A DNA stretch of 64,000 bases, taken from assembly GCF_000214175.1 (NCBI RefSeq), contig NC_015564.1, positions 4,030,001-4,094,000 on the forward strand, in the 5' to 3' direction. This DNA comes from Hoyosella subflava DQS3-9A1 (GTDB lineage: Bacteria > Actinomycetota > Actinomycetes > Mycobacteriales > Mycobacteriaceae). A program made the position numbers and the translations under genes. How positions within the stretch are numbered: the first letter of the stretch is position 1; every line of letters begins with the position of its first letter. The notes beneath the pieces are model-generated. The model was not told the DNA's origin and made no database searches. It saw only the letters and a program-made list of their open reading frames with translations. Positions 1 through 64,000 of this stretch are shown here, in pieces.

Positions 1-666
1 ACGGCCTGCATCGTCAAACGCCGTGCGCTGCATCGTGAGTAGCGGCGCCCCAGTTTTTTCCTCGAGCAGCACCGCCTCGTCCCGGCTTGCGGCCTGGGCA
101 CCGATGCGCTGGCGAGCGATCCTGATGTGCACACCTCTGACGCGCAATACCTCATAGAGGCCCCGCGCGGCCAGCTCTTCTTCGGGCGGCACAATCTCCG
201 CAGGCAAGTAGTTGGACATCAGAGCGATAGGCTCGCCATCCGAAGTGCGCAGCCGGCGAATCAGAACCACCTCATCGCCGGGCTGCAGGTTGAGCTCGCG
301 CGCCACCTCCGCGTCGGCGGGGTGTGGGCGATACTCCAGCATCGAGGTGCCCGGCTTCTTCCCGGCGCGCATCAAGTCGTCATACAGGCTCGTCAGCTCC
401 ACCTGGCGGTGCAGCGGCGCTTGCACAACCTGGGTGCCCACGCCACGCTTCCGCACGACCAGCCCTTTGTCGACTAGTTCCTGCATCGCGCGTCGCGTTG
501 TGGGGCGCGACAGATTGAGCCGCTCCGCGAGCGCGACTTCGTTTTCCACTCGATCGCCCGGATTCAGTGAACCTTCATGAATCGCCTGCTCAAAGGCTGC
601 GGCCAGCTGGTAATACAGGGGCAGCGGACTCGATCGGTCGAGGCGAATCTCTAGCGGGACACTCAC
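1..666 (-). CDS. iolR: GntR-family regulator with UTRA domain, probable IolR (partial, C-terminus off the window)
   Basis: Reading the minus strand from a GTG at 666 gives at least 222 codons with no stop before the window edge. Residues about 10-75 form a GntR winged helix (LPLYYQLA, then LAERLNLSRPTTRRAMQEL and KRGVGTQVV). From about residue 85 a UTRA/HutC-like effector domain follows. The gene is divergent from iolC, with a 221-base intergenic region that contains a match to the corynebacterial IolR motif. By context it should repress the inositol operon until an inositol-derived effector binds. The family is certain; the IolR role is inferred from position. Confidence 0.85.
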   Translation of the reverse strand, partial: MSVPLEIRLDRSSPLPLYYQLAAAFEQAIHEGSLNPGDRVENEVALAERLNLSRPTTRRAMQELVDKGLVVRKRGVGTQVVQAPLHRQVELTSLYDDLMRAGKKPGTSMLEYRPHPADAEVARELNLQPGDEVVLIRRLRTSDGEPIALMSNYLPAEIVPPEEELAARGLYEVLRVRGVHIRIARQRIGAQAASRDEAVLLEEKTGAPLLTMQRTAFDDAGR

Positions 667-774
667 CGCACGCCTCCGTTCTCCGGACCTACACGCCTTC
701 GGGCAGTTCAGCACCCCGGCTGCCGCACCAACGCTGATCAAACCACGGTAGCACCAAAAGGCACAACGTCAGAA

Positions 775-784
775 TGTTAGGACA
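775..784 (-). promoter_or_regulatory. Candidate IolR operator in the iolR-iolC intergenic region
   Basis: The minus strand reads TGTCCTAACA here, which fits the consensus KGWCHTRACA that I recall for C. glutamicum IolR at every position. It lies 104 bases before the iolC start, next to a TTGACA hexamer at 790-795. The regulator's operator preference in this organism is assumed, not shown. Confidence 0.45.
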
Positions 785-887
785 AAGTATTGACATCTGC
801 CTGTGCCCTGGCGCACAGTCAGAACTACGAGTGGTGCGCATCGAGCGCCGCTATGGCGACTAGCAGCGACACAATGGGAGCGAATCA

Positions 888-1907
888 GTGCAGGTCACAC
901 ATACCCCGTCTGAATCCAGCCCCGCCGCTTCGAATACCTCGGGGGCTGGCGGCCAGGTTTACGACGTTCTCGCTATCGGTCGTAGCGGGGTCGATATCTA
1001 TCCACTGCAGATCGGTACCGGCCTCGAGAATGTCACCTCGTTCGGAAAATTCCTCGGGGGCAGCGCTGCGAACGTCACCGTAGCGGCGGCGCGCCTCGGC
1101 CGACGGGCCGCCCTGATTTCCGGCGCGGGTGACGATCCGTTCGGCCGCTACGTCAAACAAGAACTTCAGCGGCTCGGTGTCGAGAGCAGGCACGTCATCA
1201 CCAGCAGTGAGTACGCCACGCCTGTCACGTTCTGCGAGATCTTCCCGCCCGACGACTTTCCGTTGTACTTCTACCGCAAGCCCTCGGCGCCGGACCTGCA
1301 GGTCACACCTGCAGACATCGACACCGCCGCGGTTGAGAACGCAAAACTCTATTGGTCTACGGTCACAGGATTGTCCGAAGAACCTAGCCGCAGTGCACAT
1401 TTCGCGGCCTGGCAGGCCAGGGCACGACGGAAGTTCACGGTCTTAGATCTCGACTACAGGCCGATGTTCTGGGATTCTGCAGCCGCAGCAACTGAGCAGG
1501 TGCAGAAGGCACTTCCCCACATTACTGTCGCGGTCGGAAACCGCGAGGAGTGTGAAGTCGCCGTCGGTGAGACTGACCCGCACAAGGCCGCGGATGCGTT
1601 GCTCGACTTCGGCGTCGAGATCGCGATCGTCAAGCAGGGCCCGAAGGGGGTCCTGGGCAAAACCCGCGACGGCTCCGTCGTGGTGCCGCCCATCCCCGTG
1701 GATGTCGTGAACGGACTGGGCGCCGGAGATGCCTTCGGCGGCTCACTTTGCCATGGTCTGCTCGCTGGATGGCCGCTCGAAAAGATCCTTCGCCATGCGA
1801 ACGCCGCCGGAGCGATCGTCGCCTCCCGTCTCGAATGTTCCACCGCAATGCCCACCGAAAGCGAAATCACCGCCCTCCTACCCGACGAGGAGTCCCTCCA
1901 TGTCTGA
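888..1907 (+). CDS. iolC: 5-dehydro-2-deoxygluconokinase (IolC, PfkB family)
   Basis: This 339-residue protein is a PfkB/ribokinase-type sugar kinase that phosphorylates 2-deoxy-5-keto-gluconate in inositol catabolism. Visible features are an N-terminal GRSGVDIYP, the substrate-binding FLGGSAANV near residue 60, and the C-terminal PfkB signature GLGAGDAFGG that carries the catalytic Asp. The GTG start at 888 is preceded by GGGAG at 876-880. The stop overlaps the next gene's ATG by 8 bases. Unlike some IolC proteins it has no fused DUF2090 aldolase domain; that function seems to be supplied by the next gene. Confidence 0.93.
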   Translation: MQVTHTPSESSPAASNTSGAGGQVYDVLAIGRSGVDIYPLQIGTGLENVTSFGKFLGGSAANVTVAAARLGRRAALISGAGDDPFGRYVKQELQRLGVESRHVITSSEYATPVTFCEIFPPDDFPLYFYRKPSAPDLQVTPADIDTAAVENAKLYWSTVTGLSEEPSRSAHFAAWQARARRKFTVLDLDYRPMFWDSAAAATEQVQKALPHITVAVGNREECEVAVGETDPHKAADALLDFGVEIAIVKQGPKGVLGKTRDGSVVVPPIPVDVVNGLGAGDAFGGSLCHGLLAGWPLEKILRHANAAGAIVASRLECSTAMPTESEITALLPDEESLHV

Positions 1908-2817
1908 CACGCTCCTCGCACGCAACGTGCCGGGCAGAAAACCCGTGTGCTCGAGTTATTCGGAACTCACCGAGACTCGCGCGGCCGATCCTCAAGCAAT
2001 CAGCCGCGCCTGGGAGGCTCGCACCCAGCGCCCCACTATCCGCGATGACGGGAAGCTGATGATCGTCGCCGCCGACCACCCAGCTCGCGGCGCCCTGGCC
2101 GTGCGCGGCGATCACGGCGCCATGGCTAGCCGGCTGGAGCTCCTCGACCGGCTTCGCACCGCACTGGCGAACCCTGGTGTCGATGGTGTGCTCGCCACCA
2201 ACGACATTCTCGAGGACCTGCTCCTCATGGGCGCGCTCGAAGACAAAGTGGTGTTCTCCTCCATGAACCGAGGTGGACTCGCGGGCGCGTCGTTCGAGTT
2301 CGACGATCGCATGACGGCGGCAAACGCCCAGTCCACTGCCAGCCAGGGGCTCAATGGCGCAAAGATGTTGTGCCGTATCGCGCTCGACGACGCGGGCACG
2401 CTGCCCACACTGGAGAGCTGCGCAAAGGCGATTGATGAACTCGCGGCGCGCGAGCTCATAGCGATGGTCGAGCCGTTTCTCTCCCGCTGGGTCGACGGCA
2501 AAGTCCGCAATGACCTCAGCCCCGACGCTGTCATCAAGTCGATCCACATTGGCCAGGGACTCGGTTCTACATCGGCGTACACGTGGATGAAGCTGCCGGT
2601 GGTGCACGAGATGGAGCGCGTCATGGACTCAACGACGCTCCCCACCCTCCTCCTCGGCGGTGACCCTGATGGCGACCCGGAAGACACCTTCTCGAGTTGG
2701 GCGAGCGCGCTGCAACTACCGGCGGTACGCGGGCTGATTGTTGGCCGCACCCTCCTCTACCCCCCGGACAACGACGTCGCAGGTGCCGTGGCTACCGCGG
2801 TGTCACTGCTCCGCTGA
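1900..2817 (+). CDS. Cgl0158-like (beta/alpha)8 aldolase of the inositol cluster
   Basis: A 305-residue protein of the DeoC/LacD-like aldolase superfamily, equivalent by position to C. glutamicum cg0198, the gene next to iolC. Its start overlaps iolC, so the two are probably translationally coupled. Features include MIVAADHPARG near residue 50, a conserved feature of this family, and GLIVGRTLLYP near the C-terminus, a typical phosphate-binding strand of class I aldolases. It probably plays the IolJ role, cleaving 2-deoxy-5-keto-gluconate-6-phosphate to malonate semialdehyde and dihydroxyacetone phosphate. That role is inferred from the pathway gap; the family assignment is firmer. Confidence 0.8.
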   Translation: MSDTLLARNVPGRKPVCSSYSELTETRAADPQAISRAWEARTQRPTIRDDGKLMIVAADHPARGALAVRGDHGAMASRLELLDRLRTALANPGVDGVLATNDILEDLLLMGALEDKVVFSSMNRGGLAGASFEFDDRMTAANAQSTASQGLNGAKMLCRIALDDAGTLPTLESCAKAIDELAARELIAMVEPFLSRWVDGKVRNDLSPDAVIKSIHIGQGLGSTSAYTWMKLPVVHEMERVMDSTTLPTLLLGGDPDGDPEDTFSSWASALQLPAVRGLIVGRTLLYPPDNDVAGAVATAVSLLR

Positions 2818-2840
2818 ATCAGTGAGATTAAGGACTACAC

Positions 2841-3767
2841 ATGCTCGGCACTCTGAAGCGAAGCGACCACTACCTCCCTAACGGCGCGTCCGCACGCGGG
2901 CCTTTCGCGCTGCAGGTTACTCCCGAGTCGGCGGGCTGGACCGAATCGAGCCTGCGCATCGCCAACCTCGAACCTGGGCAGCGTCTCACGCTGGCGACCC
3001 GCAATGACGAGTACATCATCATCCCGCTTGCAGGGTCGGCCACTGTCGCAAATGGTGCTGGCACCTTCACACTGAAGGGCCGCGAGTCGGTCTTCACCGG
3101 CCCCAGCGACTTCGTGTACGTCGGCCGGGATAGCAAGTTCACGCTCTCCACCGAGACGGGCGGACGAATCGCGCTGTGTGGAGCGCGTGCCAAAAACAAG
3201 CTGCCGATGCGGTACGTAGCCGCCGAAGACGTTGCGGTGGAACTCAGAGGGGCGGGCAACTGCAGCCGGGAGGTCCGCAACTTCGGCACCGCGGACGCGT
3301 TTGAAGCGGACTCGCTGATCGCGTGTGAGGTAGTCACACCGGGCGGCAACTGGTCCAGCTACCCGAGCCACAAACACGATGAAGAGACTGACGTCGAGTC
3401 GTCGCTCGAGGAGATCTACTACTTCGAGATCTCCGCAGCTGACCCTGGCGATGGCTCGTTCACCGGTGCCGTCGACACCAGCGGCCAGGGCTTCGGCTAC
3501 CAGCGCGTGTACGGCACCAAGGAGCGGCCAATCGAGGTCCTCGAAGAAGTACGCACCGGTGATGCGGTGCTGATTCCACACGGCTACCACGGCCCGTCCG
3601 TCGCCGCCCCTGGCCACCACATGTACTACCTGAACGTAATGGCCGGCCCCGGCGAGGTGCGCGCCTGGAAAATCACCGACGATCCCCAGCACACGTGGAT
3701 CCGCGGAACCTGGGATGACCAAAACGTCGACCCCCGCCTCCCCCTTCGACCGAACTCCGGAGAATAG
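2841..3767 (+). CDS. iolB: 5-deoxy-glucuronate isomerase (IolB)
   Basis: A 308-residue bicupin protein that converts 5-deoxy-glucuronate to 2-deoxy-5-keto-gluconate. The KlpmRYV stretch, the SSYPSHKHDE metal-binding His motif near residue 175 and the C-terminal HMYYLNVMAGP are characteristic of IolB. It starts 23 bases after the aldolase gene and stops 2 bases before iolD, consistent with one polycistronic unit. Length is slightly above the Bacillus protein (about 270) and normal for actinobacteria. Confidence 0.95.
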   Translation: MLGTLKRSDHYLPNGASARGPFALQVTPESAGWTESSLRIANLEPGQRLTLATRNDEYIIIPLAGSATVANGAGTFTLKGRESVFTGPSDFVYVGRDSKFTLSTETGGRIALCGARAKNKLPMRYVAAEDVAVELRGAGNCSREVRNFGTADAFEADSLIACEVVTPGGNWSSYPSHKHDEETDVESSLEEIYYFEISAADPGDGSFTGAVDTSGQGFGYQRVYGTKERPIEVLEEVRTGDAVLIPHGYHGPSVAAPGHHMYYLNVMAGPGEVRAWKITDDPQHTWIRGTWDDQNVDPRLPLRPNSGE

Positions 3768-3769
3768 TC

Positions 3770-5740
3770 GTGGCACCGATCAACCAGACTCCCACCCACG
3801 AGAAAAACATCCGCCGCGCTTCCAGCAACGACCCCACGGTGCGCTTGACGGTTTCGCAGGCGACTATCAAGTTCCTCGCTAACCAGTACGTGGAGCGTGA
3901 TGGTGAGCGGCACAAGCTTTTCGCCGGCTGCTTCGGCATCTTCGGCCACGGCAATGTCGCAGGTCTCGGCCAGGCACTACTGCAGGCAGAGCTCGACGAC
4001 CCCGAGGCGCTGCCCTACATACTCGGCCGCAACGAGCAGGCCATGGTGCACACCGCGGTCGCGTTCTCACGTGCCAAGGACCGGCTGCAGACATGGGCGG
4101 TGACCACGTCGATCGGGCCCGGCGCGACCAACCTGGTCACCGGCGCGGCGCTTGCAACCACGAACCGGATCCCTGTTCTGCTCCTCCCCGCAGACACGTT
4201 CGCGACCCGTGTGAGTGCTCCTGTGCTGCAAGAACTCGAGCGCCCCGATACGGGCGACATCACCGTCAACGACACGCTGCGTCCGGTCTCGAAGTTCTTT
4301 GATCGTGTGTGGCGTCCTGAGCAGTTGCCCTCGGCGCTGCTGGGCGCGATGCGCGTGCTCACTGATCAGGCAGAGACCGGTGCGGTTACAGTCGCGATTC
4401 CGCAGGACGTCCAGGCCGAAGCATTCGACTGGCCCGTTGCCCTGTTCGAGGAGCGCACATGGCACCTCGGCCGGGTGGTGCCGCAGCCGGATCAGGTCAC
4501 GCGCGCGACCGAACTCATTCGCTCGGCACAGAAGCCGCTGATCGTCGCCGGCGGCGGAGTGCACTACTCCCGCGCCACGGAAGCCCTCAAGGCGTTCGCG
4601 GAACAAACTGGTATTCCGGTCGGTGAAACCCAAGCCGGCAAGGGGTCACTGCGATATGACCATCCGCTCTCCGTCGGTGCCATTGGCTCCACGGGAACGA
4701 CCGCCGCGAACGCGCTCGCGGCCGAAGCTGACGTTGTGATCGGTATCGGCACCCGCTACAGCGATTTCACCACGGCGTCGCGTACCGCGTTCTCGAACCC
4801 GGACGTGAAGTTCGTAAACATCAACGTGTGCTCCCTCGATGTGTTTAAGCACAGCGCCGTCGGAGTGCTCGCTGACGCCCGCGAGACTCTCACCACTCTG
4901 ACAGACCTGATGGAGGGCTACCGCACCGCGGACGATTATCAGGAGAACGTCAGGACGCTCGCCGCCGAATGGGATGCCACCGTCGAATCCGCGTATCACC
5001 CCGGTCGTACCGGCGACAACGGCAAACTGCTGCAGTCGGAAATCATCGGTCTGGTCAACGAGCTCACCGACCCGCGTGACGTCGTCGTGTGCGCGGCGGG
5101 CTCAATGCCCGGAGACTTGCACAAGATGTGGCGCACTCGGGACAGCAAGGGTTACCACGTCGAGTACGCATACTCCTGCATGGGGTACGAGATCGCCGGA
5201 GGTCTCGGTATTCAGATGGCCTGCCCAGACCGCGACGTATTCGTCACCGTGGGTGACGGCTCGTACCTCATGATGGCAACCGAGCTCGTCACGGCAGTCC
5301 AGGAGGGCATCCCCGTCAACGTCGTCTTGGTGCAGAACCACGGCTACGCCTCGATCGGCTCGCTCTCAGAGGAGCTCGGCTCGCAGCGCTTCGGAACCAA
5401 ATACCGATACCGCTCTGATCGTGGCCGCCTCGACGGCGATATCTTGCCCGTGGATCTGGCAGCCAACGCAGAAAGCCTTGGTGCAGAGGTGATTCGGGCG
5501 AACACGTCCCCGGAAATCACCGACGCAATCAAGCATGCGAAAGCAAGCCCGCGTCCCACAGTGATTTACGTCGAATCCGATCTGAGCACCAACGCGCCGG
5601 ACAGCAAATCGTGGTGGGACGTGCCCGTCTCAGAAACGTCGGAACTCGAGTCGACACAACAAGCCCGTGAAGTCTATGACGCCTGGAAGTCCGTGCAGCG
5701 CCACTACCTGCGCCCTTCTTCCTTGCGCCCGTCCGATTGA
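3770..5740 (+). CDS. iolD: 3D-(3,5/4)-trihydroxycyclohexane-1,2-dione hydrolase (IolD)
   Basis: A 656-residue thiamine-diphosphate enzyme of the acetolactate-synthase superfamily that opens the inositol ring. The N-terminal ThDP Pyr domain carries LGRNEQAMVHTA, where the Glu is the cofactor-activating residue. The C-terminal PP domain has VTVGDGSYLMM followed by QNHGYASIG, the GDG-to-N ThDP/magnesium-binding motif. The GTG at 3770 is 2 bases after iolB. Confidence 0.95.
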   Translation: MAPINQTPTHEKNIRRASSNDPTVRLTVSQATIKFLANQYVERDGERHKLFAGCFGIFGHGNVAGLGQALLQAELDDPEALPYILGRNEQAMVHTAVAFSRAKDRLQTWAVTTSIGPGATNLVTGAALATTNRIPVLLLPADTFATRVSAPVLQELERPDTGDITVNDTLRPVSKFFDRVWRPEQLPSALLGAMRVLTDQAETGAVTVAIPQDVQAEAFDWPVALFEERTWHLGRVVPQPDQVTRATELIRSAQKPLIVAGGGVHYSRATEALKAFAEQTGIPVGETQAGKGSLRYDHPLSVGAIGSTGTTAANALAAEADVVIGIGTRYSDFTTASRTAFSNPDVKFVNINVCSLDVFKHSAVGVLADARETLTTLTDLMEGYRTADDYQENVRTLAAEWDATVESAYHPGRTGDNGKLLQSEIIGLVNELTDPRDVVVCAAGSMPGDLHKMWRTRDSKGYHVEYAYSCMGYEIAGGLGIQMACPDRDVFVTVGDGSYLMMATELVTAVQEGIPVNVVLVQNHGYASIGSLSEELGSQRFGTKYRYRSDRGRLDGDILPVDLAANAESLGAEVIRANTSPEITDAIKHAKASPRPTVIYVESDLSTNAPDSKSWWDVPVSETSELESTQQAREVYDAWKSVQRHYLRPSSLRPSD

Positions 5741-5774
5741 TCCTCGCCGAGAAGCGACGAAGGAAATGAAGCCA

Positions 5775-6704
5775 ATGAACGACCTATCCCGCCTCATGCT
5801 CGGCACCGCACCCGATTCCTGGGGTGTCTGGTTTCCCGAGGATGACCACCAGGTCGGCTGGAAGCAGTACCTCGACGAGATCGCCCAGGCCGGTTACTCG
5901 TGGACCGAACTCGGCCCATCGGGATTCCTCCCACAGGATCCGAATCAGCTCCGGGAGGAACTGGAGAAGCGCCAGCTTCAGGTCAGTGGCGGCACCGTGT
6001 TCGCAGGTCTGCACCGCGGCAAAGAGGCACTGAAAGAGGCCATCGAGACGTTCAGCAAGGAAGCTCGCCTGCTTCAGGCTGTGGGTGCTAAGTACCTGGT
6101 ACACCTTCCTGAGCAGTACACCGACATGCATTCAGGTGCGGCCACGGAAGCTGCAGACCTCGAGACCCAGCAGTGGGATGACCTCGTCACCGGGTCGAAT
6201 GAGCTCGCGAAGGTGATTCTCGAAGAGTTCGGTATCGAGCTGGTGTTCCACCCGCACGTCGACACCCACGTCGACACTCAAGAACGCGTCGAGCGGTACC
6301 TGCAGGACACCGACCAGCAGTATGTGAACCTGTGCCTCGATACCGGGCACATCTCGTACTGCGACGGCGACAACGTCGACATCATCAGAAAGTTCCCCGA
6401 ACGCGTGCACTACGTGCACCTCAAGCAGGTCGACCCTGAGGTTCTCAAGACTGTGCGGGCGCAGAACCTGCCGTTCTCGGAGGCCGTACGGCTCGGTGCG
6501 ATGGTGGAGCCGCCACACGGCATCCCCGATATGCCGCCGCTGCTCGATGCGCTCGCTGAACTCGGCACCGACATCTTCACGATCGTCGAACAAGATCTCT
6601 ACCCGGTCGCGCCGCACATCCCACTGCCCATCGGTGCCCGTACCGCCGGATACTTCTCGGCCTGTGGCCTCGGACCCGTCCGTCGCTGGCCATACAAGAA
6701 CTGA
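5775..6704 (+). CDS. iolE: Inosose dehydratase (IolE-type xylose-isomerase-like TIM barrel)
   Basis: A 309-residue sugar-phosphate isomerase/epimerase-like TIM barrel. Metal-ligand positions can be seen in VFHPHVDTHVDT, LCLDTGHISYCDGD, YVHLKQVD and IVEQD. It should dehydrate 2-keto-myo-inositol to the trihydroxycyclohexane-dione used by IolD. The ATG at 5775 is chosen over 5766 because the AAGGA at 5760-5764 is 10 bases from the former and only 1 from the latter. A second barrel (IolH) lies in the same operon; this one resembles IolE more closely, but IolI activity cannot be excluded. Confidence 0.85.
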   Translation: MNDLSRLMLGTAPDSWGVWFPEDDHQVGWKQYLDEIAQAGYSWTELGPSGFLPQDPNQLREELEKRQLQVSGGTVFAGLHRGKEALKEAIETFSKEARLLQAVGAKYLVHLPEQYTDMHSGAATEAADLETQQWDDLVTGSNELAKVILEEFGIELVFHPHVDTHVDTQERVERYLQDTDQQYVNLCLDTGHISYCDGDNVDIIRKFPERVHYVHLKQVDPEVLKTVRAQNLPFSEAVRLGAMVEPPHGIPDMPPLLDALAELGTDIFTIVEQDLYPVAPHIPLPIGARTAGYFSACGLGPVRRWPYKN

Positions 6705-6719
6705 AAGGACTTGAGGACA

Positions 6720-7748
6720 ATGACAGTTAAGGTCGCAGTACTCGGCGTCGGAGTGATGGGCGCCAACCACGCGGATCAGCTGACAAACCTCGTGGCCGGT
6801 GCTGACGTGACGGTCATCAACGACTACGACGACGAGCGCGCGAACGCGATTGCGGACGCGATTCCAGGGGCACGGGTTGTGTCGGATCCCTTCGACGCAA
6901 TCGTGGCTGAGGACGTGGACGCGGTGGTGATCGCCACCCCCGGCCCAGTGCACGAGAAGCAAGTTCTCGCTTGCCTCGAAGCGGGCAAGCCCGTGCTGTG
7001 CGAGAAGCCACTCACCACGGACGTCGAGTCGTCGCTTGAGATCGTGAAGGCCGAAGCAGCCCTGGGGAAGCAGCTGATTCAGATCGGGTTCATGCGGCGA
7101 TTCGATGACGAGTACATGAAGCTGCGCGCCCTCGTCGAATCCGGCGAGCTCGGTGCTCCCATCATGCTGCATCTCGCACACCGCAATCCCGCTGTCCCGG
7201 ATCACTTCGACAGCGCGATGATCGTGAAGGACTGCCTTGTCCACGAGGTGGACTGTGCGCGATTCCTCCTTGGCGAGGAAATCAAGTCGGTCCATATTCT
7301 CAAGCCACGCCCCAACTCGAACGCTCGTGACGGGCTGCAGGACCCCCAGTTCGCGATCTTCGAGATGGAGAGCGGCCGCATGGTCGACGCTGAAGCGTTC
7401 GTGACCACGGGAATCGCGTACGAGGTGCGTTCCGAGGCGATTTTTGAGCGCGGCAGCGCGCAGATCGGGCTTGACGTCAACTTGGTGCGGAAGTCGGCGC
7501 CCGGTATCTGGGGCGGAACGGTAACACCCGGGTTCAAGGAGCGGTTCGGCCGCGCCTACCACGACCAGCTGCAGCGCTGGGTCAACGCAGTCAAGCGCGG
7601 CGACGAAACCGGCAACTACGTCGATGGTCCCCGCGCCTGGGACGGTTATGCGGCAGCCGCGGTCTGCGACGCGGGAGTCCGCTCGCTCACCACAAGTACC
7701 CGGGTCGAGGTCGACATGGTCGACCGTGCATCGATTCCTGGCGCTTGA
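6720..7748 (+). CDS. iolG: Inositol 2-dehydrogenase (IolG, Gfo/Idh/MocA family)
   Basis: A 342-residue NAD-dependent oxidoreductase. The Rossmann motif VLGVGVMGANH is at the N-terminus, and CEKPLTT near residue 97 contains the conserved EKP of the family. KDCLVHEVDCARFLLG carries the H and D residues of the active site. It oxidises myo-inositol to 2-keto-myo-inositol, the first step of the pathway. The ATG is preceded by a GAGGA motif at 6713-6717. A second, more diverged copy lies at the end of the operon. Confidence 0.92.
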   Translation: MTVKVAVLGVGVMGANHADQLTNLVAGADVTVINDYDDERANAIADAIPGARVVSDPFDAIVAEDVDAVVIATPGPVHEKQVLACLEAGKPVLCEKPLTTDVESSLEIVKAEAALGKQLIQIGFMRRFDDEYMKLRALVESGELGAPIMLHLAHRNPAVPDHFDSAMIVKDCLVHEVDCARFLLGEEIKSVHILKPRPNSNARDGLQDPQFAIFEMESGRMVDAEAFVTTGIAYEVRSEAIFERGSAQIGLDVNLVRKSAPGIWGGTVTPGFKERFGRAYHDQLQRWVNAVKRGDETGNYVDGPRAWDGYAAAAVCDAGVRSLTTSTRVEVDMVDRASIPGA

Positions 7749-7778
7749 CCACACCCATCTCGCTTGAAAGGACCTGGC

Positions 7779-8645
7779 GTGGTCAAGATCGCGCTCGACC
7801 CCAACATGTATCACCCCGAGCTGTCGGTCGCCGACGAGGTTCGGAAGGCCGCCGACCTCGGGTATGAGTATCTAGAGCTCTCGCCCCGCGCTGACTTTTT
7901 CTTCTGGCATCACTACCCCAAAGCTGATGATGCCGCGATCGCGGACGTGAAGAAGGCCATGAAGGAGACGGGCGTACAAGTACTCACCCTAGTTCCGGTG
8001 TTCAACTGGGCGTCTCCTGAAGAGCAGGAGCGGCAGGCGCAGGTCCGCAACTGGAAGCGGCTGCTCGAGATCGCCAATGACCTCGAGTGCCCGCTCGTGA
8101 ACTCGGAGCTATCAGGTGACCCGAACCGTCCCCGCGAATCGGAGCACGCGTTCTACCGCTCTATGGAGGAGCTGATCCCGGACTTCGAACGCTGCGGCAT
8201 CGCACTCAACCTCGAGGCTCATCCTTACGACTTCGCCGAGCGGAACGACGACGCGCTGAACATCATCCGCGGAATCAACAAGCCGTGGGTCAATTACGTG
8301 TACTGCGCGCCACACTCGTTCCACCTGTCAGACGGCGCGTACAACGTCGGAGAAATGATGCGCAAGGCGGGCGACAAGCTGCAGCACGTTCACATCGCGG
8401 ACTGCTACAACCATCGCGCCAACCAGGGCAACCGGTACATCATCAACCCGCCCGGGTCTGACGTAAGAATCCACCAGCACAACGAGATCGGGCACGGCGA
8501 AGTGCCTTGGAACGAGTTCTTCTCCACCCTTCGCGACATGCACTTCGACGGTGTCGCCACTGTCTGCGTCTTCGGCTGGGAAGAAAAGGCAGACGAAATC
8601 CACAGGCGCATGCTCGACCGGATCACCGCCGAACTGGCCAAGTAA
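7779..8645 (+). CDS. iolH: IolH-like sugar isomerase/epimerase
   Basis: A 288-residue TIM barrel closely resembling Bacillus IolH in order of motifs: ALDPNMYHPELS, DLGYEYLELSPR, LNLEAHPYDF, YVYCAPHSFHL, HVHIADCYNHRA and RIHQHNEIGHGEV. Metal-binding Glu, His and Asp positions are intact. The precise reaction of IolH is not settled in the literature I know. The GTG start at 7779 follows GAAAGGA at 7766-7772. It sits between iolG and mmsA. Confidence 0.85.
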   Translation: MVKIALDPNMYHPELSVADEVRKAADLGYEYLELSPRADFFFWHHYPKADDAAIADVKKAMKETGVQVLTLVPVFNWASPEEQERQAQVRNWKRLLEIANDLECPLVNSELSGDPNRPRESEHAFYRSMEELIPDFERCGIALNLEAHPYDFAERNDDALNIIRGINKPWVNYVYCAPHSFHLSDGAYNVGEMMRKAGDKLQHVHIADCYNHRANQGNRYIINPPGSDVRIHQHNEIGHGEVPWNEFFSTLRDMHFDGVATVCVFGWEEKADEIHRRMLDRITAELAK

Positions 8646-8682
8646 CCCCACGCTTCAGCACAAAACTCAAGGGAACACCACT

Positions 8683-10182
8683 ATGACCACCAAGACGATT
8701 TCGCACTGGGTCGACGGAAAATCCTTCGTCGGCACCAGTACCAAAACCGCACCGGTAACCAATCCCGCGACCGGTGAAGTCACCGCTCAGGTTGCACTCG
8801 CTAGCGTCGAGGACACTCGGGCTGCCATCGACGCCGCTGCGGCCGCATTCCCTGCCTGGCGCGATACGTCGCTCGCAAAGCGCGTCCAGATTCTCTTCAA
8901 GTTCCGCGAACTGCTGAACGAGCGCAAGCCTGAACTCGCGAAGATCATCACCTCCGAGCACGGCAAGGTTCTGGACGACGCGCTCGGCGAGGTCACGCGT
9001 GGCCAGGAAGTTGTCGAGTTCGCGTGCGGCATCCCGCATCTACTCAAGGGCGGCATGACGGAGAACGCATCCACCAAGGTTGATGTGTTCTCGATCCGTC
9101 AGCCCATCGGTCCGGTGGCCGCGATCAGTCCGTTCAACTTTCCCGCGATGGTGCCGATGTGGTTCTTCCCCATCGCAATCGCTACAGGCAACACGGTTGT
9201 CCTGAAGCCGTCCGAAAAGGATCCCTCGGCCGCCATCTGGATGGCTGAATTGTGGGCGGAGGCGGGCCTGCCCGCCGGTGTCTTCAACGTTCTCCAGGGT
9301 GACAAAACTTCGGTTGACGAACTCCTCACCAACTCCGGGATCAAGGCAATCTCCTTTGTTGGCTCTACCCCGATCGCGCAGTACGTGTACAACACGGGCA
9401 CCGCGCACGGCAAGCGTGTGCAGGCGCTGGGTGGCGCGAAGAACCACATGGTGGTTCTTCCCGACGCCGACCTCGACTTGGCTGCCGACGCCGCCGTCAA
9501 CGCGGGCTTCGGTTCAGCAGGTGAGCGCTGCATGGCCATCTCCGCACTCGTCGCGGTCGGTGGCGTCGGCGACGAACTCGTGGCGAAGATCAACGAGCGC
9601 GCCAAGACCATCAAAACCGGTGACGGCACCAAGGGCTGTGACATGGGGCCGCTGGTCACCAAGCAGCACCGCGACAAGGTTGCGTCCTACGTCGACGCCG
9701 GTGAGGCCGACGGGGCGACAATCGCGCTCGATGGCCGTCAGGTACAGCCCGATGGCGGAGAAAACGGCTTCTGGCTCGGCCCGACAGTCATCGACAACGT
9801 CACCCCGGATATGTCCGTCTACACGGATGAGATCTTCGGGCCGGTCCTATCCGTACTCCGTGTCGAGAGTTACGACGATGCGCTCGAGCTCATCAACTCG
9901 AACCCGTACGGCAACGGCACCGCGATCTTTACCAACGACGGCGGCGCGGCCCGGCGCTTCCAGAACGAAGTCGAGGTGGGCATGGTCGGCATCAACGTGC
10001 CGATCCCCGTCCCGATGGCGTACTACAGCTTCGGTGGCTGGAAATCCTCGCTGTTCGGTGACACGCACGCTCATGGTGCGGAAGGCATCCACTTCTTCAC
10101 CCGGGGCAAGGTCATCACCGAGCGCTGGCTCGACCCCAGCCACGGAGGCCTCAACCTCGGCTTCCCGCAGTCGCACCACTGA
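8683..10182 (+). CDS. mmsA: Methylmalonate/malonate-semialdehyde dehydrogenase, CoA-acylating
   Basis: A 499-residue aldehyde dehydrogenase superfamily member, also known as IolA. Visible features are the cofactor region SPFNFPAMVPMWF, a GGAKNHMVVLPDAD segment near residue 250 and the catalytic Cys in GERCMAISAL near 285. The C-terminus IHFFTRGKVIT is diagnostic of MmsA/IolA. It converts malonate semialdehyde to acetyl-CoA, the last inositol step, and can also serve valine breakdown. The ATG follows AAGGGA at 8669-8674. A long hairpin lies directly after the stop. Confidence 0.95.
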   Translation: MTTKTISHWVDGKSFVGTSTKTAPVTNPATGEVTAQVALASVEDTRAAIDAAAAAFPAWRDTSLAKRVQILFKFRELLNERKPELAKIITSEHGKVLDDALGEVTRGQEVVEFACGIPHLLKGGMTENASTKVDVFSIRQPIGPVAAISPFNFPAMVPMWFFPIAIATGNTVVLKPSEKDPSAAIWMAELWAEAGLPAGVFNVLQGDKTSVDELLTNSGIKAISFVGSTPIAQYVYNTGTAHGKRVQALGGAKNHMVVLPDADLDLAADAAVNAGFGSAGERCMAISALVAVGGVGDELVAKINERAKTIKTGDGTKGCDMGPLVTKQHRDKVASYVDAGEADGATIALDGRQVQPDGGENGFWLGPTVIDNVTPDMSVYTDEIFGPVLSVLRVESYDDALELINSNPYGNGTAIFTNDGGAARRFQNEVEVGMVGINVPIPVPMAYYSFGGWKSSLFGDTHAHGAEGIHFFTRGKVITERWLDPSHGGLNLGFPQSHH

Positions 10183-10206
10183 CCCGCCTGACCCGGCCCT
10201 GACCTG

Positions 10207-10274
10207 GTTCACACCCCTTGCGGCACGAACACACTGGCTACGACCAGTGTGAACGTGCCGCGAAGGGTGTGAAC
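10207..10274. repeat. Long imperfect palindrome between mmsA and the tautomerase gene
   Basis: The left arm (10207-10237) and right arm (10244-10274) are each 31 bases and match as inverted repeats at 27 positions around a 6-base loop. Each arm carries two copies of GTTCACAC or its near variant GAACACAC, so the structure is built from smaller units. No T-tract follows on either strand. It may be a T-less (I-shaped) terminator or attenuator that lowers expression of the last two genes, or a mobile palindromic unit. Confidence 0.7.
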
Positions 10275-10297
10275 TCGAGAATCACAAGGAGCGCACC

Positions 10298-10690
10298 GTG
10301 CCGCTAGTCCGCATCGATGTCATCGAAGGCCGCCGTGACGCCGTTGAGCTGCGGACACTCGCCGACGTTGTGCAGCAGGTAATGCTCGATACGTTCGCCG
10401 CGCCGGATCGTGACCGCTATCAGATCATCACCGAGCACAAGCTTGGCCAGATCATCGCCGAAGACACTGGCCTGGGGTTTGAGCGCACCGATGACGTAGT
10501 CATCATCCAGGTGACGCAGCAAGGCCGTACACAGGATCAAAAAGAAGCCATGTACCGGGAACTAGCGGCGAAACTCGAACGGGAAACCGGCTTAGCGCCC
10601 AGTGATCTCGTGGTGTCGATCACAGAGAACACGCGCGCCGACTGGTCCTTCGGCCATGGTGAGGCACAGTTCCTCACCGGCCGTCTCTGA
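10298..10690 (+). CDS. 4-oxalocrotonate tautomerase-superfamily protein
   Basis: A 130-residue protein beginning M-P-L-V-R-I. The Pro after the initiator Met is the catalytic base of the superfamily once Met is removed. The length (two beta-alpha-beta units) fits the MSAD/cis-CaaD-like or YusQ-like branch rather than the 60-residue 4-OT. The GTG start follows AAGGA at 10286-10290. It lies inside the inositol transcription unit, after the palindrome and 25 bases before the second dehydrogenase. It could speed a keto-enol step of an inositol intermediate; that is speculation from position. Confidence 0.8.
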   Translation: MPLVRIDVIEGRRDAVELRTLADVVQQVMLDTFAAPDRDRYQIITEHKLGQIIAEDTGLGFERTDDVVIIQVTQQGRTQDQKEAMYRELAAKLERETGLAPSDLVVSITENTRADWSFGHGEAQFLTGRL

Positions 10691-10715
10691 GCCACTTCAG
10701 CTCCAAGGGAGAGAT

Positions 10716-11759
10716 ATGAGCAAGAAGACTGCCATCGCGCTGGCCGGCCTGGGCCGGATGGGCCGCATCCACCTCACCAACCTTGCGGGCCGCTGCCCCT
10801 CAGCTCAGTTAGCCGCAGTGTTCGACGTGCGCGAAGACGTCGCGCGCGAGGTTGGTGAACTGCACGGCGTGCCGTGGACTACACGGTACGAGGACCTGCT
10901 CGAGAATGCCGATCTTGATGCGATCGCCATCGCGACGCCCACGGGCACCCACGCACCGCTGACCATCGCCGCGGCTAGAGCAGGCAAGCATGTCTTCTCG
11001 GAGAAACCGATCTCACTTGACCGCAGCACCACGGTGGACGTTCTCGACACGGTGAAGCGCGCCGGAATCCAGTTCCAAGTCGGCTTTCACCGCCGGTTCG
11101 ACCCGGACTGGGTAGCTGGAGTCGAGCGCATCCAGAACGGCGAGCTCGGTGAGGTGTTCATGTTCCGCACGTCGCTGCGCGACATGATCGCGCCGAAAGC
11201 CGAGTTTCTCGCGGGATCAGGCGGCTTCTTCGTGGATGTCACCATCCATGACCTCGACACCGCGCGCTGGATCGCTGGCGAGATCGTGGAAGTCAGCGCC
11301 CACGGCAGTTCCCTCAGTGATCCAGCAGGGTTTGCCGCGATCGGCGATGTCGATACCGCAGTCGTGATCGTCAGGTTCGAGAACGGCGCGCTCGGCGTCA
11401 TCGATAACAGCCGGGCCGCCGGTTATGGCTACGAATGCGCCACGGAGGTTGTCGGCTCGAAAGCGACGCTCCGCATCGACAATCCGCGCCGGTACGGCTA
11501 CGAGTGGCGTACACCAGGGGCGGCGTCGGTCCCGTTGGTGGAAGACTTCGAACAGCGCTACCCCTACGCCTACCAGGCTGAACTCGAAGCGTTCGCGCAG
11601 TGCGTCCAGAGTGGCGAACCACCGCGCTGCACCGGTCTCGATGCGCTCGCCGCGTTTGACATCGCCCAGGCCGCTGCACATGCGTGGAAGACAGGCGCGA
11701 CAGTGAAACTCAATCCGCAGCAGGTAGAGGGTGGCACCGAATACGGCCCACTCGGATAG
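10716..11759 (+). CDS. Second IolG-like inositol/polyol dehydrogenase (Gfo/Idh/MocA)
   Basis: A 347-residue NAD-dependent dehydrogenase. LAGLGRMGRIH is the N-terminal dinucleotide motif, FSEKPISL the EKP motif, and TIHDLDTARWIAGE the HD-containing active-site segment near residue 175. It is clearly homologous to, but diverged from, the IolG at 6720. It may act on another inositol isomer such as scyllo- or D-chiro-inositol. The ATG follows AAGGGA at 10705-10710. It ends 6 bases from the convergent TetR gene. Confidence 0.85.
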   Translation: MSKKTAIALAGLGRMGRIHLTNLAGRCPSAQLAAVFDVREDVAREVGELHGVPWTTRYEDLLENADLDAIAIATPTGTHAPLTIAAARAGKHVFSEKPISLDRSTTVDVLDTVKRAGIQFQVGFHRRFDPDWVAGVERIQNGELGEVFMFRTSLRDMIAPKAEFLAGSGGFFVDVTIHDLDTARWIAGEIVEVSAHGSSLSDPAGFAAIGDVDTAVVIVRFENGALGVIDNSRAAGYGYECATEVVGSKATLRIDNPRRYGYEWRTPGAASVPLVEDFEQRYPYAYQAELEAFAQCVQSGEPPRCTGLDALAAFDIAQAAAHAWKTGATVKLNPQQVEGGTEYGPLG

Positions 11760-11765
11760 GGCAGC

Positions 11766-12956
11766 TCAGATTCCGAGGATGCGGAGCCCCACGGCGGTCA
11801 GGTCATCAGCGCGTCCCGCTCCGAATGGCCGGCGCAGGACAGAATTGTTGACGACTGTCGTGGCCGCGATAACACGCAGCCGCGCCTCAGCACGCGTCAT
11901 TCCTGTCTTCGAGTACTGCAGCAGGGTCGCCCACGAGGTCACCCCGTCACGCTGAATGTCGCGGCTGCGACTTGCTTTGCCCTCGCGGGCGAGATGCATG
12001 GGCTCGGTAGCTGCGACAGCGATCAGGCCAGGGTGGGCGACGCTGAACTCGGCGTAGTAGCGCATGATCGAGCGCACCGTATCCTCCGGCGCTCCACTCT
12101 CACTAACTGCCCGGGACGTGTACCCGTCAATCCAGCGGGCGCACCGGTCAAGGACGACTTTGAGCAGATCGGACTTGCGCGGAAAGTAGTGGTAGATGCT
12201 CGGGCCCACCATTCCGGCCCGTGCGGCGACGTCTTCGATCGTGGTCCCCGCATAACCTTGCTCCGCGAACAGTCGTGTTGCCGCTGCGATGAGTTCCTCG
12301 CTGCGCACCCCGCTAGCGTCAGCTTCGGCGAGTCGCTCGGCATCGCCTTCGGCGATGAGCAACGGGTAGGGCACAGTGACCGGCAGGGCGTTGACGACGT
12401 CGCGCGCGATTTGGGCGAGCAGTTGTTCACATTCCGCATCTGGGATGTCGGCGCGGTGGTACGAGATGCTGCCCATCACCCACGCGATGCACCATGCGAG
12501 GAATCGCGCTTGGCTGGCCGCAAGCTCAGGGCGCATCGCGCGTACCGTCCGGCTGAGGGCGCGGACACTCGACACGACTGCTTCAGCGATGGCGCGCTGG
12601 TGCGCAGGATGCAGATGGCGCACTTCTCGGCGCAGCAAGGGGTGCACGCCACGCGCGCTCAACGCGACTTTCGCAAGCGTCCTCAGCATTACCTCCGGTG
12701 CCGGGTCGCATGCGACTAGCGTGTCGCTTACACCGCGTGCTGCGGTCAGGAGGGTCTGCTCGAGAAGTTCCTCTTTATTGCGGTAGTGCCTGTACAGTGC
12801 CGTCGGCGTCACACCTACCGCGTCGGCGATGTCGGCCATGGACACTTGGTGGTATCCGCGGGCGATGAACAATCTCGTGGCAGTGCTCAAGATTGTTTTC
12901 TTGCGATCGCGTGGCCGCTTCCGTGGGACAAGCCCCGTTGAGTCGCTGATCGACAT
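11766..12956 (-). CDS. Tandem double TetR-family regulator
   Basis: A 396-residue protein with two complete TetR units in one chain. The first HTH lies at about residues 18-64 (KKTILSTATRLF, then ADAVGVTPTALYRHYRNKEEL). The second lies at about 218-265 (EELIAAATRLF, then AARAGMVGPSIYHYFPRKSDL). Each is followed by its own alpha-helical ligand/dimerisation region. Single TetR proteins are about 200 residues, so this is a fused duplication able to form a pseudo-dimer. Similar fused forms are known among actinobacteria. Target genes are unknown; it is convergent with the inositol operon. Confidence 0.88.
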   Translation of the reverse strand: MSISDSTGLVPRKRPRDRKKTILSTATRLFIARGYHQVSMADIADAVGVTPTALYRHYRNKEELLEQTLLTAARGVSDTLVACDPAPEVMLRTLAKVALSARGVHPLLRREVRHLHPAHQRAIAEAVVSSVRALSRTVRAMRPELAASQARFLAWCIAWVMGSISYHRADIPDAECEQLLAQIARDVVNALPVTVPYPLLIAEGDAERLAEADASGVRSEELIAAATRLFAEQGYAGTTIEDVAARAGMVGPSIYHYFPRKSDLLKVVLDRCARWIDGYTSRAVSESGAPEDTVRSIMRYYAEFSVAHPGLIAVAATEPMHLAREGKASRSRDIQRDGVTSWATLLQYSKTGMTRAEARLRVIAATTVVNNSVLRRPFGAGRADDLTAVGLRILGI

Positions 12957-13139
12957 TCGTCCTCTGCTCGAGCATCTAGGCCTGGTGGCGTTTCCACTGA
13001 CCGTCCGCCCAGCCCGGGTTCGAGCCGATAGCGGTCGATTCGCAGGCCAGGGGGCTGTTCGAGTTTGTCACTGTCTGACCGACGAGCACAATTACCGGTG
13101 CGCAAATCCCTTATGTTTATTGTCCCTAGATTCGCTGTG

Positions 13140-14468
13140 TCAGCCTCGCAAAGCATCGCCGATAACGCCCAGCCGATCGAGAACTCCTAGCTCCCGAGCG
13201 CGCGCAACAAACACTGACCTGCTGTCGGGCTCTATGGTGCCGATTCGCGCAACCACCGGCGCGAGTTCCGGCTCGCCCACCTGGTTGAGCAGCACGAGCG
13301 CACGCTCAACCACGTCAGTGGTGAGCGCGGCATCCACGAACGACTCGACGACATCGAGGTCAATGTCAGCAAGAAGCGCGATGAGCTGCGCTCGTTCGGG
13401 TTCGGGCATGTATTCCGCGAGCGTAAGAAGCACGGGCCACTGATTGCTCTCGCGAGCAGCCACGATCGCGCGGACCATCGCTGCCTTAGGCAGACGGCTC
13501 GCAGCGAGCGCGACTTCGCGTTTCGCAGATTCAGGCACGGCCTCGACGAGCGGCAGCAGTTCGGTCCACATTTCGTGCGTCGCAGTGGCCTGCACTATGG
13601 CGTGCAGCCGGTCGCTGTCGTGCAACGCAGGAATCGCAGCCAGTCGCACCTTGCTCTCGTCACTCATCGTGGTGACGAGAGGCAGCAACGCATCGTACAT
13701 GTTGGCCGCGTGCACTGTTGTGATCATCGAATCCAGCACGTCAGCAGGCTGCGCGACCGCAATATCGGCGAGTCTGCGCTGACGATCAGCGCTGACCGAG
13801 TCAAGAAGACTCAACGCCTGCACCCAGAGATCACTGTCGACCACATCCGCTCGCCCCGCAGCCGCACGGATAATTGCCGCGATCTCATCATCGGACAATG
13901 CATCGGCGATCGAATCGAACCGTTCCTGTGCCTCAACATAGAAAGCGACGTGCAGTAGCGCTACGGGGTCCGCGCTCCTAATCACCGCGGTGATTACCGT
14001 TTCCCGCACGTAGCCGACGAATCTGCCGAGGGTGATGAACTCACGCATCGCAAGTAGCTTGCTGGCGACTTCGCACGCAATCTGGTCAGGAATGCCGCGC
14101 ACCACGGCTTCCGCGCGTGCCGGATCGAGGTGGATGCACAGTTCTGCGAGGAACGGAACTGGAAGCTTCTGCGCTACGTCGATGGCCCTGGTGACATCCA
14201 TAAAGCCCGCCGCACGCGCACACAGCATTGGCCCGAAGGATCGCTGCGCGATCGACGCTACGGTTCCAGCCGGCAATAGCTTGCTCGCTTTCGCCAGCGC
14301 ACGGAGTGCGTCTGCACCCGAGTTGAAGAGCGAGGCAGTCACTCGTTCGCGCAGTTCGCGGAGGTCGACGGGAGAGGTGTCACCCAAGAAGGCGACTTCC
14401 TGGGCAGGGACGCCCAACGTGTTGGCGAGTTTGTCCAGCTCAGCACGCACCATCAGTTGTTCGTTCAT
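13140..14468 (-). CDS. Conserved helical-repeat protein of unknown function
   Basis: I do not recognise a named family for this 442-residue protein. It has no signal peptide and no membrane segment. It is almost entirely composed of amphipathic helices in repeating pairs, such as MWTELLPLVEAVPESAKREV and WPVLLTLAEYMPEPERAQL, resembling HEAT-like or MgtE N-terminal-like helical repeats. Such folds usually bind proteins. A small ORF ends 9 bases upstream and probably shares its operon. Confidence 0.8.
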   Translation of the reverse strand: MNEQLMVRAELDKLANTLGVPAQEVAFLGDTSPVDLRELRERVTASLFNSGADALRALAKASKLLPAGTVASIAQRSFGPMLCARAAGFMDVTRAIDVAQKLPVPFLAELCIHLDPARAEAVVRGIPDQIACEVASKLLAMREFITLGRFVGYVRETVITAVIRSADPVALLHVAFYVEAQERFDSIADALSDDEIAAIIRAAAGRADVVDSDLWVQALSLLDSVSADRQRRLADIAVAQPADVLDSMITTVHAANMYDALLPLVTTMSDESKVRLAAIPALHDSDRLHAIVQATATHEMWTELLPLVEAVPESAKREVALAASRLPKAAMVRAIVAARESNQWPVLLTLAEYMPEPERAQLIALLADIDLDVVESFVDAALTTDVVERALVLLNQVGEPELAPVVARIGTIEPDSRSVFVARARELGVLDRLGVIGDALRG

Positions 14469-14477
14469 GTCAGGCGC

Positions 14478-14702
14478 CTACCGTCCCAGGATCTTTTTGA
14501 CCGGGCGGCGCAGCAGCGCCGGCAGCGAATCGAACCCGTCATCAGCAGCCTGTTTCAGCGCGGCTCCCTGCCGATGCTGTGCGTCTCGGATCAGGCGCAC
14601 GAGCTTCTCCTGTGATGCGTGATCGAGTTGAGCTGCCGCAGCGGGTACACCACCCCCAAGTTCGTGCGCCAACTGCTCCAGTACCCCACTTGAGTGAGTC
14701 AT
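14478..14702 (-). CDS. Small hypothetical protein upstream of the helical-repeat protein
   Basis: A 74-residue protein starting M-T-H-S-S-G-V. The ATG at 14702 is chosen because a strong AGGAGG precedes it by 4 bases; a longer reading from 14720 has no such site. The sequence is mostly helical (SQEKLVRLIRDAQHRQGAALK) and ends in a basic segment (LRRPVKKILGR). It ends 9 bases before the 442-residue gene, so the two are probably co-transcribed and may be partners. Function unknown. Confidence 0.65.
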   Translation of the reverse strand: MTHSSGVLEQLAHELGGGVPAAAAQLDHASQEKLVRLIRDAQHRQGAALKQAADDGFDSLPALLRRPVKKILGR

Positions 14703-14937
14703 ACGGCCTCCTCGGAGCATGCGCTCCCTTGATCTGGATGAGGCTCGACACCTGCCGAGTCAATAAGTTAATACACACTAGACCGACGTGGGGGTGGCAG
14801 CGCAAGTGCAGCCGATAAATGACCCGAGCGGACTGCCGCTCGCCTCTACCCCTGGGAACTGCGGTGATCATCTTCCGGCGCATACTTCGGCGGTTCAGGT
14901 TGGTACATTCAAATTGTTCGCATACGCTGCCAACTCG

Positions 14938-16245
14938 ATGAGCATGCCAGGGAAAATCCGATTCGCCGCCTTTGGGGCAGTCGCCGCCGTTGCCGCTGCC
15001 GGACTCGGCATGTCCCCCGCGGTCGCGCAGCAGATCGAGCCACCAAGGCCCGAACCCACGACTTCACCCGCGCCTCTCACAACCCCTGACACGTCAGATT
15101 GTCCAGTCCGGGTTACGCCGCCGCCGCCGGTCGACTCATCCGAGGAACCCCAACCAGGCCAGACAGCGCCCACGCCACTGCCGATACCAGACTCCCCCGT
15201 TGGCGGGCCGCTACTCGCGGACTGCGAACTCGTCCTTGCTCCCGGCGCCCCCGAGCCCCCGGAGGAGATCTCAGCGGCGAGCTGGCTCGTGGCTGATCTT
15301 GACACAGGCGACGTCCTCGCAGCGAAGGACCCGCACGGGCGTCACCGTCCCGCGAGCACCATCAAAACGCTTCTCGCTCTCGTTGCATTTGACGAAATCG
15401 ACCTCGGCCGGACAATCATCGGAACGACCGAGGACGCAAACATCGAGGGCAGCCGAGCTGGGATCGGCCCTGGCGGTGAGTACACGAACGAGATCCTGAT
15501 GAAGGCGCTGGTGATGGCGTCCGGAAACGACGCAGCAAACGCCATCGCGCAGCAGCTTGGCGGCGTCGATGAAACGGTGCGCAAGATGAATGAGTACGCG
15601 GCTGAGCTGGGCGCGCTCGACACGCGCGCTGCAACACCGTCCGGTCTCGACGGGCCCGGCATGTCGTCCTCGGCGTACGATCTCGCGGTGATTTTCCGCG
15701 CAGCGATGGAGAATCCAGTCTTCGTGGAGTACCTGCAAACCCCGCATATCGACTTCCCGGGATATCCCGCGGACCCCGCAACGCCGGGCGACTTCGATCG
15801 GCCCGGCTTCGCGATGGGGAACGACAACGTCGTGAACTGGATGTACCCAGACTCAATCGGCGGGAAGAACGGCTTCACGAACTCTGCCCGGCAAACCTAC
15901 GTGGGTGCGGCTGAGCGTGACGGCCGTCGGCTAATTGTGTCCGTCATGATGGCGGAAAACGAACCAAAGCCAGTCTGGCAGCAGGTGGCAGACCTATTCG
16001 ACTACGGGTTCGGCATCGGCGAGGAGAGCACCGTGGGCACCCTCGACGCGCGCACCAGTATCGACGAAGCCGAGCCCGCCGATGAGTCCTTAGCGCAGGC
16101 GCTGCCGCCGTCCTCAGTTCCTGTCAGCGATCCACCTGCCGAGAGCCCCTCGATGGGGCAGCGCGTGGTGGTGGGTTCACTGGGCGCGCTCGTTGTCGCC
16201 GCACTGCTCTACGGCGCCTTCCGCGTCGGACGCCGCACCGTGTAA
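14938..16245 (+). CDS. dacB: D-alanyl-D-alanine carboxypeptidase, PBP5/S11 family (DacB-like)
   Basis: A 435-residue exported penicillin-binding protein that trims the terminal D-Ala of peptidoglycan stem peptides. A signal peptide (basic GKIRF, hydrophobic Ala-rich core, cleavage near SPAVA-QQ) is followed by a Pro/Thr-rich spacer to about residue 105. Catalytic motifs are S140-T-I-K143 (SxxK), S195-G-N (SxN) and K310-N-G, where KTG is usual. A hydrophobic segment plus GRRTV at the C-terminus anchors it. I start at 14938 because it opens the signal peptide; the frame is open upstream to 14788. It corresponds to M. tuberculosis Rv3330. Confidence 0.9.
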   Translation: MSMPGKIRFAAFGAVAAVAAAGLGMSPAVAQQIEPPRPEPTTSPAPLTTPDTSDCPVRVTPPPPVDSSEEPQPGQTAPTPLPIPDSPVGGPLLADCELVLAPGAPEPPEEISAASWLVADLDTGDVLAAKDPHGRHRPASTIKTLLALVAFDEIDLGRTIIGTTEDANIEGSRAGIGPGGEYTNEILMKALVMASGNDAANAIAQQLGGVDETVRKMNEYAAELGALDTRAATPSGLDGPGMSSSAYDLAVIFRAAMENPVFVEYLQTPHIDFPGYPADPATPGDFDRPGFAMGNDNVVNWMYPDSIGGKNGFTNSARQTYVGAAERDGRRLIVSVMMAENEPKPVWQQVADLFDYGFGIGEESTVGTLDARTSIDEAEPADESLAQALPPSSVPVSDPPAESPSMGQRVVVGSLGALVVAALLYGAFRVGRRTV

Positions 16246-16252
16246 TAGCGAT

Positions 16253-19163
<2,911 letters not shown>

Positions 19164-19174
19164 GCCTTGGCACG

Positions 19175-20443
19175 CTAGCGGAGCAAAGAATGATCCGAAA
19201 GTCGCTGCGCTCGGTAGCGCTGAACACCCCTGCGTTCGATCAGCACAGCAACGGCGAATACCACCACACCGAGCGCGGCGAGCACGGCACCGACTGCAGC
19301 CGGTGCCCTGTATCCATAGCCTGCGCCAATGACCAGACCGCCGAGCATCGCTCCCACGCCATTCGCGATATTGAGTGCCGAGTGATTGGCGGTCGCCGCG
19401 AGCGTCTGAGCATCCTTCGCGACGTCCATCAGTCGTGTCTGCAGGCCCGGAACCAGTGCGGTCCCGAAGATCGCGATGAGCACCAGGTTGAGCACCGCGA
19501 GCAGTGGGATCCCAGCCGTCACGGTGAACAGTGCGAGCAAAACGGAGAGACCCACGAAAAGACCGAAGAGACCAGCTTTGAGGCTACGGTCGGCGATCAT
19601 TCCGCCGAAGAGGTTGCCGATGACCATCCCGGCACCGTAGAGCATCAGCACCAGGGGCACGAGCGCGCGGGGAATCCCCGCTTCTTCCTGGACCGTCGAA
19701 CTGATGTAGGTGTAGATCGCGAACATGCCGCCGAATCCGACGATTCCGGTGAGCAACGTCAGCCAGATCTGAATATTGCGGAATCCAGCCAATTCTTTGA
19801 GAGGGCTCGATCCTTGCGGGAGCGGCACATCGGGAACGAGTCGCTGCAGAGCGAAGACAGTGAGCACACCAATTGCCGCGACGAGGGCGAAGGCGCTGCG
19901 CCAGCCGAAATGCTGTCCCAAAGCAGTCGCTACCGGAACGCCCGCGACGTTGGCCAGACTCAGCCCGAGCATCACTTGAGCCACTGCGCGTGCACGCATA
20001 CCTGGCCCCGCGAGTTCCGCTGCGACGAGCGCCGCTACACCGAAGTAGGCGCCGTGCGGCAGCCCTGCCAGGAATCTCGCAGCCAGCAGTGCCTCATAGG
20101 TGGGTGCGAGCATCGTGGCGACATTGCCTACCGTGAACGCCACCATCAGCGTGATCAGGAGTAGCCGCCGCGCAACTCTGGCTGCACCGATCGCAATCAG
20201 TGGCGCACCGACCACAACTCCGAACGCGTATGCGCTGATCGTGTGCCCTGCGGAGGGTTCCGTGACGCCGATTCCGTTCGCTATCTCCGGCAGCAGGCCC
20301 ATAGCAACGAATTCGGTGGTTCCGATGCCGAAGGAGCCGAGCATCATCGCGACCACGGCGGGTTTTCGCCACAGCGATTGCCGTCGTGTCCGTAGAGGAC
20401 CGTTGGCTGGAGCGGACGAATTCGCCACTGAAGTCACGTGCAT
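19175..20443 (-). CDS. MFS transporter, DHA1 family (AraJ/YdhP-like exporter)
   Basis: A 422-residue major facilitator with 12 predicted membrane helices. Helix 1 contains GSFGIGTTEFVAMGLLPEIA, characteristic of DHA1 sugar/drug efflux permeases. A PHGAYFG motif follows helix 4, and RSLKAGLFG forms the central loop. Substrate unknown; relatives export arabinose, purine nucleosides or drugs. Start uncertain: ATG 20443 is listed, but GTG 20437 has a better-spaced CAGGA. It ends 11 bases before xthA. Confidence 0.88.
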   Translation of the reverse strand: MHVTSVANSSAPANGPLRTRRQSLWRKPAVVAMMLGSFGIGTTEFVAMGLLPEIANGIGVTEPSAGHTISAYAFGVVVGAPLIAIGAARVARRLLLITLMVAFTVGNVATMLAPTYEALLAARFLAGLPHGAYFGVAALVAAELAGPGMRARAVAQVMLGLSLANVAGVPVATALGQHFGWRSAFALVAAIGVLTVFALQRLVPDVPLPQGSSPLKELAGFRNIQIWLTLLTGIVGFGGMFAIYTYISSTVQEEAGIPRALVPLVLMLYGAGMVIGNLFGGMIADRSLKAGLFGLFVGLSVLLALFTVTAGIPLLAVLNLVLIAIFGTALVPGLQTRLMDVAKDAQTLAATANHSALNIANGVGAMLGGLVIGAGYGYRAPAAVGAVLAALGVVVFAVAVLIERRGVQRYRAQRLSDHSLLR

Positions 20444-20509
20444 TCCTGAGCGGTTGTGAGGCGGACGGGCCAGACGCCGGGGGCCGGCACCTCTAGTGCG
20501 AACAGCACT

Positions 20510-20538
20510 CGCACCGCAGGGCATACCGCTGCGGTGCG
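20510..20538 (-). terminator. Hairpin downstream of icd, possible terminator
   Basis: CGCACCGCAG at 20510-20519 and CTGCGGTGCG at 20529-20538 are perfect 10-base inverted arms around a 9-base loop. It lies 64 bases past the icd stop in icd's reading direction and before the MFS gene. A second small hairpin (AGTGC/GCACT) lies at 20495-20509. No T-run follows, as is common for actinobacterial terminators. Confidence 0.5.
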
Positions 20539-20601
20539 TGTTGTGACGTGAATTACCGCCAGTATTGGACGCTTCCGACGAAACGGCGACTAGCGGCTAG
20601 T

Positions 20602-21825
20602 TCAGATGTCTTTGACGGCGGCTTGCAAGTTGTCGTCGAGCGCGCCGAGGAACTCCTCCGTGCTCAGGTAGCCCTGGTCTCCCCCGACTAGCACCGCAAG
20701 ATCCTTCGTCATCTGGCCGCTTTCCACGGTCTTGATGACGACATCCTCGAGTTGGTGCGCGAATTCCACCACGGCTGGGGTGTTGTCGAGTTTGCCGCGA
20801 TGCTCGAGGCCACGCGTCCACGCGAAGATTGACGCGATGGGGTTGGTCGAGGTGGGCTTTCCTTGCTGATGCATCCTGAAGTGACGTGTCACCGTCCCGT
20901 GGGCGGCCTCTGCTTCGACAGTTTTGCCATCGGGCGTCATCAGCACCGAGGTCATCAGCCCGAGCGAACCGTAGCCTTGAGCGACCGTATCGGACTGAAC
21001 GTCACCGTCGTAGTTCTTACACGCCCAGACATAGCCCCCCTCCCACTTCAGGGCAGACGCCACCATGTCGTCGATCAGCCGGTGTTCGTACGTAAGTCCG
21101 GCGGCATCGAACTCTGACTTGAACTCCTCTTCGTACACGCGCTGGAACTCGTCCTTGAACATCCCGTCGTACGCCTTGAGGATAGTGTTCTTGGTCGACA
21201 GGTACACGGGATAGTTCTGCTGCAAGCCGTACGCAAGCGAAGCTCGGGCGAAGTCCTGGATCGACTTCTTGAAGTTGTACATACCTAAGATGACGCCGCC
21301 GTCCTCGGGCATCTTCACTACTTCATGCTGGATCGGCTCGCTGCCATCCTCTGGCGTAAAGGTGAGAGTCACGGTGCCAGCCTGATGCACCTTGAAATCG
21401 GTGGCGCGGTACTGGTCACCAAATGCGTGGCGGCCGACAACAACCGGTTTCGTCCAGCCCGGCACGAGGCGGGGAATGTTGGAAATAATGATGGGGGCAC
21501 GGAAAATCGTGCCCCCAAGGATGTTGCGGATGGTGCCGTTCGGCGAACGCCACATCTTTTTCAGGCCAAACTCTTCAACGCGAGCTTCATCTGGGGTGAT
21601 GGTGGCGCATTTGACACCTGCACCGTGTTTCTTAATGGCGTTCGCGGCGTCGACCGTTACCTGATCATCGGTGGCGTCGCGGTTTTCCATGCCCAGGTCG
21701 TAATATTCAAGGTTCACATCCAGGTACGGATGGATCAATTTGTCTTTGATGAACTGCCAGATGATACGGGTCATTTCGTCGCCATCCAGTTCCACGACGG
21801 TGCCCTCAACCTTGATCTTGGACAT
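20602..21825 (-). CDS. icd: NADP-dependent isocitrate dehydrogenase, homodimeric eukaryote-like type
   Basis: A 407-residue TCA-cycle enzyme that converts isocitrate to 2-oxoglutarate. The N-terminus [18 protein letters not shown] and the substrate-binding [16 protein letters not shown] near residue 95 identify the type II (mitochondrial-like) enzyme, as in M. tuberculosis Icd1. [11 protein letters not shown] near 310 holds the NADP-binding region, and [11 protein letters not shown] follows. The ATG at 21825 is the only plausible start. The divergent neighbour is the riboswitch-controlled metY operon; the 288-base gap before the riboswitch shows no gene I can support. Confidence 0.96.
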
Positions 21826-22111
21826 GGGTGCTTCGCGTCCTCCTAGGCAGTGTTCCCGGGTTCAGTCGCTCCGCTGCACCTTGTGGGTGCATCCGGTGCG
21901 AATTCCGGCATCACGGTTCATCGGGTTCAAACCTATATCGCGAGGGCGGTCTGCGTGCCGCCCAACTAAATATGACAAGCGTACTGCATAGCGCGCGGTG
22001 TCCTCGTGTCCCTTTCAGCCTAGCGGCAGCACATCAATACGGGCGAGGCAGTGACGCCCAGTCCACAAGTCGTGGTAGGCAATGGCGACAGAGAAACGCT
22101 ACTATCTACGT

Positions 22112-22242
22112 CAGGTCATGAGCGCCAGCGTGTAGCCCCGGCTTGCTGGCCGGCAACCCTCCAACCGCGGTGGGGTGCCCCGGGTGATGACCGGGTTGTC
22201 CGCAGGACGGATAGCAAGCGCGGGTCCGCTGGGCGCGGACCC
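22112..22242 (+). promoter_or_regulatory. SAM-IV riboswitch upstream of metY-metX
   Basis: The segment starting GGTCATGAGCGCCAGCG at 22114 and closing with GGTGATGACC at 22183-22192 matches the actinobacterial SAM-IV aptamer as I know it. It includes the internal CCCCGGCTTGCTGGCCGGCAA and CCGCGGTGGGGTGCCCCGGG segments. The 3' extension GCAAGCGCGGGTCC (22214-22227) is the usual pseudoknot-forming part. A strong stem GGGTCCG/CGGACCC (22222-22242) follows and may be part of the expression platform. SAM binding should shut down methionine synthesis genes. Confidence 0.9.
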
Positions 22243-22284
22243 GGTAACCGGGAAGAAAGCCCTACGGAGGTCCACCATGAGTCG

Positions 22285-22374
22285 ATGTCGCTAGGCCACT
22301 TCGGCCTTCCAATCGCCCTGCCCGTTGTGACGCGCGACGACAAACCCTTGACTTCAGAGCAGGCGGCTGCGTAG
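22285..22374 (+). CDS. Possible 29-residue leader peptide between the SAM-IV riboswitch and metY
   Basis: An ORF from ATG 22285 encodes 29 residues beginning M-S-L-G-H-F-G and ending T-S-E-Q-A-A-A. It ends 39 bases before metY. The only ribosome-binding site nearby (CGGAGG, 22265-22270) is better placed for the overlapping five-codon ORF at 22277-22294 (M-S-R-C-R). Either might be translated as a leader coupling the riboswitch to metY. No homology is known to me; this is a weak call. Confidence 0.3.
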   Translation: MSLGHFGLPIALPVVTRDDKPLTSEQAAA

Positions 22375-22413
22375 CCCCGCTCCGTCGCGCGAAAACCCAG
22401 GAGAAAAACCCTC

Positions 22414-23709
22414 ATGAGCGACATTTCCCAGACCACGTGGACCTTCGAGACAAAGCAGGTCCACGCCGGACAGGTTCCTGATCCCACCACCGGCGCACGC
22501 GCGCTGCCGATTTACCAGACCACCTCGTATAGCTTCCGCGACACTGACCACGCTGCCGCGCTCTTCAGTCTTGCCGAGCCAGGCAACATCTACACCCGCA
22601 TCATCAACCCGACGCAAGATGTCATCGAACAGCGGGTCGCTGCGCTCGAGGGCGGCGTCGCAGCACTGCTCGTCGCGTCCGGTCAGGCCGCCGAAACGTA
22701 CGCGATCCTCAATATCGCTGAGGCCGGCGACCACATCGTGACCAGTCCGCGTCTCTACGGCGGCACCTACAACCTGTTCCACTACACCTTGCCGAAGCTT
22801 GGCATCGAAGTCAGCTTCATTGAAGATCAGGACAACCTTGACCACTGGCGTGCCGCAGTCAAGGACAACACCAAAGCGTTCTTCGCTGAAACCATCTCTA
22901 ACCCGGGTGGCCAGATCCTCGACATACCTGGTGTGGCCGCTGTCGCACATGAGCATGGGGTACCTCTGATCGTCGACAACACGGTCGCCACTCCGTACCT
23001 CATCCAGCCGTTCACGCATGGTGCTGACATCGTCGTGCACTCGGCGACCAAGTACCTCGGCGGCCACGGCACTTCTGTCGCGGGTGTCATCGTCGACGGC
23101 GGCACCTTCGACTGGACATCAGGCCGCTTTCCCGGCTTCACCACCCCGGACCCGAGCTACCACGGAGTTGTCTACAGCGAACTCGGGCCACCTGCGTACG
23201 CACTGAAAGCACGGCTGACTCTACTTCGCGATATCGGCGCGGCAATCTCGCCTTTCAATGCTTTCCTCATCGGCCAAGGAATAGAAACCCTTAGCCTGCG
23301 CATTGAACGACATGTGCAGAACACACAGGCTGTGGCCGAGTATCTGGCGTCCCGCGACGACGTCACGGCGGTCTACTATGCGGGGCTGCCTAGCTCGCCA
23401 TGGCACGCCCGTGCTCAGAAACTCGCCCCCCGCGGTGCTGGTGCGGTGTTGTCGTTCGAGCTGGCTGGGGGCATTGATGCGGGCAAGAAGTTCGTCAACG
23501 CTTTAGAGCTGCACAGTCACGTCGCTAATATCGGTGATGTGCGATCCCTTGTCATCCACCCCGCGTCGACGACACACTCTCAGCTGACCCCAGAGGAGCA
23601 GCTGGCTGCGGGCGTCACGCCGGGCCTGGTCCGCCTGGCCGTGGGAATCGAAGGGATTGACGACATCGTGACTGACCTGGCACGCGGATTCGAAGCGGCG
23701 GCGTCTTGA
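22414..23709 (+). CDS. metY: O-acetylhomoserine sulfhydrylase (aminocarboxypropyltransferase)
   Basis: A 431-residue Cys/Met-metabolism PLP enzyme that makes homocysteine from O-acetylhomoserine and sulfide. It shows [20 protein letters not shown] (family N-terminal signature), [10 protein letters not shown], and the PLP-lysine region [15 protein letters not shown] near residue 210. Length is typical for MetY rather than the shorter MetB/MetC. It has its own AGGAGA just before the ATG. Its TGA overlaps the metX start. Control is by the SAM-IV riboswitch about 170 bases upstream. Confidence 0.95.
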
Positions 23710-24899
23710 CAGTAAGTCCTGTTCACCGTCCCCGGCCGCACACTCAACGGACAGTGCGCGCCCCCTCTCGGTGGCGCGCACCCGATCCTGCGCTGTGGCC
23801 TGAGCCGGATGGCACCCTCGGTTACGTCGACATCGGCTCGCTGCGCATGGAAAATGGCGCACTGCTGCCTGAAGTCACCCTCGCGCTGCAGCGGTGGGGC
23901 GAGGTCTCCCCGAAGGGCGACAACGTCATCCTCGCGCTGCATGCGCTGACGGGAGACTCACACGTCACCGGCCCCGCAGACGACGAGCACCTCAGTCCTG
24001 GATGGTGGGATGGCCTCATCGGCCCGGGCGCTGCCGTCGATACAAATGAGTGGTGCGTGCTGTCCGCCAACTCAGTGGGAGGGTGCCGCGGCAGCACTGG
24101 TCCCGGTTCCCTGGCACCAGACGGGAAACCGTGGGGCTCACGGTTCCCGGCGGTCACGATCCGTGACCAGGTCAACGCGGAACTGCAGCTCGCAAATCTG
24201 CTGGGGATCGAGCGGTTCGCTTCCGTTCTCGGCGGATCGATGGGCGGCGCGCGTGCACTCGAGTGGGAAGTGAGCTATCCCGATCGCGTCGCTACGGCCC
24301 TGGTTCTTGCCGTCGGAGCGCGTGCAACCGCAGACCAGATCGGTACACAGTCAGCCCAGATTCTCGCGATCAAGACCGATCCGCACTGGCAGGGCGGCGA
24401 CTATTACGGGACCGGACGCGAGCCTGAGCATGGCCTGGGCGTCGCGCGGCGCATCGCGCACCTGTCATACCGGGGTGAAGAAGAACTCGACGAGCGGTTC
24501 GGTAACTCCCCACAGGATGGGGTAGAACCCTTCAACGGTGGCACGTTCTCAATTCAGAGCTACCTCGATCATCAGGCCGGCAAGCTGGTGCGCCGATTCG
24601 ATGCGGGCAGCTACGTGATCCTCAGCGACTCACTCAGCAGCCATGACGTTGGTCGCGGTCGGGGAGGCATCCAGAAGGCACTTGCCGCCTGCCCCACGCC
24701 GACCATCGTCGGAGGCATTACCTCAGATCGGTTGTACCCACTGCGGCTGCAGGAGGAGCTGGCGGCGCACCTGCCCGGTTGCCACGAGTTACGGGTCTTG
24801 GACACTGACAAGGGTCATGATGGGTTCCTCACGGACTTCGATGGCATCTCCGTGCTGCTGAGCGACACCATGGACCTCGCGCGGAAAACCATCGGTTAG
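23706..24899 (+). CDS. metX: Homoserine O-acetyltransferase
   Basis: A 397-residue alpha/beta-hydrolase-fold acyltransferase that makes O-acetylhomoserine, the MetY substrate. The nucleophile Ser is in [13 protein letters not shown], and [12 protein letters not shown] is an oxyanion-hole feature of MetX. The catalytic Asp and His are in ITSDRLYP and [12 protein letters not shown]. The TTG start overlaps the metY stop (TTGA at 23706-23709), which indicates translational coupling. The first 35 residues are Arg/Pro-rich and may be an extension. Confidence 0.94.
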
Positions 24900-24953
24900 C
24901 ACGACTTCGGCGGTCGTTCTGCCGCGGCGTCTCGCGATTGCTAACATCCGAGC

Positions 24954-25640
24954 ATGTCGTCCAATGAGGGGCCTGTGAGCAATCCTGATGGCGCGCGCCG
25001 GAGGAAGAAGTGGCGCAAAGGACGGTTCGGGGGCTTCTCTGGGCTGTTCGTCGCCGGAAAAACGCTGGCGTCCGCGGTCTCCGAGGACCGGCCTCTGGGC
25101 AAGGCACTGGCCCCTGGCGGCACGGTTGACAAGGCGCTCGACACCGATGGGCCCCTCGACAGACTGCTCGCCAAGGGTGGTGCGCTCGACCGGCTCCTCG
25201 AGCGCGGCGGATTCCTGGATCGGATGATGGAGCCTGATGGGCCAGTTGATCGCCTCATCAAGAAAGAGGGACCACTGGACCGCCTACTTGCGAAGGACGG
25301 TTACATCGACCGGTTACTCGATGAGGGTGGGGCACTAGACCGGCTCCTGGAACCGGGCGGTGTGCTCGACCAGGTCGTCCAGGACGGCGGCCTTATCGAC
25401 CGCTTTATGGAAGTCTCGGTGACGCTGGGCGAGGTCGGCCCGACAATCCAGTCGCTACAGGAGCCCATTGCTGGAATCGACCGTTCAGCCGCCAAACTCG
25501 CGACCGCTGTTGGACCCCTGTCCGATCTTGTCGAACGTATCCCCACGGCACCCCGCATACCGGGAATGAGACGCCGCAGTTCCACGAAGGACGCTCCCCC
25601 GGCCGCCGCAACGGAAGCAGACCTGCCTGACGCGCCTTAA
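24954..25640 (+). CDS. Decapeptide-repeat protein of unknown function
   Basis: A 228-residue protein with three parts. Residues 1-44 are basic (GARRRKKWRKGRFGG). Residues 45-154 are eleven tandem decapeptides of consensus [GD]-G-x-[LV]-D-R-L-L-x-x, in perfect ten-residue register. Residues 155-228 contain a helical TIQSLQEPIAGIDRSAAKL and a disordered Ala/Pro tail. No signal peptide or membrane helix is seen. A TAACAT box at 24942-24947 lies 6 bases before the ATG, so the mRNA may be leaderless. It ends 4 bases inside the convergent DUF3017 gene. I know no function. Confidence 0.85.
   Translation: MSSNEGPVSNPDGARRRKKWRKGRFGGFSGLFVAGKTLASAVSEDRPLGKALAPGGTVDKALDTDGPLDRLLAKGGALDRLLERGGFLDRMMEPDGPVDRLIKKEGPLDRLLAKDGYIDRLLDEGGALDRLLEPGGVLDQVVQDGGLIDRFMEVSVTLGEVGPTIQSLQEPIAGIDRSAAKLATAVGPLSDLVERIPTAPRIPGMRRRSSTKDAPPAAATEADLPDAP
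25086..25415 (+). repeat. Eleven 30-bp in-frame tandem repeats coding decapeptides
   Basis: Codons 45-154 of the gene at 24954 repeat every ten codons. The D-R/K pair falls at residues 59-60, 69-70, 79-80 and so on to 149-150. Only the first unit lacks the Asp (G-K). DNA copies are diverged, so the repeat is conserved as protein and is not a young DNA expansion. Confidence 0.9.
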
Positions 25641-25939
25641 CCGGTGCCGAGCGGATCGATCGACAGGGTAAGCCACACGATCGTTCCGCCCATAAGCGTG
25701 AGCGCGCCGACGTCGAATGGGCGGCTGCGGACCACCAGCAATCCCGCTTGCACCTCGGGGAGGATCAGACGGAACCAGGCGGCGAGCAGCGTCGCGATCC
25801 CAACAACGAACGCGCCCCGGCGCCACCGGTCGCTGACGACCAGGATCAGCGCAAGCAGCAGGAACGCGGCAATGATCGCCAAGGGAATATGAGCCATCAC
25901 CGTCCGCATACGATCACGGGAGAACGCGCGCTGCACCAT
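25637..25939 (-). CDS. DUF3017 small membrane protein
   Basis: A 100-residue protein with three hydrophobic segments: IPLAIIAAFLLLALILVVSD, the GAFVVGIATLLAAW region and LTLMGGTIVWLTLSI. The short RFRLILPEVQAGLLVVRSR-like loop between helices 2 and 3 (here WFRLILPEVQAGLLVVRSRP) is typical of actinobacterial DUF3017. It directly follows folD on the same strand with a 3-base gap, as in mycobacteria (Rv3355c next to folD). Function unknown. Confidence 0.85.
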   Translation of the reverse strand: MVQRAFSRDRMRTVMAHIPLAIIAAFLLLALILVVSDRWRRGAFVVGIATLLAAWFRLILPEVQAGLLVVRSRPFDVGALTLMGGTIVWLTLSIDPLGTG

Positions 25940-25942
25940 CGA

Positions 25943-26824
25943 TTACCCGGAGTGTGCGCCTGTAGAAGCAAGCTCTGCCGCTGCTTGCTCGGCTCGCTCG
26001 ACGACGTTGGTGACGAGGAAAGCTCGTGTCAAAGGTCCGACACCGCCGGGATTAGGTGACACGAAACCGGCGACATTCCACACCTCTGGCGCGACGTCAC
26101 CGGCGAGTTTGTCATCCACGCGGCTGACACCCACATCAAGGACCGCGGCTCCGGGTTTGACCATGTCTTCGGTGATGATCCCCGGCACACCTGCAGCAGC
26201 GATGACGATATCCGCACGCCGCACTTCAGCAGCAAGGTCGCGGGTACCCGTGTGGCACAGCGTCACTGTGGCGTTTTCCGAGCGCCGTGTCAGGAGCAGA
26301 CCGATTGGACGCCCGACGGTGACACCGCGACCGACGACCACGGCGTGAGCGCCCGCGATGGCGACCTCATAGCGGCGCAGCAGGTGCACAATGCCCCGGG
26401 GCGTGCAGGGCAGTGGAGCTTCTTTCCCGAGGACGAGGCGGCCGAGGTTGATCGGATGCAGCCCGTCGGCGTCCTTCTCTGGATCGACACGTTCGAGCGC
26501 AGCATTCTCGTCCAGGTGTTTCGGCAGTGGTAGTTGGACGATGTAACCGGTGCATGCTGGGTCGGCATTCAGATCGTCGATGACGGCATTCAGCTCGTCC
26601 TGACTGATGTCGGCGGGTAAGTCGCGCCTGATGGAGGCGACGCCCACGCGAGCGCAGTCAGCGTGCTTTCCCCGCACGTATGCAGCCGATCCGGGATCGT
26701 CGCCGACCAGGACCGTTCCGAGCCCGGGCTGAATCCCGCTTTCCTTAAGTGCATCAACCCGCTTCTTTAGATCAGCGAAGATCTCGTCGCGGGTTGCCTT
26801 TCCATCAAGAATCGTTGCCGTCAC
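25943..26824 (-). CDS. folD: Bifunctional methylenetetrahydrofolate dehydrogenase/cyclohydrolase
   Basis: A 293-residue one-carbon enzyme interconverting methylene-, methenyl- and formyl-tetrahydrofolate. Features: [15 protein letters not shown] (catalytic Tyr and Lys), [27 protein letters not shown], the NADP-binding [14 protein letters not shown] and the C-terminal [14 protein letters not shown]. The frame is open far upstream to 27178, but the GTG at 26824 gives the family-standard length and avoids overlap with the divergent acetyltransferase. Confidence 0.95.
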
Positions 26825-26884
26825 GGACGCTATTGTTCCAGGTTTCAGCACCCGCGTGCGCCAGGCACCAGGCACACTCGAAGG

Positions 26885-27409
26885 ATGCCTGATGCATCGC
26901 AGGGAGAAAGGCCGACCCTCCACGGTCCGCGTGTCAAGCTCGTGCCGACTGAGCCAGCTCATCACAGCAGGCTGCGCGAGCTGCATAGCATCCCATCGAT
27001 CCGCCGGTGGTGGCGCATGCCCAGCCCCTCCTGGCCGAACGACGTCGATGGGTTTCCGTATACGATTACGGTCGGTGACCACATTGTGGGATTTATCCAG
27101 TGGTACGCCGAAGATGACCCCGACTATCGCCACGCGGGGATCGATGTCTTCATCGATCCGGAGGAGCACGGAAATCACTACGGCCGTGAGTCAATCCAGG
27201 TACTTTGTGCGCACCTCGTCGACACCCACCGCTTCCATCGGATCATCATCGATCCCGAGGCGACAAACGAGCAGGCCATCCGGTCCTACATCAAGGTCGG
27301 CTTCCGCCCCATCGGTGTGATGCGGCAGTATTCCCGCGGTGAAGACGGCGTATGGCGCAACGGCCTGCTCATGGATCTGCTTGCACCTGAGCTGGTTCGA
27401 GTGCAGTGA
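26885..27409 (+). CDS. GNAT-family acetyltransferase (AacA4/RimJ-like)
   Basis: A 174-residue GNAT protein. The acceptor-side N-terminal half has [15 protein letters not shown] and [29 protein letters not shown] contains a diverged acetyl-CoA loop, and the end has [25 protein letters not shown], the typical motif B. Similarity is to the AAC(6')-like branch, so an amino sugar or peptide N-terminus could be the substrate. No strong Shine-Dalgarno site is visible, so a leaderless mRNA is possible. Divergent from folD. Confidence 0.82.
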
Positions 27410-27433
27410 CGCTGAGGATCTAGGCTTCCGTCT

Positions 27434-27898
27434 GTGTTTCGCCTAATGTTCTACCGCCCGTGCATCCCTCCGAACACGGGTAACGCGATACGGCTCGCTG
27501 CGGGCACGGGGTGTCAACTCCACCTTGTCGGGCCATTGGGTTTTGATCTGTCTGAACCCAAGCTCCGCCGCGCTGGGCTCGACTATCACGACCTTGCTTC
27601 CGTGACGGTGCACGAGGACCTGGACTCCGCTTGGGCCGCACTGAAGCCGCAGCGGGTATTCGCCTTCACCGCGCACGCGTCACAACCGCACTCCGCTGTT
27701 GCGTACCAGCCGGGAGACGTGCTGCTCTTCGGGCCCGAGCCGACCGGGCTCCCGGATGCCGTGCGCAACGACTCGCACGTAACCGGTCAGCTCCGGATCC
27801 CTATGATTCCTGGCCGCAGATCATTGAACTTGTCGAACGCAGCCGCGATCGTTGTCTACGAAGCGTGGCGCCAGCACGGCTTCCCCGGAGCCGTGTAG
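27434..27898 (+). CDS. trmL: tRNA (cytidine/uridine-34-2'-O)-methyltransferase TrmL (SpoU family)
   Basis: A 154-residue SPOUT methyltransferase that methylates the wobble-position ribose of tRNA-Leu. The N-terminus FYRPCIPPNTGNAIRLAAGTG is the TrmL signature. The trefoil-knot SAM site is formed by LLFGPEPTGLPDAV and IPMIPGRRSLNLSNAAAIVVYE. The GTG start at 27434 has no Shine-Dalgarno site but has TAGGCT at 27421-27426. It corresponds to the M. tuberculosis SpoU gene Rv3366. It ends 5 bases from the convergent thioesterase gene. Confidence 0.92.
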   Translation: MFRLMFYRPCIPPNTGNAIRLAAGTGCQLHLVGPLGFDLSEPKLRRAGLDYHDLASVTVHEDLDSAWAALKPQRVFAFTAHASQPHSAVAYQPGDVLLFGPEPTGLPDAVRNDSHVTGQLRIPMIPGRRSLNLSNAAAIVVYEAWRQHGFPGAV

Positions 27899-27903
27899 GG
27901 CTG

Positions 27904-28647
27904 TCAGCAGATCCGTGAACTGACAACCTTCGCGACAGCACCCGTGTGTTCGTCGAGGTAGAAGTGGCCACCCGGAAACACCTCGACCGAAAACTCGCCG
28001 GTGGTGTAGCGCTCCCATTCCTTCACCTCATCAAGTGTCACAGTGGGATCGTCTGAACTGACAAGGACGGTGACCGGACAAGACAGACACGGCGTGTCCC
28101 CCTCAAAGCGGTACGTCTCGACCGCCTTGTAATCATTGCGCACCGCAGGCAGGACCATCTCTGCGATTTCCGGCATCTCCCGGAGAATTTGCACCGAGGC
28201 TGGATCGTTGGCGAGCCGCTCTAGCTCGCTGATCAATGCCTCGTCGCTGCCCTCGTGAATAGCAGTGTCAAGCGTCTGATGCGGGGCAATGCGGCCCGAG
28301 ACAAGCAAATGCCCCAGCTCTGCTCCGGCACCTTCCAGCGCTCGTGCCGTTTCGAATGCGACTGTGGCGCCCATGCTGTGCCCGAACAGCGCGACCGGCG
28401 TCCCGTTGCGGCTGCCGATCGCGGTTGCGGCGGCGGTAGCGAGTTGTGTGATGTCGTCAATCATCGGATCCCCGAGGCGGTCCTGCCGACCTGGCAGTTG
28501 CAACGCGAGCACCCGCACCGACGGCATCAACTCCGCGGAAAGCGCGTGGTAAACGCTCGCCGCGCCGCCCGCGGGCGGAAAGCACACGAGTTCAGTTTTC
28601 GCTGCGGTCGCCTGGTGAAATGTGCGCAACCACTGAGAATCCGCCAT
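27904..28647 (-). CDS. Type II thioesterase (TesA/GrsT-like)
   Basis: A 247-residue alpha/beta hydrolase of the type II thioesterase family, which clears misprimed acyl chains from PKS/NRPS carrier proteins or releases products. VCFPPAGGAASVYHALS is the family N-terminus and QLPGRQDRLGDP follows. The nucleophile is in LFGHSMGATVAFE, and the catalytic pair is the Asp of SSDDPTV and the His of PGGHFYL. No PKS or NRPS is in the window. It lies beyond the broken acyl-CoA synthetase gene, on the same strand. Confidence 0.88.
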   Translation of the reverse strand: MADSQWLRTFHQATAAKTELVCFPPAGGAASVYHALSAELMPSVRVLALQLPGRQDRLGDPMIDDITQLATAAATAIGSRNGTPVALFGHSMGATVAFETARALEGAGAELGHLLVSGRIAPHQTLDTAIHEGSDEALISELERLANDPASVQILREMPEIAEMVLPAVRNDYKAVETYRFEGDTPCLSCPVTVLVSSDDPTVTLDEVKEWERYTTGEFSVEVFPGGHFYLDEHTGAVAKVVSSRIC

Positions 28648-28705
28648 CAGTCCTCGCTCGTCGTTCCTGACCTTCGCTCCGAGAGTAGCGGCGCAGCAGC
28701 GCGAG

Positions 28706-30153
28706 TTAACGTTTCCACGCCTCGAGTTCGCGGCGAAACACCTTACCCGTCGCATTTCGCGGGAGTTCGTCGATGTAGATCACTTCACGCGGCGCCTTGT
28801 ATCGTGCGAGGTTGCCCTTCACACGATCATGTCGTCTTCGCGGCCATCGACGAACAAAAGCCCGTTGTTGTCGAAATGACCCACATCGCCGCTCGACAAC
28901 ATGCCGTCGATGACTTCCTTGTGCCGACCATCGGTGTAACCCGTGAAACTGAGTCCGCTCTTCACGAAGATTCGCCCGGTCACGTTGGGTTTCGTAATCG
29001 GCTGGTCGTCAGTGTCGTAGAGCGCGACACGGCACGCCACCGGCGGTCGTCCGGCCGTGCCCGGCGCGTACCGCAGTTCGGCTGGAGTGGCCACCGTCGC
29101 GACCGCGACTTCTGTCGACCCGTACAAGTTGTAAAGCACATCCCCGAATGCCTGTGCGGTTCGGCGGCACAAATCCGGTGACAGCGCAGAACCTGCGGCG
29201 AAGATGATTCGCAATGACGCCGTGTCGTGCTTCGCCAGCACGGTGGGCCCAAGATCCACGATTCGCTGAAGCATCGCCGGTACCAGGATCAGAGTGTCCG
29301 CCCTGTACCGGGCGACCTGAGCCACCGCGCGGGCGGCATCGAACCTGCGGTCCATGATTACCGTGCAACCGAGCGCGAGCGACAGCACGAACTGGGAGAG
29401 CCCGGTGCCGTGGAAGATCGGCGCGGCCATGTACGTTGTACCGCCCTCTTGCAGCGGGATCCGGTCGAGGAATTGAGCACTCGCGAGCACCGACGTGTGG
29501 TTGCGGGGCGCGCCTTTTGGTGTTCCTGTTGTGCCGCTCGTCAGGAGCACGAATCCACCCGGTGACTGGGGCGCTGTCACCCTCCCGCACGGATGTTCCG
29601 CGATCAGGTCTTTGAGGCGCGGTATCGCGGAATCAACTGGGTCACCATCATTTTCCCAGGCAAGGTAGCGCGACACAGAGTCCGGGAGGGCTGCTAGTAC
29701 TGTCTGGAATTCGGCGTCGTATACGACAGCGTTCACTCCCTCACGCGAGACAACTCCGGCAAGCTGTGGGCCGGCGAACCCGGTGTTCAACAGGACTAGC
29801 CTCGCGCCGATCTTGCCTGCCGCGAGCATGCTGACGACGAGTCCGCGATGGTCGCGGCACAGCGCGGCGACGGTACTCTCCGAGCCGAGACCACACGATG
29901 CCCAGGCGCGCGCAAGTGCGTTCGAATGCCGGTCCAGCCCTGCGTATGTCAAGGGGCCATCTTCGTCGATGAGCGCGATACGGTCGGGTCCCCGCAGCAG
30001 GGCATTGTGCATGGCCCCCACGAAGGGGCCGTAGGTGTGCGTCGCACGCAGTGTGCGCACACCGTTATCGAGGCGCCGAACTGGCACCAGGCCTGCTCCG
30101 TGGATGACCCTCACACTGCGCGCGAAATCGGTCAAAGCACGAATCCCCGTCAT
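28706..30153 (-). pseudogene. Acyl-CoA synthetase (FadD-type) disrupted by an internal deletion near the C-terminus
   Basis: From ATG 30153 (preceded by GGGGGAGAG) an AMP-binding enzyme reads for 444 residues. It has the P-loop LLTSGTTGTPKGAPRNH, AAPIFHGTGL, LYNLYGSTEV and FVDGREDDMIV. Right after that motif the frame hits TGA at 28819-28821. One base out of frame, and with no gap, the expected distal segment resumes: VKGNLARYKAPREV then ELPRNATGKVFRREL, to TAA at 28706-28708. About 58 codons normally lie between these points, including the GGENVFP-type hinge motif, so they were lost out of frame. The product has the core domain but not the C-terminal domain with the catalytic Lys. Confidence 0.88.
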
Positions 30154-30162
30154 CTCTCCCCC

Positions 30163-30981
30163 TCAGGAACCAGCAAGAAACGGCTGGACGATCGACACGA
30201 ACTTCGTCGGCCGATCTTGCTGCGGACAGTGCCCGCAGCGGTCTATGACTTCGACTCGCGAATGCTCTCCTTGCTGCAGTGAGCGGACGGACCGTGAGGG
30301 TGTGAGCAGATCATTTCTGCCCCACACCAGCAAATTCGGAACCTGCAAGTCACGAACGAGGTCCGCGACCGGGATATCGGAGAGTTCGCGAATCACGTCG
30401 CGTCCACGCGTGAGCAGGGCGAGAATCGCGGCGTCATCGACGTACGGCTCGGCGTAGGCGTTCCGGTCGAGGCGGGACAGCACCCGCATCCTCGTCGCGG
30501 CGAGGCTGTAAAGCACGGCAAGTGCGTGCCTGGACGCCGGTGTCGGGACAGCCCGCACCACCTGTCCCACAATCAGCTCACTGCGCCGCGAGAGTGCGTG
30601 CCGCCACAAAGCCGGAATTCCGGAAATACCCGGCATATCAGCGAGGACCACACGATCAACGAGGTCCGGGCGCCGCGACGCCACGAGGAGGGACACCACG
30701 GCACCCATCGAATTGCCGACAAGGCTCACTCTTCCGGGGCCGCCGCGCCGCTCGATGACCGAGGTGACAATCTCCTCGTAGGTATCGAAAAGCGGCGACG
30801 GCCAGAAGCGAGATCTACCGAAACCCGGGAAGTCGAGCGCGACCACTCGGGCCTGCGCCGCGAACTGCGGCATGACCTTGTTCCAGGTGTCCGCGTTGTC
30901 GGAGAACCCGTGAAGCAGCAGGACGAGGTCATCACCCTTCCCGCGTTCAATGGTGTGGACCTCGGTGAGGTTGGCTGTCAC
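30163..30981 (-). CDS. Alpha/beta hydrolase in the acyl-CoA catabolic operon
   Basis: A 272-residue alpha/beta-hydrolase-fold protein. LVLLLHGFSDNADTW holds the oxyanion HG motif and ALDFPGFGRS the next turn. The nucleophile Ser is in LVGNSMGAVVSLL, the acid in VWGRNDLLTP, and the His in IDRCGHCPQQDRP. Substrate not predictable; MhpC-like C-C hydrolases and lipases share the pattern. Its GTG overlaps the acyl-CoA dehydrogenase stop (GTGA), and the synthetase gene follows after 9 bases, so it is within the operon. Confidence 0.85.
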   Translation of the reverse strand: MTANLTEVHTIERGKGDDLVLLLHGFSDNADTWNKVMPQFAAQARVVALDFPGFGRSRFWPSPLFDTYEEIVTSVIERRGGPGRVSLVGNSMGAVVSLLVASRRPDLVDRVVLADMPGISGIPALWRHALSRRSELIVGQVVRAVPTPASRHALAVLYSLAATRMRVLSRLDRNAYAEPYVDDAAILALLTRGRDVIRELSDIPVADLVRDLQVPNLLVWGRNDLLTPSRSVRSLQQGEHSRVEVIDRCGHCPQQDRPTKFVSIVQPFLAGS

Positions 30982-33209
30982 CGTCCGCTTCCGGGCTCAG
31001 CGTCGCGCGGCAGACCCAGCATCCGCTCCCCGATTACATTGAGTTGCACCTCGGTAGTGCCGCCGTAGATGGTCGTCGCGCGGCCCGCTATGAGTTGCTC
31101 CATCGCCTTGTCACTGGGCTGTCCGGGAATCGACACTGCCCCAGCGGCGCCCAGTTCGGCGACCACAAACTCCGAAATCGCCTGGCCCAACGCCATCCCC
31201 AAGAGTTTGCCCACCGACGAGGTGGTGCTGACATCAGCCCCCGCTAACTGTTTGAGCACGACGCGAGAGCCAATCAGGTCGACAGCCTGACTCTCGGCGA
31301 TCAACTCGCCGATCTGAAAGCGTGCGTGCGAACTCAAGCCGCGGCCCTTCGCGAAAGCCAGGAGATCCTTATCGGTGGCGTATGCCTCCATCTTCTGGCT
31401 CAGCGCGACGCGCTCACCGGCGAGAGTCGTACGGGCAACATGCCAGCCGTCGTTGACCGCACCGACAACATGCTCGTCCGGAATAAACACCTCATCGAGG
31501 AACACTTCGTTGAACAGCGCTGAACCGGTCATTTCCCGCAGTGGCCGCACCGTCACGCCCGGTGTGGACATGTCGAGCACGAAGTACGTGATGCCCTGAT
31601 GTTTGGGTTTCGATGGGTCGGTCCGGGCGATCAGCATCGCCCATTCCGCGAATTGCGCGACAGTCGTCCAGATCTTCTGGCCGGTGACTTTCCAGCCTCC
31701 CTCGACCTTGAGCGCTTTTGTGCTGAGCGATGCCAGGTCGGAGCCTGCACCGGGCTCGGAGAACAGCTGACACCACACGGTGTCGCCCCGCAAGGTGGGG
31801 ACAACCAGCTCCTGCTTCTGCTTCTCGGTGCCGTGCGCGACGATCGCCTGCACCGCCCAGCCACCCATGAGGAGCTGTGGCATCGCGATTCCCTGGGCCT
31901 GGATTTCCTGTGCGATGACAATCTGCTCAAGCGGAGAAGCGCCGCGCCCATAGGGTTTCGGCAAGTGCGGCTGTACCCAGCCGCCGTCACCGAGTGCGAT
32001 CAGCTGCTCATCCTCATCCTCGATACCCGCGACCTCGTGCAGTTCACCGCGGATGTGCTCGCGGATCTCCTCAGCTTCGTCAGGCAGTTCGATTTCAGAG
32101 CCGCGGGCAATGCCGTCGAGAGCCTGCGCCGCCACCCTGTGGGCACGGTCCTCACGCGTCCCGAACACGCTGCGGATTGCTAGCGCACGCCGGTAGTACA
32201 GGTGCGCGTCGTGTTCCCAGGTGAAGCCGATGCCACCATGCACCTGAATGCAGTCCTGTGCAACCTCCACGGCGGCATCGGGCACGATGACCGCTGCCAC
32301 GTCAGCCGCGAAATCCGCTGTGTCATCACCTTTGTCGATCGCGCTTGCCGCGTCCCAGATAACAGCGCGCGCCTTCTCCAGGGCGACACCCATTTGCGCG
32401 CACTTGTGCTTTACGCCCTGGAACTGGCCGATGGGGCGGCCGAACTGGACCCGGGTTTTCGCGTATTCCGCTGCTGTCGAAACACACCAGGACATGACTC
32501 CCAATGCTTCGGCGCCCAGAATCACGGCAGCGAGCGATTCGCCGCGCGACGGTGACAGTCCCTCGAGCACACGGTCGGCGCTGATTTCGGCTCCAGCAGC
32601 CTCTACTCGCGCGGAGCCCCGCAACAGGTCGATGCTGTCCTGCGGGATTATCTTGAGGTCACTCGAGTCAACGGCGATCCAGCGGTCATCTGTTCCGATT
32701 GTCACGGGAATCACCACGACGTCTGCGTGCTCTGCGCCGATCACGGCATCGGCGTGGCCCGAGAGGATGATGCCGTCGCCGCTCCGCTCTGCGGTGAAGT
32801 TAGTGAACCGTCCGGGCAGGGCCGCTGCACCGATCACTGAACCGTCTGCTAGCCCTGGGAGGAGTTCGATGCCCGCTTTGGCGTCGGCGGCAGCGATGAG
32901 CGCGCTCGCCACCACGGTGGGCACGAACGGCCCGGGAGCGACATGGCGGCCCAGCGCCTCTATCGCGACGGCGAGTGTGAGAACGCCGACGCCGCTTCCC
33001 CCGTGCTCTTCAGGGATATGAAGTCCAAGGAGGTCTTGCCCCTGCAGAGCCTGCCAGAACGGCGGTAGCTTCTCTTCCCTTGGAGCCTCCACTGCTTCGC
33101 GAACCTGCTCAGCCACGATATGGCGTTCAGCGAACGCAGCGACTGAGTCAGCAAGTGCGCGATGCTCTTCCGTGAGACCGAGCCCTAATTCGTAGGTGTT
33201 GCGTGCCAT
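30978..33209 (-). CDS. Fused tandem acyl-CoA dehydrogenase (FadE6/FadE34-like)
   Basis: A 743-residue flavoprotein with two acyl-CoA dehydrogenase modules. Module 1 (about 1-370) has LGLTEEHRALADSVAAF and ALGVMSWCVSTAAEYAKTRVQFGRP, and ends with VHGGIGFTWEHDAHLYYRRA. Module 2 (about 390-743) has CQLFSEPGAGSDLASL, WTTVAQFAEWAMLIARTD and the terminal TIYGGTTEVQLNVIGERMLG. Single-module enzymes are about 390 residues. Related fused FadE proteins act on bulky or branched acyl-CoAs in mycobacteria. The ATG at 33209 is 10 bases past the SDR stop. Confidence 0.9.
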   Translation of the reverse strand: MARNTYELGLGLTEEHRALADSVAAFAERHIVAEQVREAVEAPREEKLPPFWQALQGQDLLGLHIPEEHGGSGVGVLTLAVAIEALGRHVAPGPFVPTVVASALIAAADAKAGIELLPGLADGSVIGAAALPGRFTNFTAERSGDGIILSGHADAVIGAEHADVVVIPVTIGTDDRWIAVDSSDLKIIPQDSIDLLRGSARVEAAGAEISADRVLEGLSPSRGESLAAVILGAEALGVMSWCVSTAAEYAKTRVQFGRPIGQFQGVKHKCAQMGVALEKARAVIWDAASAIDKGDDTADFAADVAAVIVPDAAVEVAQDCIQVHGGIGFTWEHDAHLYYRRALAIRSVFGTREDRAHRVAAQALDGIARGSEIELPDEAEEIREHIRGELHEVAGIEDEDEQLIALGDGGWVQPHLPKPYGRGASPLEQIVIAQEIQAQGIAMPQLLMGGWAVQAIVAHGTEKQKQELVVPTLRGDTVWCQLFSEPGAGSDLASLSTKALKVEGGWKVTGQKIWTTVAQFAEWAMLIARTDPSKPKHQGITYFVLDMSTPGVTVRPLREMTGSALFNEVFLDEVFIPDEHVVGAVNDGWHVARTTLAGERVALSQKMEAYATDKDLLAFAKGRGLSSHARFQIGELIAESQAVDLIGSRVVLKQLAGADVSTTSSVGKLLGMALGQAISEFVVAELGAAGAVSIPGQPSDKAMEQLIAGRATTIYGGTTEVQLNVIGERMLGLPRDAEPGSGR

Positions 33210-33219
33210 GTCAGGCCTC

Positions 33220-34089
33220 CTATCCCAGCCGCTCGGCAAGTTCGGTGACCGTCCATGGACCTTCGGCTTCGATGGTTTCGCCAGCGCTCCAGCCCTGCAA
33301 TTCAGTGATGGCGCCGCCCTGCACGGCGTAAACCTTGCCCGTGAGCTTGCATTCCGCGCTGGCTAGCCGCGCCACTAGCGGGGAAATGTTCGCTGGACTG
33401 AACGCGTCGAATTCCCCTTCAGGGACTTCTTCAGCGAATAGAGCGCCCATACCCGGAGTGGCCAGCGTGAGGCGCGTGCGAGCAATCGGTGCGATCGCAT
33501 TTACCCGAACACCAAACCGGTCAAGTTCGTCCGCCGCGACGAGCGTCAGCGCCGCGATGCCCGCTTTGGCCGCACCGTAATTGCTTTGACCCGCGTTCGG
33601 CATGAACGTTCCCGACGCGGAAGAGGTGTTGATGACTGAACCGTTGACCTGATTTCCGGCCTTGGTCTGCGCCTTCCAGTACGCGGCAGCGTGCCGGAGC
33701 GGCGCGGCGTGCCCCTTGAGGTGCACGGCGATCACCGCGTCCCACTGGTTCTCCTCCATACCGGCGAGGTAGGCGTCCCGCAGGATGCCCGCGTTGTTGA
33801 CCAGCACGTCGAGGCGACCGAACTCGTCGATCGCCTGCTCGACCATTTCGGCCGCGCCGTCCCAGGTCGCAACATTGTTCGTGTTCGCGACAGCTTTCCC
33901 TCCTGCCGCGGTGATCTCGTTGACAACCTGCTGCGCTGGACCCGCATCAGTGCCGGTCCCGTCGTTCGCGCCGCCGAGGTCGTTCACGACGACACTCGCG
34001 CCTTCGCGGGCGAAAAGCAGGGCGTGCTCGCGGCCGATGCCGCGACCAGCGCCCGTGATGATCGCCACGCGGCCTTCCAGGGATCCCAT
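33220..34089 (-). CDS. Short-chain dehydrogenase, 3-hydroxyacyl-CoA dehydrogenase-like (HSD4A-type)
   Basis: A 289-residue SDR. TGAGRGIGREHA is the NAD-binding glycine motif, VVVNDLGG the acidic discriminator, and NNAGILRD the NNAG motif. YGAAKAGIAAL holds the catalytic YxxxK with an upstream Ser in INTSSASG. The opening G-S-L-E-G-R-V-A-I-I and the C-terminal GGAITELQGWS resemble 17-beta-HSD type 4-like enzymes that oxidise 3-hydroxyacyl-CoA, a role that fits the operon. ATG 34089 is the natural start. Confidence 0.88.
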   Translation of the reverse strand: MGSLEGRVAIITGAGRGIGREHALLFAREGASVVVNDLGGANDGTGTDAGPAQQVVNEITAAGGKAVANTNNVATWDGAAEMVEQAIDEFGRLDVLVNNAGILRDAYLAGMEENQWDAVIAVHLKGHAAPLRHAAAYWKAQTKAGNQVNGSVINTSSASGTFMPNAGQSNYGAAKAGIAALTLVAADELDRFGVRVNAIAPIARTRLTLATPGMGALFAEEVPEGEFDAFSPANISPLVARLASAECKLTGKVYAVQGGAITELQGWSAGETIEAEGPWTVTELAERLG

Positions 34090-34135
34090 GATGTCTCGTA
34101 ACTCCTTGTTGAGGCTGAAGTTTGGGTGGTTGCAG

Positions 34136-34996
34136 TCACGACAGGACGACGAGTCCGTCCTTCAGAACGACGTCGTCCCCGACAGTGGTCTCGTAAGCGA
34201 AGGTGCCGTTTCCCGCCTGCCAGAAGCGGGTACTGATGTCCTGGCCAGGAAGTACCGGTTTGGCGAACCGCACCGCCAAGCGGCGCATTCGCTCGGTTTC
34301 ACCGTCAGCAAGTTCCGTGAGCGCCGCCCACGAGGTGAACGCCAACGTGCAGAGACCGTGATTGATGATCCCCGGAAGACCCGACATGCGCGCGATCTCT
34401 TCGTCGAGGTGGATCGGCATCGGATCACCGGATGCCGGCGAGTAGCGGAAAGTCTGGTCCTCGTCGATGTGCTGCCCCACCTCGACCGCGGGGGCCTGTT
34501 CGCGGAGTGACTCGCTGAATCGGTGCTCGGGCGCCTTCTCGCCGATAGCGGATCCCGCATCGACTTTCCTGAAGAATGCCGTCATCCATTGTTCGTTGAC
34601 GAGTTCACCGTCGTCCGCGCGGGTTTCCGCGTAGATCACGACTGTCGAGCCATTATCTCGGCCCGTGAAGCCAATCGGTTTCGCCCTGACAGCAAGGTGA
34701 TCGCCAGGGTAAATCGGTCGATGGAAGTGGAAGTCTTGCTCCCCGTGGACGAGCTTCATCAAAAGCTCCACGGGGGCAACAGACAGCGCAGCTGGTGCCA
34801 TCGACATGAACACTGGCACGACGGCGAACACCGGCGGCGCGATTTCACCGCGCCGGTGCCGCTCGATGGGGTCATTCGTCGCTTCGGCGTATTCCGCGAT
34901 GCGCTCCCCTGTCACTTCGAATCGTTCGACGTCGGTCCATTCGCCGAGCCCGGACGCGTCAAATGTGACTGCGGTTGTGTTTGCGGCTGCGCTCAT
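34136..34996 (-). CDS. MaoC-type double-hotdog enoyl-CoA hydratase (HSD4B/HtdY-like)
   Basis: A 286-residue (R)-specific hydratase with an N-terminal degenerate hotdog and a C-terminal MaoC domain. The hydratase-2 motif is seen in FRYSPASGDPMPIHLDEEIARM (Asp and His catalytic positions) followed by LPGIINHGLCTLAF. Length and layout match mycobacterial HSD4B/HtdY enzymes. It would hydrate the enoyl-CoA made by the fused dehydrogenase for oxidation by the SDR. It starts 5 bases after the SRPBCC gene. Confidence 0.88.
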   Translation of the reverse strand: MSAAANTTAVTFDASGLGEWTDVERFEVTGERIAEYAEATNDPIERHRRGEIAPPVFAVVPVFMSMAPAALSVAPVELLMKLVHGEQDFHFHRPIYPGDHLAVRAKPIGFTGRDNGSTVVIYAETRADDGELVNEQWMTAFFRKVDAGSAIGEKAPEHRFSESLREQAPAVEVGQHIDEDQTFRYSPASGDPMPIHLDEEIARMSGLPGIINHGLCTLAFTSWAALTELADGETERMRRLAVRFAKPVLPGQDISTRFWQAGNGTFAYETTVGDDVVLKDGLVVLS

Positions 34997-35001
34997 CGGG
35001 C

Positions 35002-35433
35002 TCAGGAAACCAGTTCGCTGAACTTCTCGATGGATTCATCGAGATCGGCTTGCGCATGCTTCGCCACAGCTTTGCCGATCGGTCCGACGATCATCGCGCC
35101 GTTGAACGATGCGTCGATCGTCGCTTGGGTTCCTTCACCTTCAGGCTCGACCCCGAAGGAGATGTCGACCTTCACGCCAGCCATGCCGGTGCCGGTGATG
35201 CGCACATGGCTGAGTTCTTCGAACTCTTCGACAGTCCACTCGATTTTGTTCGCCATTCCCATTACGGAGATGACCTGGGTGATCTGTGTTCCCTGGCCGG
35301 GCGATTCAGGCAGTTCGCTCTTCCACTTGACGTGCATCTTCAGCCACTCGTCCCAGCGCGAGAGGTCAAGTAGGGCTGCCCAGCCCTTTTCCGGCGGAAC
35401 GGGGATAAATTTGGTGACGGACACTGATGCCAT
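35002..35433 (-). CDS. SRPBCC (START/Bet v 1-like) ligand-binding protein
   Basis: A 143-residue single-domain protein with the SRPBCC pattern: VSVTKFIPVPPEKGWAALLD, then DLSRWDEWLKM, a strand-rich middle, and a C-terminal helix AVAKHAQADLDESIEKFSEL. Such proteins bind hydrophobic ligands; in this operon it may carry or stabilise an acyl or polycyclic intermediate. It lies between the thiolase and the MaoC hydratase genes. No enzymatic residues can be claimed. Confidence 0.82.
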   Translation of the reverse strand: MASVSVTKFIPVPPEKGWAALLDLSRWDEWLKMHVKWKSELPESPGQGTQITQVISVMGMANKIEWTVEEFEELSHVRITGTGMAGVKVDISFGVEPEGEGTQATIDASFNGAMIVGPIGKAVAKHAQADLDESIEKFSELVS

Positions 35434-35468
35434 GATGGTCTCCTGATGTGTGTTTGAGGGTGGGTTAT

Positions 35469-36662
35469 TTAGCGTTCGGCAGGCCGGTAAGCGGTGACGA
35501 CAACCGCGCCGCCGAGCCCGATGTTGTGCTGAAGCGCGATCTTCGCGTCGGCGACCTGTCTCTTGTCAGCTTTGCCGCGAAGCTGCCAGGTGAGTTCTGC
35601 GCACTGCGCGAGTCCAGTCGCACCCAGTGGGTGGCCCTTGGAGATAAGCCCCCCGGAGGGGTTCACGACCCAGCGTCCGCCGTACGTTGTGTCGTCGTTG
35701 TCGACGAGCTTTCCGCCTTCACCTTCCGCGCACAGTCCCAGCGCTTCATAGGTGATCAGCTCGTTGCTCGAGAAGCAGTCGTGCAGTTCGATGACGTCTA
35801 CTTCGTCGGGTCCGATTCCTGCCTGCTCATAGACTTTCCGCGCCGCTGTCCGGGTCATGTCCGCGCCGACGAGGGTGAGGGCGCTTTGTGCATCGAACGT
35901 GGAACTCAGGTCGGTGACCATAGCCTGGCCGACGATTTCTACCGCGTACCTGCCGAGACCATGGTCGTCAACGAACTTTTCGCTGGCGAGGATCGCTGCG
36001 CCCGCGCCGTCCGACGTCGGTGAACATTGCAGTTTCGTCAGCGGAGAGTAGATCTCCTTCGAGTTCAGCACCTCTTCTAGGGTGTACTCATCCTGGAATT
36101 GCGCATAGGGGTTGTTCTGAGAGTGCCGGTGGTTCTTCACACCGATCTTGGCGAATTGCTCGGCTGTTGTGCCGTACTTCTCCATGTGCTCGCGGCCCGC
36201 CGCTCCGAACATGTAGGGCGCGGGCGGCAGCGCGAACTCCTGCAGTTCCGCGAGCGCAAGCAGGTGACGCATCATCGGCTGCTCGCGGTCGTCATACGTC
36301 GAGCCCAGTGAACCTGGCTGCATCTTTTCGAATCCGAGCGCGAGCGTGCAGTCCGCGAGACCACCCCTTATGGCCTGCGCGGCGAGGAATAGGGCAGCTG
36401 AGCCGGTGGAGCAGTTGTTGTTGACGTTCACGATCGGAATGCCCGTCATTCCGAGTTCGTAGATCGCCCGCTGCCCCGATGTCGACTCCCCGTAGACATA
36501 TCCGGCGTAGGCCTGTTCAACCTCGTTGTATGCGATCCCGGCGTCATCGAGTGCTTTGATCCCCGCGGTGCGCGCCATGTCTGGGTAGTCCCACTCCACG
36601 GCGCCCGGCTTCTCAAATTTCGTCATCCCTACTCCGATGACGAAAACCCTGTTCTGCGACAT
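35469..36662 (-). CDS. SCP-x-type thiolase / lipid-transfer protein
   Basis: A 397-residue thiolase-superfamily enzyme without an SCP2 domain. The nucleophilic Cys is in [15 protein letters not shown], and [17 protein letters not shown] and [18 protein letters not shown] hold the active-site His and GHP motif. The C-terminal Cys motif is replaced by [11 protein letters not shown], as is normal in the SCP-x/Ltp branch. It should perform the thiolytic or retro-aldol cleavage that ends the operon's pathway. The first gene of the operon, facing the divergent TetR gene. ATG 36662 is preferred to the longer frame from 36692. Confidence 0.9.
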
Positions 36663-36723
36663 TGCACGAACTCCCTGATCATCGGCGCCCATCTGTGTGG
36701 GACGCGGTGTATCAGTAATGTAG

Positions 36724-36742
36724 GTGATTCAAACTGTCTCAC
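36724..36742. promoter_or_regulatory. Candidate TetR operator, 19-bp palindrome
   Basis: The 19 bases fit GTGA-N2-CA-N3-TG-N2-TCAC, symmetric about position 36733. It lies between the divergent thiolase and tetR starts and just upstream of a TATTCT hexamer at 36760-36765 used by tetR. That position suits an autoregulating TetR repressor that also controls the catabolic operon. Confidence 0.5.
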
Positions 36743-36771
36743 ACAAGTAGGTTGGCGGATATTCTTTGAAC

Positions 36772-37485
36772 GTGTCGCAGAAACCAGCAAAAGATTCCGC
36801 ATCCGAGGACCGGCGTGCGGTGCGGTGGGAAGCACACAAGGAACGGCGCCGCCTCCGCATCCTGGAAGGCGCTGTCGCCGCAGTCGAGGAACTGGGGCCC
36901 GACGTCGGGGTGGGCGAGATCGCGAAACGCTCCGGCGTCACCCGCGCGGTCATCTACCGTTTCTTCCGCGACCGCGCCGACCTCGATTTTCAGATCAGAA
37001 CCCACATCGCTGACGAGGTTGTAGCGGGCCTCATGCCGACCTTCACGCTCGACGACACCGCCGAGTTACTCATTCAGCGTGCAATCCACACGTACATCGA
37101 GTGGACGAAGCGGCACCCCAACCTGCACCAATTCGTGGGGCGACGATCCTCGCGGGACGGTTCACGCGGCCCGGACGTCGCCACTGGCGCAAAGACCGCG
37201 ATGGCGCTGCAGGTCAGCCAGATGTTCACCATGGCCCTGGCGATCGCAGACCGCGAGACCGACGTCGCGGAACCGCTGGCATTCGCACTTGTCGGCCTGG
37301 TCGACTCGACAGTGAACCGCTGGCGCCGCCAGAAGGGCAAAGGGATGACCGCCGAGCGTCTCGAAACCCTCCTTGCCCAGTGGATTTGGCAACTCATCGC
37401 GATCAACATGGAGGGCGTCGGCGTAACAATCGCCCCAGACGTTCCCGTAGCGGAGGCGATCAGCCAGCTGTCAGAAAGCGCGTGA
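36772..37485 (+). CDS. TetR-family regulator of the acyl-CoA catabolic operon
   Basis: A 237-residue TetR protein. The HTH is at about residues 28-72 (RRRLRILEGAVAAVEELGP, then IAKRSGVTRAVIYRFFRDRAD), with an all-helical C-terminal ligand domain. I start at GTG 36772. A TATTCT box ends 6 bases upstream, which suggests a leaderless transcript starting at the GTG and rules out the TTG at 36766. It is divergent from the thiolase-to-FadD operon, over a palindrome at 36724-36742. The ligand is probably an acyl-CoA or its precursor; that is inference. Confidence 0.87.
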   Translation: MSQKPAKDSASEDRRAVRWEAHKERRRLRILEGAVAAVEELGPDVGVGEIAKRSGVTRAVIYRFFRDRADLDFQIRTHIADEVVAGLMPTFTLDDTAELLIQRAIHTYIEWTKRHPNLHQFVGRRSSRDGSRGPDVATGAKTAMALQVSQMFTMALAIADRETDVAEPLAFALVGLVDSTVNRWRRQKGKGMTAERLETLLAQWIWQLIAINMEGVGVTIAPDVPVAEAISQLSESA

Positions 37486-37518
37486 GCGTTAACCTCTAGC
37501 GGCAGCACGCCATGCCGA

Positions 37519-37579
37519 CCGCCCACCTCTGCGCGACAACCGGCCGACCAGACGCGGGTTGTCGCTCGCAGGTGGGCGG
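37519..37579. terminator. Long hairpin between convergent tetR and enoyl-CoA hydratase genes
   Basis: Arms 37519-37541 and 37557-37579 (23 bases each) match as inverted repeats at 20 positions, with a mismatch bubble in the middle and a 15-base loop. It sits in the 193-base gap between two convergent genes, so a bidirectional T-less terminator is the simplest reading. Confidence 0.6.
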
Positions 37580-37678
37580 GTAGCTATTCACTTCTCGTGC
37601 GCCGCTCGCATCCTCCAGGACAAAACTTGCGCACAGACGGGCTGATCGCCCCCCGATAGTCACGGCCCGGGTCGCAGG

Positions 37679-38482
37679 TCAGTCGCCTGTGAAGCGGCCC
37701 GGCCGCTTCTCCATGAACGCGGCCAGCGCTTCCCGGTGGTCGTTGGAATGATGTGCGAGCGGCTGCATAGCGGCCGAAAGCTCCAGGAGGCTTTCTAGGC
37801 TCATCTTTTGGCCCTCACGCAACAGCTTTTTCGTCATTCTCAGTGCCTGCGGTGGGTTCTTCGCCACGCGTCCGGCAAGTTCACGCGCTTCGGCCATCAG
37901 TTCGTCTGGTGTGACGACCTTGGAGACGAGGCCCCATTCGAGTGCTGTGTGCGCATCGACCGCGTCGCCGGTGAATGCCATCTCAGCCGCACGCGCGTTG
38001 CCGACTGCCCGCGGCAATAGCCACGCCCCGCCGTCTCCCGGGATGATTCCGAGTTTGACGAAACTTTCCGCGAAGACCGCGGTATCGGCTGCGATGCGCA
38101 TGTCACACATCAGTGCGAGGTCACACCCAGCGCCGATAGCGGCGCCGTTGACGGCCGCGATGATGGGGACCTCACAGTGGTAGACCGCAAGGGGGATTCG
38201 CTGGATTCCCGATCGGTAGCCATTTCTCTGCTGGATTGGCGTGCCACCGAAAATCCCTTCGCGTTCAACCATGTGTTTAATGTTCCCGCCGGACGAGAAG
38301 CCCTTCCCCGCCCCAGTTAAGATGACGACCCGAGTGTCCATGTCGGCGTTGACCTCAGCGACCAGTTCAGTCAGGCGGTCCACCACCGTCTGATCCGAGA
38401 TGGGATTACGCTGCTCCGGCAGGTTCAGCGTCCATGTGGCGATGTGATCTGCCTTGGACGAGAGGACCGGCTGCTGCGACAT
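37679..38482 (-). CDS. Enoyl-CoA hydratase/isomerase (crotonase family)
   Basis: A 267-residue crotonase. NLPEQRNPISD begins the fold. LTGAGKGFSSGGNIKHM forms the first oxyanion strand, and AAVNGAAIGAGCDLALMCD the second. GIIPGDGGAWLLPRAVG follows where the second catalytic acid lies. The C-terminus AAFMEKRPGRF is typical. The ATG at 38482 fits the family N-terminus. It begins a second group of minus-strand genes beyond the tetR unit. Confidence 0.9.
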   Translation of the reverse strand: MSQQPVLSSKADHIATWTLNLPEQRNPISDQTVVDRLTELVAEVNADMDTRVVILTGAGKGFSSGGNIKHMVEREGIFGGTPIQQRNGYRSGIQRIPLAVYHCEVPIIAAVNGAAIGAGCDLALMCDMRIAADTAVFAESFVKLGIIPGDGGAWLLPRAVGNARAAEMAFTGDAVDAHTALEWGLVSKVVTPDELMAEARELAGRVAKNPPQALRMTKKLLREGQKMSLESLLELSAAMQPLAHHSNDHREALAAFMEKRPGRFTGD

Positions 38483-38504
38483 CACTGACCTTCCTGTCTG
38501 CGGA

Positions 38505-39374
38505 CTACGACCACGTGTGCAGTAGCGCTTGCAATTGCTCTGCGAGTTCACGCGGCGCGTCGAACATTACGTGGTGACCGCTGGAAGCCAACACCTGGTA
38601 GACGGCATCCGGCCCAAGCAGTTCTTGCGTGGCACGAAACACTTCGTCGCTGAGCACAGAGTTGCGCCCTGCACGAATAAGAGCAGCTGGGCAAGAGAGG
38701 GGTTTGCTGGCATCGTGCGGCCGCGCGAGCGCTGAGAAGATCGACGGATCGAACTTCCACGTCCAGCCTCGCTCCACGCGACGAACGGAACGGAGCCCCA
38801 CGTGCCGGGCCATGTAAGGCGCGATCCGGTCGAAGGTGCCTATCGGCTGGAACGCCGCAACCGCCGACTGCTGGTCACGATAGATACGGTTGTTGGTTGC
38901 CGCGATTTCGGCGAACCCTGATCTGCTGCCTGCCGAGGGAGGTTTCGCAAAACCGGAATCAAGGAAGGCGACACCGCCGAGAGAGTCGGTGTGCGCGGCG
39001 ACCTGGTAGGCAACTCGGCCGCCCATGCTGTGAGCAATGATCACGGGACGGGGTGCTGCGAACTCGCGCAGAACGGTGCGCACCTCGTCGGCCCACATCT
39101 CGTAGCTGTACGAGCGGCGATGCCCGCTATCGCCGTGGCCGCTCAGACTTAGCGCGATGACGCGGCGCGATTCGCACAGCAGCGGACCGATGTGATCCCA
39201 CCAGTTCGCGTTCGCAGCCACCCCATGGATGAGGAGAACGCCTGGCGCGCTGGCTGGGCCCCACGCACGAAAATTGATGTCGATGCCGTCGACTCGGACC
39301 TGCCCTACATCTACCGGCGTTTCCATCGCGCGCCGGAACCACTCAGGAGCACCGACTGTCTCCATACCACTCAT
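38505..39374 (-). CDS. Alpha/beta hydrolase
   Basis: A 289-residue alpha/beta-hydrolase-fold protein. GVLLIHGVAANANWWDHIG carries the HG oxyanion motif. LSLSGHGDSGHRRSY follows, the nucleophile is in IAHSMGGRVAYQV, and SGHHVMFDAP holds the catalytic His. It lies 22 bases upstream of the enoyl-CoA hydratase gene, so it may be a thioesterase or lipase for the same substrate class. Substrate unknown. The ATG at 39374 is preceded by AGGA; an alternative ATG lies three codons later. Confidence 0.85.
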   Translation of the reverse strand: MSGMETVGAPEWFRRAMETPVDVGQVRVDGIDINFRAWGPASAPGVLLIHGVAANANWWDHIGPLLCESRRVIALSLSGHGDSGHRRSYSYEMWADEVRTVLREFAAPRPVIIAHSMGGRVAYQVAAHTDSLGGVAFLDSGFAKPPSAGSRSGFAEIAATNNRIYRDQQSAVAAFQPIGTFDRIAPYMARHVGLRSVRRVERGWTWKFDPSIFSALARPHDASKPLSCPAALIRAGRNSVLSDEVFRATQELLGPDAVYQVLASSGHHVMFDAPRELAEQLQALLHTWS

Positions 39375-39390
39375 CCGTCCTGGCTGGTCG

Positions 39391-40341
39391 TCACGGCAAC
39401 GGCGCGCCGCGCGCGGTGATCCACAGCTCGTACCATTCCTCGTGGCTCAACTCCGGCGCGCGCTCAACCGCGTCCCGGCAACTGCGTATCCGGTCCGGAC
39501 GCGCGCTGCCAATAACCGGCTCGATGCGTGCAGGGTGCCGCTGCAGCCACCACAGCAAGATTGTTTCAGGAGTCGTACCCTTCGACTCAGCTAGCTTCTC
39601 CACCAGTTGAGCGGTTTCATGCTCGGCCGTCGTGCTCTGAAGCCCGCTGTACTTTCCCTGGGCGAGCGAGGCCCAGGCCTGCAACCGGATTCCGTGCATC
39701 CTGCAATGTTCGAGGGTGCCATTCGGAAAACCCACTTCCGTCGCGTGGGTGGTATTGACGAGCACCCCTAGTTCGAGCCAGTCGCGGCGGTGCAGGCTCA
39801 TTTCCAGCTGGTTCACAACGAGCGGTAACTCCAGGTGCGACTGCAACAGGGCGATTTGTGGAGCGTCCATGTTCGATACGCCGAACTGTCGCACCATTCC
39901 CTGACTATGCAGCGACGTGAGTGTTTCGGCGATCTCGCTGGGATCGGCGAGCGGGTCGGGGCGATGCAGGAGGAGGGTATCGATCACGTCGGTGCGGAGC
40001 CTCGTCAGGCTTTCCTCGACGCTCGTGCGGATATGGTTCCCCCGCAGGTCATACATGCCCGCCCGGTGCGCGTCCGCGAGGCGGATCCCACATTTGGTCT
40101 GAATCTCGATCTGCCCACGCAGCGACGGGTTCCGTCCCAGCAACTCACCGAACACCGCCTCTGATTTGCCTCTGCGGTAGATGTCCGCATGGTCGAAGGT
40201 GGTGATGCCAATCTCGAGCGCTGCTTCTACCGCCGCTTCAGCGTGCGTAACCTCAGCTGATCCGTAGTCTTCCGCGTTCCAGTCCCCACCGAGACCCATA
40301 CATCCGTAAAGCGGCCGCGCTGCTCCCGCCTTCGCACTCAT
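39391..40341 (-). CDS. Aldo/keto reductase (YdhF-like)
   Basis: A 316-residue NADPH-dependent reductase of the AKR superfamily. FDHADIYRRGKSEAVFGELL supplies the catalytic Asp and Tyr. KCGIRLAD supplies the Lys, and DTLLLHRPDPL the His. The cofactor end is PVIGSARPDRIRSC. The N-terminus is short and the branch resembles E. coli YdhF. Physiological substrate unknown. It lies 3 bases after the cyclase gene and 16 bases before the hydrolase gene, in one tight minus-strand run. Confidence 0.9.
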   Translation of the reverse strand: MSAKAGAARPLYGCMGLGGDWNAEDYGSAEVTHAEAAVEAALEIGITTFDHADIYRRGKSEAVFGELLGRNPSLRGQIEIQTKCGIRLADAHRAGMYDLRGNHIRTSVEESLTRLRTDVIDTLLLHRPDPLADPSEIAETLTSLHSQGMVRQFGVSNMDAPQIALLQSHLELPLVVNQLEMSLHRRDWLELGVLVNTTHATEVGFPNGTLEHCRMHGIRLQAWASLAQGKYSGLQSTTAEHETAQLVEKLAESKGTTPETILLWWLQRHPARIEPVIGSARPDRIRSCRDAVERAPELSHEEWYELWITARGAPLP

Positions 40342-40344
40342 CAG

Positions 40345-41355
40345 TTATTCACACCCTCCGGGCACAGTACGTGCGAGAACGCTCGGTGTGACGACGCCGA
40401 CGCCCCTGATATTGCGCCGAGCACAAGTCTTAGCGGTATACATGTCAGTCTGCTCGACAGCCGCAGCCGTGGCCTCGTCAACAAGCACCGTACCGGGGTC
40501 TGCCTGCTCGGTCAGCCTGCTTGCCACGTTGACTGGCTGACCGAAAATGTCACCAAGCCTGGACACGACTTCACCCGTTGCCATCCCTACCCGCACGTCG
40601 GGAAGATCATTCTGGCCTGAGATCGCGGCGCTCAATTGGGTCGCGATGTCAGCACCCTGCCCTGGACTGTCCGCTGCGAAGAGGATGGCGTCGCCAATCA
40701 TCTTGATAACGCGGCCCCGGTTGCGCAGGACGATATCCATAGCGACAAGTTCAAACCTTGTGACGAGCCGCGCGAGTTCGTCGGCACTCAGCGTTCTTAC
40801 GAGCGACGTAAACGAAACCATGTCCGCGAACCCGACGGTCAGAGGCAGCTTTTGCGCATCCTCCGACATGCGGCCGAGTCGCCACGCCGCGATCGCTGAC
40901 AGTTGGCGGCGCCACGCGTACAACACGATGCTGTCGAGGTCGTTGATGTGGTCAGCGATGAAATCCATCGCGGTTCGCACGCTTTCAGCGGCGCCGGCCT
41001 CATTTCGCCGTGCCGCGCGATCCTCCATGGCGATCACCTGCCAGCTCGCCAGGCGCGACATGTGGTGACCGAGGGCACGAAGCAAACTGGAACTGAGGTC
41101 TTCGCCCGGCTTCGCACCCGCCTCGAGGCGCGCAAGGATCGCCAGGGCTTGAACATCTGCGGAGGTGAAGACTTGTTCGTCAGCTGCGGGCTCGGCGAAT
41201 CCGAGTGCGCGCCAGAGCCGCAAAGCTTGCTCCGCGGTGACGCCCGCAGCGTCGGACAGCTCTGCCAGCGTCATGCCCTGCGACGCACCCAGGAGACGAT
41301 GCAGCATGGCCTGACCGCCGCCAGGTGGCATGCCATCGTTCATCTGTTCCACCAT
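40345..41355 (-). CDS. Class III adenylate cyclase with N-terminal autoregulatory domain (Rv2212-like)
   Basis: A 336-residue soluble cyclase. Residues about 25-140 form an N-terminal regulatory domain opening with a MerR-like helix-turn-helix (MTLAELSDAAGVTAEQALRL). Residues about 170-325 form the cyclase homology domain: VGFADMVSFTSL (first metal Asp), VIKMIGDAILF (substrate Lys and second metal Asp) and PVNVASRLTEQA (transition-state Asn and Arg). All catalytic positions are present, so the enzyme should be active. In mycobacterial relatives the N-terminal domain is an autoinhibitory pH or lipid sensor. It should feed the Crp/GlxR-type cAMP regulator. Confidence 0.88.
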   Translation of the reverse strand: MVEQMNDGMPPGGGQAMLHRLLGASQGMTLAELSDAAGVTAEQALRLWRALGFAEPAADEQVFTSADVQALAILARLEAGAKPGEDLSSSLLRALGHHMSRLASWQVIAMEDRAARRNEAGAAESVRTAMDFIADHINDLDSIVLYAWRRQLSAIAAWRLGRMSEDAQKLPLTVGFADMVSFTSLVRTLSADELARLVTRFELVAMDIVLRNRGRVIKMIGDAILFAADSPGQGADIATQLSAAISGQNDLPDVRVGMATGEVVSRLGDIFGQPVNVASRLTEQADPGTVLVDEATAAAVEQTDMYTAKTCARRNIRGVGVVTPSVLARTVPGGCE

Positions 41356-41432
41356 TTGGTCCGGACAATCTAGTACTTGAGAGTCTAAGGGGCGTTTCGT
41401 ACCAGGAGCCGAACAAATGGCGCGAGAGGGCG

Positions 41433-42284
41433 TTAGACGAACTCAACCACGACGGACGTAAAGGAATCGTTGTCGTCTCCTGGGGCCGTGTGAGCAGCAC
41501 CGTCGAGTTCGATGTACTGGGCGCTCGGTACGGCCTCCAGGAACCGGCGTGCGCTGTGGCGGCTCACCACGTCCGAGATCGCACCGCGAATCAGGAGCAG
41601 CGGAATGCGAAGGTTCGCTGCCTTCAGTTCAATGTCGTTTGCCTGCTCAGCGGGGTCGTCCATCGGCTCCTGAACAAAGCGCGGATCCCAGTGCCAATAC
41701 CAGCGCCCATTGTCACGCTGGCGCAGATTGCGCTGGAGCCCGTCAAGGTTTGACGGGCGTGTCCGGTGCGGCATGTAGTCCGCGATCGCGTCAGCAGCAT
41801 CCTCGAGCCTCGCGAACCCGTCGAGGTGGCGGAGCATGAAGTCGCGCACGCGGAGGCCGCCTTTACGCTCCATTCGCGGCACAATATCGACCAGTACCAG
41901 TTTGCGGACCAGGTCGTTGCCCACCTCGTCCGCGACGAGTATCCCCGTCAGCCCACCTAGACTCGCGCCGACAATCACCACCGGCTCGTCGAGCTGACGG
42001 ATGACCGATACGACGTCCGCAGCGAACAGTTCCAGACTGTACAAAGCGCTGCCGGTCGCCCACTCACTGTCACCGTGGCCACGCGCGTCAAGAGCGATCA
42101 CCCGGAGGTTGCGTGCGGCTAGCCGCTCACCGGTGCCCTTCCACGAGTGCCGCGTCTGTCCACCACCGTGCAGGAGCAAAACGAGTGGGCGCCCTTTATC
42201 ACCCCACTCGTCCCCGGCGAGTCTGAGTCCGCCATGCCCAGTGAATGAGACTGGTCGCGGATCCAGGGTCTCGGTGCGATTCAT
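41433..42284 (-). CDS. Alpha/beta hydrolase
   Basis: A 283-residue alpha/beta-hydrolase-fold protein. LVLLLHGGGQTRHSW has the oxyanion motif, and ALDARGHGDSEW follows. The nucleophile is in IVGASLGGLTGIL, and ELDGAAHTAPGDDND holds the His. The WYWHWDPRF segment in the cap is common in haloperoxidase/esterase-like members. The ATG at 42284 has a strong GAGGAGA site; the frame extends to 42368 but without need. Substrate unknown. It lies 77 bases upstream of the cyclase gene. Confidence 0.85.
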   Translation of the reverse strand: MNRTETLDPRPVSFTGHGGLRLAGDEWGDKGRPLVLLLHGGGQTRHSWKGTGERLAARNLRVIALDARGHGDSEWATGSALYSLELFAADVVSVIRQLDEPVVIVGASLGGLTGILVADEVGNDLVRKLVLVDIVPRMERKGGLRVRDFMLRHLDGFARLEDAADAIADYMPHRTRPSNLDGLQRNLRQRDNGRWYWHWDPRFVQEPMDDPAEQANDIELKAANLRIPLLLIRGAISDVVSRHSARRFLEAVPSAQYIELDGAAHTAPGDDNDSFTSVVVEFV

Positions 42285-42499
42285 ATCGTTCTCCTCATCG
42301 GCGGCAGGAACCCAGTGCTTCACGACCGGTAGTGCAACGTCATTCGAGATTCCCACACCATGACGCAAATTTCACATTCAGGCCGTTGATGCCCGACCTC
42401 ACCAATTCGTACCCTTCGTCCTGCTCCGAGCGCTAGTATCGGGCAATCCGGCCGCTGCGGTCCGGCGTGGCACCGTTTGACGGGAATGGGAGTACGGCG

Positions 42500-42634
42500 A
42501 TGTTTTTTCCGTATACAGCCGAACAGGCATTCCAGCTCGGTCAGTTCATCGCCTGGGCACTCTGCGAGTTCGGGCCGCTACTGATGCTGCCATGCGGTGG
42601 AGTGGTGCCCTTTGTGCCGCCGCCCCTCTCCTGA
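42500..42634 (+). CDS. Putative 44-residue small hydrophobic protein
   Basis: The ATG at 42500 follows GGGAG at 42488-42492 with 7 bases between. It encodes 44 residues with an amphipathic start (FFPYTAEQAFQLGQF), a hydrophobic middle (IAWALCEFGPLLMLPCGGVV) and a Pro-rich end. Two Cys are present. A TAGTAT hexamer at 42434-42439 could be its -10 box. It lies alone in a 476-base gap between a divergent hydrolase and the S13 carboxypeptidase, a region with no other gene candidate. No homologue is known to me. Confidence 0.45.
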   Translation: MFFPYTAEQAFQLGQFIAWALCEFGPLLMLPCGGVVPFVPPPLS

Positions 42635-42760
42635 TGTAACTGGTCCGGAGTCAGCGATAGCTGGCTTGCGGACGGTTGGATCAAGTAAGTAACTGACCTG
42701 CCCTTCCCCGAGATGGGTTAAAGCCGCACGTGATCAGCCCTCTCGGTGCGAAGATGACGT

Positions 42761-44338
42761 ATGTGCCTTCGTAACCGGCTAGGCTTTATCGCGCTGATTT
42801 CTGCTCTCGTTGCCACGTCGTGCACGACCACCGACGACGAGTCGCCGCCCGCGTCATCCGACCTTCCATCCGACGCTGTCGAAATCATGTCCAGCGATCC
42901 TTATGCTGCGGGGCGGTGGTCATACCTCGTGCTAGATCCAGATGACGGGCGAGTCATCTACAGCAACCTCGCTGACGAGTTTTTCTTCCTCGCATCGATC
43001 TCGAAAGAATTCACCGTCTCGACGGTATTCGATGATCTGGGTTCGTCCACTACCCTCACAACACCGGTCTACAGCACTGTCGAGCCCGACGACGGAACAC
43101 TCACCGGTGATCTGATTCTGGTCGCGTCGGGAGATCTCGCCCTGGGAGGACGCGGAGCGCTCGAGGGGCAGTTCAGATTCACTGAAGGAGCGGTCGACCA
43201 CGTGTACGCCGACGTCATCCCAGGCGCAGTGTTGCCGGAGGACGATCCACTCGCCGGACTAGATGCCCTGGCCCAGCAGATCGCGGACTCCGGCATCACC
43301 GAGGTCGATGGCGACGTGCTCATCGACGCCCGGCTGTGGGAGGTACTCGAGGCCCAAGAAGGACCCGTGCCGCCGATTTTCGTCAACGACAATCTGCTTG
43401 ACATCGAAGTAAATCCAGGAGCATCAGGCGAGCCAGCCAGCCTGCGCATGGTCCCCGAAACCGGGGCCTTCACCCTCGAAAATTCGGTTGAGACCGCTGA
43501 AGAAGGAGCCAGTGCCAACCTGGAAGTATCTGTTGACCCGGAAAACTCGCGCGTGTTGCAGGTCAGCGGATCTATACCACCTGGAGACCCTGCGCTGACT
43601 GTGTACCGGATTCCTGACGCCGAATCCTGGGCACGAACCCTATTCATTGAGGCGCTCGAAAGAGCGGGCATTTCGGTGAGCACTGATGCGCTGGCAGCGA
43701 ACGATGCCACTGCGTTGCCCGATGCCTCCACCTACTCCGACGATCGAGAGGTCGCGTCGATCGAATCGGCACCGCTAGGGCAGATGGGCGGAATGATTCT
43801 GGCCACCAGCTACAACACCGGCGCCAACGCGTTTCTCTGCCTCCTCGCCACTGAGGCAGGATCGACCGACTGCGATGACGGCTTGCCAGCGATCAGAGAG
43901 CTCGCCGAGTCGGCGGGGATCGATCCGTCGCACGTAGTCCTCGTCGATGGCCAAGGAGGCGATCCCGCATCTGCTACGCCCGAGGCAGTTGTCCAGCTGC
44001 TCGACTACATTCAAGATCAGCAGTGGGGCGATACGTTCGCCGAAGGCCTTCCAAATTTGGGTGAGCGCGGATCTCTTGGGATAACCGGACAGGACAGCCC
44101 TGCCAGAGGAAAGGTGCGAGGTAAGACCGGCACCAAGGCTGAGGGCGTCCCCGCGACTGAACAGCTCTTCTTTTCAGTCCAGGGGCTAGCAGGATACCTC
44201 GACATCGGTAACGGCAAGAACGTTCTTTTCGTCGTCGCGGTCTCCAATGCGCTCTTCCCGAGTGTTGATGGGATTTTCCAGGTCAACGAAGACGTCGCGG
44301 GTGTGGCGGCCGCTTTCCAGCAGGAGTTAGAGGAATAG
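42761..44338 (+). CDS. D-alanyl-D-alanine carboxypeptidase/endopeptidase, PBP4/S13 family, probable lipoprotein
   Basis: A 525-residue exported penicillin-binding protein. The N-terminus RNRLGFIALISALVATSC is a signal peptide ending in Cys21, a relaxed lipobox. Catalytic motifs are S79-I-S-K82 (SxxK), S-Y-N in ATSYNTGANAF (SxN) and K-T-G in VRGKTGTKAEG. LILVASGDLALGG is typical of S13 (GDP replaced by GDL). Acidic composition suits a surface protein. It is the second carboxypeptidase here; the first is of the S11 type. It trims or cleaves peptidoglycan cross-links. Confidence 0.88.
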   Translation: MCLRNRLGFIALISALVATSCTTTDDESPPASSDLPSDAVEIMSSDPYAAGRWSYLVLDPDDGRVIYSNLADEFFFLASISKEFTVSTVFDDLGSSTTLTTPVYSTVEPDDGTLTGDLILVASGDLALGGRGALEGQFRFTEGAVDHVYADVIPGAVLPEDDPLAGLDALAQQIADSGITEVDGDVLIDARLWEVLEAQEGPVPPIFVNDNLLDIEVNPGASGEPASLRMVPETGAFTLENSVETAEEGASANLEVSVDPENSRVLQVSGSIPPGDPALTVYRIPDAESWARTLFIEALERAGISVSTDALAANDATALPDASTYSDDREVASIESAPLGQMGGMILATSYNTGANAFLCLLATEAGSTDCDDGLPAIRELAESAGIDPSHVVLVDGQGGDPASATPEAVVQLLDYIQDQQWGDTFAEGLPNLGERGSLGITGQDSPARGKVRGKTGTKAEGVPATEQLFFSVQGLAGYLDIGNGKNVLFVVAVSNALFPSVDGIFQVNEDVAGVAAAFQQELEE

Positions 44339-44377
44339 CGTCGGCGACAACTGCTCGCCGCGATCCGGTCGACAAGG

Positions 44378-44497
44378 GCCACGCTGACGCGCGCGAACAC
44401 GAACGGCCTTGTGGAGTGGACCATGCTGCGCCGGTACTTCCCGAAGGGCACCGATCCATCCAGGTGGACCGCCCAGGACCTCGAAGCCGCCACCTAA
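44378..44497 (+). pseudogene. IS30-family transposase C-terminal remnant
   Basis: Read from 44378, the frame ends in ANTNGLVEWTMLRRYFPKGTDPSRWTAQDLEA before TAA at 44495-44497, in segments that match the conserved NENTNGLLRQYFPKGTD end of IS30 transposases. About 35 residues remain; the catalytic DDE core is absent and the upstream part has no further similarity. It sits right after the S13 gene stop. No terminal repeats were found. Confidence 0.7.
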
Positions 44498-44533
44498 AAC
44501 AGCTTGGCCTTGCATCGAGCGGTTGACCTCGCC

Positions 44534-45775
44534 CTAGCTCTTTGTTGCGCGGCGCGTGAAAATCTGTAAAACGAGTGCACCGAAAAACCCCGCAACCAGT
44601 GGTGAAGCGAACAGCAGGAACTGGCCAGCGCCCTCGAGCATGACGTGCAGGGAGGTCTGGACCTCACCGATTCCACCATAGGCCGTCCAGCCGAAGCTTC
44701 TCGGTGGAAACTGAGTGAACACCGCTGCGACTGGTCCCGCAAACAATGCCGCGGCCCCCAGGACGGTGGGTAGCGGCCGCGTGGGAATCGCCGACGCGAC
44801 CGCGTAACCAGCTGACGCGGCGAATGCGAACAGGAACACAACCCAGTAGGTGTCCTCCACTCCTGCGACAGCAGTGCCAATCGATACGAGGACGAGCGCG
44901 CCGACTCCGGCGAAGATATTTCCGTACCAGTGCGCCAGAAGCACTCCGGCGAGCACGCAAACGGCAAGGAGCCCAGCACTGGTCACATTGAGCATCCAGC
45001 CAGCACTGATCAGCGGCAGCGCTGTTCCGGCGACGACCATCGAGACGATGAGGAACCTGCCTGCACCGCTGCCCAGCCACAGCGCGATCGCACACGTCAG
45101 CAGGACCGCGAGGACCATCCCTGCGATCGGTACCCAATCTGAGTGGAACGGCGCCACCTGTCTGAAGATCACACCTGTGAGCGCGAGGAGGGCAGCGCCT
45201 GCCACGATGCGCCGATCTCCGTCGCTCACCGTCGGTGCCGGTTTGACCAGCGCAGCAACAAGCAGCGTCGCGATGATGACTCCAGCGATACCGAGCACGA
45301 CCCAGTTCGTCGTGTCAGTCGCACCGAGGTAGTCCGCGTACCGGCGCGGCCGATTCGTATCAACGCGCGCAATCACCATCGCGACAAAGCCAGTGACGAT
45401 TCCCGCAAGCACCGCAGTTCGGTGCACTGGGTCTGCGGGGCGAACCGAGAAGACTGCCGCGAGAAAAACACCTACTGCGATGCCACCGAATACTATTCGG
45501 GCGCTGCCGCTGAGCAGGGCCTGGATCACGATCAGCGAGCCACCCGAGCCAGCGAGGGCCGCTGCACTTGCCCAGATGTTTCGCCCCGCCAGTAGCTGCG
45601 CGACGGTGACGCCCGTGACGAGAACTGCCACACCTGCACCGGGCGCGGAGTCTGGTGACATGAGTGTCCCGCTGTCCACGACGGTGCCGTCGTATTGCCA
45701 CTGGGGCTGCACGAGCAGCGTTACGGCTAAAAGGCCTGCAAGCCATGCTGCCACCCGTGACATCACTATTCGCAT
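44534..45775 (-). CDS. Polytopic membrane protein of unknown function
   Basis: A 413-residue protein with about 11-12 hydrophobic helices covering nearly all its length, for instance VIIATLLVAALVKP and the late LFASPLVAGFFGALVLQI. The N-terminus resembles a signal anchor followed by a short exported segment (QPQWQYDGTVVDSGTL). I do not recognise a family; composition is that of a permease-like or channel-like protein. It follows dnaE2 on the same strand with a 37-base gap. Confidence 0.75.
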   Translation of the reverse strand: MRIVMSRVAAWLAGLLAVTLLVQPQWQYDGTVVDSGTLMSPDSAPGAGVAVLVTGVTVAQLLAGRNIWASAAALAGSGGSLIVIQALLSGSARIVFGGIAVGVFLAAVFSVRPADPVHRTAVLAGIVTGFVAMVIARVDTNRPRRYADYLGATDTTNWVVLGIAGVIIATLLVAALVKPAPTVSDGDRRIVAGAALLALTGVIFRQVAPFHSDWVPIAGMVLAVLLTCAIALWLGSGAGRFLIVSMVVAGTALPLISAGWMLNVTSAGLLAVCVLAGVLLAHWYGNIFAGVGALVLVSIGTAVAGVEDTYWVVFLFAFAASAGYAVASAIPTRPLPTVLGAAALFAGPVAAVFTQFPPRSFGWTAYGGIGEVQTSLHVMLEGAGQFLLFASPLVAGFFGALVLQIFTRRATKS

Positions 45776-45812
45776 ACCCCGACGCTAACCATGGTGTGAT
45801 CGTCTCGCTTGC

Positions 45813-48800
45813 TCAATGGAAGTCCCGCGACTTCGCTGCAACTCGAAGATCCAGGCGTTCCAGACGGTCTGCGACGACAGTGACGACCCCTTCCGCGTTC
45901 TGCACCTTCCCTCTGATGAGCAATGCTGGCGCCGTGTGGGCAAGCACCCGGTACCTTCGCCACAGGCCCACTGAGCACACCACATTGACCATGCCAGTTT
46001 CGTCCTCGAGGTTGATGAACGTGACCCCCGCCGCTGTGGCGGGCCGCTGCCGGTGCGTCACCGCCCCGCCTACCAGCACGCGAGAACCATCTGGCGCTTG
46101 AAGCAGCTGGTCGGCTGGAATCACCCCCAGTTTCTTCAACTCCGGACGCGCGAATTCTGTGGGGTAGTTGTCGGGTGTGATGCCAGTTGCCCACGCATCA
46201 GCGGCCGCGAGTTCCGCATCACTCATCCCCGGAAGTGTCGGCGCGTCCAGTGAGGGTCCCATACCCGGCAGGCGGTCTGGCCGTTCCTCCGCTGCCGCCC
46301 CCGCCGCCCACAAACCTTCCCGTCTGCTGATTCCGAAACAGCCCAGCGCGCCACCAGTAGCCAGGGCTTCAATCTGGGAGGTTGTGAGTTCAACCCGGCC
46401 GGCCAGATCGAGCAGCACCGTGTACGAACCACCGCTCTCTCGTTCCGCCACAATCTCTTCCGCTTTTGCCTGTCCAATCCCGCGGACAGATGCCAGGCCA
46501 AGACGCACTTCAGTGCCGTCATTTTCGAGAGTGGCGTGGGCAAGGCTCGCGTTCACATCCGGTCCGTGCACGGTGACGTCGTGTCGGCGTGCATCCGCGA
46601 CGAGTGATTGCGGTGAGTAGAAACCCATCGGCTGGGCACGTAGCAGCGCGGCACAGAAAGCTGCTGGATAGTGCAGTTTGAACCACGATGAGTAGAACAC
46701 CAGCGCCGCAAAGCTCTGCGAATGACTTTCGGGGAAACCAAAGTTCGCGAACGCGTAGAGTTTTTCGTAGATACGGTCAGCGACGGCGCCGGTGATGCCG
46801 TGTTTCTGCCGCATACCCTCGTAGAAGCGCACCTTGAGGCGTTCCATCTTCTCTGGCGAACGTTTCGATCCCATCGCCCGTCGCAATTGATCCGCCTCTG
46901 ACGCCGAGAAGCCTGCGACGTCGACGGCGATCTGCATGAGTTGTTCCTGGAACAGTGGCACTCCGAGTGTCTTCTTCAATGCTTTCTCCAAAGAGGGGTG
47001 GTCGTAGATAACGGGTTCGAGGCCATTGCGGCGACGGATGTAGGGGTGGACCGAGCCGCCCTGGATCGGTCCAGGACGAATCAGCGCAACCTCGACGACA
47101 AGATCAAAGAAGTTGCGGGGCTTGAGTCTTGGCAGTGTCGCCATCTGTGCACGCGACTCGACCTGAAAAACTCCCACAGAGTCAGCGCGCTGCAGCATCT
47201 CGTAAACGGCTTGTTCAGTGAGATCGATTTTCGCGAGATCCACCTCAACACCTTTGTGTTCAGCGACGAGGTCGATGGCGTAGTGCAGGGCTGACAGCAT
47301 GCCCAGACCTAGCAGGTCGAACTTGACGAGTCCGACTGCGGCACAGTCATCTTTATCCCACTGCAGGACGCTCCGGTTTGCCATGCGTGCCCATTCGACT
47401 GGGCAGACGTCCGCGACTGGTCGGTCGCAGATCACCATGCCGCCCGAGTGGATGCCGAGATGCCGTGGGAAGCCCTCTATCTGGGCAGCCAGATCGAGTA
47501 CCGGCTTAGGTATGCCCCAATCGTCATCACCATTTCGCACGCCGCTCCACCGGTCGATGCGTTTGCTCCACGCATCCTGCTGTCCTTGCGAGAAACCGAG
47601 CGCACGTGCCATGTCGCGCACCGCGGAGCGGCCACGATAGGTGATGACGTTGGCGACTTGCGCGGCGTGGGTGCGGCCATAGCGCTGGTAGACGTACTGA
47701 ATGGCCTCTTCCCGGCGATCCGATTCGATATCGAGATCGATATCCGGCGGACCGTCACGTTCCGGCGCGAGGAAGCGTTCGAAAAGCAGGCCGTTCGCCA
47801 CGGCGTCGACGTTGGTGATTCCTATGGCGTAACAGACCGCTGAGTTCGCCGCTGACCCTCGGCCCTGGCAGAGGATGTCGTTGCGCTTGCAGAACGACAC
47901 AATGTCATGAACCACGAGAAAGTAACCGGGGAAACCCAGCTGTTTAATGATGCGGAGTTCGTGTTCGATCTGCGCATACGCCTTCGGGTGGTGTGGCCCA
48001 TACCTGTCATAGGCGCCACGCATGGTGATCTCACGCAGCCAGGTGTCCTCCGTGTGACCTTCTGGAACGTCAAATGGCGGAAGTTTCGGCGCTATGAGTC
48101 GCAGGTCGAAACTGCACCGTTCACCTATGTCAGCTGCTGTATGCACCACGCCCGGGTAACGACTGAAGAGGTGTGCCATCTCCTCACCGGACCGGAGAAA
48201 ACCATGCGCGGCAGGTGGGAGCCAGCCAGCTGTGTCGTCAAGGCTGCGCCTCGCCCGCACGGCAGACATCGCGGCAGCGAGCCGAGCCCGGTCAGGCCGT
48301 GCGAAGTGCGCTCCCGTCGTTGCCACGGCTGGCAATCGATACTTGTGGGCAAGCTCGTAGAGCAGGTCGTTGCGTTCATCGTCATCCGGCAGCCCAGTTT
48401 TGGTGAGTTCTACCGCGACGTTGCCAAAACGTTCGATGAGACCGATAAGAGCTTGCTCCGCTGCCTCTGAACCACCTTGCGCAAGTGCTTTGCGGACAGA
48501 GCCTTTGCGGCATCCGGTCAGCACCTGCCAGTGCTCTCCCGCTGCATTAGCGAGGGCATCGATGTCGTAGCGCAGCTTCCCTTTCTCACCGCCTGCCAGG
48601 TGAGCTTCGGCGATCTGCCGGGAAAGCCGACGGTAGCCTTCTTGCCCTTTCGCGAGCACGAGCAGGTGTGTGCCATCCGGGTCTGGTTCTCCGGTACGAG
48701 GGTTTACCGCCTCAAGCCCCAATTCCGCGCCGAACACTGTGCCAATATCAAGTTCCAGAGCGGCTTCCGCGAAGCGCACCACCCCGTACAGTCCGTCATG

Positions 48801-49079
48801 ATCGGTGACGGCGATCGCTTTCAGCCCTAGACGCGCTGCTTGTTCGACCATTTCCTCGGGCATGGACGCACCATCGAGAAAGCTGAACGCCGTGTGGGCG
48901 TGCAGTTCCGCGTACGGAACGCGAGATACGGTTCTCGCCAGTTCCGGTGGCTCATATGCGGATCGTTTCCGTGACCAGGCGGGACTGTCATTTCCGTCTC
49001 CAGGAAACTGCTGACCAGGGCGACCGGACAGAATACGTTCCAGCTCCGACCACGTCGGCGGTCCGTTGAACCAGCTCAA
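45813..49079 (-). CDS. dnaE2: Error-prone DNA polymerase III alpha subunit DnaE2
   Basis: A 1088-residue C-family polymerase of the SOS mutasome. The PHP domain begins at about residue 55 (YAELHAHTAFSFLDGAS, VTDHDGLYGVVRF). The palm has GPPDIDLDIESDRREE with the catalytic Asp residues. The fingers, KKTLGVPLFQEQLMQIAVDVAGF onward, and the C-terminal OB-like region VTHRQRPATAAGVTFINLED follow. Length is shorter than DnaE1 (about 1180), as expected for DnaE2. A TTG start at 49079 follows GAGGGGAAG. A LexA-type box lies about 70 bases upstream over a TATAGT -10 element. Confidence 0.95.
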   Translation of the reverse strand: MSWFNGPPTWSELERILSGRPGQQFPGDGNDSPAWSRKRSAYEPPELARTVSRVPYAELHAHTAFSFLDGASMPEEMVEQAARLGLKAIAVTDHDGLYGVVRFAEAALELDIGTVFGAELGLEAVNPRTGEPDPDGTHLLVLAKGQEGYRRLSRQIAEAHLAGGEKGKLRYDIDALANAAGEHWQVLTGCRKGSVRKALAQGGSEAAEQALIGLIERFGNVAVELTKTGLPDDDERNDLLYELAHKYRLPAVATTGAHFARPDRARLAAAMSAVRARRSLDDTAGWLPPAAHGFLRSGEEMAHLFSRYPGVVHTAADIGERCSFDLRLIAPKLPPFDVPEGHTEDTWLREITMRGAYDRYGPHHPKAYAQIEHELRIIKQLGFPGYFLVVHDIVSFCKRNDILCQGRGSAANSAVCYAIGITNVDAVANGLLFERFLAPERDGPPDIDLDIESDRREEAIQYVYQRYGRTHAAQVANVITYRGRSAVRDMARALGFSQGQQDAWSKRIDRWSGVRNGDDDWGIPKPVLDLAAQIEGFPRHLGIHSGGMVICDRPVADVCPVEWARMANRSVLQWDKDDCAAVGLVKFDLLGLGMLSALHYAIDLVAEHKGVEVDLAKIDLTEQAVYEMLQRADSVGVFQVESRAQMATLPRLKPRNFFDLVVEVALIRPGPIQGGSVHPYIRRRNGLEPVIYDHPSLEKALKKTLGVPLFQEQLMQIAVDVAGFSASEADQLRRAMGSKRSPEKMERLKVRFYEGMRQKHGITGAVADRIYEKLYAFANFGFPESHSQSFAALVFYSSWFKLHYPAAFCAALLRAQPMGFYSPQSLVADARRHDVTVHGPDVNASLAHATLENDGTEVRLGLASVRGIGQAKAEEIVAERESGGSYTVLLDLAGRVELTTSQIEALATGGALGCFGISRREGLWAAGAAAEERPDRLPGMGPSLDAPTLPGMSDAELAAADAWATGITPDNYPTEFARPELKKLGVIPADQLLQAPDGSRVLVGGAVTHRQRPATAAGVTFINLEDETGMVNVVCSVGLWRRYRVLAHTAPALLIRGKVQNAEGVVTVVADRLERLDLRVAAKSRDFH

Positions 49080-49149
49080 GACACACTTCCCCTCGACACG
49101 GTGTTCTATGACGATTGCCGGGCGGGGAAGTCGCCCGATGCGTCAACTA

Positions 49150-49165
49150 TAGAACATGTGTTCGA
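49150..49165 (-). promoter_or_regulatory. SOS box (LexA site) upstream of dnaE2
   Basis: TAGAACATGTGTTCGA differs from the palindromic actinobacterial/Bacillus-type consensus TCGAAC-N4-GTTCGA at one core base. On the dnaE2 strand it is followed by TATAGT (complement of 49146-49151), a likely -10 element, so bound LexA would block initiation. This predicts DNA-damage induction of dnaE2. Confidence 0.85.
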
Positions 49166-49221
49166 ACGAAGGAAGAGGATTCCCGGAAGGACGTGCAGTT
49201 GGCACCCACAGGCGTCATCAA

Positions 49222-49536
49222 CTACATGCCCTTCCGCGAGCGCAACCGGGCGATCATCGCCTCGAGCTCCCGATTGCGCTCCTCGAGTGCCAGGATCTGA
49301 GCAACCCCGGCGAGGTTGACGCCATCGCCAACCAGTTCTCCGATGCGCGCGAGCAAAGCAAGGTCCGCTTCGCTATAGCGCCGCGTTCCACCAGCCGTAC
49401 GCTCAGGCGCGAGCAGCCCAAGCCGCTCGTAGTGCCTGAGCATTTGCACACCCACTCCAGACAGCTCTGCCGCGACCGAGATTGCGTACACACCACGCCC
49501 CGGATCCAAGGGGCCAGAGAGGCGACCGTCAGCCAT
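49222..49536 (-). CDS. MerR-family regulator (HspR-like) divergent from hsp20
   Basis: A 104-residue MerR protein. YAISVAAELSGVGVQMLRHY contains the helix-turn-helix, and ERLGLLAPERTAGGTRRYSEADL the wing. The C-terminal helix LALEERNRELEAMIARLRSR forms the dimer coiled coil. It is shorter than classical HspR (about 126) but similar in motif (VYVISVAAELAG-type start). The ATG at 49536 follows GAGGGAGG. It is divergent from a small heat-shock protein gene and is probably its repressor. Confidence 0.85.
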   Translation of the reverse strand: MADGRLSGPLDPGRGVYAISVAAELSGVGVQMLRHYERLGLLAPERTAGGTRRYSEADLALLARIGELVGDGVNLAGVAQILALEERNRELEAMIARLRSRKGM

Positions 49537-49584
49537 GACACACCTCCCTCCTCGGCAAAATTCCCTCTTGTGCACATCGCATCG

Positions 49585-49631
49585 TAGTGATAAAAAAACT
49601 ATAAGAGACACTAACAGGTTTTATCTAGTGT
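49585..49631. promoter_or_regulatory. Divergent merR-hsp20 control region with TAGTG/CACTA repeats
   Basis: TAGTG at 49585-49589, ACACTA at 49608-49613 and TAGTGT at 49626-49631 give two overlapping inverted repeats sharing the central copy. They lie between the two divergent starts in an AT-rich stretch, a good site for MerR-like repression of both genes. The classical HAIR sequence (CTTGAGT-N7-ACTCAAG) is absent. Confidence 0.5.
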
Positions 49632-49665
49632 TCTCGAGAGATCAGTCAACGAGGAGGTGGGAGAC

Positions 49666-50085
49666 ATGCTCATGCGTACCGATCCGTTCCGTGAACTTGA
49701 CCGCCTGACGCAGCAGGTCCTCGGAACCAGCGCACGCCCCGCCGTCATGCCGATGGACGCGTGGCGCGAGGGTGACAAATTCATCGTCGAATTCGATCTG
49801 CCCGGGGTGACAGCAGATTCACTCAATCTCGACGTCGAACGGAACGTCCTCACCGTTCACGCCGAGCGCCAAGAACGTGGCGAGGGCCAGGAAATGATCG
49901 TGTCTGAGCGACCGCGGGGAGTGTTCAGCCGTCAGCTGTTCCTTGGCGAGAACCTCGCCACCGACAGCATCGAAGCGAACTACGAGAACGGAGTGCTGCG
50001 CGTAACCATTCCGGTGGCCGAGAAGGCCAAGCCCCGAAAGATCGAAATCAGCAGCCAGCCCTCCAAGCAAGCAATCAACGCCTGA
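49666..50085 (+). CDS. Small heat-shock protein, Hsp20/alpha-crystallin family
   Basis: A 139-residue ATP-independent holdase chaperone. The N-terminus [20 protein letters not shown] is typical of actinobacterial Hsp20. The alpha-crystallin domain runs from about residue 30 ([18 protein letters not shown]) to about 130. It includes [14 protein letters not shown] and [21 protein letters not shown] with the G-V-L motif. The ATG at 49666 has GAGGAGG 8 bases upstream and is preferred to the GTG at 49657. It is divergently transcribed from its probable regulator. Confidence 0.93.
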
Positions 50086-50118
50086 GCGATGGAGGCACGG
50101 GAACTGATTTGAGACCAC

Positions 50119-50161
50119 TTAGGTGGCCTAAGCCCACTCCCCAGTGGGCTGGGCCACCTAA
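50119..50161 (+). terminator. Strong 43-base palindrome between hsp20 and the hydrolase gene
   Basis: TTAGGTGGCC (50119-50128) pairs with GGCCACCTAA (50152-50161), and inside it AGCCCACT pairs with AGTGGGCT around CCCC, with only small bulges. It may terminate hsp20 transcription. It ends 10 bases before the ATG of the next gene, so it could also control that gene's translation or be an operator. Confidence 0.6.
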
Positions 50162-50171
50162 AGTCGGACAC

Positions 50172-51020
50172 ATGACCGAGCGGATGCGCCAGTTCTCACA
50201 CGCGGGGTTCACATTTGATGTCCTCGACAGTGGCCCGCTCGGCGGTGAGCCGGTCATCTTGCTCCACGGCTTTCCGCAGCGCGCCTCTTGCTGGGTAGCA
50301 GTGATGGATCACCTCAACCAGCACGGGTACCGCACCTATGCGCTGGATCAGCGCGGTTACTCACCTGGCGCCCGCCCCAAAGGCCGCATGGCATACCGGA
50401 TGAGCGAGTTGGTGGGCGACGCTCGCGCACTGATTGACGCCACCGGAGCGGAGAACGTCCACGTTGCAGGCCATGACTGGGGCGCTATCGTCGCATGGAC
50501 CCTGGCGTCCCGCCATCCCGAGCGCGTCCGCACACTGACGACCGTCTCGGTCCCCCATCCCGGCGCTTTCGCCGCCTCCATGCTGCGCAGCGACCAACTG
50601 GCGCGCTCCTACCACATGCTGCTTTTTCAGGCGCCCTGGCTGCCCGAACTGACCGTCAACCAGTTTCCGACAGCTATCGAGTCAGCGCTGAAGAAGTCCG
50701 GCATGACGCCCACTCAAATCGAAGCTTTCCGGAGTGAAATCGTCGAGGACGGGGCACTCACGGGTGGCCTCAACTGGTATCGGGCGATGGTTTTCGCTGG
50801 CCAAGGCGGCTCCGCCAAACGTGTTCACGTTCCCACCACGCACGTGTGGTCCGACCGGGATCCCGCAATTGGACGGAAGAGCGCTGAACTTACGGCTGAG
50901 TACGTCGCCGCGCCTTTCAAACTCGAAGTCATCGAAGGAGTGAGCCATTGGGTCCCCGAGGAAGCTCCGGATGTGCTCGCGCGAATCATCATCGAACGCG
51001 CCACCGGCGGCGCAACATAG
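50172..51020 (+). CDS. Alpha/beta hydrolase, epoxide-hydrolase-like
   Basis: A 282-residue hydrolase. ILLHGFPQRASCWVAVMDHL contains the HGFP oxyanion motif and ALDQRGYSPGARP follows. VAGHDWGAIVAWTLA has Asp as nucleophile (GHDWG), the hallmark of epoxide hydrolases and haloalkane dehalogenases rather than esterases. The His is in GVSHWVPEEAPD. Substrate unknown. The ATG at 50172 lies 10 bases past a large palindrome and has only a weak ribosome site. Confidence 0.87.
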   Translation: MTERMRQFSHAGFTFDVLDSGPLGGEPVILLHGFPQRASCWVAVMDHLNQHGYRTYALDQRGYSPGARPKGRMAYRMSELVGDARALIDATGAENVHVAGHDWGAIVAWTLASRHPERVRTLTTVSVPHPGAFAASMLRSDQLARSYHMLLFQAPWLPELTVNQFPTAIESALKKSGMTPTQIEAFRSEIVEDGALTGGLNWYRAMVFAGQGGSAKRVHVPTTHVWSDRDPAIGRKSAELTAEYVAAPFKLEVIEGVSHWVPEEAPDVLARIIIERATGGAT

Positions 51021-51053
51021 CAACAGGGTCCACTATCTGAGACAGATCCTGGA

Positions 51054-51090
51054 TTCAGGAAAGACATATACCCCATAACGGCTTCCTGAA
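51054..51090. repeat. TTCAGGAA/TTCCTGAA inverted repeat upstream of a small ORF
   Basis: TTCAGGAA at 51054-51061 and TTCCTGAA at 51083-51090 are perfect 8-base arms 21 bases apart. A third partial copy (TTCAGGA) lies at 51106-51112. The cluster lies between the hydrolase gene stop and the ORF at 51177. Operator or weak terminator; not resolved. Confidence 0.4.
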
Positions 51091-51176
51091 CGTCATCTGT
51101 CGATTGTTCAGGAGACACAGAGCCGTGTTTTCACCATACTGGGGTGGGATATGCCTCCGACAAGAAAGGTGTTCTC

Positions 51177-51284
51177 ATGCTTCCACCGATCGACCAGATC
51201 GACGCGTTCGTCCGTGATCTCGTGTGGCAGAACTTCGGAGCGGTTTTGCAGGCTCTTGAGTTGATCCCCAGCTACTTCCCCTGA
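51177..51284 (+). CDS. Putative 35-residue small protein next to imuB
   Basis: The ATG at 51177 follows AAAGG at 51165-51169 with 7 bases between. The ORF encodes 35 residues, starting M-L-P-P-I-D-Q-I-D-A-F and ending I-P-S-Y-F-P. It looks like one amphipathic helix (DAFVRDLVWQNFGAVLQALE) between Pro-containing ends. It is convergent with imuB, whose stop lies 6 bases away. No homologue is known to me. Confidence 0.45.
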   Translation: MLPPIDQIDAFVRDLVWQNFGAVLQALELIPSYFP

Positions 51285-51290
51285 CTGCCC

Positions 51291-52853
51291 TCACCCCCAC
51301 CGGCCCTCTACATTCCAGATCCCTGCGGTGCACTTGACGAGTAGAGCACCGCGGTTTTCTGTGAGAATCTCCAGACGGGCAGCGCGCTGGGCCGAACCAG
51401 CGTCCCACCAGTTTTCGTCGACGCACCACGGGCCCGCCCATGCTTCGATGGAGCACTCGTCCTTATCCCACATGAGAGTGTGCGGTTCGGCAGTCAGGAT
51501 CCCCCTGCCCGTCACGAGAACCTCTCTGCGGCGCTCATCCAGCAGTGCCACTTCTGGCGCTGGATCGTAAACTTCTGATGGCGCAGGTTCTGGCAGCTTC
51601 CCTGGCCAAGGCGCTGCGGGATCAGAAGCTGGAACCTGCTCGTCACCCAGCGGAATGAGCGTGACCCGCTCTGCTGTGCCTCTTCCGCCGCTTTGCACCC
51701 CGATGCGGACAGCGTCACCGCCGAGAAGTCCCTGCACACGGATCAGCGCGCGGCGGGCACGTTCTTCGTCTTCACCCACCCCTCCCCACAGCCCCAACTG
51801 CAGCGCACCGGAACTCACGACTTCCACAGGTTCAAGGCGCAACCACGTGATCCCGGCAGTAGGGGAGCTTTGGTGATGCCCGGTGAGCCAGCCATCTAAC
51901 TGCCAGCGGACGCGATCCGCTGTGCCTTCTGGCGTCAATGGCTCGGCGCATCGCCACACACGCGCATGTTCCTCACCATTCTCAGTGCGGGCGTGAACCC
52001 GCAGCCGAGTGCACGCAACGTTCGCACCCGCTAGTTTCTCGTGCAGTTGCACCGCAAGCGCGCGACCCGCGAACGCAGCCATGTCGACACGTTCAATTGG
52101 CGGATCACAGCGCTGCGCTACCTCCAGATCAGGTGGCAGCGCGCGGCCAGAGGGCGGACGGTCCGGTTCGCCCCGGGCCCGGCGATGAGCCGAGATAGCG
52201 TCAGTACCGAAGCGCGAGGCCACATAACGGGCCTCGACCGCAGCGAAATCACCTATGGTGCGTAATCCCAATCGAGTGAGCAGCCCAGTGAGTTCTGCAC
52301 GCTCCACAGCCGCGAGACCTGGCTCAACGGCTAACTCCGACACGGGAAATGGTGCAAGGTATTCCGCATCCCGCCCACCCGGAACAACCTGGCCATGCCT
52401 GGCTGCTAGCACGGCAGTGAAAATCTGGTCCGCTATTCCAGCCTGGCATTCGACTCCGGTGCCAGCGATCGCATCGATCAGTCTTTCTGCCGCTGCTTCT
52501 TCCCCACCGAGATATCGGGCCACGCCCCGGGCGGGCAGCACCAGCAGCCCTGGCCGTACGATTTCCGCGCCTGGCACTATCGCGTCCACTGCGGCGGCCA
52601 CGGACTCGAACCGTCGCGCATCACGATCCTCGTCAGCAACGCACACGTAAAGTTCAGGGCATCGAGCCTGCGCTTCCCGCCGCCGCACCCCCCGCCGCAC
52701 TCCTTGCATACGCGCGGTTGCAGAACACGCCATGACCCGGTTGCTCAGAAGCACAGCTACCGGCTGGTGCGCCGCGACACCGGCCTCAGCCGACGCCGCA
52801 ACTGCTGGCCAGTCGGGGCACCACAGTGCAAGAACCCGAGACTCGTGACTCAT
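51291..52853 (-). CDS. imuB: ImuB, catalytically inactive Y-family polymerase homologue of the mutasome
   Basis: A 520-residue DinB-like protein that acts as the hub linking DnaE2 to the sliding clamp and ImuA'. The N-terminus VLALWCPDWPAVAA corresponds to the first polymerase motif. The region where the catalytic acidic pair should be (PGLLVLPARG, residues 101-110) has none, so it should be polymerase-dead. The beta-clamp motif QLGLWG is at residues 352-357, the position I recall for M. tuberculosis QLPLWG. The unstructured C-terminus recruits partners. The ATG overlaps the imuA' stop (ATGA). Confidence 0.93.
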   Translation of the reverse strand: MSHESRVLALWCPDWPAVAASAEAGVAAHQPVAVLLSNRVMACSATARMQGVRRGVRRREAQARCPELYVCVADEDRDARRFESVAAAVDAIVPGAEIVRPGLLVLPARGVARYLGGEEAAAERLIDAIAGTGVECQAGIADQIFTAVLAARHGQVVPGGRDAEYLAPFPVSELAVEPGLAAVERAELTGLLTRLGLRTIGDFAAVEARYVASRFGTDAISAHRRARGEPDRPPSGRALPPDLEVAQRCDPPIERVDMAAFAGRALAVQLHEKLAGANVACTRLRVHARTENGEEHARVWRCAEPLTPEGTADRVRWQLDGWLTGHHQSSPTAGITWLRLEPVEVVSSGALQLGLWGGVGEDEERARRALIRVQGLLGGDAVRIGVQSGGRGTAERVTLIPLGDEQVPASDPAAPWPGKLPEPAPSEVYDPAPEVALLDERRREVLVTGRGILTAEPHTLMWDKDECSIEAWAGPWCVDENWWDAGSAQRAARLEILTENRGALLVKCTAGIWNVEGRWG

Positions 52854-53617
52854 CGCGCACCCACTTTCAACGGTGCAACGTCAGCAAGGGTTTCCTCATG
52901 CTCCCACTGAACTCGTCCTGCCGTGCACGTCAGCCGCATAGCCACGTGCCGTGGCTGAAAGGAACGCCCCCGCGCCTGCATGGTGAGACTGAGACTACGG
53001 ATGCGCCCATGTCCCCTGCCCAGCCCGCGATATGCCCGCACATGGCTTTCGAGCACTATCTCCGGCTGCGGCCACTGGCCGTCTACGGCAACTAGCACAG
53101 CTTTCTTACTTCTCGCCCGCGCAGTAAGCGCTCGCGCCCGGGTGTAGGGCACGTGAGTCCCCCCTATTCTCAGCACCACGAGGTCCACACCATCGAGCAG
53201 CACTGCCACCACCTCTACCGGATCTGGGCCAGGGTCCGGAATGACTGCAATTCGCCGTAAATCCCCACCCATTTCTGCGACAGCAAGGAGGCTCAGTTCT
53301 GGCATCCCGACCACGGCGACATGGCCACCGGCTGCCGTAACTGAAGCGATCAGGCCCAAGAGAACGAACCGGCTTCCCGTGAGACTGAGTATGGAACCTT
53401 TCGCGAGCCGCCTTCCCGGCAGCACTGCCTCAAAAGGACCTGGTACGGGTAATTTCTCTGTATCCGCTGGACGCTCTTCAGACACATCTCTGGGCACCGG
53501 TGAGTCGGCCGGAGCTACCGAGCCAACACGACCTGGTACAGCTGCTATCCGGCTCCGCAGCTGCTCAATCTGCTCATGCCTGGAAAGAGTCGCCAGACTG
53601 GCCGAGCATGCAGACAT
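52850..53617 (-). CDS. imuA': ImuA', RecA-like mutasome accessory protein
   Basis: A 255-residue protein of the actinobacterial ImuA' group, distantly like RecA/SulA. RLAKGSILSLTGSRFVLLGLI corresponds to a degraded Walker A region, and VDLVVLRIGGTHVPY a later strand. MQARGRSFQPRHVAMRLT near the end is also characteristic. The ATG at 53617 has an AGGGGAG site. The frame continues upstream to 53680, but that would run into the SOS box, so the shorter start is used. It is the first gene of the imuA'-imuB operon. Confidence 0.88.
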   Translation of the reverse strand: MSACSASLATLSRHEQIEQLRSRIAAVPGRVGSVAPADSPVPRDVSEERPADTEKLPVPGPFEAVLPGRRLAKGSILSLTGSRFVLLGLIASVTAAGGHVAVVGMPELSLLAVAEMGGDLRRIAVIPDPGPDPVEVVAVLLDGVDLVVLRIGGTHVPYTRARALTARARSKKAVLVAVDGQWPQPEIVLESHVRAYRGLGRGHGRIRSLSLTMQARGRSFQPRHVAMRLTCTAGRVQWEHEETLADVAPLKVGAR

Positions 53618-53670
53618 ACCACTCCCCTGAAATCCCAGTGATGCGCGGATGCGGGGAAGGCGCAACCTGC

Positions 53671-53686
53671 TCGAACACAAGTTCGA
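53671..53686 (-). promoter_or_regulatory. SOS box (LexA site) upstream of imuA'-imuB
   Basis: TCGAACACAAGTTCGA is a perfect match to TCGAAC-N4-GTTCGA. It lies 54 bases before the imuA' ATG and 132 bases before the divergent kinase-like gene. LexA control of imuA'-imuB is established in mycobacteria. Confidence 0.93.
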
Positions 53687-53818
53687 TACTGCTAGTAAAC
53701 CTCAGAGGTATGACAATTAAAAGCCCCCGCATCAACTCCATTACAACTTCGCACTGCGCTGGTCACAGTTCCCGGATGGACTGGCCGGAAAACTGCTTTT
53801 ACCACTACATTCTGGAGA

Positions 53819-55087
53819 ATGACGAACCTGGAACAAGCGCGTCGTGCTGCGGGATCTGGCTATTTGGTCGCAGGCCGCTACCGCCTGCGTTCCAGAATCG
53901 GAAGCGCCGGCAGTGCAGCACCGTGGCTCGCGAAAGATCAACTCCTTGACCGCGATGTCGCCGTCAAGCCAGCGATTGTCACTCCAGGCCTGCCACGGCC
54001 CGCGCTAACCGAGGCGCGCGCCCGCGCACTGAGGGAAGGAAGCGCCGCCGCACGGCTCTCGCATGACAACATCGTCACCCTCTATGACGTCGCACTCGAT
54101 GGTGATGATCCGTGGATGGTGATGGAGTACGTACCCTCCATCGGACTGACGCACGCTCTTCAGCTGAGCAGCCGCCTGACCCCGATGCTTGTTGCCCAAA
54201 TCGGCGCCCAGGTGGCGAACGCGCTGCACGCGGCTCACGGAACGGGTCTTCTGCACCGTGATGTCCACCCGGGCAACGTGCTCATCACGAACGGCCGGAA
54301 CCCTGGACGCGTCAAGCTTGCGGGATTTGGTCTTGCCCAGCCTGCCGATGTCCAGTTCGCCCACCTCAACGTCATCGGCACTCCCGGCTATCTCGCACCC
54401 GAAATTGCGCGAGGAGCGGACGCAACTCCAGCCACAGATGTTTTCTCGCTGGGCGCCACGCTGTACGCCGCTGTCGAAGGGGTGTCCCCGTTCGGGCCTT
54501 CGAATGATCCGATTTCGCAGCTCAACCAGACGATAAGCGGATCTGCTCGCGGGATGGCACGCCGCGACGAATTCTCAGCTGTGGTGGCATCGATGATCGA
54601 CGCGAATCCAGCGAACAGGCCGGGCATCGGCGAGGCGCGCAATGCTCTGGCGGCAATCGCCGCTGGCGACGATGGGACGATCGCCTTCATCTTGTCCGCA
54701 CCACTGCAAATCCCGCCCGGTGAGACGCCCCCCTGGCAGAAAAGATCCGCCTCCCAATTCACGCACGAACGTCCTGCCCGCAACACGCAACGCAGCGCTG
54801 TCAGCGCGAAACTACCCAGCGCTGCGAAATCACAGAGCGCACCGCAAAGCGCGCCTCTCTGGTCCGGCGGAAACACCGCACCCTCACAGCCACCTGCGCC
54901 CCGGTTCAAGCCGCGTCCCATCGTGGTCGACAGCGAACCGGAGCCGGTCACCTACGGGGAGTACGCCGAGGGCGAGCTTGCTGACCTCATGAGCACCAAT
55001 CGGCTGTCATTGATCGTTGCACTGCTCTTGCTCGGTCTTGGTGCGGGTGCTGCGATCATTGTGGGCATCGTTGTGAGCCAGATCTAA
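53819..55087 (+). CDS. Degenerate Ser/Thr protein kinase-like protein with C-terminal membrane anchor
   Basis: A 422-residue protein with an N-terminal Hanks-type kinase domain (about 15-285) and a Pro/Ala/Ser-rich linker. One transmembrane helix lies at the C-terminus (LIVALLLLGLGAGAAIIVGIVV). Lys50 (DVAVK), Glu73, and the catalytic-loop H146-R-D148 with Asn153 are kept. The DFG motif reads A-G-F-G, so its metal-binding Asp is Gly169, and the P-loop (RIGSAGSAAPW) is degenerate. It is probably a pseudokinase or weak kinase. A TACATT box at 53806-53811 places the transcript start near the ATG, so it may be leaderless. Its 3' end overlaps the convergent regulator by 4 bases. Confidence 0.87.
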   Translation: MTNLEQARRAAGSGYLVAGRYRLRSRIGSAGSAAPWLAKDQLLDRDVAVKPAIVTPGLPRPALTEARARALREGSAAARLSHDNIVTLYDVALDGDDPWMVMEYVPSIGLTHALQLSSRLTPMLVAQIGAQVANALHAAHGTGLLHRDVHPGNVLITNGRNPGRVKLAGFGLAQPADVQFAHLNVIGTPGYLAPEIARGADATPATDVFSLGATLYAAVEGVSPFGPSNDPISQLNQTISGSARGMARRDEFSAVVASMIDANPANRPGIGEARNALAAIAAGDDGTIAFILSAPLQIPPGETPPWQKRSASQFTHERPARNTQRSAVSAKLPSAAKSQSAPQSAPLWSGGNTAPSQPPAPRFKPRPIVVDSEPEPVTYGEYAEGELADLMSTNRLSLIVALLLLGLGAGAAIIVGIVVSQI

Positions 55088-55734
55088 CTGATGTGCCTCC
55101 GGTGAGCCCAGCGGGTCAATGCATTGCGGTTTGACTGCTGGGTCTTGCGGAGAACATTGGAGGCGTGGGTTTCGACCGTCTTGATCGAGATGAACAACTC
55201 TTCGGCGATCTCGCGGTATGTGTAGCCCCGTGCGAGCAGTCTCAGCACTTCCAGCTCCCGAGGCGTCAGCGAATCGAGTTCAGGATCGAGTGGAGGCTCG
55301 GGAACCGGCGATTTGCCGGTAAAAGAGTCGAGCACAAATCCCGCGAGACGCGGGCTAAAGACAGCGTCACCCCCGGCGACCCGGCGTACCGCGTCGGCGA
55401 GTTCGGCCCCGGAGATCGTCTTCGTGACGTACCCCCTCGCTCCGGCCCGGATCACCGCAATCACGTCTTCAGCCGCGTCAGAAACGCTGAGCGCGAGGAA
55501 CACCGGCCCTTCGTCAACTTCGCGCAGGACGGAGACGCCGCCACCCTGCGGCATATGCACGTCAAGCAGCACCACGTCGGGCCGGGTCTGGCGGATCCCG
55601 CTGACCGCCTCCACTACCGCCCCCGCCTCGCCAACAATGTCGATGTCGCCTTCGGTGGCAAGTTCCGCCCGCACTCCTGATCGAAAAACCGCGTGGTCAT
55701 CGACCAGAAAGACACGGTAGGTCCGGTCAGTCAT
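55084..55734 (-). CDS. LuxR/NarL-type response regulator, EsrR-like
   Basis: A 216-residue two-component regulator. The receiver domain has VFLVDDHAVFRSG (acidic pocket), Asp58 in VVLLDVHMPQ (phosphoacceptor) and GYVTKTISGAEL (conserved Lys). The C-terminal LuxR helix-turn-helix is LTPRELEVLRLLARGYTYRE through SIKTVETHASNVLRKT. Its ATG overlaps the kinase stop (ATGA). The set matches C. glutamicum EsrISR, which lies near guaA and responds to cell-envelope stress, and also resembles LiaR. Confidence 0.9.
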   Translation of the reverse strand: MTDRTYRVFLVDDHAVFRSGVRAELATEGDIDIVGEAGAVVEAVSGIRQTRPDVVLLDVHMPQGGGVSVLREVDEGPVFLALSVSDAAEDVIAVIRAGARGYVTKTISGAELADAVRRVAGGDAVFSPRLAGFVLDSFTGKSPVPEPPLDPELDSLTPRELEVLRLLARGYTYREIAEELFISIKTVETHASNVLRKTQQSNRNALTRWAHRRHIS

Positions 55735-56948
55735 TCTGTCTCCTCGACTTCGGCATTCGCGTCGTCCCGCTTAAGGTGGATCCGCACCTCAGTACCTTTC
55801 CCGAGTGCCGTGCGGATGTCGACCGAACCGCCGCGCCGTTCGACCCTCTGTCGCACCGATTTCGCGAGTCCCTGGCGGTCCGATGGCACACCCTCAGGGT
55901 CAAACCCCTTCCCGCGGTCACGCACAAACACGCTTACTTTTTGCGGCTCCACCTCCGCGAACAAATCTATGTTCGATTCACCAGAATGCTTGGCGGCGTT
56001 CACTAATGCCTCTCGCGCCGCACCGAGTAGCGCCACGTGCGACGGTGAGTCACTGATTCTGAGATCCCCCACCGTGACCGGCTGAATCGTGACACCGTAC
56101 TGGTCCTCAACCTCGCCCGCAAGCGACTTGAGCGCCGCTGCCAGACTCTCCGGACTGTCTGATTCTGCGCTGAACAACCAACGCCGAAGCTCACGTTCCT
56201 GCATCCTGGCGAGTCTTTGTACCTCCGCGGGGCGTTCTGAACGCTTCTGAATCAGAGCAAGCGTCTGCAGCACGGAATCGTGCAAATGTGAGGCAATTTC
56301 GTCGCGTTCCTCGGTGCGGATGCGCGCGGCGCGCTCCTCATTCAGCGCACGCCACATCCGCAGCCACAACGGGATAGTCAGGACGGCGACACCAGCAAGG
56401 GTCACCAGCACCGCCATCAATGACGACCTCAACGCGCCGAAGTCGACCTGCCCCAGCCAAATGACCGAAAGCCCCAAGACGACGAGTGTGACGCCGCCAA
56501 TCACGCGAGCCCACGTCAGCGCTGTCGGTCTCTGCGAAAGGCCCAGCATCGACCGCGGCGCTCCCGTGTCGAACTCGCGCCACACCAGCGCCGCGCCCGC
56601 AACTGCGACAAGCACCGGAACCAGCACTGCACCCAGCGCACCACTGGACAACAGCCCGAAACCGACTGCTACCGCGCCGCCAATGGTGGCGAGACCGATT
56701 GCCTGGCGTCGCCGCTCCGGACTCAGCGGCTCCGTATCATTGCCAGGCGGGGTAAGGATCCAGAGCAAACCGTAAACGACCACACCAATGCCCGCAGCGG
56801 CGCTCAGCAGGACAAACGCTAACCGGACCTTCTGTTCGTCGGCACCGAGATGGTCCGCGACGCCCCCGGCGACACCACCGACAACCCGGGCTCGAACACG
56901 CCGGTACAGGACCGGCTGGGACGGGTCAGGGCGCAGGGCAGGGTTCAC
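55731..56948 (-). CDS. PspC-domain sensor histidine kinase, EsrS-like
   Basis: A 405-residue membrane histidine kinase. An N-terminal PspC domain (RARVVGGVAGGVADHLGADEQKVRLAF) is followed by several membrane helices to about residue 197. The HisKA_3 dimerisation box is RDEIASHLHDSVLQTLALIQ with His223 as phosphoacceptor. The HATPase domain has EALVNAAKHSGES (N box) and VRDRGKGFDPEG (G1). Little lies outside the membrane, so it is probably an intramembrane-sensing kinase for envelope damage. GTG start at 56948. Divergent from the PspC protein gene. Confidence 0.9.
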   Translation of the reverse strand: MNPALRPDPSQPVLYRRVRARVVGGVAGGVADHLGADEQKVRLAFVLLSAAAGIGVVVYGLLWILTPPGNDTEPLSPERRRQAIGLATIGGAVAVGFGLLSSGALGAVLVPVLVAVAGAALVWREFDTGAPRSMLGLSQRPTALTWARVIGGVTLVVLGLSVIWLGQVDFGALRSSLMAVLVTLAGVAVLTIPLWLRMWRALNEERAARIRTEERDEIASHLHDSVLQTLALIQKRSERPAEVQRLARMQERELRRWLFSAESDSPESLAAALKSLAGEVEDQYGVTIQPVTVGDLRISDSPSHVALLGAAREALVNAAKHSGESNIDLFAEVEPQKVSVFVRDRGKGFDPEGVPSDRQGLAKSVRQRVERRGGSVDIRTALGKGTEVRIHLKRDDANAEVEETE

Positions 56949-57100
56949 GGTTCGATCCTGACATGATCAGAGGCTGGTCGGCATCAGGGCTCCACCCTGA
57001 TCCGCCCCCTCAGGGTAATCCCCACCGTCGCATCCGAATCGGTGGAAGATCAGGGAAACACCTGATGTTGCGCGAGGGCGGCGGCGAGCATCATTAATTC

Positions 57101-58510
57101 ATGACCACGACGAGCTTCAGTGACCAGGTCAACGACCTATGGCGCACGCGCCCAGCACGACTGAGCCACACCGGGAAAATCGCGGGAGTGTGCTCTGGTT
57201 TCGGCCACCGATACCAGGTAGATCCCGTTCTCGTCCGCGTAGCGTTCATTGTGTCCGCCTTCTTCGGCGGCGCAGGCATCGTCCTTTACCTCGCCGGGTG
57301 GCTGCTGCTTCCAAAAGATGCGGATCAGACCTCGTCTGGCGAGTCATTAATTGGCCGGGGATCGAGCTCGCAATCCCAGCCAAGCACGGTCGTGCTCGTT
57401 GTCGCCCTTGCCATCGCGGTGAGCATCTTCGCACCGGTAGGGCTCGGCGCCGGCGGTTCCGGGCTCGTCAGCCTCGCACTGATGCTCGTCGGCTGGTGGC
57501 TGCTCTACCAGCGGCAACCCACCCCGCCTCCGCTGCCCGGTTACGTGACCGCGTGGACACCGCCGACCGTTCCGCCACACACCTGGGGACAGCCCAGCCC
57601 CGGCGCCTGGACAGCGCCCCATCAGACCGCGGAACCCCATACCACGCCGCCATCCCCGCATGCCTCCACCCCGGAGCAGACGTCAGCACCACGCGCGGCC
57701 CAGCCAGCTGCGACGTCCGGCAGCGATGCGACTGCGCACACTGAACGAATGGCGCAGACGCCCCCTGTGACGCCCTCAGCGATGACGACGCGCCCTGCAG
57801 GAACTGGTGTGCACGAGGCGGCCACCACCCGCCACCAGCCACCGTCGTGGGATCCGCTCGGCGTTGCACCCTTCGCGTGGGATCTCCCCGAGCCGGCTCC
57901 CGCCCACCTGCCCGTAGTAGTCAAACCGCGCTCACGCTTGACGGCCGTGACCTTAGGACTCGCGATCATTCTCGCCGCGGTTCTGACCGCACTGGCGCTC
58001 ACTGCCGGAACGACCTGGCTGACTCCGGGACGTATCGGCGCGGCAACGCTCGCCGTCGTTGGTGCCGGACTACTTGTCGGGGCGTTCCGCGGCGTCGGCC
58101 ACGGACTTGTTCCCGTAGCCGCGCCCTTGGCTGGCTTCGTCATCATCGCGACAATCGCCGCTCCGATCGACTTCTCCTACTTCCAGGCCGGCGTGGGTGA
58201 GCGCACATACCAGCCCGCAACGGTCAGTGACCTGCAACCCGAGTATCGACTCGGGCTGGGTAGCCTCACCCTCGACCTCCGCGATCTCGATCTCACGGAA
58301 AGCGCGACTATCGATGCGTCCGTGGGGATGGGTGAACTGATCGTCCATGTCCCCGACGACATCAACGTGCGTACCTCATGCGCAGTCCAGATGGGTGAAA
58401 TGGCCTGCCCCAATCAGGGCCTCTCACTGGGCGCAGGAACTGAAGATGCCCCCGAACTCACGGTCAGTGCCTCGGTGACGACCGGAAAGGTTGAGATCCT
58501 CCATGGCTGA
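57101..58510 (+). CDS. PspC-domain membrane protein, EsrI-like
   Basis: A 469-residue protein. A PspC domain lies at about residues 20-70 (HTGKIAGVCSGFGHRYQVDPVLVRVAF and FFGGAGIVLYLAGWLLLP). Two short helices follow, then a long Pro/Thr/Ala-rich cytoplasmic or exported linker (about 135-260), three more helices, and a C-terminal beta-rich domain. That domain (LGLGSLTLDLRDLDL and VGMGELIVHVPDDINV) resembles the LiaF/DUF2154 adhesin-like fold. It is divergent from the kinase gene and should be the inhibitor-type third component of the stress system. Confidence 0.87.
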   Translation: MTTTSFSDQVNDLWRTRPARLSHTGKIAGVCSGFGHRYQVDPVLVRVAFIVSAFFGGAGIVLYLAGWLLLPKDADQTSSGESLIGRGSSSQSQPSTVVLVVALAIAVSIFAPVGLGAGGSGLVSLALMLVGWWLLYQRQPTPPPLPGYVTAWTPPTVPPHTWGQPSPGAWTAPHQTAEPHTTPPSPHASTPEQTSAPRAAQPAATSGSDATAHTERMAQTPPVTPSAMTTRPAGTGVHEAATTRHQPPSWDPLGVAPFAWDLPEPAPAHLPVVVKPRSRLTAVTLGLAIILAAVLTALALTAGTTWLTPGRIGAATLAVVGAGLLVGAFRGVGHGLVPVAAPLAGFVIIATIAAPIDFSYFQAGVGERTYQPATVSDLQPEYRLGLGSLTLDLRDLDLTESATIDASVGMGELIVHVPDDINVRTSCAVQMGEMACPNQGLSLGAGTEDAPELTVSASVTTGKVEILHG

Positions 58511-58730
58511 AAACCGGAACTCCGACTCTCACAGCAACGGCACCGTAAGCCGATTTTCCCCGCTGCTGCTCCTCACAGCCGCCGGCTCACTGATGGTCAG
58601 TGTCTGGGCTCTGGCCGATCCTGGTGGTGACGCGGGCGCCCTGCGCACCCTACCCTGGATCCTCATCGCCCTTGCCCTGGTCATCGGCCTCGTACTCGTG
58701 TTAGCACCGGTTAATCGCCGGAACAACTGA
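58503..58730 (+). CDS. Small two-helix membrane protein
   Basis: A 75-residue protein with a polar N-terminus (AENRNSDSHSNGTVSRF) and two hydrophobic segments, FSPLLLLTAAGSLMVSVWAL and LPWILIALALVIGLVLVLAP. The ATG at 58503 overlaps the PspC gene stop by 8 bases, so it is translationally coupled and is likely part of the same envelope-stress unit. A perfect stem-loop terminator follows. Family unknown to me. Confidence 0.75.
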   Translation: MAENRNSDSHSNGTVSRFSPLLLLTAAGSLMVSVWALADPGGDAGALRTLPWILIALALVIGLVLVLAPVNRRNN

Positions 58731-58733
58731 ATA

Positions 58734-58774
58734 ACCATGAGAGGCACAGAGTTATCGACTGGGCCTCTCATGGT
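58734..58774 (+). terminator. Stem-loop terminator between convergent genes
   Basis: ACCATGAGAGGC (58734-58745) and GCCTCTCATGGT (58763-58774) form a perfect 12-base stem with a 17-base loop. It follows the small membrane protein stop by 3 bases and contains the stop of the convergent PAP2 gene in its loop, so it may serve both strands. No T-tract. Confidence 0.75.
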
Positions 58775-59693
58775 GCTCGGTCGGCGGGCTCCCCACATCG
58801 ATTCGCCGCCACGACCACCAGAACGCCAGGGCCGTCAACCCTGAAGCTCCTGCTGCGAGACCGTGCAGCGCAAGATACATGTTGTAATCCAGCACTTCGT
58901 CAGGCGCGGTGGGGAGTTCGCTGAGCAGCAGTAGTAGCACACCCAATCCCAGCGAAACCACCGTGCTCAGCGCTAGGGGCGCCACCACGAACAGGACCCG
59001 CAATGGAAAGCGGCCCCCAACCACCCGGACCAGAGCTCCCCGCTGGACCAGCGCGATGGTGACGAGGCACGCGACACCAAAGGCGACGAGGTCGGCACCG
59101 AGCGTGTCGCTGAATCGGTGCCATTTCGACGTCAGCGTATGCGCACCGATCGCCACGGCGAAAAACGCACCGAAGAACATCGCCACACCGCGCCACCTGA
59201 ACGGCACGACGATCAGCAGCGCGAACAACACCGACATGGCGATCGTTGTATGCCCGCTAGGAAAGCTATTGATCGTGTAGGGGCCAGTGACTTCGATCAA
59301 CTCTGGTCGCGGCAGCACAAATCGCTTGAGCACCTGTGTAATCAGCGACGAGCCCACGATGATTGCTGACGCCGCGATCGCGAGGTCAACGCGTCGGCGC
59401 AACAAGGCCACCACAACAACCAGCAAGGAGACAACAGCGAGCGACGTCTCCGTGATCGCGTTCAGGGCAGAATCCGCCTCAACCACCAGTGCGGCGTCCA
59501 CCTGATCCGCTCCCCGCAACGCGGCATTCTCGATGTAGTGGCCGCGCGACGTCAGAACGGATACCGCATAAGTGACCCAGAATCCCGCAAATGCCAGTAT
59601 CCCCAAGACGAGCCACTTCGTGCTACCGGTCACGGGCGGACCGGTAGCACTCTGCACATGCGCCGATCGTTGCGCGGTAGCCGGTTCGGTCAT
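58752..59693 (-). CDS. PAP2-superfamily phosphatase
   Basis: A 313-residue membrane phosphatase of the type 2 phosphatidic acid phosphatase superfamily. The motif K-x6-R-P is VLKRFVLPRPE, PSGH is NSFPSGHTTIAMSV, and the third motif is SKWHRFSDTLGAD with the catalytic His and Asp. At least six membrane helices are present. Substrates could be phosphatidic acid, phosphatidylglycerophosphate or polyprenyl pyrophosphate; in this cell-envelope neighbourhood a lipid carrier phosphatase is plausible. It starts 23 bases past the guaA stop. Confidence 0.87.
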   Translation of the reverse strand: MTEPATAQRSAHVQSATGPPVTGSTKWLVLGILAFAGFWVTYAVSVLTSRGHYIENAALRGADQVDAALVVEADSALNAITETSLAVVSLLVVVVALLRRRVDLAIAASAIIVGSSLITQVLKRFVLPRPELIEVTGPYTINSFPSGHTTIAMSVLFALLIVVPFRWRGVAMFFGAFFAVAIGAHTLTSKWHRFSDTLGADLVAFGVACLVTIALVQRGALVRVVGGRFPLRVLFVVAPLALSTVVSLGLGVLLLLLSELPTAPDEVLDYNMYLALHGLAAGASGLTALAFWWSWRRIDVGSPPTEHHERPSR

Positions 59694-59716
59694 ATTCAGG
59701 CCCTATCGCCGCGGTC

Positions 59717-61288
59717 TCACTCCCACTCGATCGTTCCGGGAGGCTTACTGGTCACGTCGAGGACCACACGATTGACGTCGGCGACCTCGTTGGTAATACG
59801 CGTCGATACGCGTTCGAGGACTTCGTAGGGAATACGAGTCCAGTCCGCAGTCATCGCATCTTCGCTACTGACGGGACGCAGCACAATCGGATGGCCGTAG
59901 GTGCGCCCGTCCCCCTGTACGCCGACACTGCGTACATCAGCGAGAAGAACGACTGGGCACTGCCAGATCTGCCGGTCGAGTCCGGCGCTGGTGAGTTCTT
60001 CACGAACGATCGCATCTGCCTGGCGCAGCGTTGCCAAGCGGTCGGCCGTCACCTCCCCCACGATGCGGATCGCCAGCCCGGGGCCCGGAAATGGCTGACG
60101 CTGCACAATGTCCTCAGGCAGCCCCAATTCCCGCCCCACCGCACGCACCTCGTCCTTGAACAGCAGGCGCAGTGGCTCGACGAGCGTGAATTGCAGATCC
60201 TCCGGCAAGCCGCCAACGTTGTGATGGCTCTTGATGTTGGCAGTTCCGCTGCCACCTCCCGATTCGACTACGTCGGGGTACAGCGTGCCCTGAACGAGAA
60301 AGTCCACGGTATCGCCGTGCGTCGCATTTTCGCCGAGCACTTCTGAGACGGCACCTTCAAATGACCGGATGAACTCGCGGCCGATGATTTTGCGCTTGGC
60401 CTCGGGGTCGGAAACCCCGGCAAGCTCGCGGAGGAACGTCTCGGCGGCATCCACCGTCACAAGATTCGCTCCCGTGGCCTTCACGAAGTCATGCTCAACC
60501 TGCTCGCGCTCACCTGCACGCAGCAGCCCGTGGTCGACGAATACACACGTCAGCCGGTCGCCGATGGCACGCTGCACAAGTGCCGCCGCCACCGCGGAAT
60601 CGACGCCACCAGAAAGCCCACAGATCGCACGACCATCACCAACGTGCTCGCGGACCTGCTCGACGAGCGCCTCAGCGATGTTCGCGGGTGTCCATACTGG
60701 TTCGATGTCGGCGATCTCATGCAGGAACCGGGACAGCACCTGCTGGCCGTGGGGCGAGTGAAGCACCTCCGGGTGGTACTGAACACCGGCAAGTTTCCGC
60801 GCGCGGTCCTCAAACGCTGCGACCGGCGCGCCTTCACTTGTCGCGGTCACCTCAAACCCCTTGGGGGCGCCAGTCACCGCGTCACCATGGCTCATCCAGA
60901 CCGGCTGGTTCACGGGAAGGCCGTCGTGCAGCACCCCGCCGGATACCGTCAACTGGGTGCGGCCATACTCACGGGTACCCGTGTGCGCCACTTCTCCGCC
61001 AAGCGCCTGCGCCATCGCCTGAAACCCGTAACAGATACCGAAGACCGGGACCTCGAGATCAAACAGGGCCGGGTCGAGCGCGGGTGCCCCTTCCGCGTAG
61101 ACGCTCGATGGGCCACCGGATAGGACAACCGCCCGCGGATTCTTCGCCGCAATCTCCGAGATGGAGGCCGTATGCGGAAGAACCTCGGAGTAGACGCGCG
61201 CTTCGCGCACCCTGCGCGCAATGAGCTGCGCGTACTGGGCACCGAAGTCAATGACGATGACGGGACGGTCCTGGGCGGTTTCAGTCAC
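59717..61288 (-). CDS. guaA: GMP synthase (glutamine-hydrolysing)
   Basis: A 523-residue enzyme making GMP from XMP. The class I glutamine amidotransferase domain has Cys86 in [10 protein letters not shown] and the His/Glu pair in [10 protein letters not shown]. The ATP-pyrophosphatase domain has [16 protein letters not shown] (PP-loop). The C-terminal dimerisation domain has [12 protein letters not shown]-like [16 protein letters not shown] and ends [14 protein letters not shown] start at 61288. In M. tuberculosis guaA is also near imuA'-imuB. Confidence 0.97.
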
Positions 61289-61400
61289 CCGGACAGTCTA
61301 AGGCACCTTCAGACCCCGCTCCCTCCCGCGAGTTGCCCGCGTGAATCACCTTCCAGCGGGCCGAGAATAGGGAGAGCCGTTGCCGGGCTGACTTGCGCAG

Positions 61401-61871
61401 TTACTGATCGACGCGATCTCTCTCTGGGCGCAGTAACCGGATGGCGGCGACACCCGCGAGAACTCCACCACCGAACACGAAGACCAGTCCGGGGCCCGGC
61501 ATCCAACCGCCAACCCCAACCAAGTTCAGCACATGCACCAACTGCCACACCGGGAGCACCACGCAGACCACGGCCATCAGCGCGGCCTGTACGCCGGCGA
61601 CCCTCCGCAGCGCCGCTGGAAGCACCGCCCCCGCGAGGCCTAATAGAGCCACATAGAAGGTCCACAAGCCGGGACCACGTGCCCCAGACACGTTCTCGAT
61701 CGCGGTCGAGACCCACGGCAGAAACGATCCGAACAGCACCATCGCCACAGCTCCTGCCAGCTGTCGGCGCCCCGGCACGACGGGTCGTTTCGCCGTGCCT
61801 TTCGAAGTGGGTTTCTGGCTGCCCACGCGTGTGGCCTCCGTGGTCTGGTGGGGTTTCGTCTTCTGGGCCAT
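61401..61871 (-). CDS. Small membrane protein of unknown function
   Basis: A 156-residue protein with a basic, polar N-terminal tail of about 35 residues (HQTTEATRVGSQKPTSKGTA) followed by four hydrophobic segments: LAGAVAMVLFGSFLPWV, LWTFYVALLGLAGAVLPAA, AALMAVVCVVLPVWQLV and GLVFVFGGGVLAGVAAI. I do not recognise the family. It lies 112 bases upstream of guaA on the same strand. The 264-base region on its other side holds the symporter promoter. Confidence 0.75.
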   Translation of the reverse strand: MAQKTKPHQTTEATRVGSQKPTSKGTAKRPVVPGRRQLAGAVAMVLFGSFLPWVSTAIENVSGARGPGLWTFYVALLGLAGAVLPAALRRVAGVQAALMAVVCVVLPVWQLVHVLNLVGVGGWMPGPGLVFVFGGGVLAGVAAIRLLRPERDRVDQ

Positions 61872-62048
61872 GGCCCGACTGTACGGTCCTCCGCACGCAC
61901 CATCGTGTCATTTGCAGCCGCCGGTCGTGAGACGAATGGTCGAGCAGGTGCGCTGAACGGTCGGTTAACAGTGGCGAACGGTGCATACCCGGCAACGGCC
62001 GATATCACACACCGTTGGACGCATTTTCCATACCGCCCACCGACACTC

Positions 62049-62062
62049 GTGACTCGTGTCAC
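62049..62062 (+). promoter_or_regulatory. Crp/GlxR-like cAMP-receptor site before the symporter operon
   Basis: GTGACTCGTGTCAC fits the GTGA-N6-TCAC core of actinobacterial Crp/GlxR sites, and the next base A extends it to TCACA. It lies 74 bases upstream of the DUF4212 start. This suggests cAMP-dependent control of solute uptake. Not tested. Confidence 0.5.
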
Positions 62063-62135
62063 ACTTTTCTATTGACCCGCGTGCTTCCGCCCGGGTTTTC
62101 TGTCGCCACGAACCCCCATCCCCGGGAGGACAAAG

Positions 62136-62414
62136 ATGGACGAACAGGCGCGCCGCACCTATTGGCGCAAAAACCTACGGCTAATGGCAGTACTCCTGAC
62201 GATCTGGGCCCTAGTGTCGTTCGGCGCCGGGATCCTCTTTGCCGATCTGCTGAACAACATCGTGATCGCCGGATTCCCCCTTGGATTCTGGTTCGCGAAC
62301 CAAGGCTCAATCCTGGTCTTCCTCGGACTCGTCGCGTTCTATGTCTGGCGTATGGACAAGCTCGACGCCGCGTTCGGGATCCACGACTACGAGAGCGATG
62401 TGCACCACTCATGA
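62136..62414 (+). CDS. DUF4212 small subunit of a sodium/solute symporter
   Basis: A 92-residue membrane protein with two helices: NLRLMAVLLTIWALVSFGAG and ILVFLGLVAFYVWRMD, with LNNIVIAGFPLGFWFANQGS between. The N-terminal ARRTYWRKNLRLM and C-terminal Y-VWRMDKLD pattern are characteristic of DUF4212 proteins, which are encoded next to VC_2705-type symporters. The ATG follows GGGAGGA. Its stop overlaps the symporter start by 4 bases (ATGA). Confidence 0.9.
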   Translation: MDEQARRTYWRKNLRLMAVLLTIWALVSFGAGILFADLLNNIVIAGFPLGFWFANQGSILVFLGLVAFYVWRMDKLDAAFGIHDYESDVHHS

Positions 62415-64000
62415 CGGATATCCAACTCTGGACTTTGATCTTCGTTGGGGGTTCCTTCGCCGTCTATATCTATGTGGCCTACCGCAGCCGGGTGAAGGAC
62501 ACTTCCGAGTTCTATGTCGCCGGGGGTGGGATCCCCGCGCCGGCCAACGGTGCCGCGATCGCCGCTGACTGGATGAGCGCAGCCTCGTTTATCTCGATGG
62601 CCGGCCTGATCGCGCTCGCCAACAATGGGTACGGCGGTGCCGCTTTCCTGATGGGCTGGACCGGCGGTTACGTGCTGCTCGCCCTGTTACTTGCTCCGTA
62701 CCTGCGGAAGTTCGGCAAGTACACGATCCCGGATTTCGTTGGCGACCGCTACAACGAGACCGCACGATTGATCGCCGTGGGATGCGCGCTCGTCGTCTCT
62801 CTGACCTATGTCGTCGGCCAGATGGCTGGCGCCGGCGTGGTATTCGGCCGCTTCCTCGGGGTGGACACCACCATCGGTGTACTCATCGGCATGACCGTGG
62901 TGTTCTTCTATGCGGTTCTCGGCGGAATGAAGGGCATCACCTGGACACAGGTCTGCCAGTACGCGGTGCTGATCACCGCGTACCTGATCCCGGCGGTGGC
63001 AGTATCTGCCCAACTGACCGGAATCCCGGTGCCGCAGGTCGGCTTCGGCCAGATCCTCGACGAACTTGAGGCGCTGCAGGCGGAGCTCGGGTTCAGCGAG
63101 TACACCGCAGCACTCTTCGGCGCCGACCAGATGAACATGATCCTGCTGACCGCGTCGCTGATGTTCGGCACCGCGGGCCTGCCACACGTGATCATCCGGT
63201 TCTACACCGCTAGCTCAGTGCGCGCGGCACGGTACTCCGCACTGTGGGCCTTGTTCTTCATCGCGCTGCTCTACACCACGGCTCCCACGGTGGCGGCGTT
63301 CGCGAAGTTCAACATTCTAGAAAACTCGATCGCCGGCACGCTGAGCGAGCAGCCCTGGTTCAGCACCTGGAGCGACCTAGGTTTGATCACCAACATCGCA
63401 GAGGAGCCGATCCCGGCTGGATCGGACGCCATCTTCCGCGGCGATGGGGCCAACGAGGTGCTGATCAACAATGACATCTTGGTCCTCGCCTCACCTGAGA
63501 TCGCCGGTTTGCCGGCACCAATCGTCGGGCTGGTCGCCGCCGGCGGTGTCGCGGCGGCGCTCTCGACGGCGTCCGGACTCCTGCTGGTGATCTCGTCGGC
63601 GGTAGCGAACGACCTCTATCACAAGCGGATCAACCCGAAGGCAAACGAGAAGCAGCAGCTGTTAGTAGCCCGCATCTCCATGGCCGTCGGCATCCTGGTC
63701 GCCGGTTACCTGGGCATCAACCCCCCCGGCTTCGCCGGCGAGGTCGTCGCCCTAGCCTTCGGTCTAGCGGCCGCAAGCTTCTTCCCAACGCTGTTGCTTG
63801 GCATCTTCTGGAAGAAGTGCACCGCGATCGGTGCCGCCGCCGGCATGGGCACCGGAATCACGGTCACAATGCTCTACTTCATCTGGACGCTGCCCACTGA
63901 GTCGGCACCGATCTTCCTCGGGAATGACCCGATCGCAGATATCGCACCGACCGGCTTCGGAGTCATCGGCATGCTGCTCAACTTCGCCGTGACCTGGGCC
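62411..64000 (+). CDS. Sodium/solute symporter, VC_2705 (ActP-like) family, partial
   Basis: At least 530 residues of an SSS-family transporter before the window edge. Recognisable regions are EFYVAGGGIPAPANGAAIAADWMSAASF in overlapping segments (helix 2), YTIPDFVGDRYNE, GITWTQVCQY and FGTAGLPHVIIRFYT. Later come GGVAAALSTASGLLLVISSAVANDLYH (sodium-site Ser/Thr region) and LAFGLAAASFFPTLLLGIFWKK. Relatives move acetate, propionate or pyruvate with sodium. It pairs with the DUF4212 protein and is probably under cAMP control. The C-terminus is missing. Confidence 0.92.
   Translation, partial: MTDIQLWTLIFVGGSFAVYIYVAYRSRVKDTSEFYVAGGGIPAPANGAAIAADWMSAASFISMAGLIALANNGYGGAAFLMGWTGGYVLLALLLAPYLRKFGKYTIPDFVGDRYNETARLIAVGCALVVSLTYVVGQMAGAGVVFGRFLGVDTTIGVLIGMTVVFFYAVLGGMKGITWTQVCQYAVLITAYLIPAVAVSAQLTGIPVPQVGFGQILDELEALQAELGFSEYTAALFGADQMNMILLTASLMFGTAGLPHVIIRFYTASSVRAARYSALWALFFIALLYTTAPTVAAFAKFNILENSIAGTLSEQPWFSTWSDLGLITNIAEEPIPAGSDAIFRGDGANEVLINNDILVLASPEIAGLPAPIVGLVAAGGVAAALSTASGLLLVISSAVANDLYHKRINPKANEKQQLLVARISMAVGILVAGYLGINPPGFAGEVVALAFGLAAASFFPTLLLGIFWKKCTAIGAAAGMGTGITVTMLYFIWTLPTESAPIFLGNDPIADIAPTGFGVIGMLLNFAVTWA

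Follow-up and report, generated by a model that had tools for sequence, protein, structure and literature searches.

A gene for a probable malonate semialdehyde decarboxylase in the inositol catabolic operon of Hoyosella subflava

The degradation of inositol ends with the cleavage of 2-deoxy-5-keto-gluconate 6-phosphate to dihydroxyacetone phosphate and malonate semialdehyde (MSA). For Bacillus subtilis, the part of PMC3176187 that was available describes release of malonic semialdehyde by the IolJ aldolase and its conversion to acetyl-CoA and CO2 by IolA. The iolABCDEFGHIJ set given there includes no tautomerase, in line with the statement in the first-pass annotation of the DNA studied here that the canonical iol set is without one, but the statement does not extend to Lactobacillus casei, where, according to the excerpts available from PMC2530867, iolK lies within the iol operon. 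The same excerpts state that neither E. faecalis OG1RF nor the C. perfringens operon has IolK. In the portion of PMC10606566 to hand, IolK is counted among the studied malonate semialdehyde decarboxylases (MSADs). No wider association between MSADs and iol genes was reported in the open-access literature searched, and IolK of L. casei was the precedent found. In the available sections of two further papers, a tautomerase is named as the 4-oxalocrotonate tautomerase of catechol degradation (PMC5789663) and the MSAD-like yodA is a gene separate from the iol genes listed there (PMC11656851).

The best-studied MSAD is known from the breakdown of a synthetic soil fumigant. The catalytic features of MSADs, as set out in the available part of PMC10606566, are Asp-37 together with either the Arg-73/Arg-75 pair or, in the enzyme from strain FG41, a replacement consisting of Thr-72, Gln-73 and Arg-76. 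Pro-1 is a general acid in MSAD, and an unknown share of each subgroup of the superfamily may not catalyse the reaction of its founder (both from the accessible sections of PMC5818174).

The operon and the gene

The window, i.e. the whole stretch of 64,000 nucleotides of H. subflava DQS3-9A1 that was analysed (NC_015564.1, positions 4,030,001 to 4,094,000), includes an operon in which iolC, a Cgl0159-like gene, iolB, iolD, IolE-like, IolG-like and IolH-like genes, mmsA, the MSAD-family gene and a second IolG-like gene follow each other in this order, all on the plus strand. The features, in window coordinates, are:

1 to 666, minus strand: GntR/UTRA regulator, divergent from the operon (profile match; reaches the window edge)
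888 to 1907, plus strand: iolC, 5-dehydro-2-deoxygluconokinase (TIGR04382, above cut-off)
1900 to 2817, plus strand: Cgl0159-like protein (PF22649; start by coding score)
2841 to 3767, plus strand: iolB, 5-deoxy-glucuronate isomerase (TIGR04378, above cut-off)
3770 to 5740, plus strand: iolD (TIGR04377, above cut-off)
5766 to 6704, plus strand: IolE-like inosose dehydratase (TIGR04379, 168.3 bits, under the cut-off; start by coding score)
6720 to 7748, plus strand: first IolG-like dehydrogenase (NF052679, 287.9 bits, under the cut-off; start by coding score)
7779 to 8645, plus strand: IolH-like protein of the sugar phosphate isomerase/epimerase fold (assigned by position and Pfam AP_endonuc_2, PF01261, only; start by coding score)
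8683 to 10182, plus strand: mmsA/iolA, CoA-acylating (methyl)malonate semialdehyde dehydrogenase (TIGR01722, 705.7 bits against a cut-off of 448.5; the listed ORF begins at 8551, with 8683 picked as the start by coding score)
10207 to 10274, plus strand: near-perfect inverted repeat of 68 bases (31-nt arms, 87 % complementary, 6-nt loop; z -7.2)
10286 to 10291, plus strand: AAGGAG, likely ribosome-binding site of the MSAD-family gene (read by eye, 6 bases 5′ of the GTG)
10298 to 10690, plus strand: MSAD-family gene (130 aa; begins with GTG; Pro as residue 1 once Met is removed)
10716 to 11759, plus strand: second IolG-like dehydrogenase (TIGR04380, 323.4 bits, under the cut-off of 355; ORF listed from 10602, ATG at 10716 picked by coding score)

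We take the Cgl0159-like protein to be a possible aldolase of the inositol pathway. A further regulator gene (11766–12956, minus strand) adjoins the operon; its product of 396 aa includes two TetR_N stretches in a single protein.

The first-pass annotation had described a protein with an N-terminal Pro encoded between mmsA and a second IolG, and this description was confirmed. The ORF has 130 codons, the second being CCG (Pro), and no internal stops, and the product matches Pfam Tautomerase_2 (E 1.4e-30) and Tautomerase (E 1.1e-14), both above the curated cut-offs. It fell below the cut-offs of the 4-oxalocrotonate/2-hydroxymuconate tautomerase families NF002571 (39.7 bits, cut-off 55) and TIGR00013 (35.3 bits, cut-off 56.9), and likewise below those of three more families. 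The gene is co-directional with its neighbours, starting 115 bases beyond the mmsA stop and ending 25 bases before the IolG-like start, and a search of its own genome at E values up to 10 returned it as the sole match.

The inverted repeat lies between mmsA and the MSAD-family gene. Both of its arms match solely at this site in the window genome and at the corresponding site in a second species of the genus (G050), each genome having one extra one-arm match with 2 mismatches, and the genome of the third species (G024) has no matches. A repeated element was therefore rejected, as was a classic terminator, since no candidate with a run of T was called at this position. The hairpin could split or stabilise the message.

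Sequence relationships, active site and proposed reaction

When the product was compared with the sequences in the PDB, the closest entries were MSADs, namely that of Pseudomonas pavonaceae (two versions, the best at E 1.3e-34) and that of FG41 (1.1e-29), and the next entry followed at 0.00098. A predicted model of the protein had a mean pLDDT of 90.6. With this model, VIA-align placed the MSADs first (Z 20.1–19.4; next entry 17.1) and Foldseek also gave MSADs as the best matches (TM 0.90–0.91). The predicted tautomerase fold is, on this basis, nearest to the solved MSADs.

Residue conservation was examined in an alignment of 110 rows. It combined the window protein and two solved MSADs with 80 named loci, which were the best 80 of 551 relatives rather than a random sample, 13 loci of the family and 14 from further genomes. 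All 110 rows have Pro-1 and Asp-37, while Arg-75, Trp-114 and Phe-116 are present in 109 each and Leu-128 in 108. Position 73 varies, with Gln in 49 rows, Arg in 33, Lys in 23 and other residues in 5. The window protein is of the Gln-73 type, reading T-Q-Q-G-R where the FG41 MSAD has T-Q-A-G-R. It has the Pro-1 feature of MSADs (GTG-CCG start, with Pro first after the predicted removal of Met), Asp-37 and the FG41-style replacement of the arginine pair, in which the second arginine is retained, lacks the Arg-73 of the P. pavonaceae type, and keeps the hydrophobic wall of MSADs (Trp-114, Phe-116, Phe-123 and Leu-128).

Sequence, active-site residues and the predicted fold, together with the genomic contexts described below, back the proposal in the first-pass annotation of an MSAD-like enzyme acting on MSA, and the most likely product of 10298–10690 is an enzyme that breaks down MSA, a reactive end product of the inositol pathway. 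Given the caution that the available part of PMC5818174 raises for MSAD-group proteins, its function may differ from that of MSAD. An MSAD-like enzyme would convert MSA to acetaldehyde and CO2 without CoA or NAD+. The carboxylate of MSA would be held by the conserved second arginine and, in the Gln type, perhaps also by Gln-73, and Pro-1 with Asp-37 would polarise the aldehyde, so that CO2 would leave and acetaldehyde would be released. Such an activity fits an iol operon, as MSA is the compound that MmsA receives from the iol pathway. We infer an MSAD activity, a use of it on inositol and an overflow or detoxifying role as a side branch beside MmsA, and regard this reading as probable. The branch would come into play when MmsA, CoA or NAD+ is limiting and would not replace MmsA; alternatively, it may provide an exit route in which CoA and NAD+ are saved.

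It seems quite unlikely that the protein is a true keto-enol tautomerase or isomerase whose substrate is an earlier enolisable intermediate, such as inosose, 2-deoxy-5-keto-gluconate or the trihydroxycyclohexane-dione on which IolD acts. Such a function would accord with the commonest chemistry of the superfamily (as stated in the part of PMC5818174 consulted), with the position of the gene among genes for such intermediates and with the replacement of the P. pavonaceae Arg-73 by Gln. However, Gln-73 is also found in the FG41 enzyme, which is a named MSAD, the MSAD hydrophobic wall is retained, 4-OT-type enzymes lie far behind the MSADs among solved relatives, and some relatives stand beside mmsA, nitronate monooxygenase or AptA genes without iol genes. 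The suggestion made earlier that the protein tautomerises another intermediate of the pathway gained nothing in its favour from the analysis.

Distribution and genomic contexts

The gene is found in two of the three species of the genus, and iolD in all three. In G024, the same operon runs from mmsA directly to the IolG-like gene, without the MSAD-family gene and without the hairpin, and their joint absence indicates that the two were gained or lost as a single piece of about half a kilobase. Between the window and the corresponding gene of the second species (L049 10001–10390), synonymous divergence of the MSAD-family gene is 0.049 (4.5 of 96 sites), compared with 0.113–0.353 for the other operon genes (mmsA, 0.353; second IolG-like gene, 0.204). 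The difference has a pooled p of 0.0005 but a p of 0.20 against the slowest operon gene, and recent arrival or exchange of the gene is hence a hint only. The dN/dS for this pair is 0.32, from just 4.5 synonymous and 4.5 non-synonymous differences, and 0.36 against a more distant family member (G044). Elsewhere in the operon, the first IolG-like protein of G024 (L066 9135–10160) shares 67 % identity with that of the window, compared with 91–94 % for IolD, IolE, IolH and MmsA, and its dN of 0.241 (0.034–0.09 for other operon genes) looks, at the sequence level, like a gene replacement.

Among 201 genomes drawn from the family, 18 carry the gene, 59 carry iolD and 8 carry both, against 5.3 expected (p 0.12). 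Only 3 of the 18 carriers have it linked to iolD within 15 kb, and 10 are without iolD. This weak co-occurrence was not used as support, and the case rests on linkage elsewhere. In a draw of 345 genomes from the class, the gene was found in 18, iolD in 142 and both in 14 (7.4 expected, p 0.0014; 4 linked); with the 12 stronger matches only, both were found in 8 (4.9 expected, p 0.064; 4 linked). Of 246 genomes from the order of Listeria costaricensis, which we take to be Lactobacillales in GTDB, 45 have the gene, 51 have iolD and 36 have both, compared with 9.3 expected. The two are linked in 27 of these 36 genomes, though a single spacing of approximately 4.4 kb is common to many of the 27, which may represent few events. 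Kinship is ignored in these tests.

Loci were counted as iol-linked if at least two of IolB, IolC, IolD, IolE and Cgl0159 scored above 90 bits within the stretch examined. By this fixed criterion, 17 of the 80 named loci (the best 80 of 551 relatives) are iol-linked, and they belong to Kocuria, Geodermatophilus, Blastococcus, Modestobacter, Nocardioides, Pengzhenrongella and Brachybacterium, and to Halobacillus, Metabacillus, Alteribacillus, Listeria, Paenibacillus and Bacillus. One more locus, L084, was judged iol-linked by reading rather than by the criterion. The scan for iol neighbourhoods took in 13 of the 17 family stretches, leaving out L052, L054, L055 and L056, three of which repeat the named loci L075, L081 and L077. 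The position of the MSAD-family gene differs between loci: it is just 5′ of iolC on the same strand in L100 and L195–L197, before iolB in L104 and L107, before mmsA in L144, after IolE and a 1.1-kb stretch in L187, and divergent in L078 and L124. On plasmids, an iol cluster with the gene was seen in 4 of 10 stretches viewed out of 149 matching records. Three are Agrobacterium plasmids with the order iolC-iolD-(iolE)-iolB-‘tautomerase family protein’, and a Clavibacter plasmid has an iolD-containing cluster with an MSAD-family gene.

Linkage was therefore seen in Actinomycetota, in Bacillota and on alphaproteobacterial plasmids, which bears out the co-occurrence with iol genes in other genomes that the first-pass annotation had put forward as its test, albeit with a weak signal in the family itself. 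In a tree of 96 rows (with L084 counted as iol-linked, and 14 later loci that entered the residue count placed outside it), 21 rows carry the iol label. Its distribution requires 16 changes, of which starred branches force at least 8, and 17 of 500 shuffles gave a value as low. Hence, iol linkage appears to have been gained or lost many times, with modest clustering only.

These data also bear on whether the gene is a passenger, brought into the operon by chance as an accessory gene and playing no part in the inositol catabolism of this organism. Its presence in two of three species, with the same operon lacking it in the third, its low synonymous divergence relative to its neighbours and a family co-occurrence with iolD that is not above chance are all consistent with this, but the same kind of gene is iol-linked in other phyla and in other arrangements, and the active site is intact. 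We consider a passenger unlikely.

Contexts other than iol clusters were also seen. An mmsA gene is directly 5′ of the MSAD-family gene in L071, L074 and L089, and also in L069, L073 and L075 at contig ends; in L060, mmsA is 5.4 kb away with other genes in between. A nitronate monooxygenase-like gene in the same direction is found beside L105 and L117, and such genes are also adjacent, with the same direction, in three family loci (L062–L064) and in one of the ten plasmid stretches viewed, the Sphingomonas plasmid L207, where the monooxygenase is annotated as such and a flavohemoprotein gene is also present. Four scanned monooxygenase-like proteins match FabK in NCBIfam, below the cut-off, and three scanned with Pfam match NMO. 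With two of the 80 named loci from the best 80 of 551, three family loci and one in ten plasmid stretches, this is a minor context, and nitronate monooxygenase was rejected as a common neighbour. Nitronate monooxygenase would convert propionate 3-nitronate to MSA, and its presence beside the gene suggests a part in propionate 3-nitronate breakdown. Approximately 70 bases 5′ of the gene in two Methylobacterium loci, L129 (8556–9932) and L141, there is a gene for the omega-aminotransferase AptA (653 bits, cut-off 500), a kind of omega-aminotransferase that can use beta-alanine. Among the non-iol neighbours, mmsA on its own, nitronate monooxygenase and AptA each suggest a link to MSA. In the scans applied, about 52 of the 80 named loci (again, the best 80 of 551) show none of these contexts, the others comprising 18 with iol genes, 6 with mmsA, 2 with the monooxygenase and 2 with AptA.

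Two further neighbourhoods were recorded. In two Exiguobacterium loci, L096 (8455–9939) and L121, an aldehyde dehydrogenase gene lies approximately 60 bases 5′ of the MSAD-family gene, and its product might take acetaldehyde or the substrate of MSAD. On the Klebsiella plasmid L211, the MSAD-family gene (4001–4390) is flanked by IS5-type transposase genes; 22 Klebsiella plasmid records were matched.

Five loci (L104, L107, L098, L101 and L115) have the gene close to iol genes and show no mmsA within the locus examined, as might be expected if MSAD took the place of MmsA in removing MSA. Yet each of the 17 genomes tested, among them those of the five loci, has an MMSDH above the family cut-off, and in the L107 and L115 genomes it maps immediately outside the locus, provided that equal contig numbers denote the same contigs. 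Replacement was rejected on these grounds; it is already refuted for the window, where mmsA is intact, and we hold it to be very improbable in general. Since 16 of the 17 genomes carry an MSAD-like gene together with an MMSDH, the enzyme would seem to form a side branch keeping a reactive aldehyde in check. The G024 operon that lacks the gene, the family carriers without iolD and the many loci without any of the contexts, taken with the presence of MmsA in every genome tested, indicate that this side branch is optional.

A broader proposal, to which we give an even chance, is that MSAD serves bacteria generally as a mobile relief valve, recruited time and again into whichever operons make MSA (from inositol, from propionate 3-nitronate, from beta-alanine, or with mmsA alone). 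Both the Arg-73 and Gln-73 types are found in inositol operons. If this were true, many orphan MSADs would have a natural role outside the breakdown of a man-made chloropropene. The repeated placement with iol genes in three phyla offers a simple and testable natural role for MSAD, and suggests both that MSA is a real burden of inositol catabolism and that, for such genes within iol operons, ‘tautomerase family protein’ could give way to a better name.

Comparison with described MSADs

The FG41 enzyme (coryneform bacterium FG41; PDB 3MJZ) is 46 % identical to the window protein. Both have T-Q-x-G-R instead of the arginine pair and, as judged from the predicted model, the same fold. By alignment, the FG41 enzyme has one extra residue before the motif and Tyr-123, whereas the window protein has Phe-123, as in P. 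pavonaceae. MSADs of the FG41 type were also observed just 5′ of iolC on the same strand in L196 (13170–13556) and L197 (11009–11395); they have T-Q-G-G-R and Tyr-123 and are 54 and 52 % identical to the FG41 MSAD, indicating that this type, too, is found in inositol operons.

The best PDB match, the MSAD of P. pavonaceae 170 (PDB 2AAG), is 42 % identical and has the same fold as the predicted model. Its Pro-1, Asp-37, Arg-75, Trp-114, Phe-116, Phe-123 and Leu-128 are all kept, but where it has Arg-73, one of its two arginines that bind the substrate, the window protein has Gln. It serves 1,3-dichloropropene degradation and not inositol catabolism, according to the part of PMC10606566 available.

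The MSAD-1 genes of rapid-growing mycobacteria are of the Thr-72/Gln-73 type, like the window gene (same source and portion). In the main text of that paper, the words inositol, operon and ‘neighbo’ were not found. The best 80 of 551 relatives include loci of Mycolicibacterium and Mycobacterium. The mycobacterial loci L070, L072 and L074 have no iol genes in the stretch examined, and L074 adjoins mmsA.

In L187, from the order of Listeria, the genes mmsA-iolB-iolC-iolD-IolG-IolG-IolE, a 1.1-kb stretch and then the MSAD-family gene lie on one strand, an order that we take to resemble that of the iol operon in L. casei. Identity between the L187 and window proteins is 41 %, and they differ at position 73, which is Arg in L187 and Gln in the window protein. 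Over the 96 rows of the tree, which includes neither L187 nor L. casei IolK, the iol label is scattered.

The closest parallel in arrangement is IolK of L. casei BL23, likewise an MSAD-family gene in an iol operon (excerpts of PMC2530867 and PMC10606566), though its position in the operon differs from that in the window, where the gene sits after mmsA. The idea that originally drew attention to this gene is, therefore, right in substance but not new in kind: IolK is the earlier example of the arrangement, and the gene described here is a further case of it.
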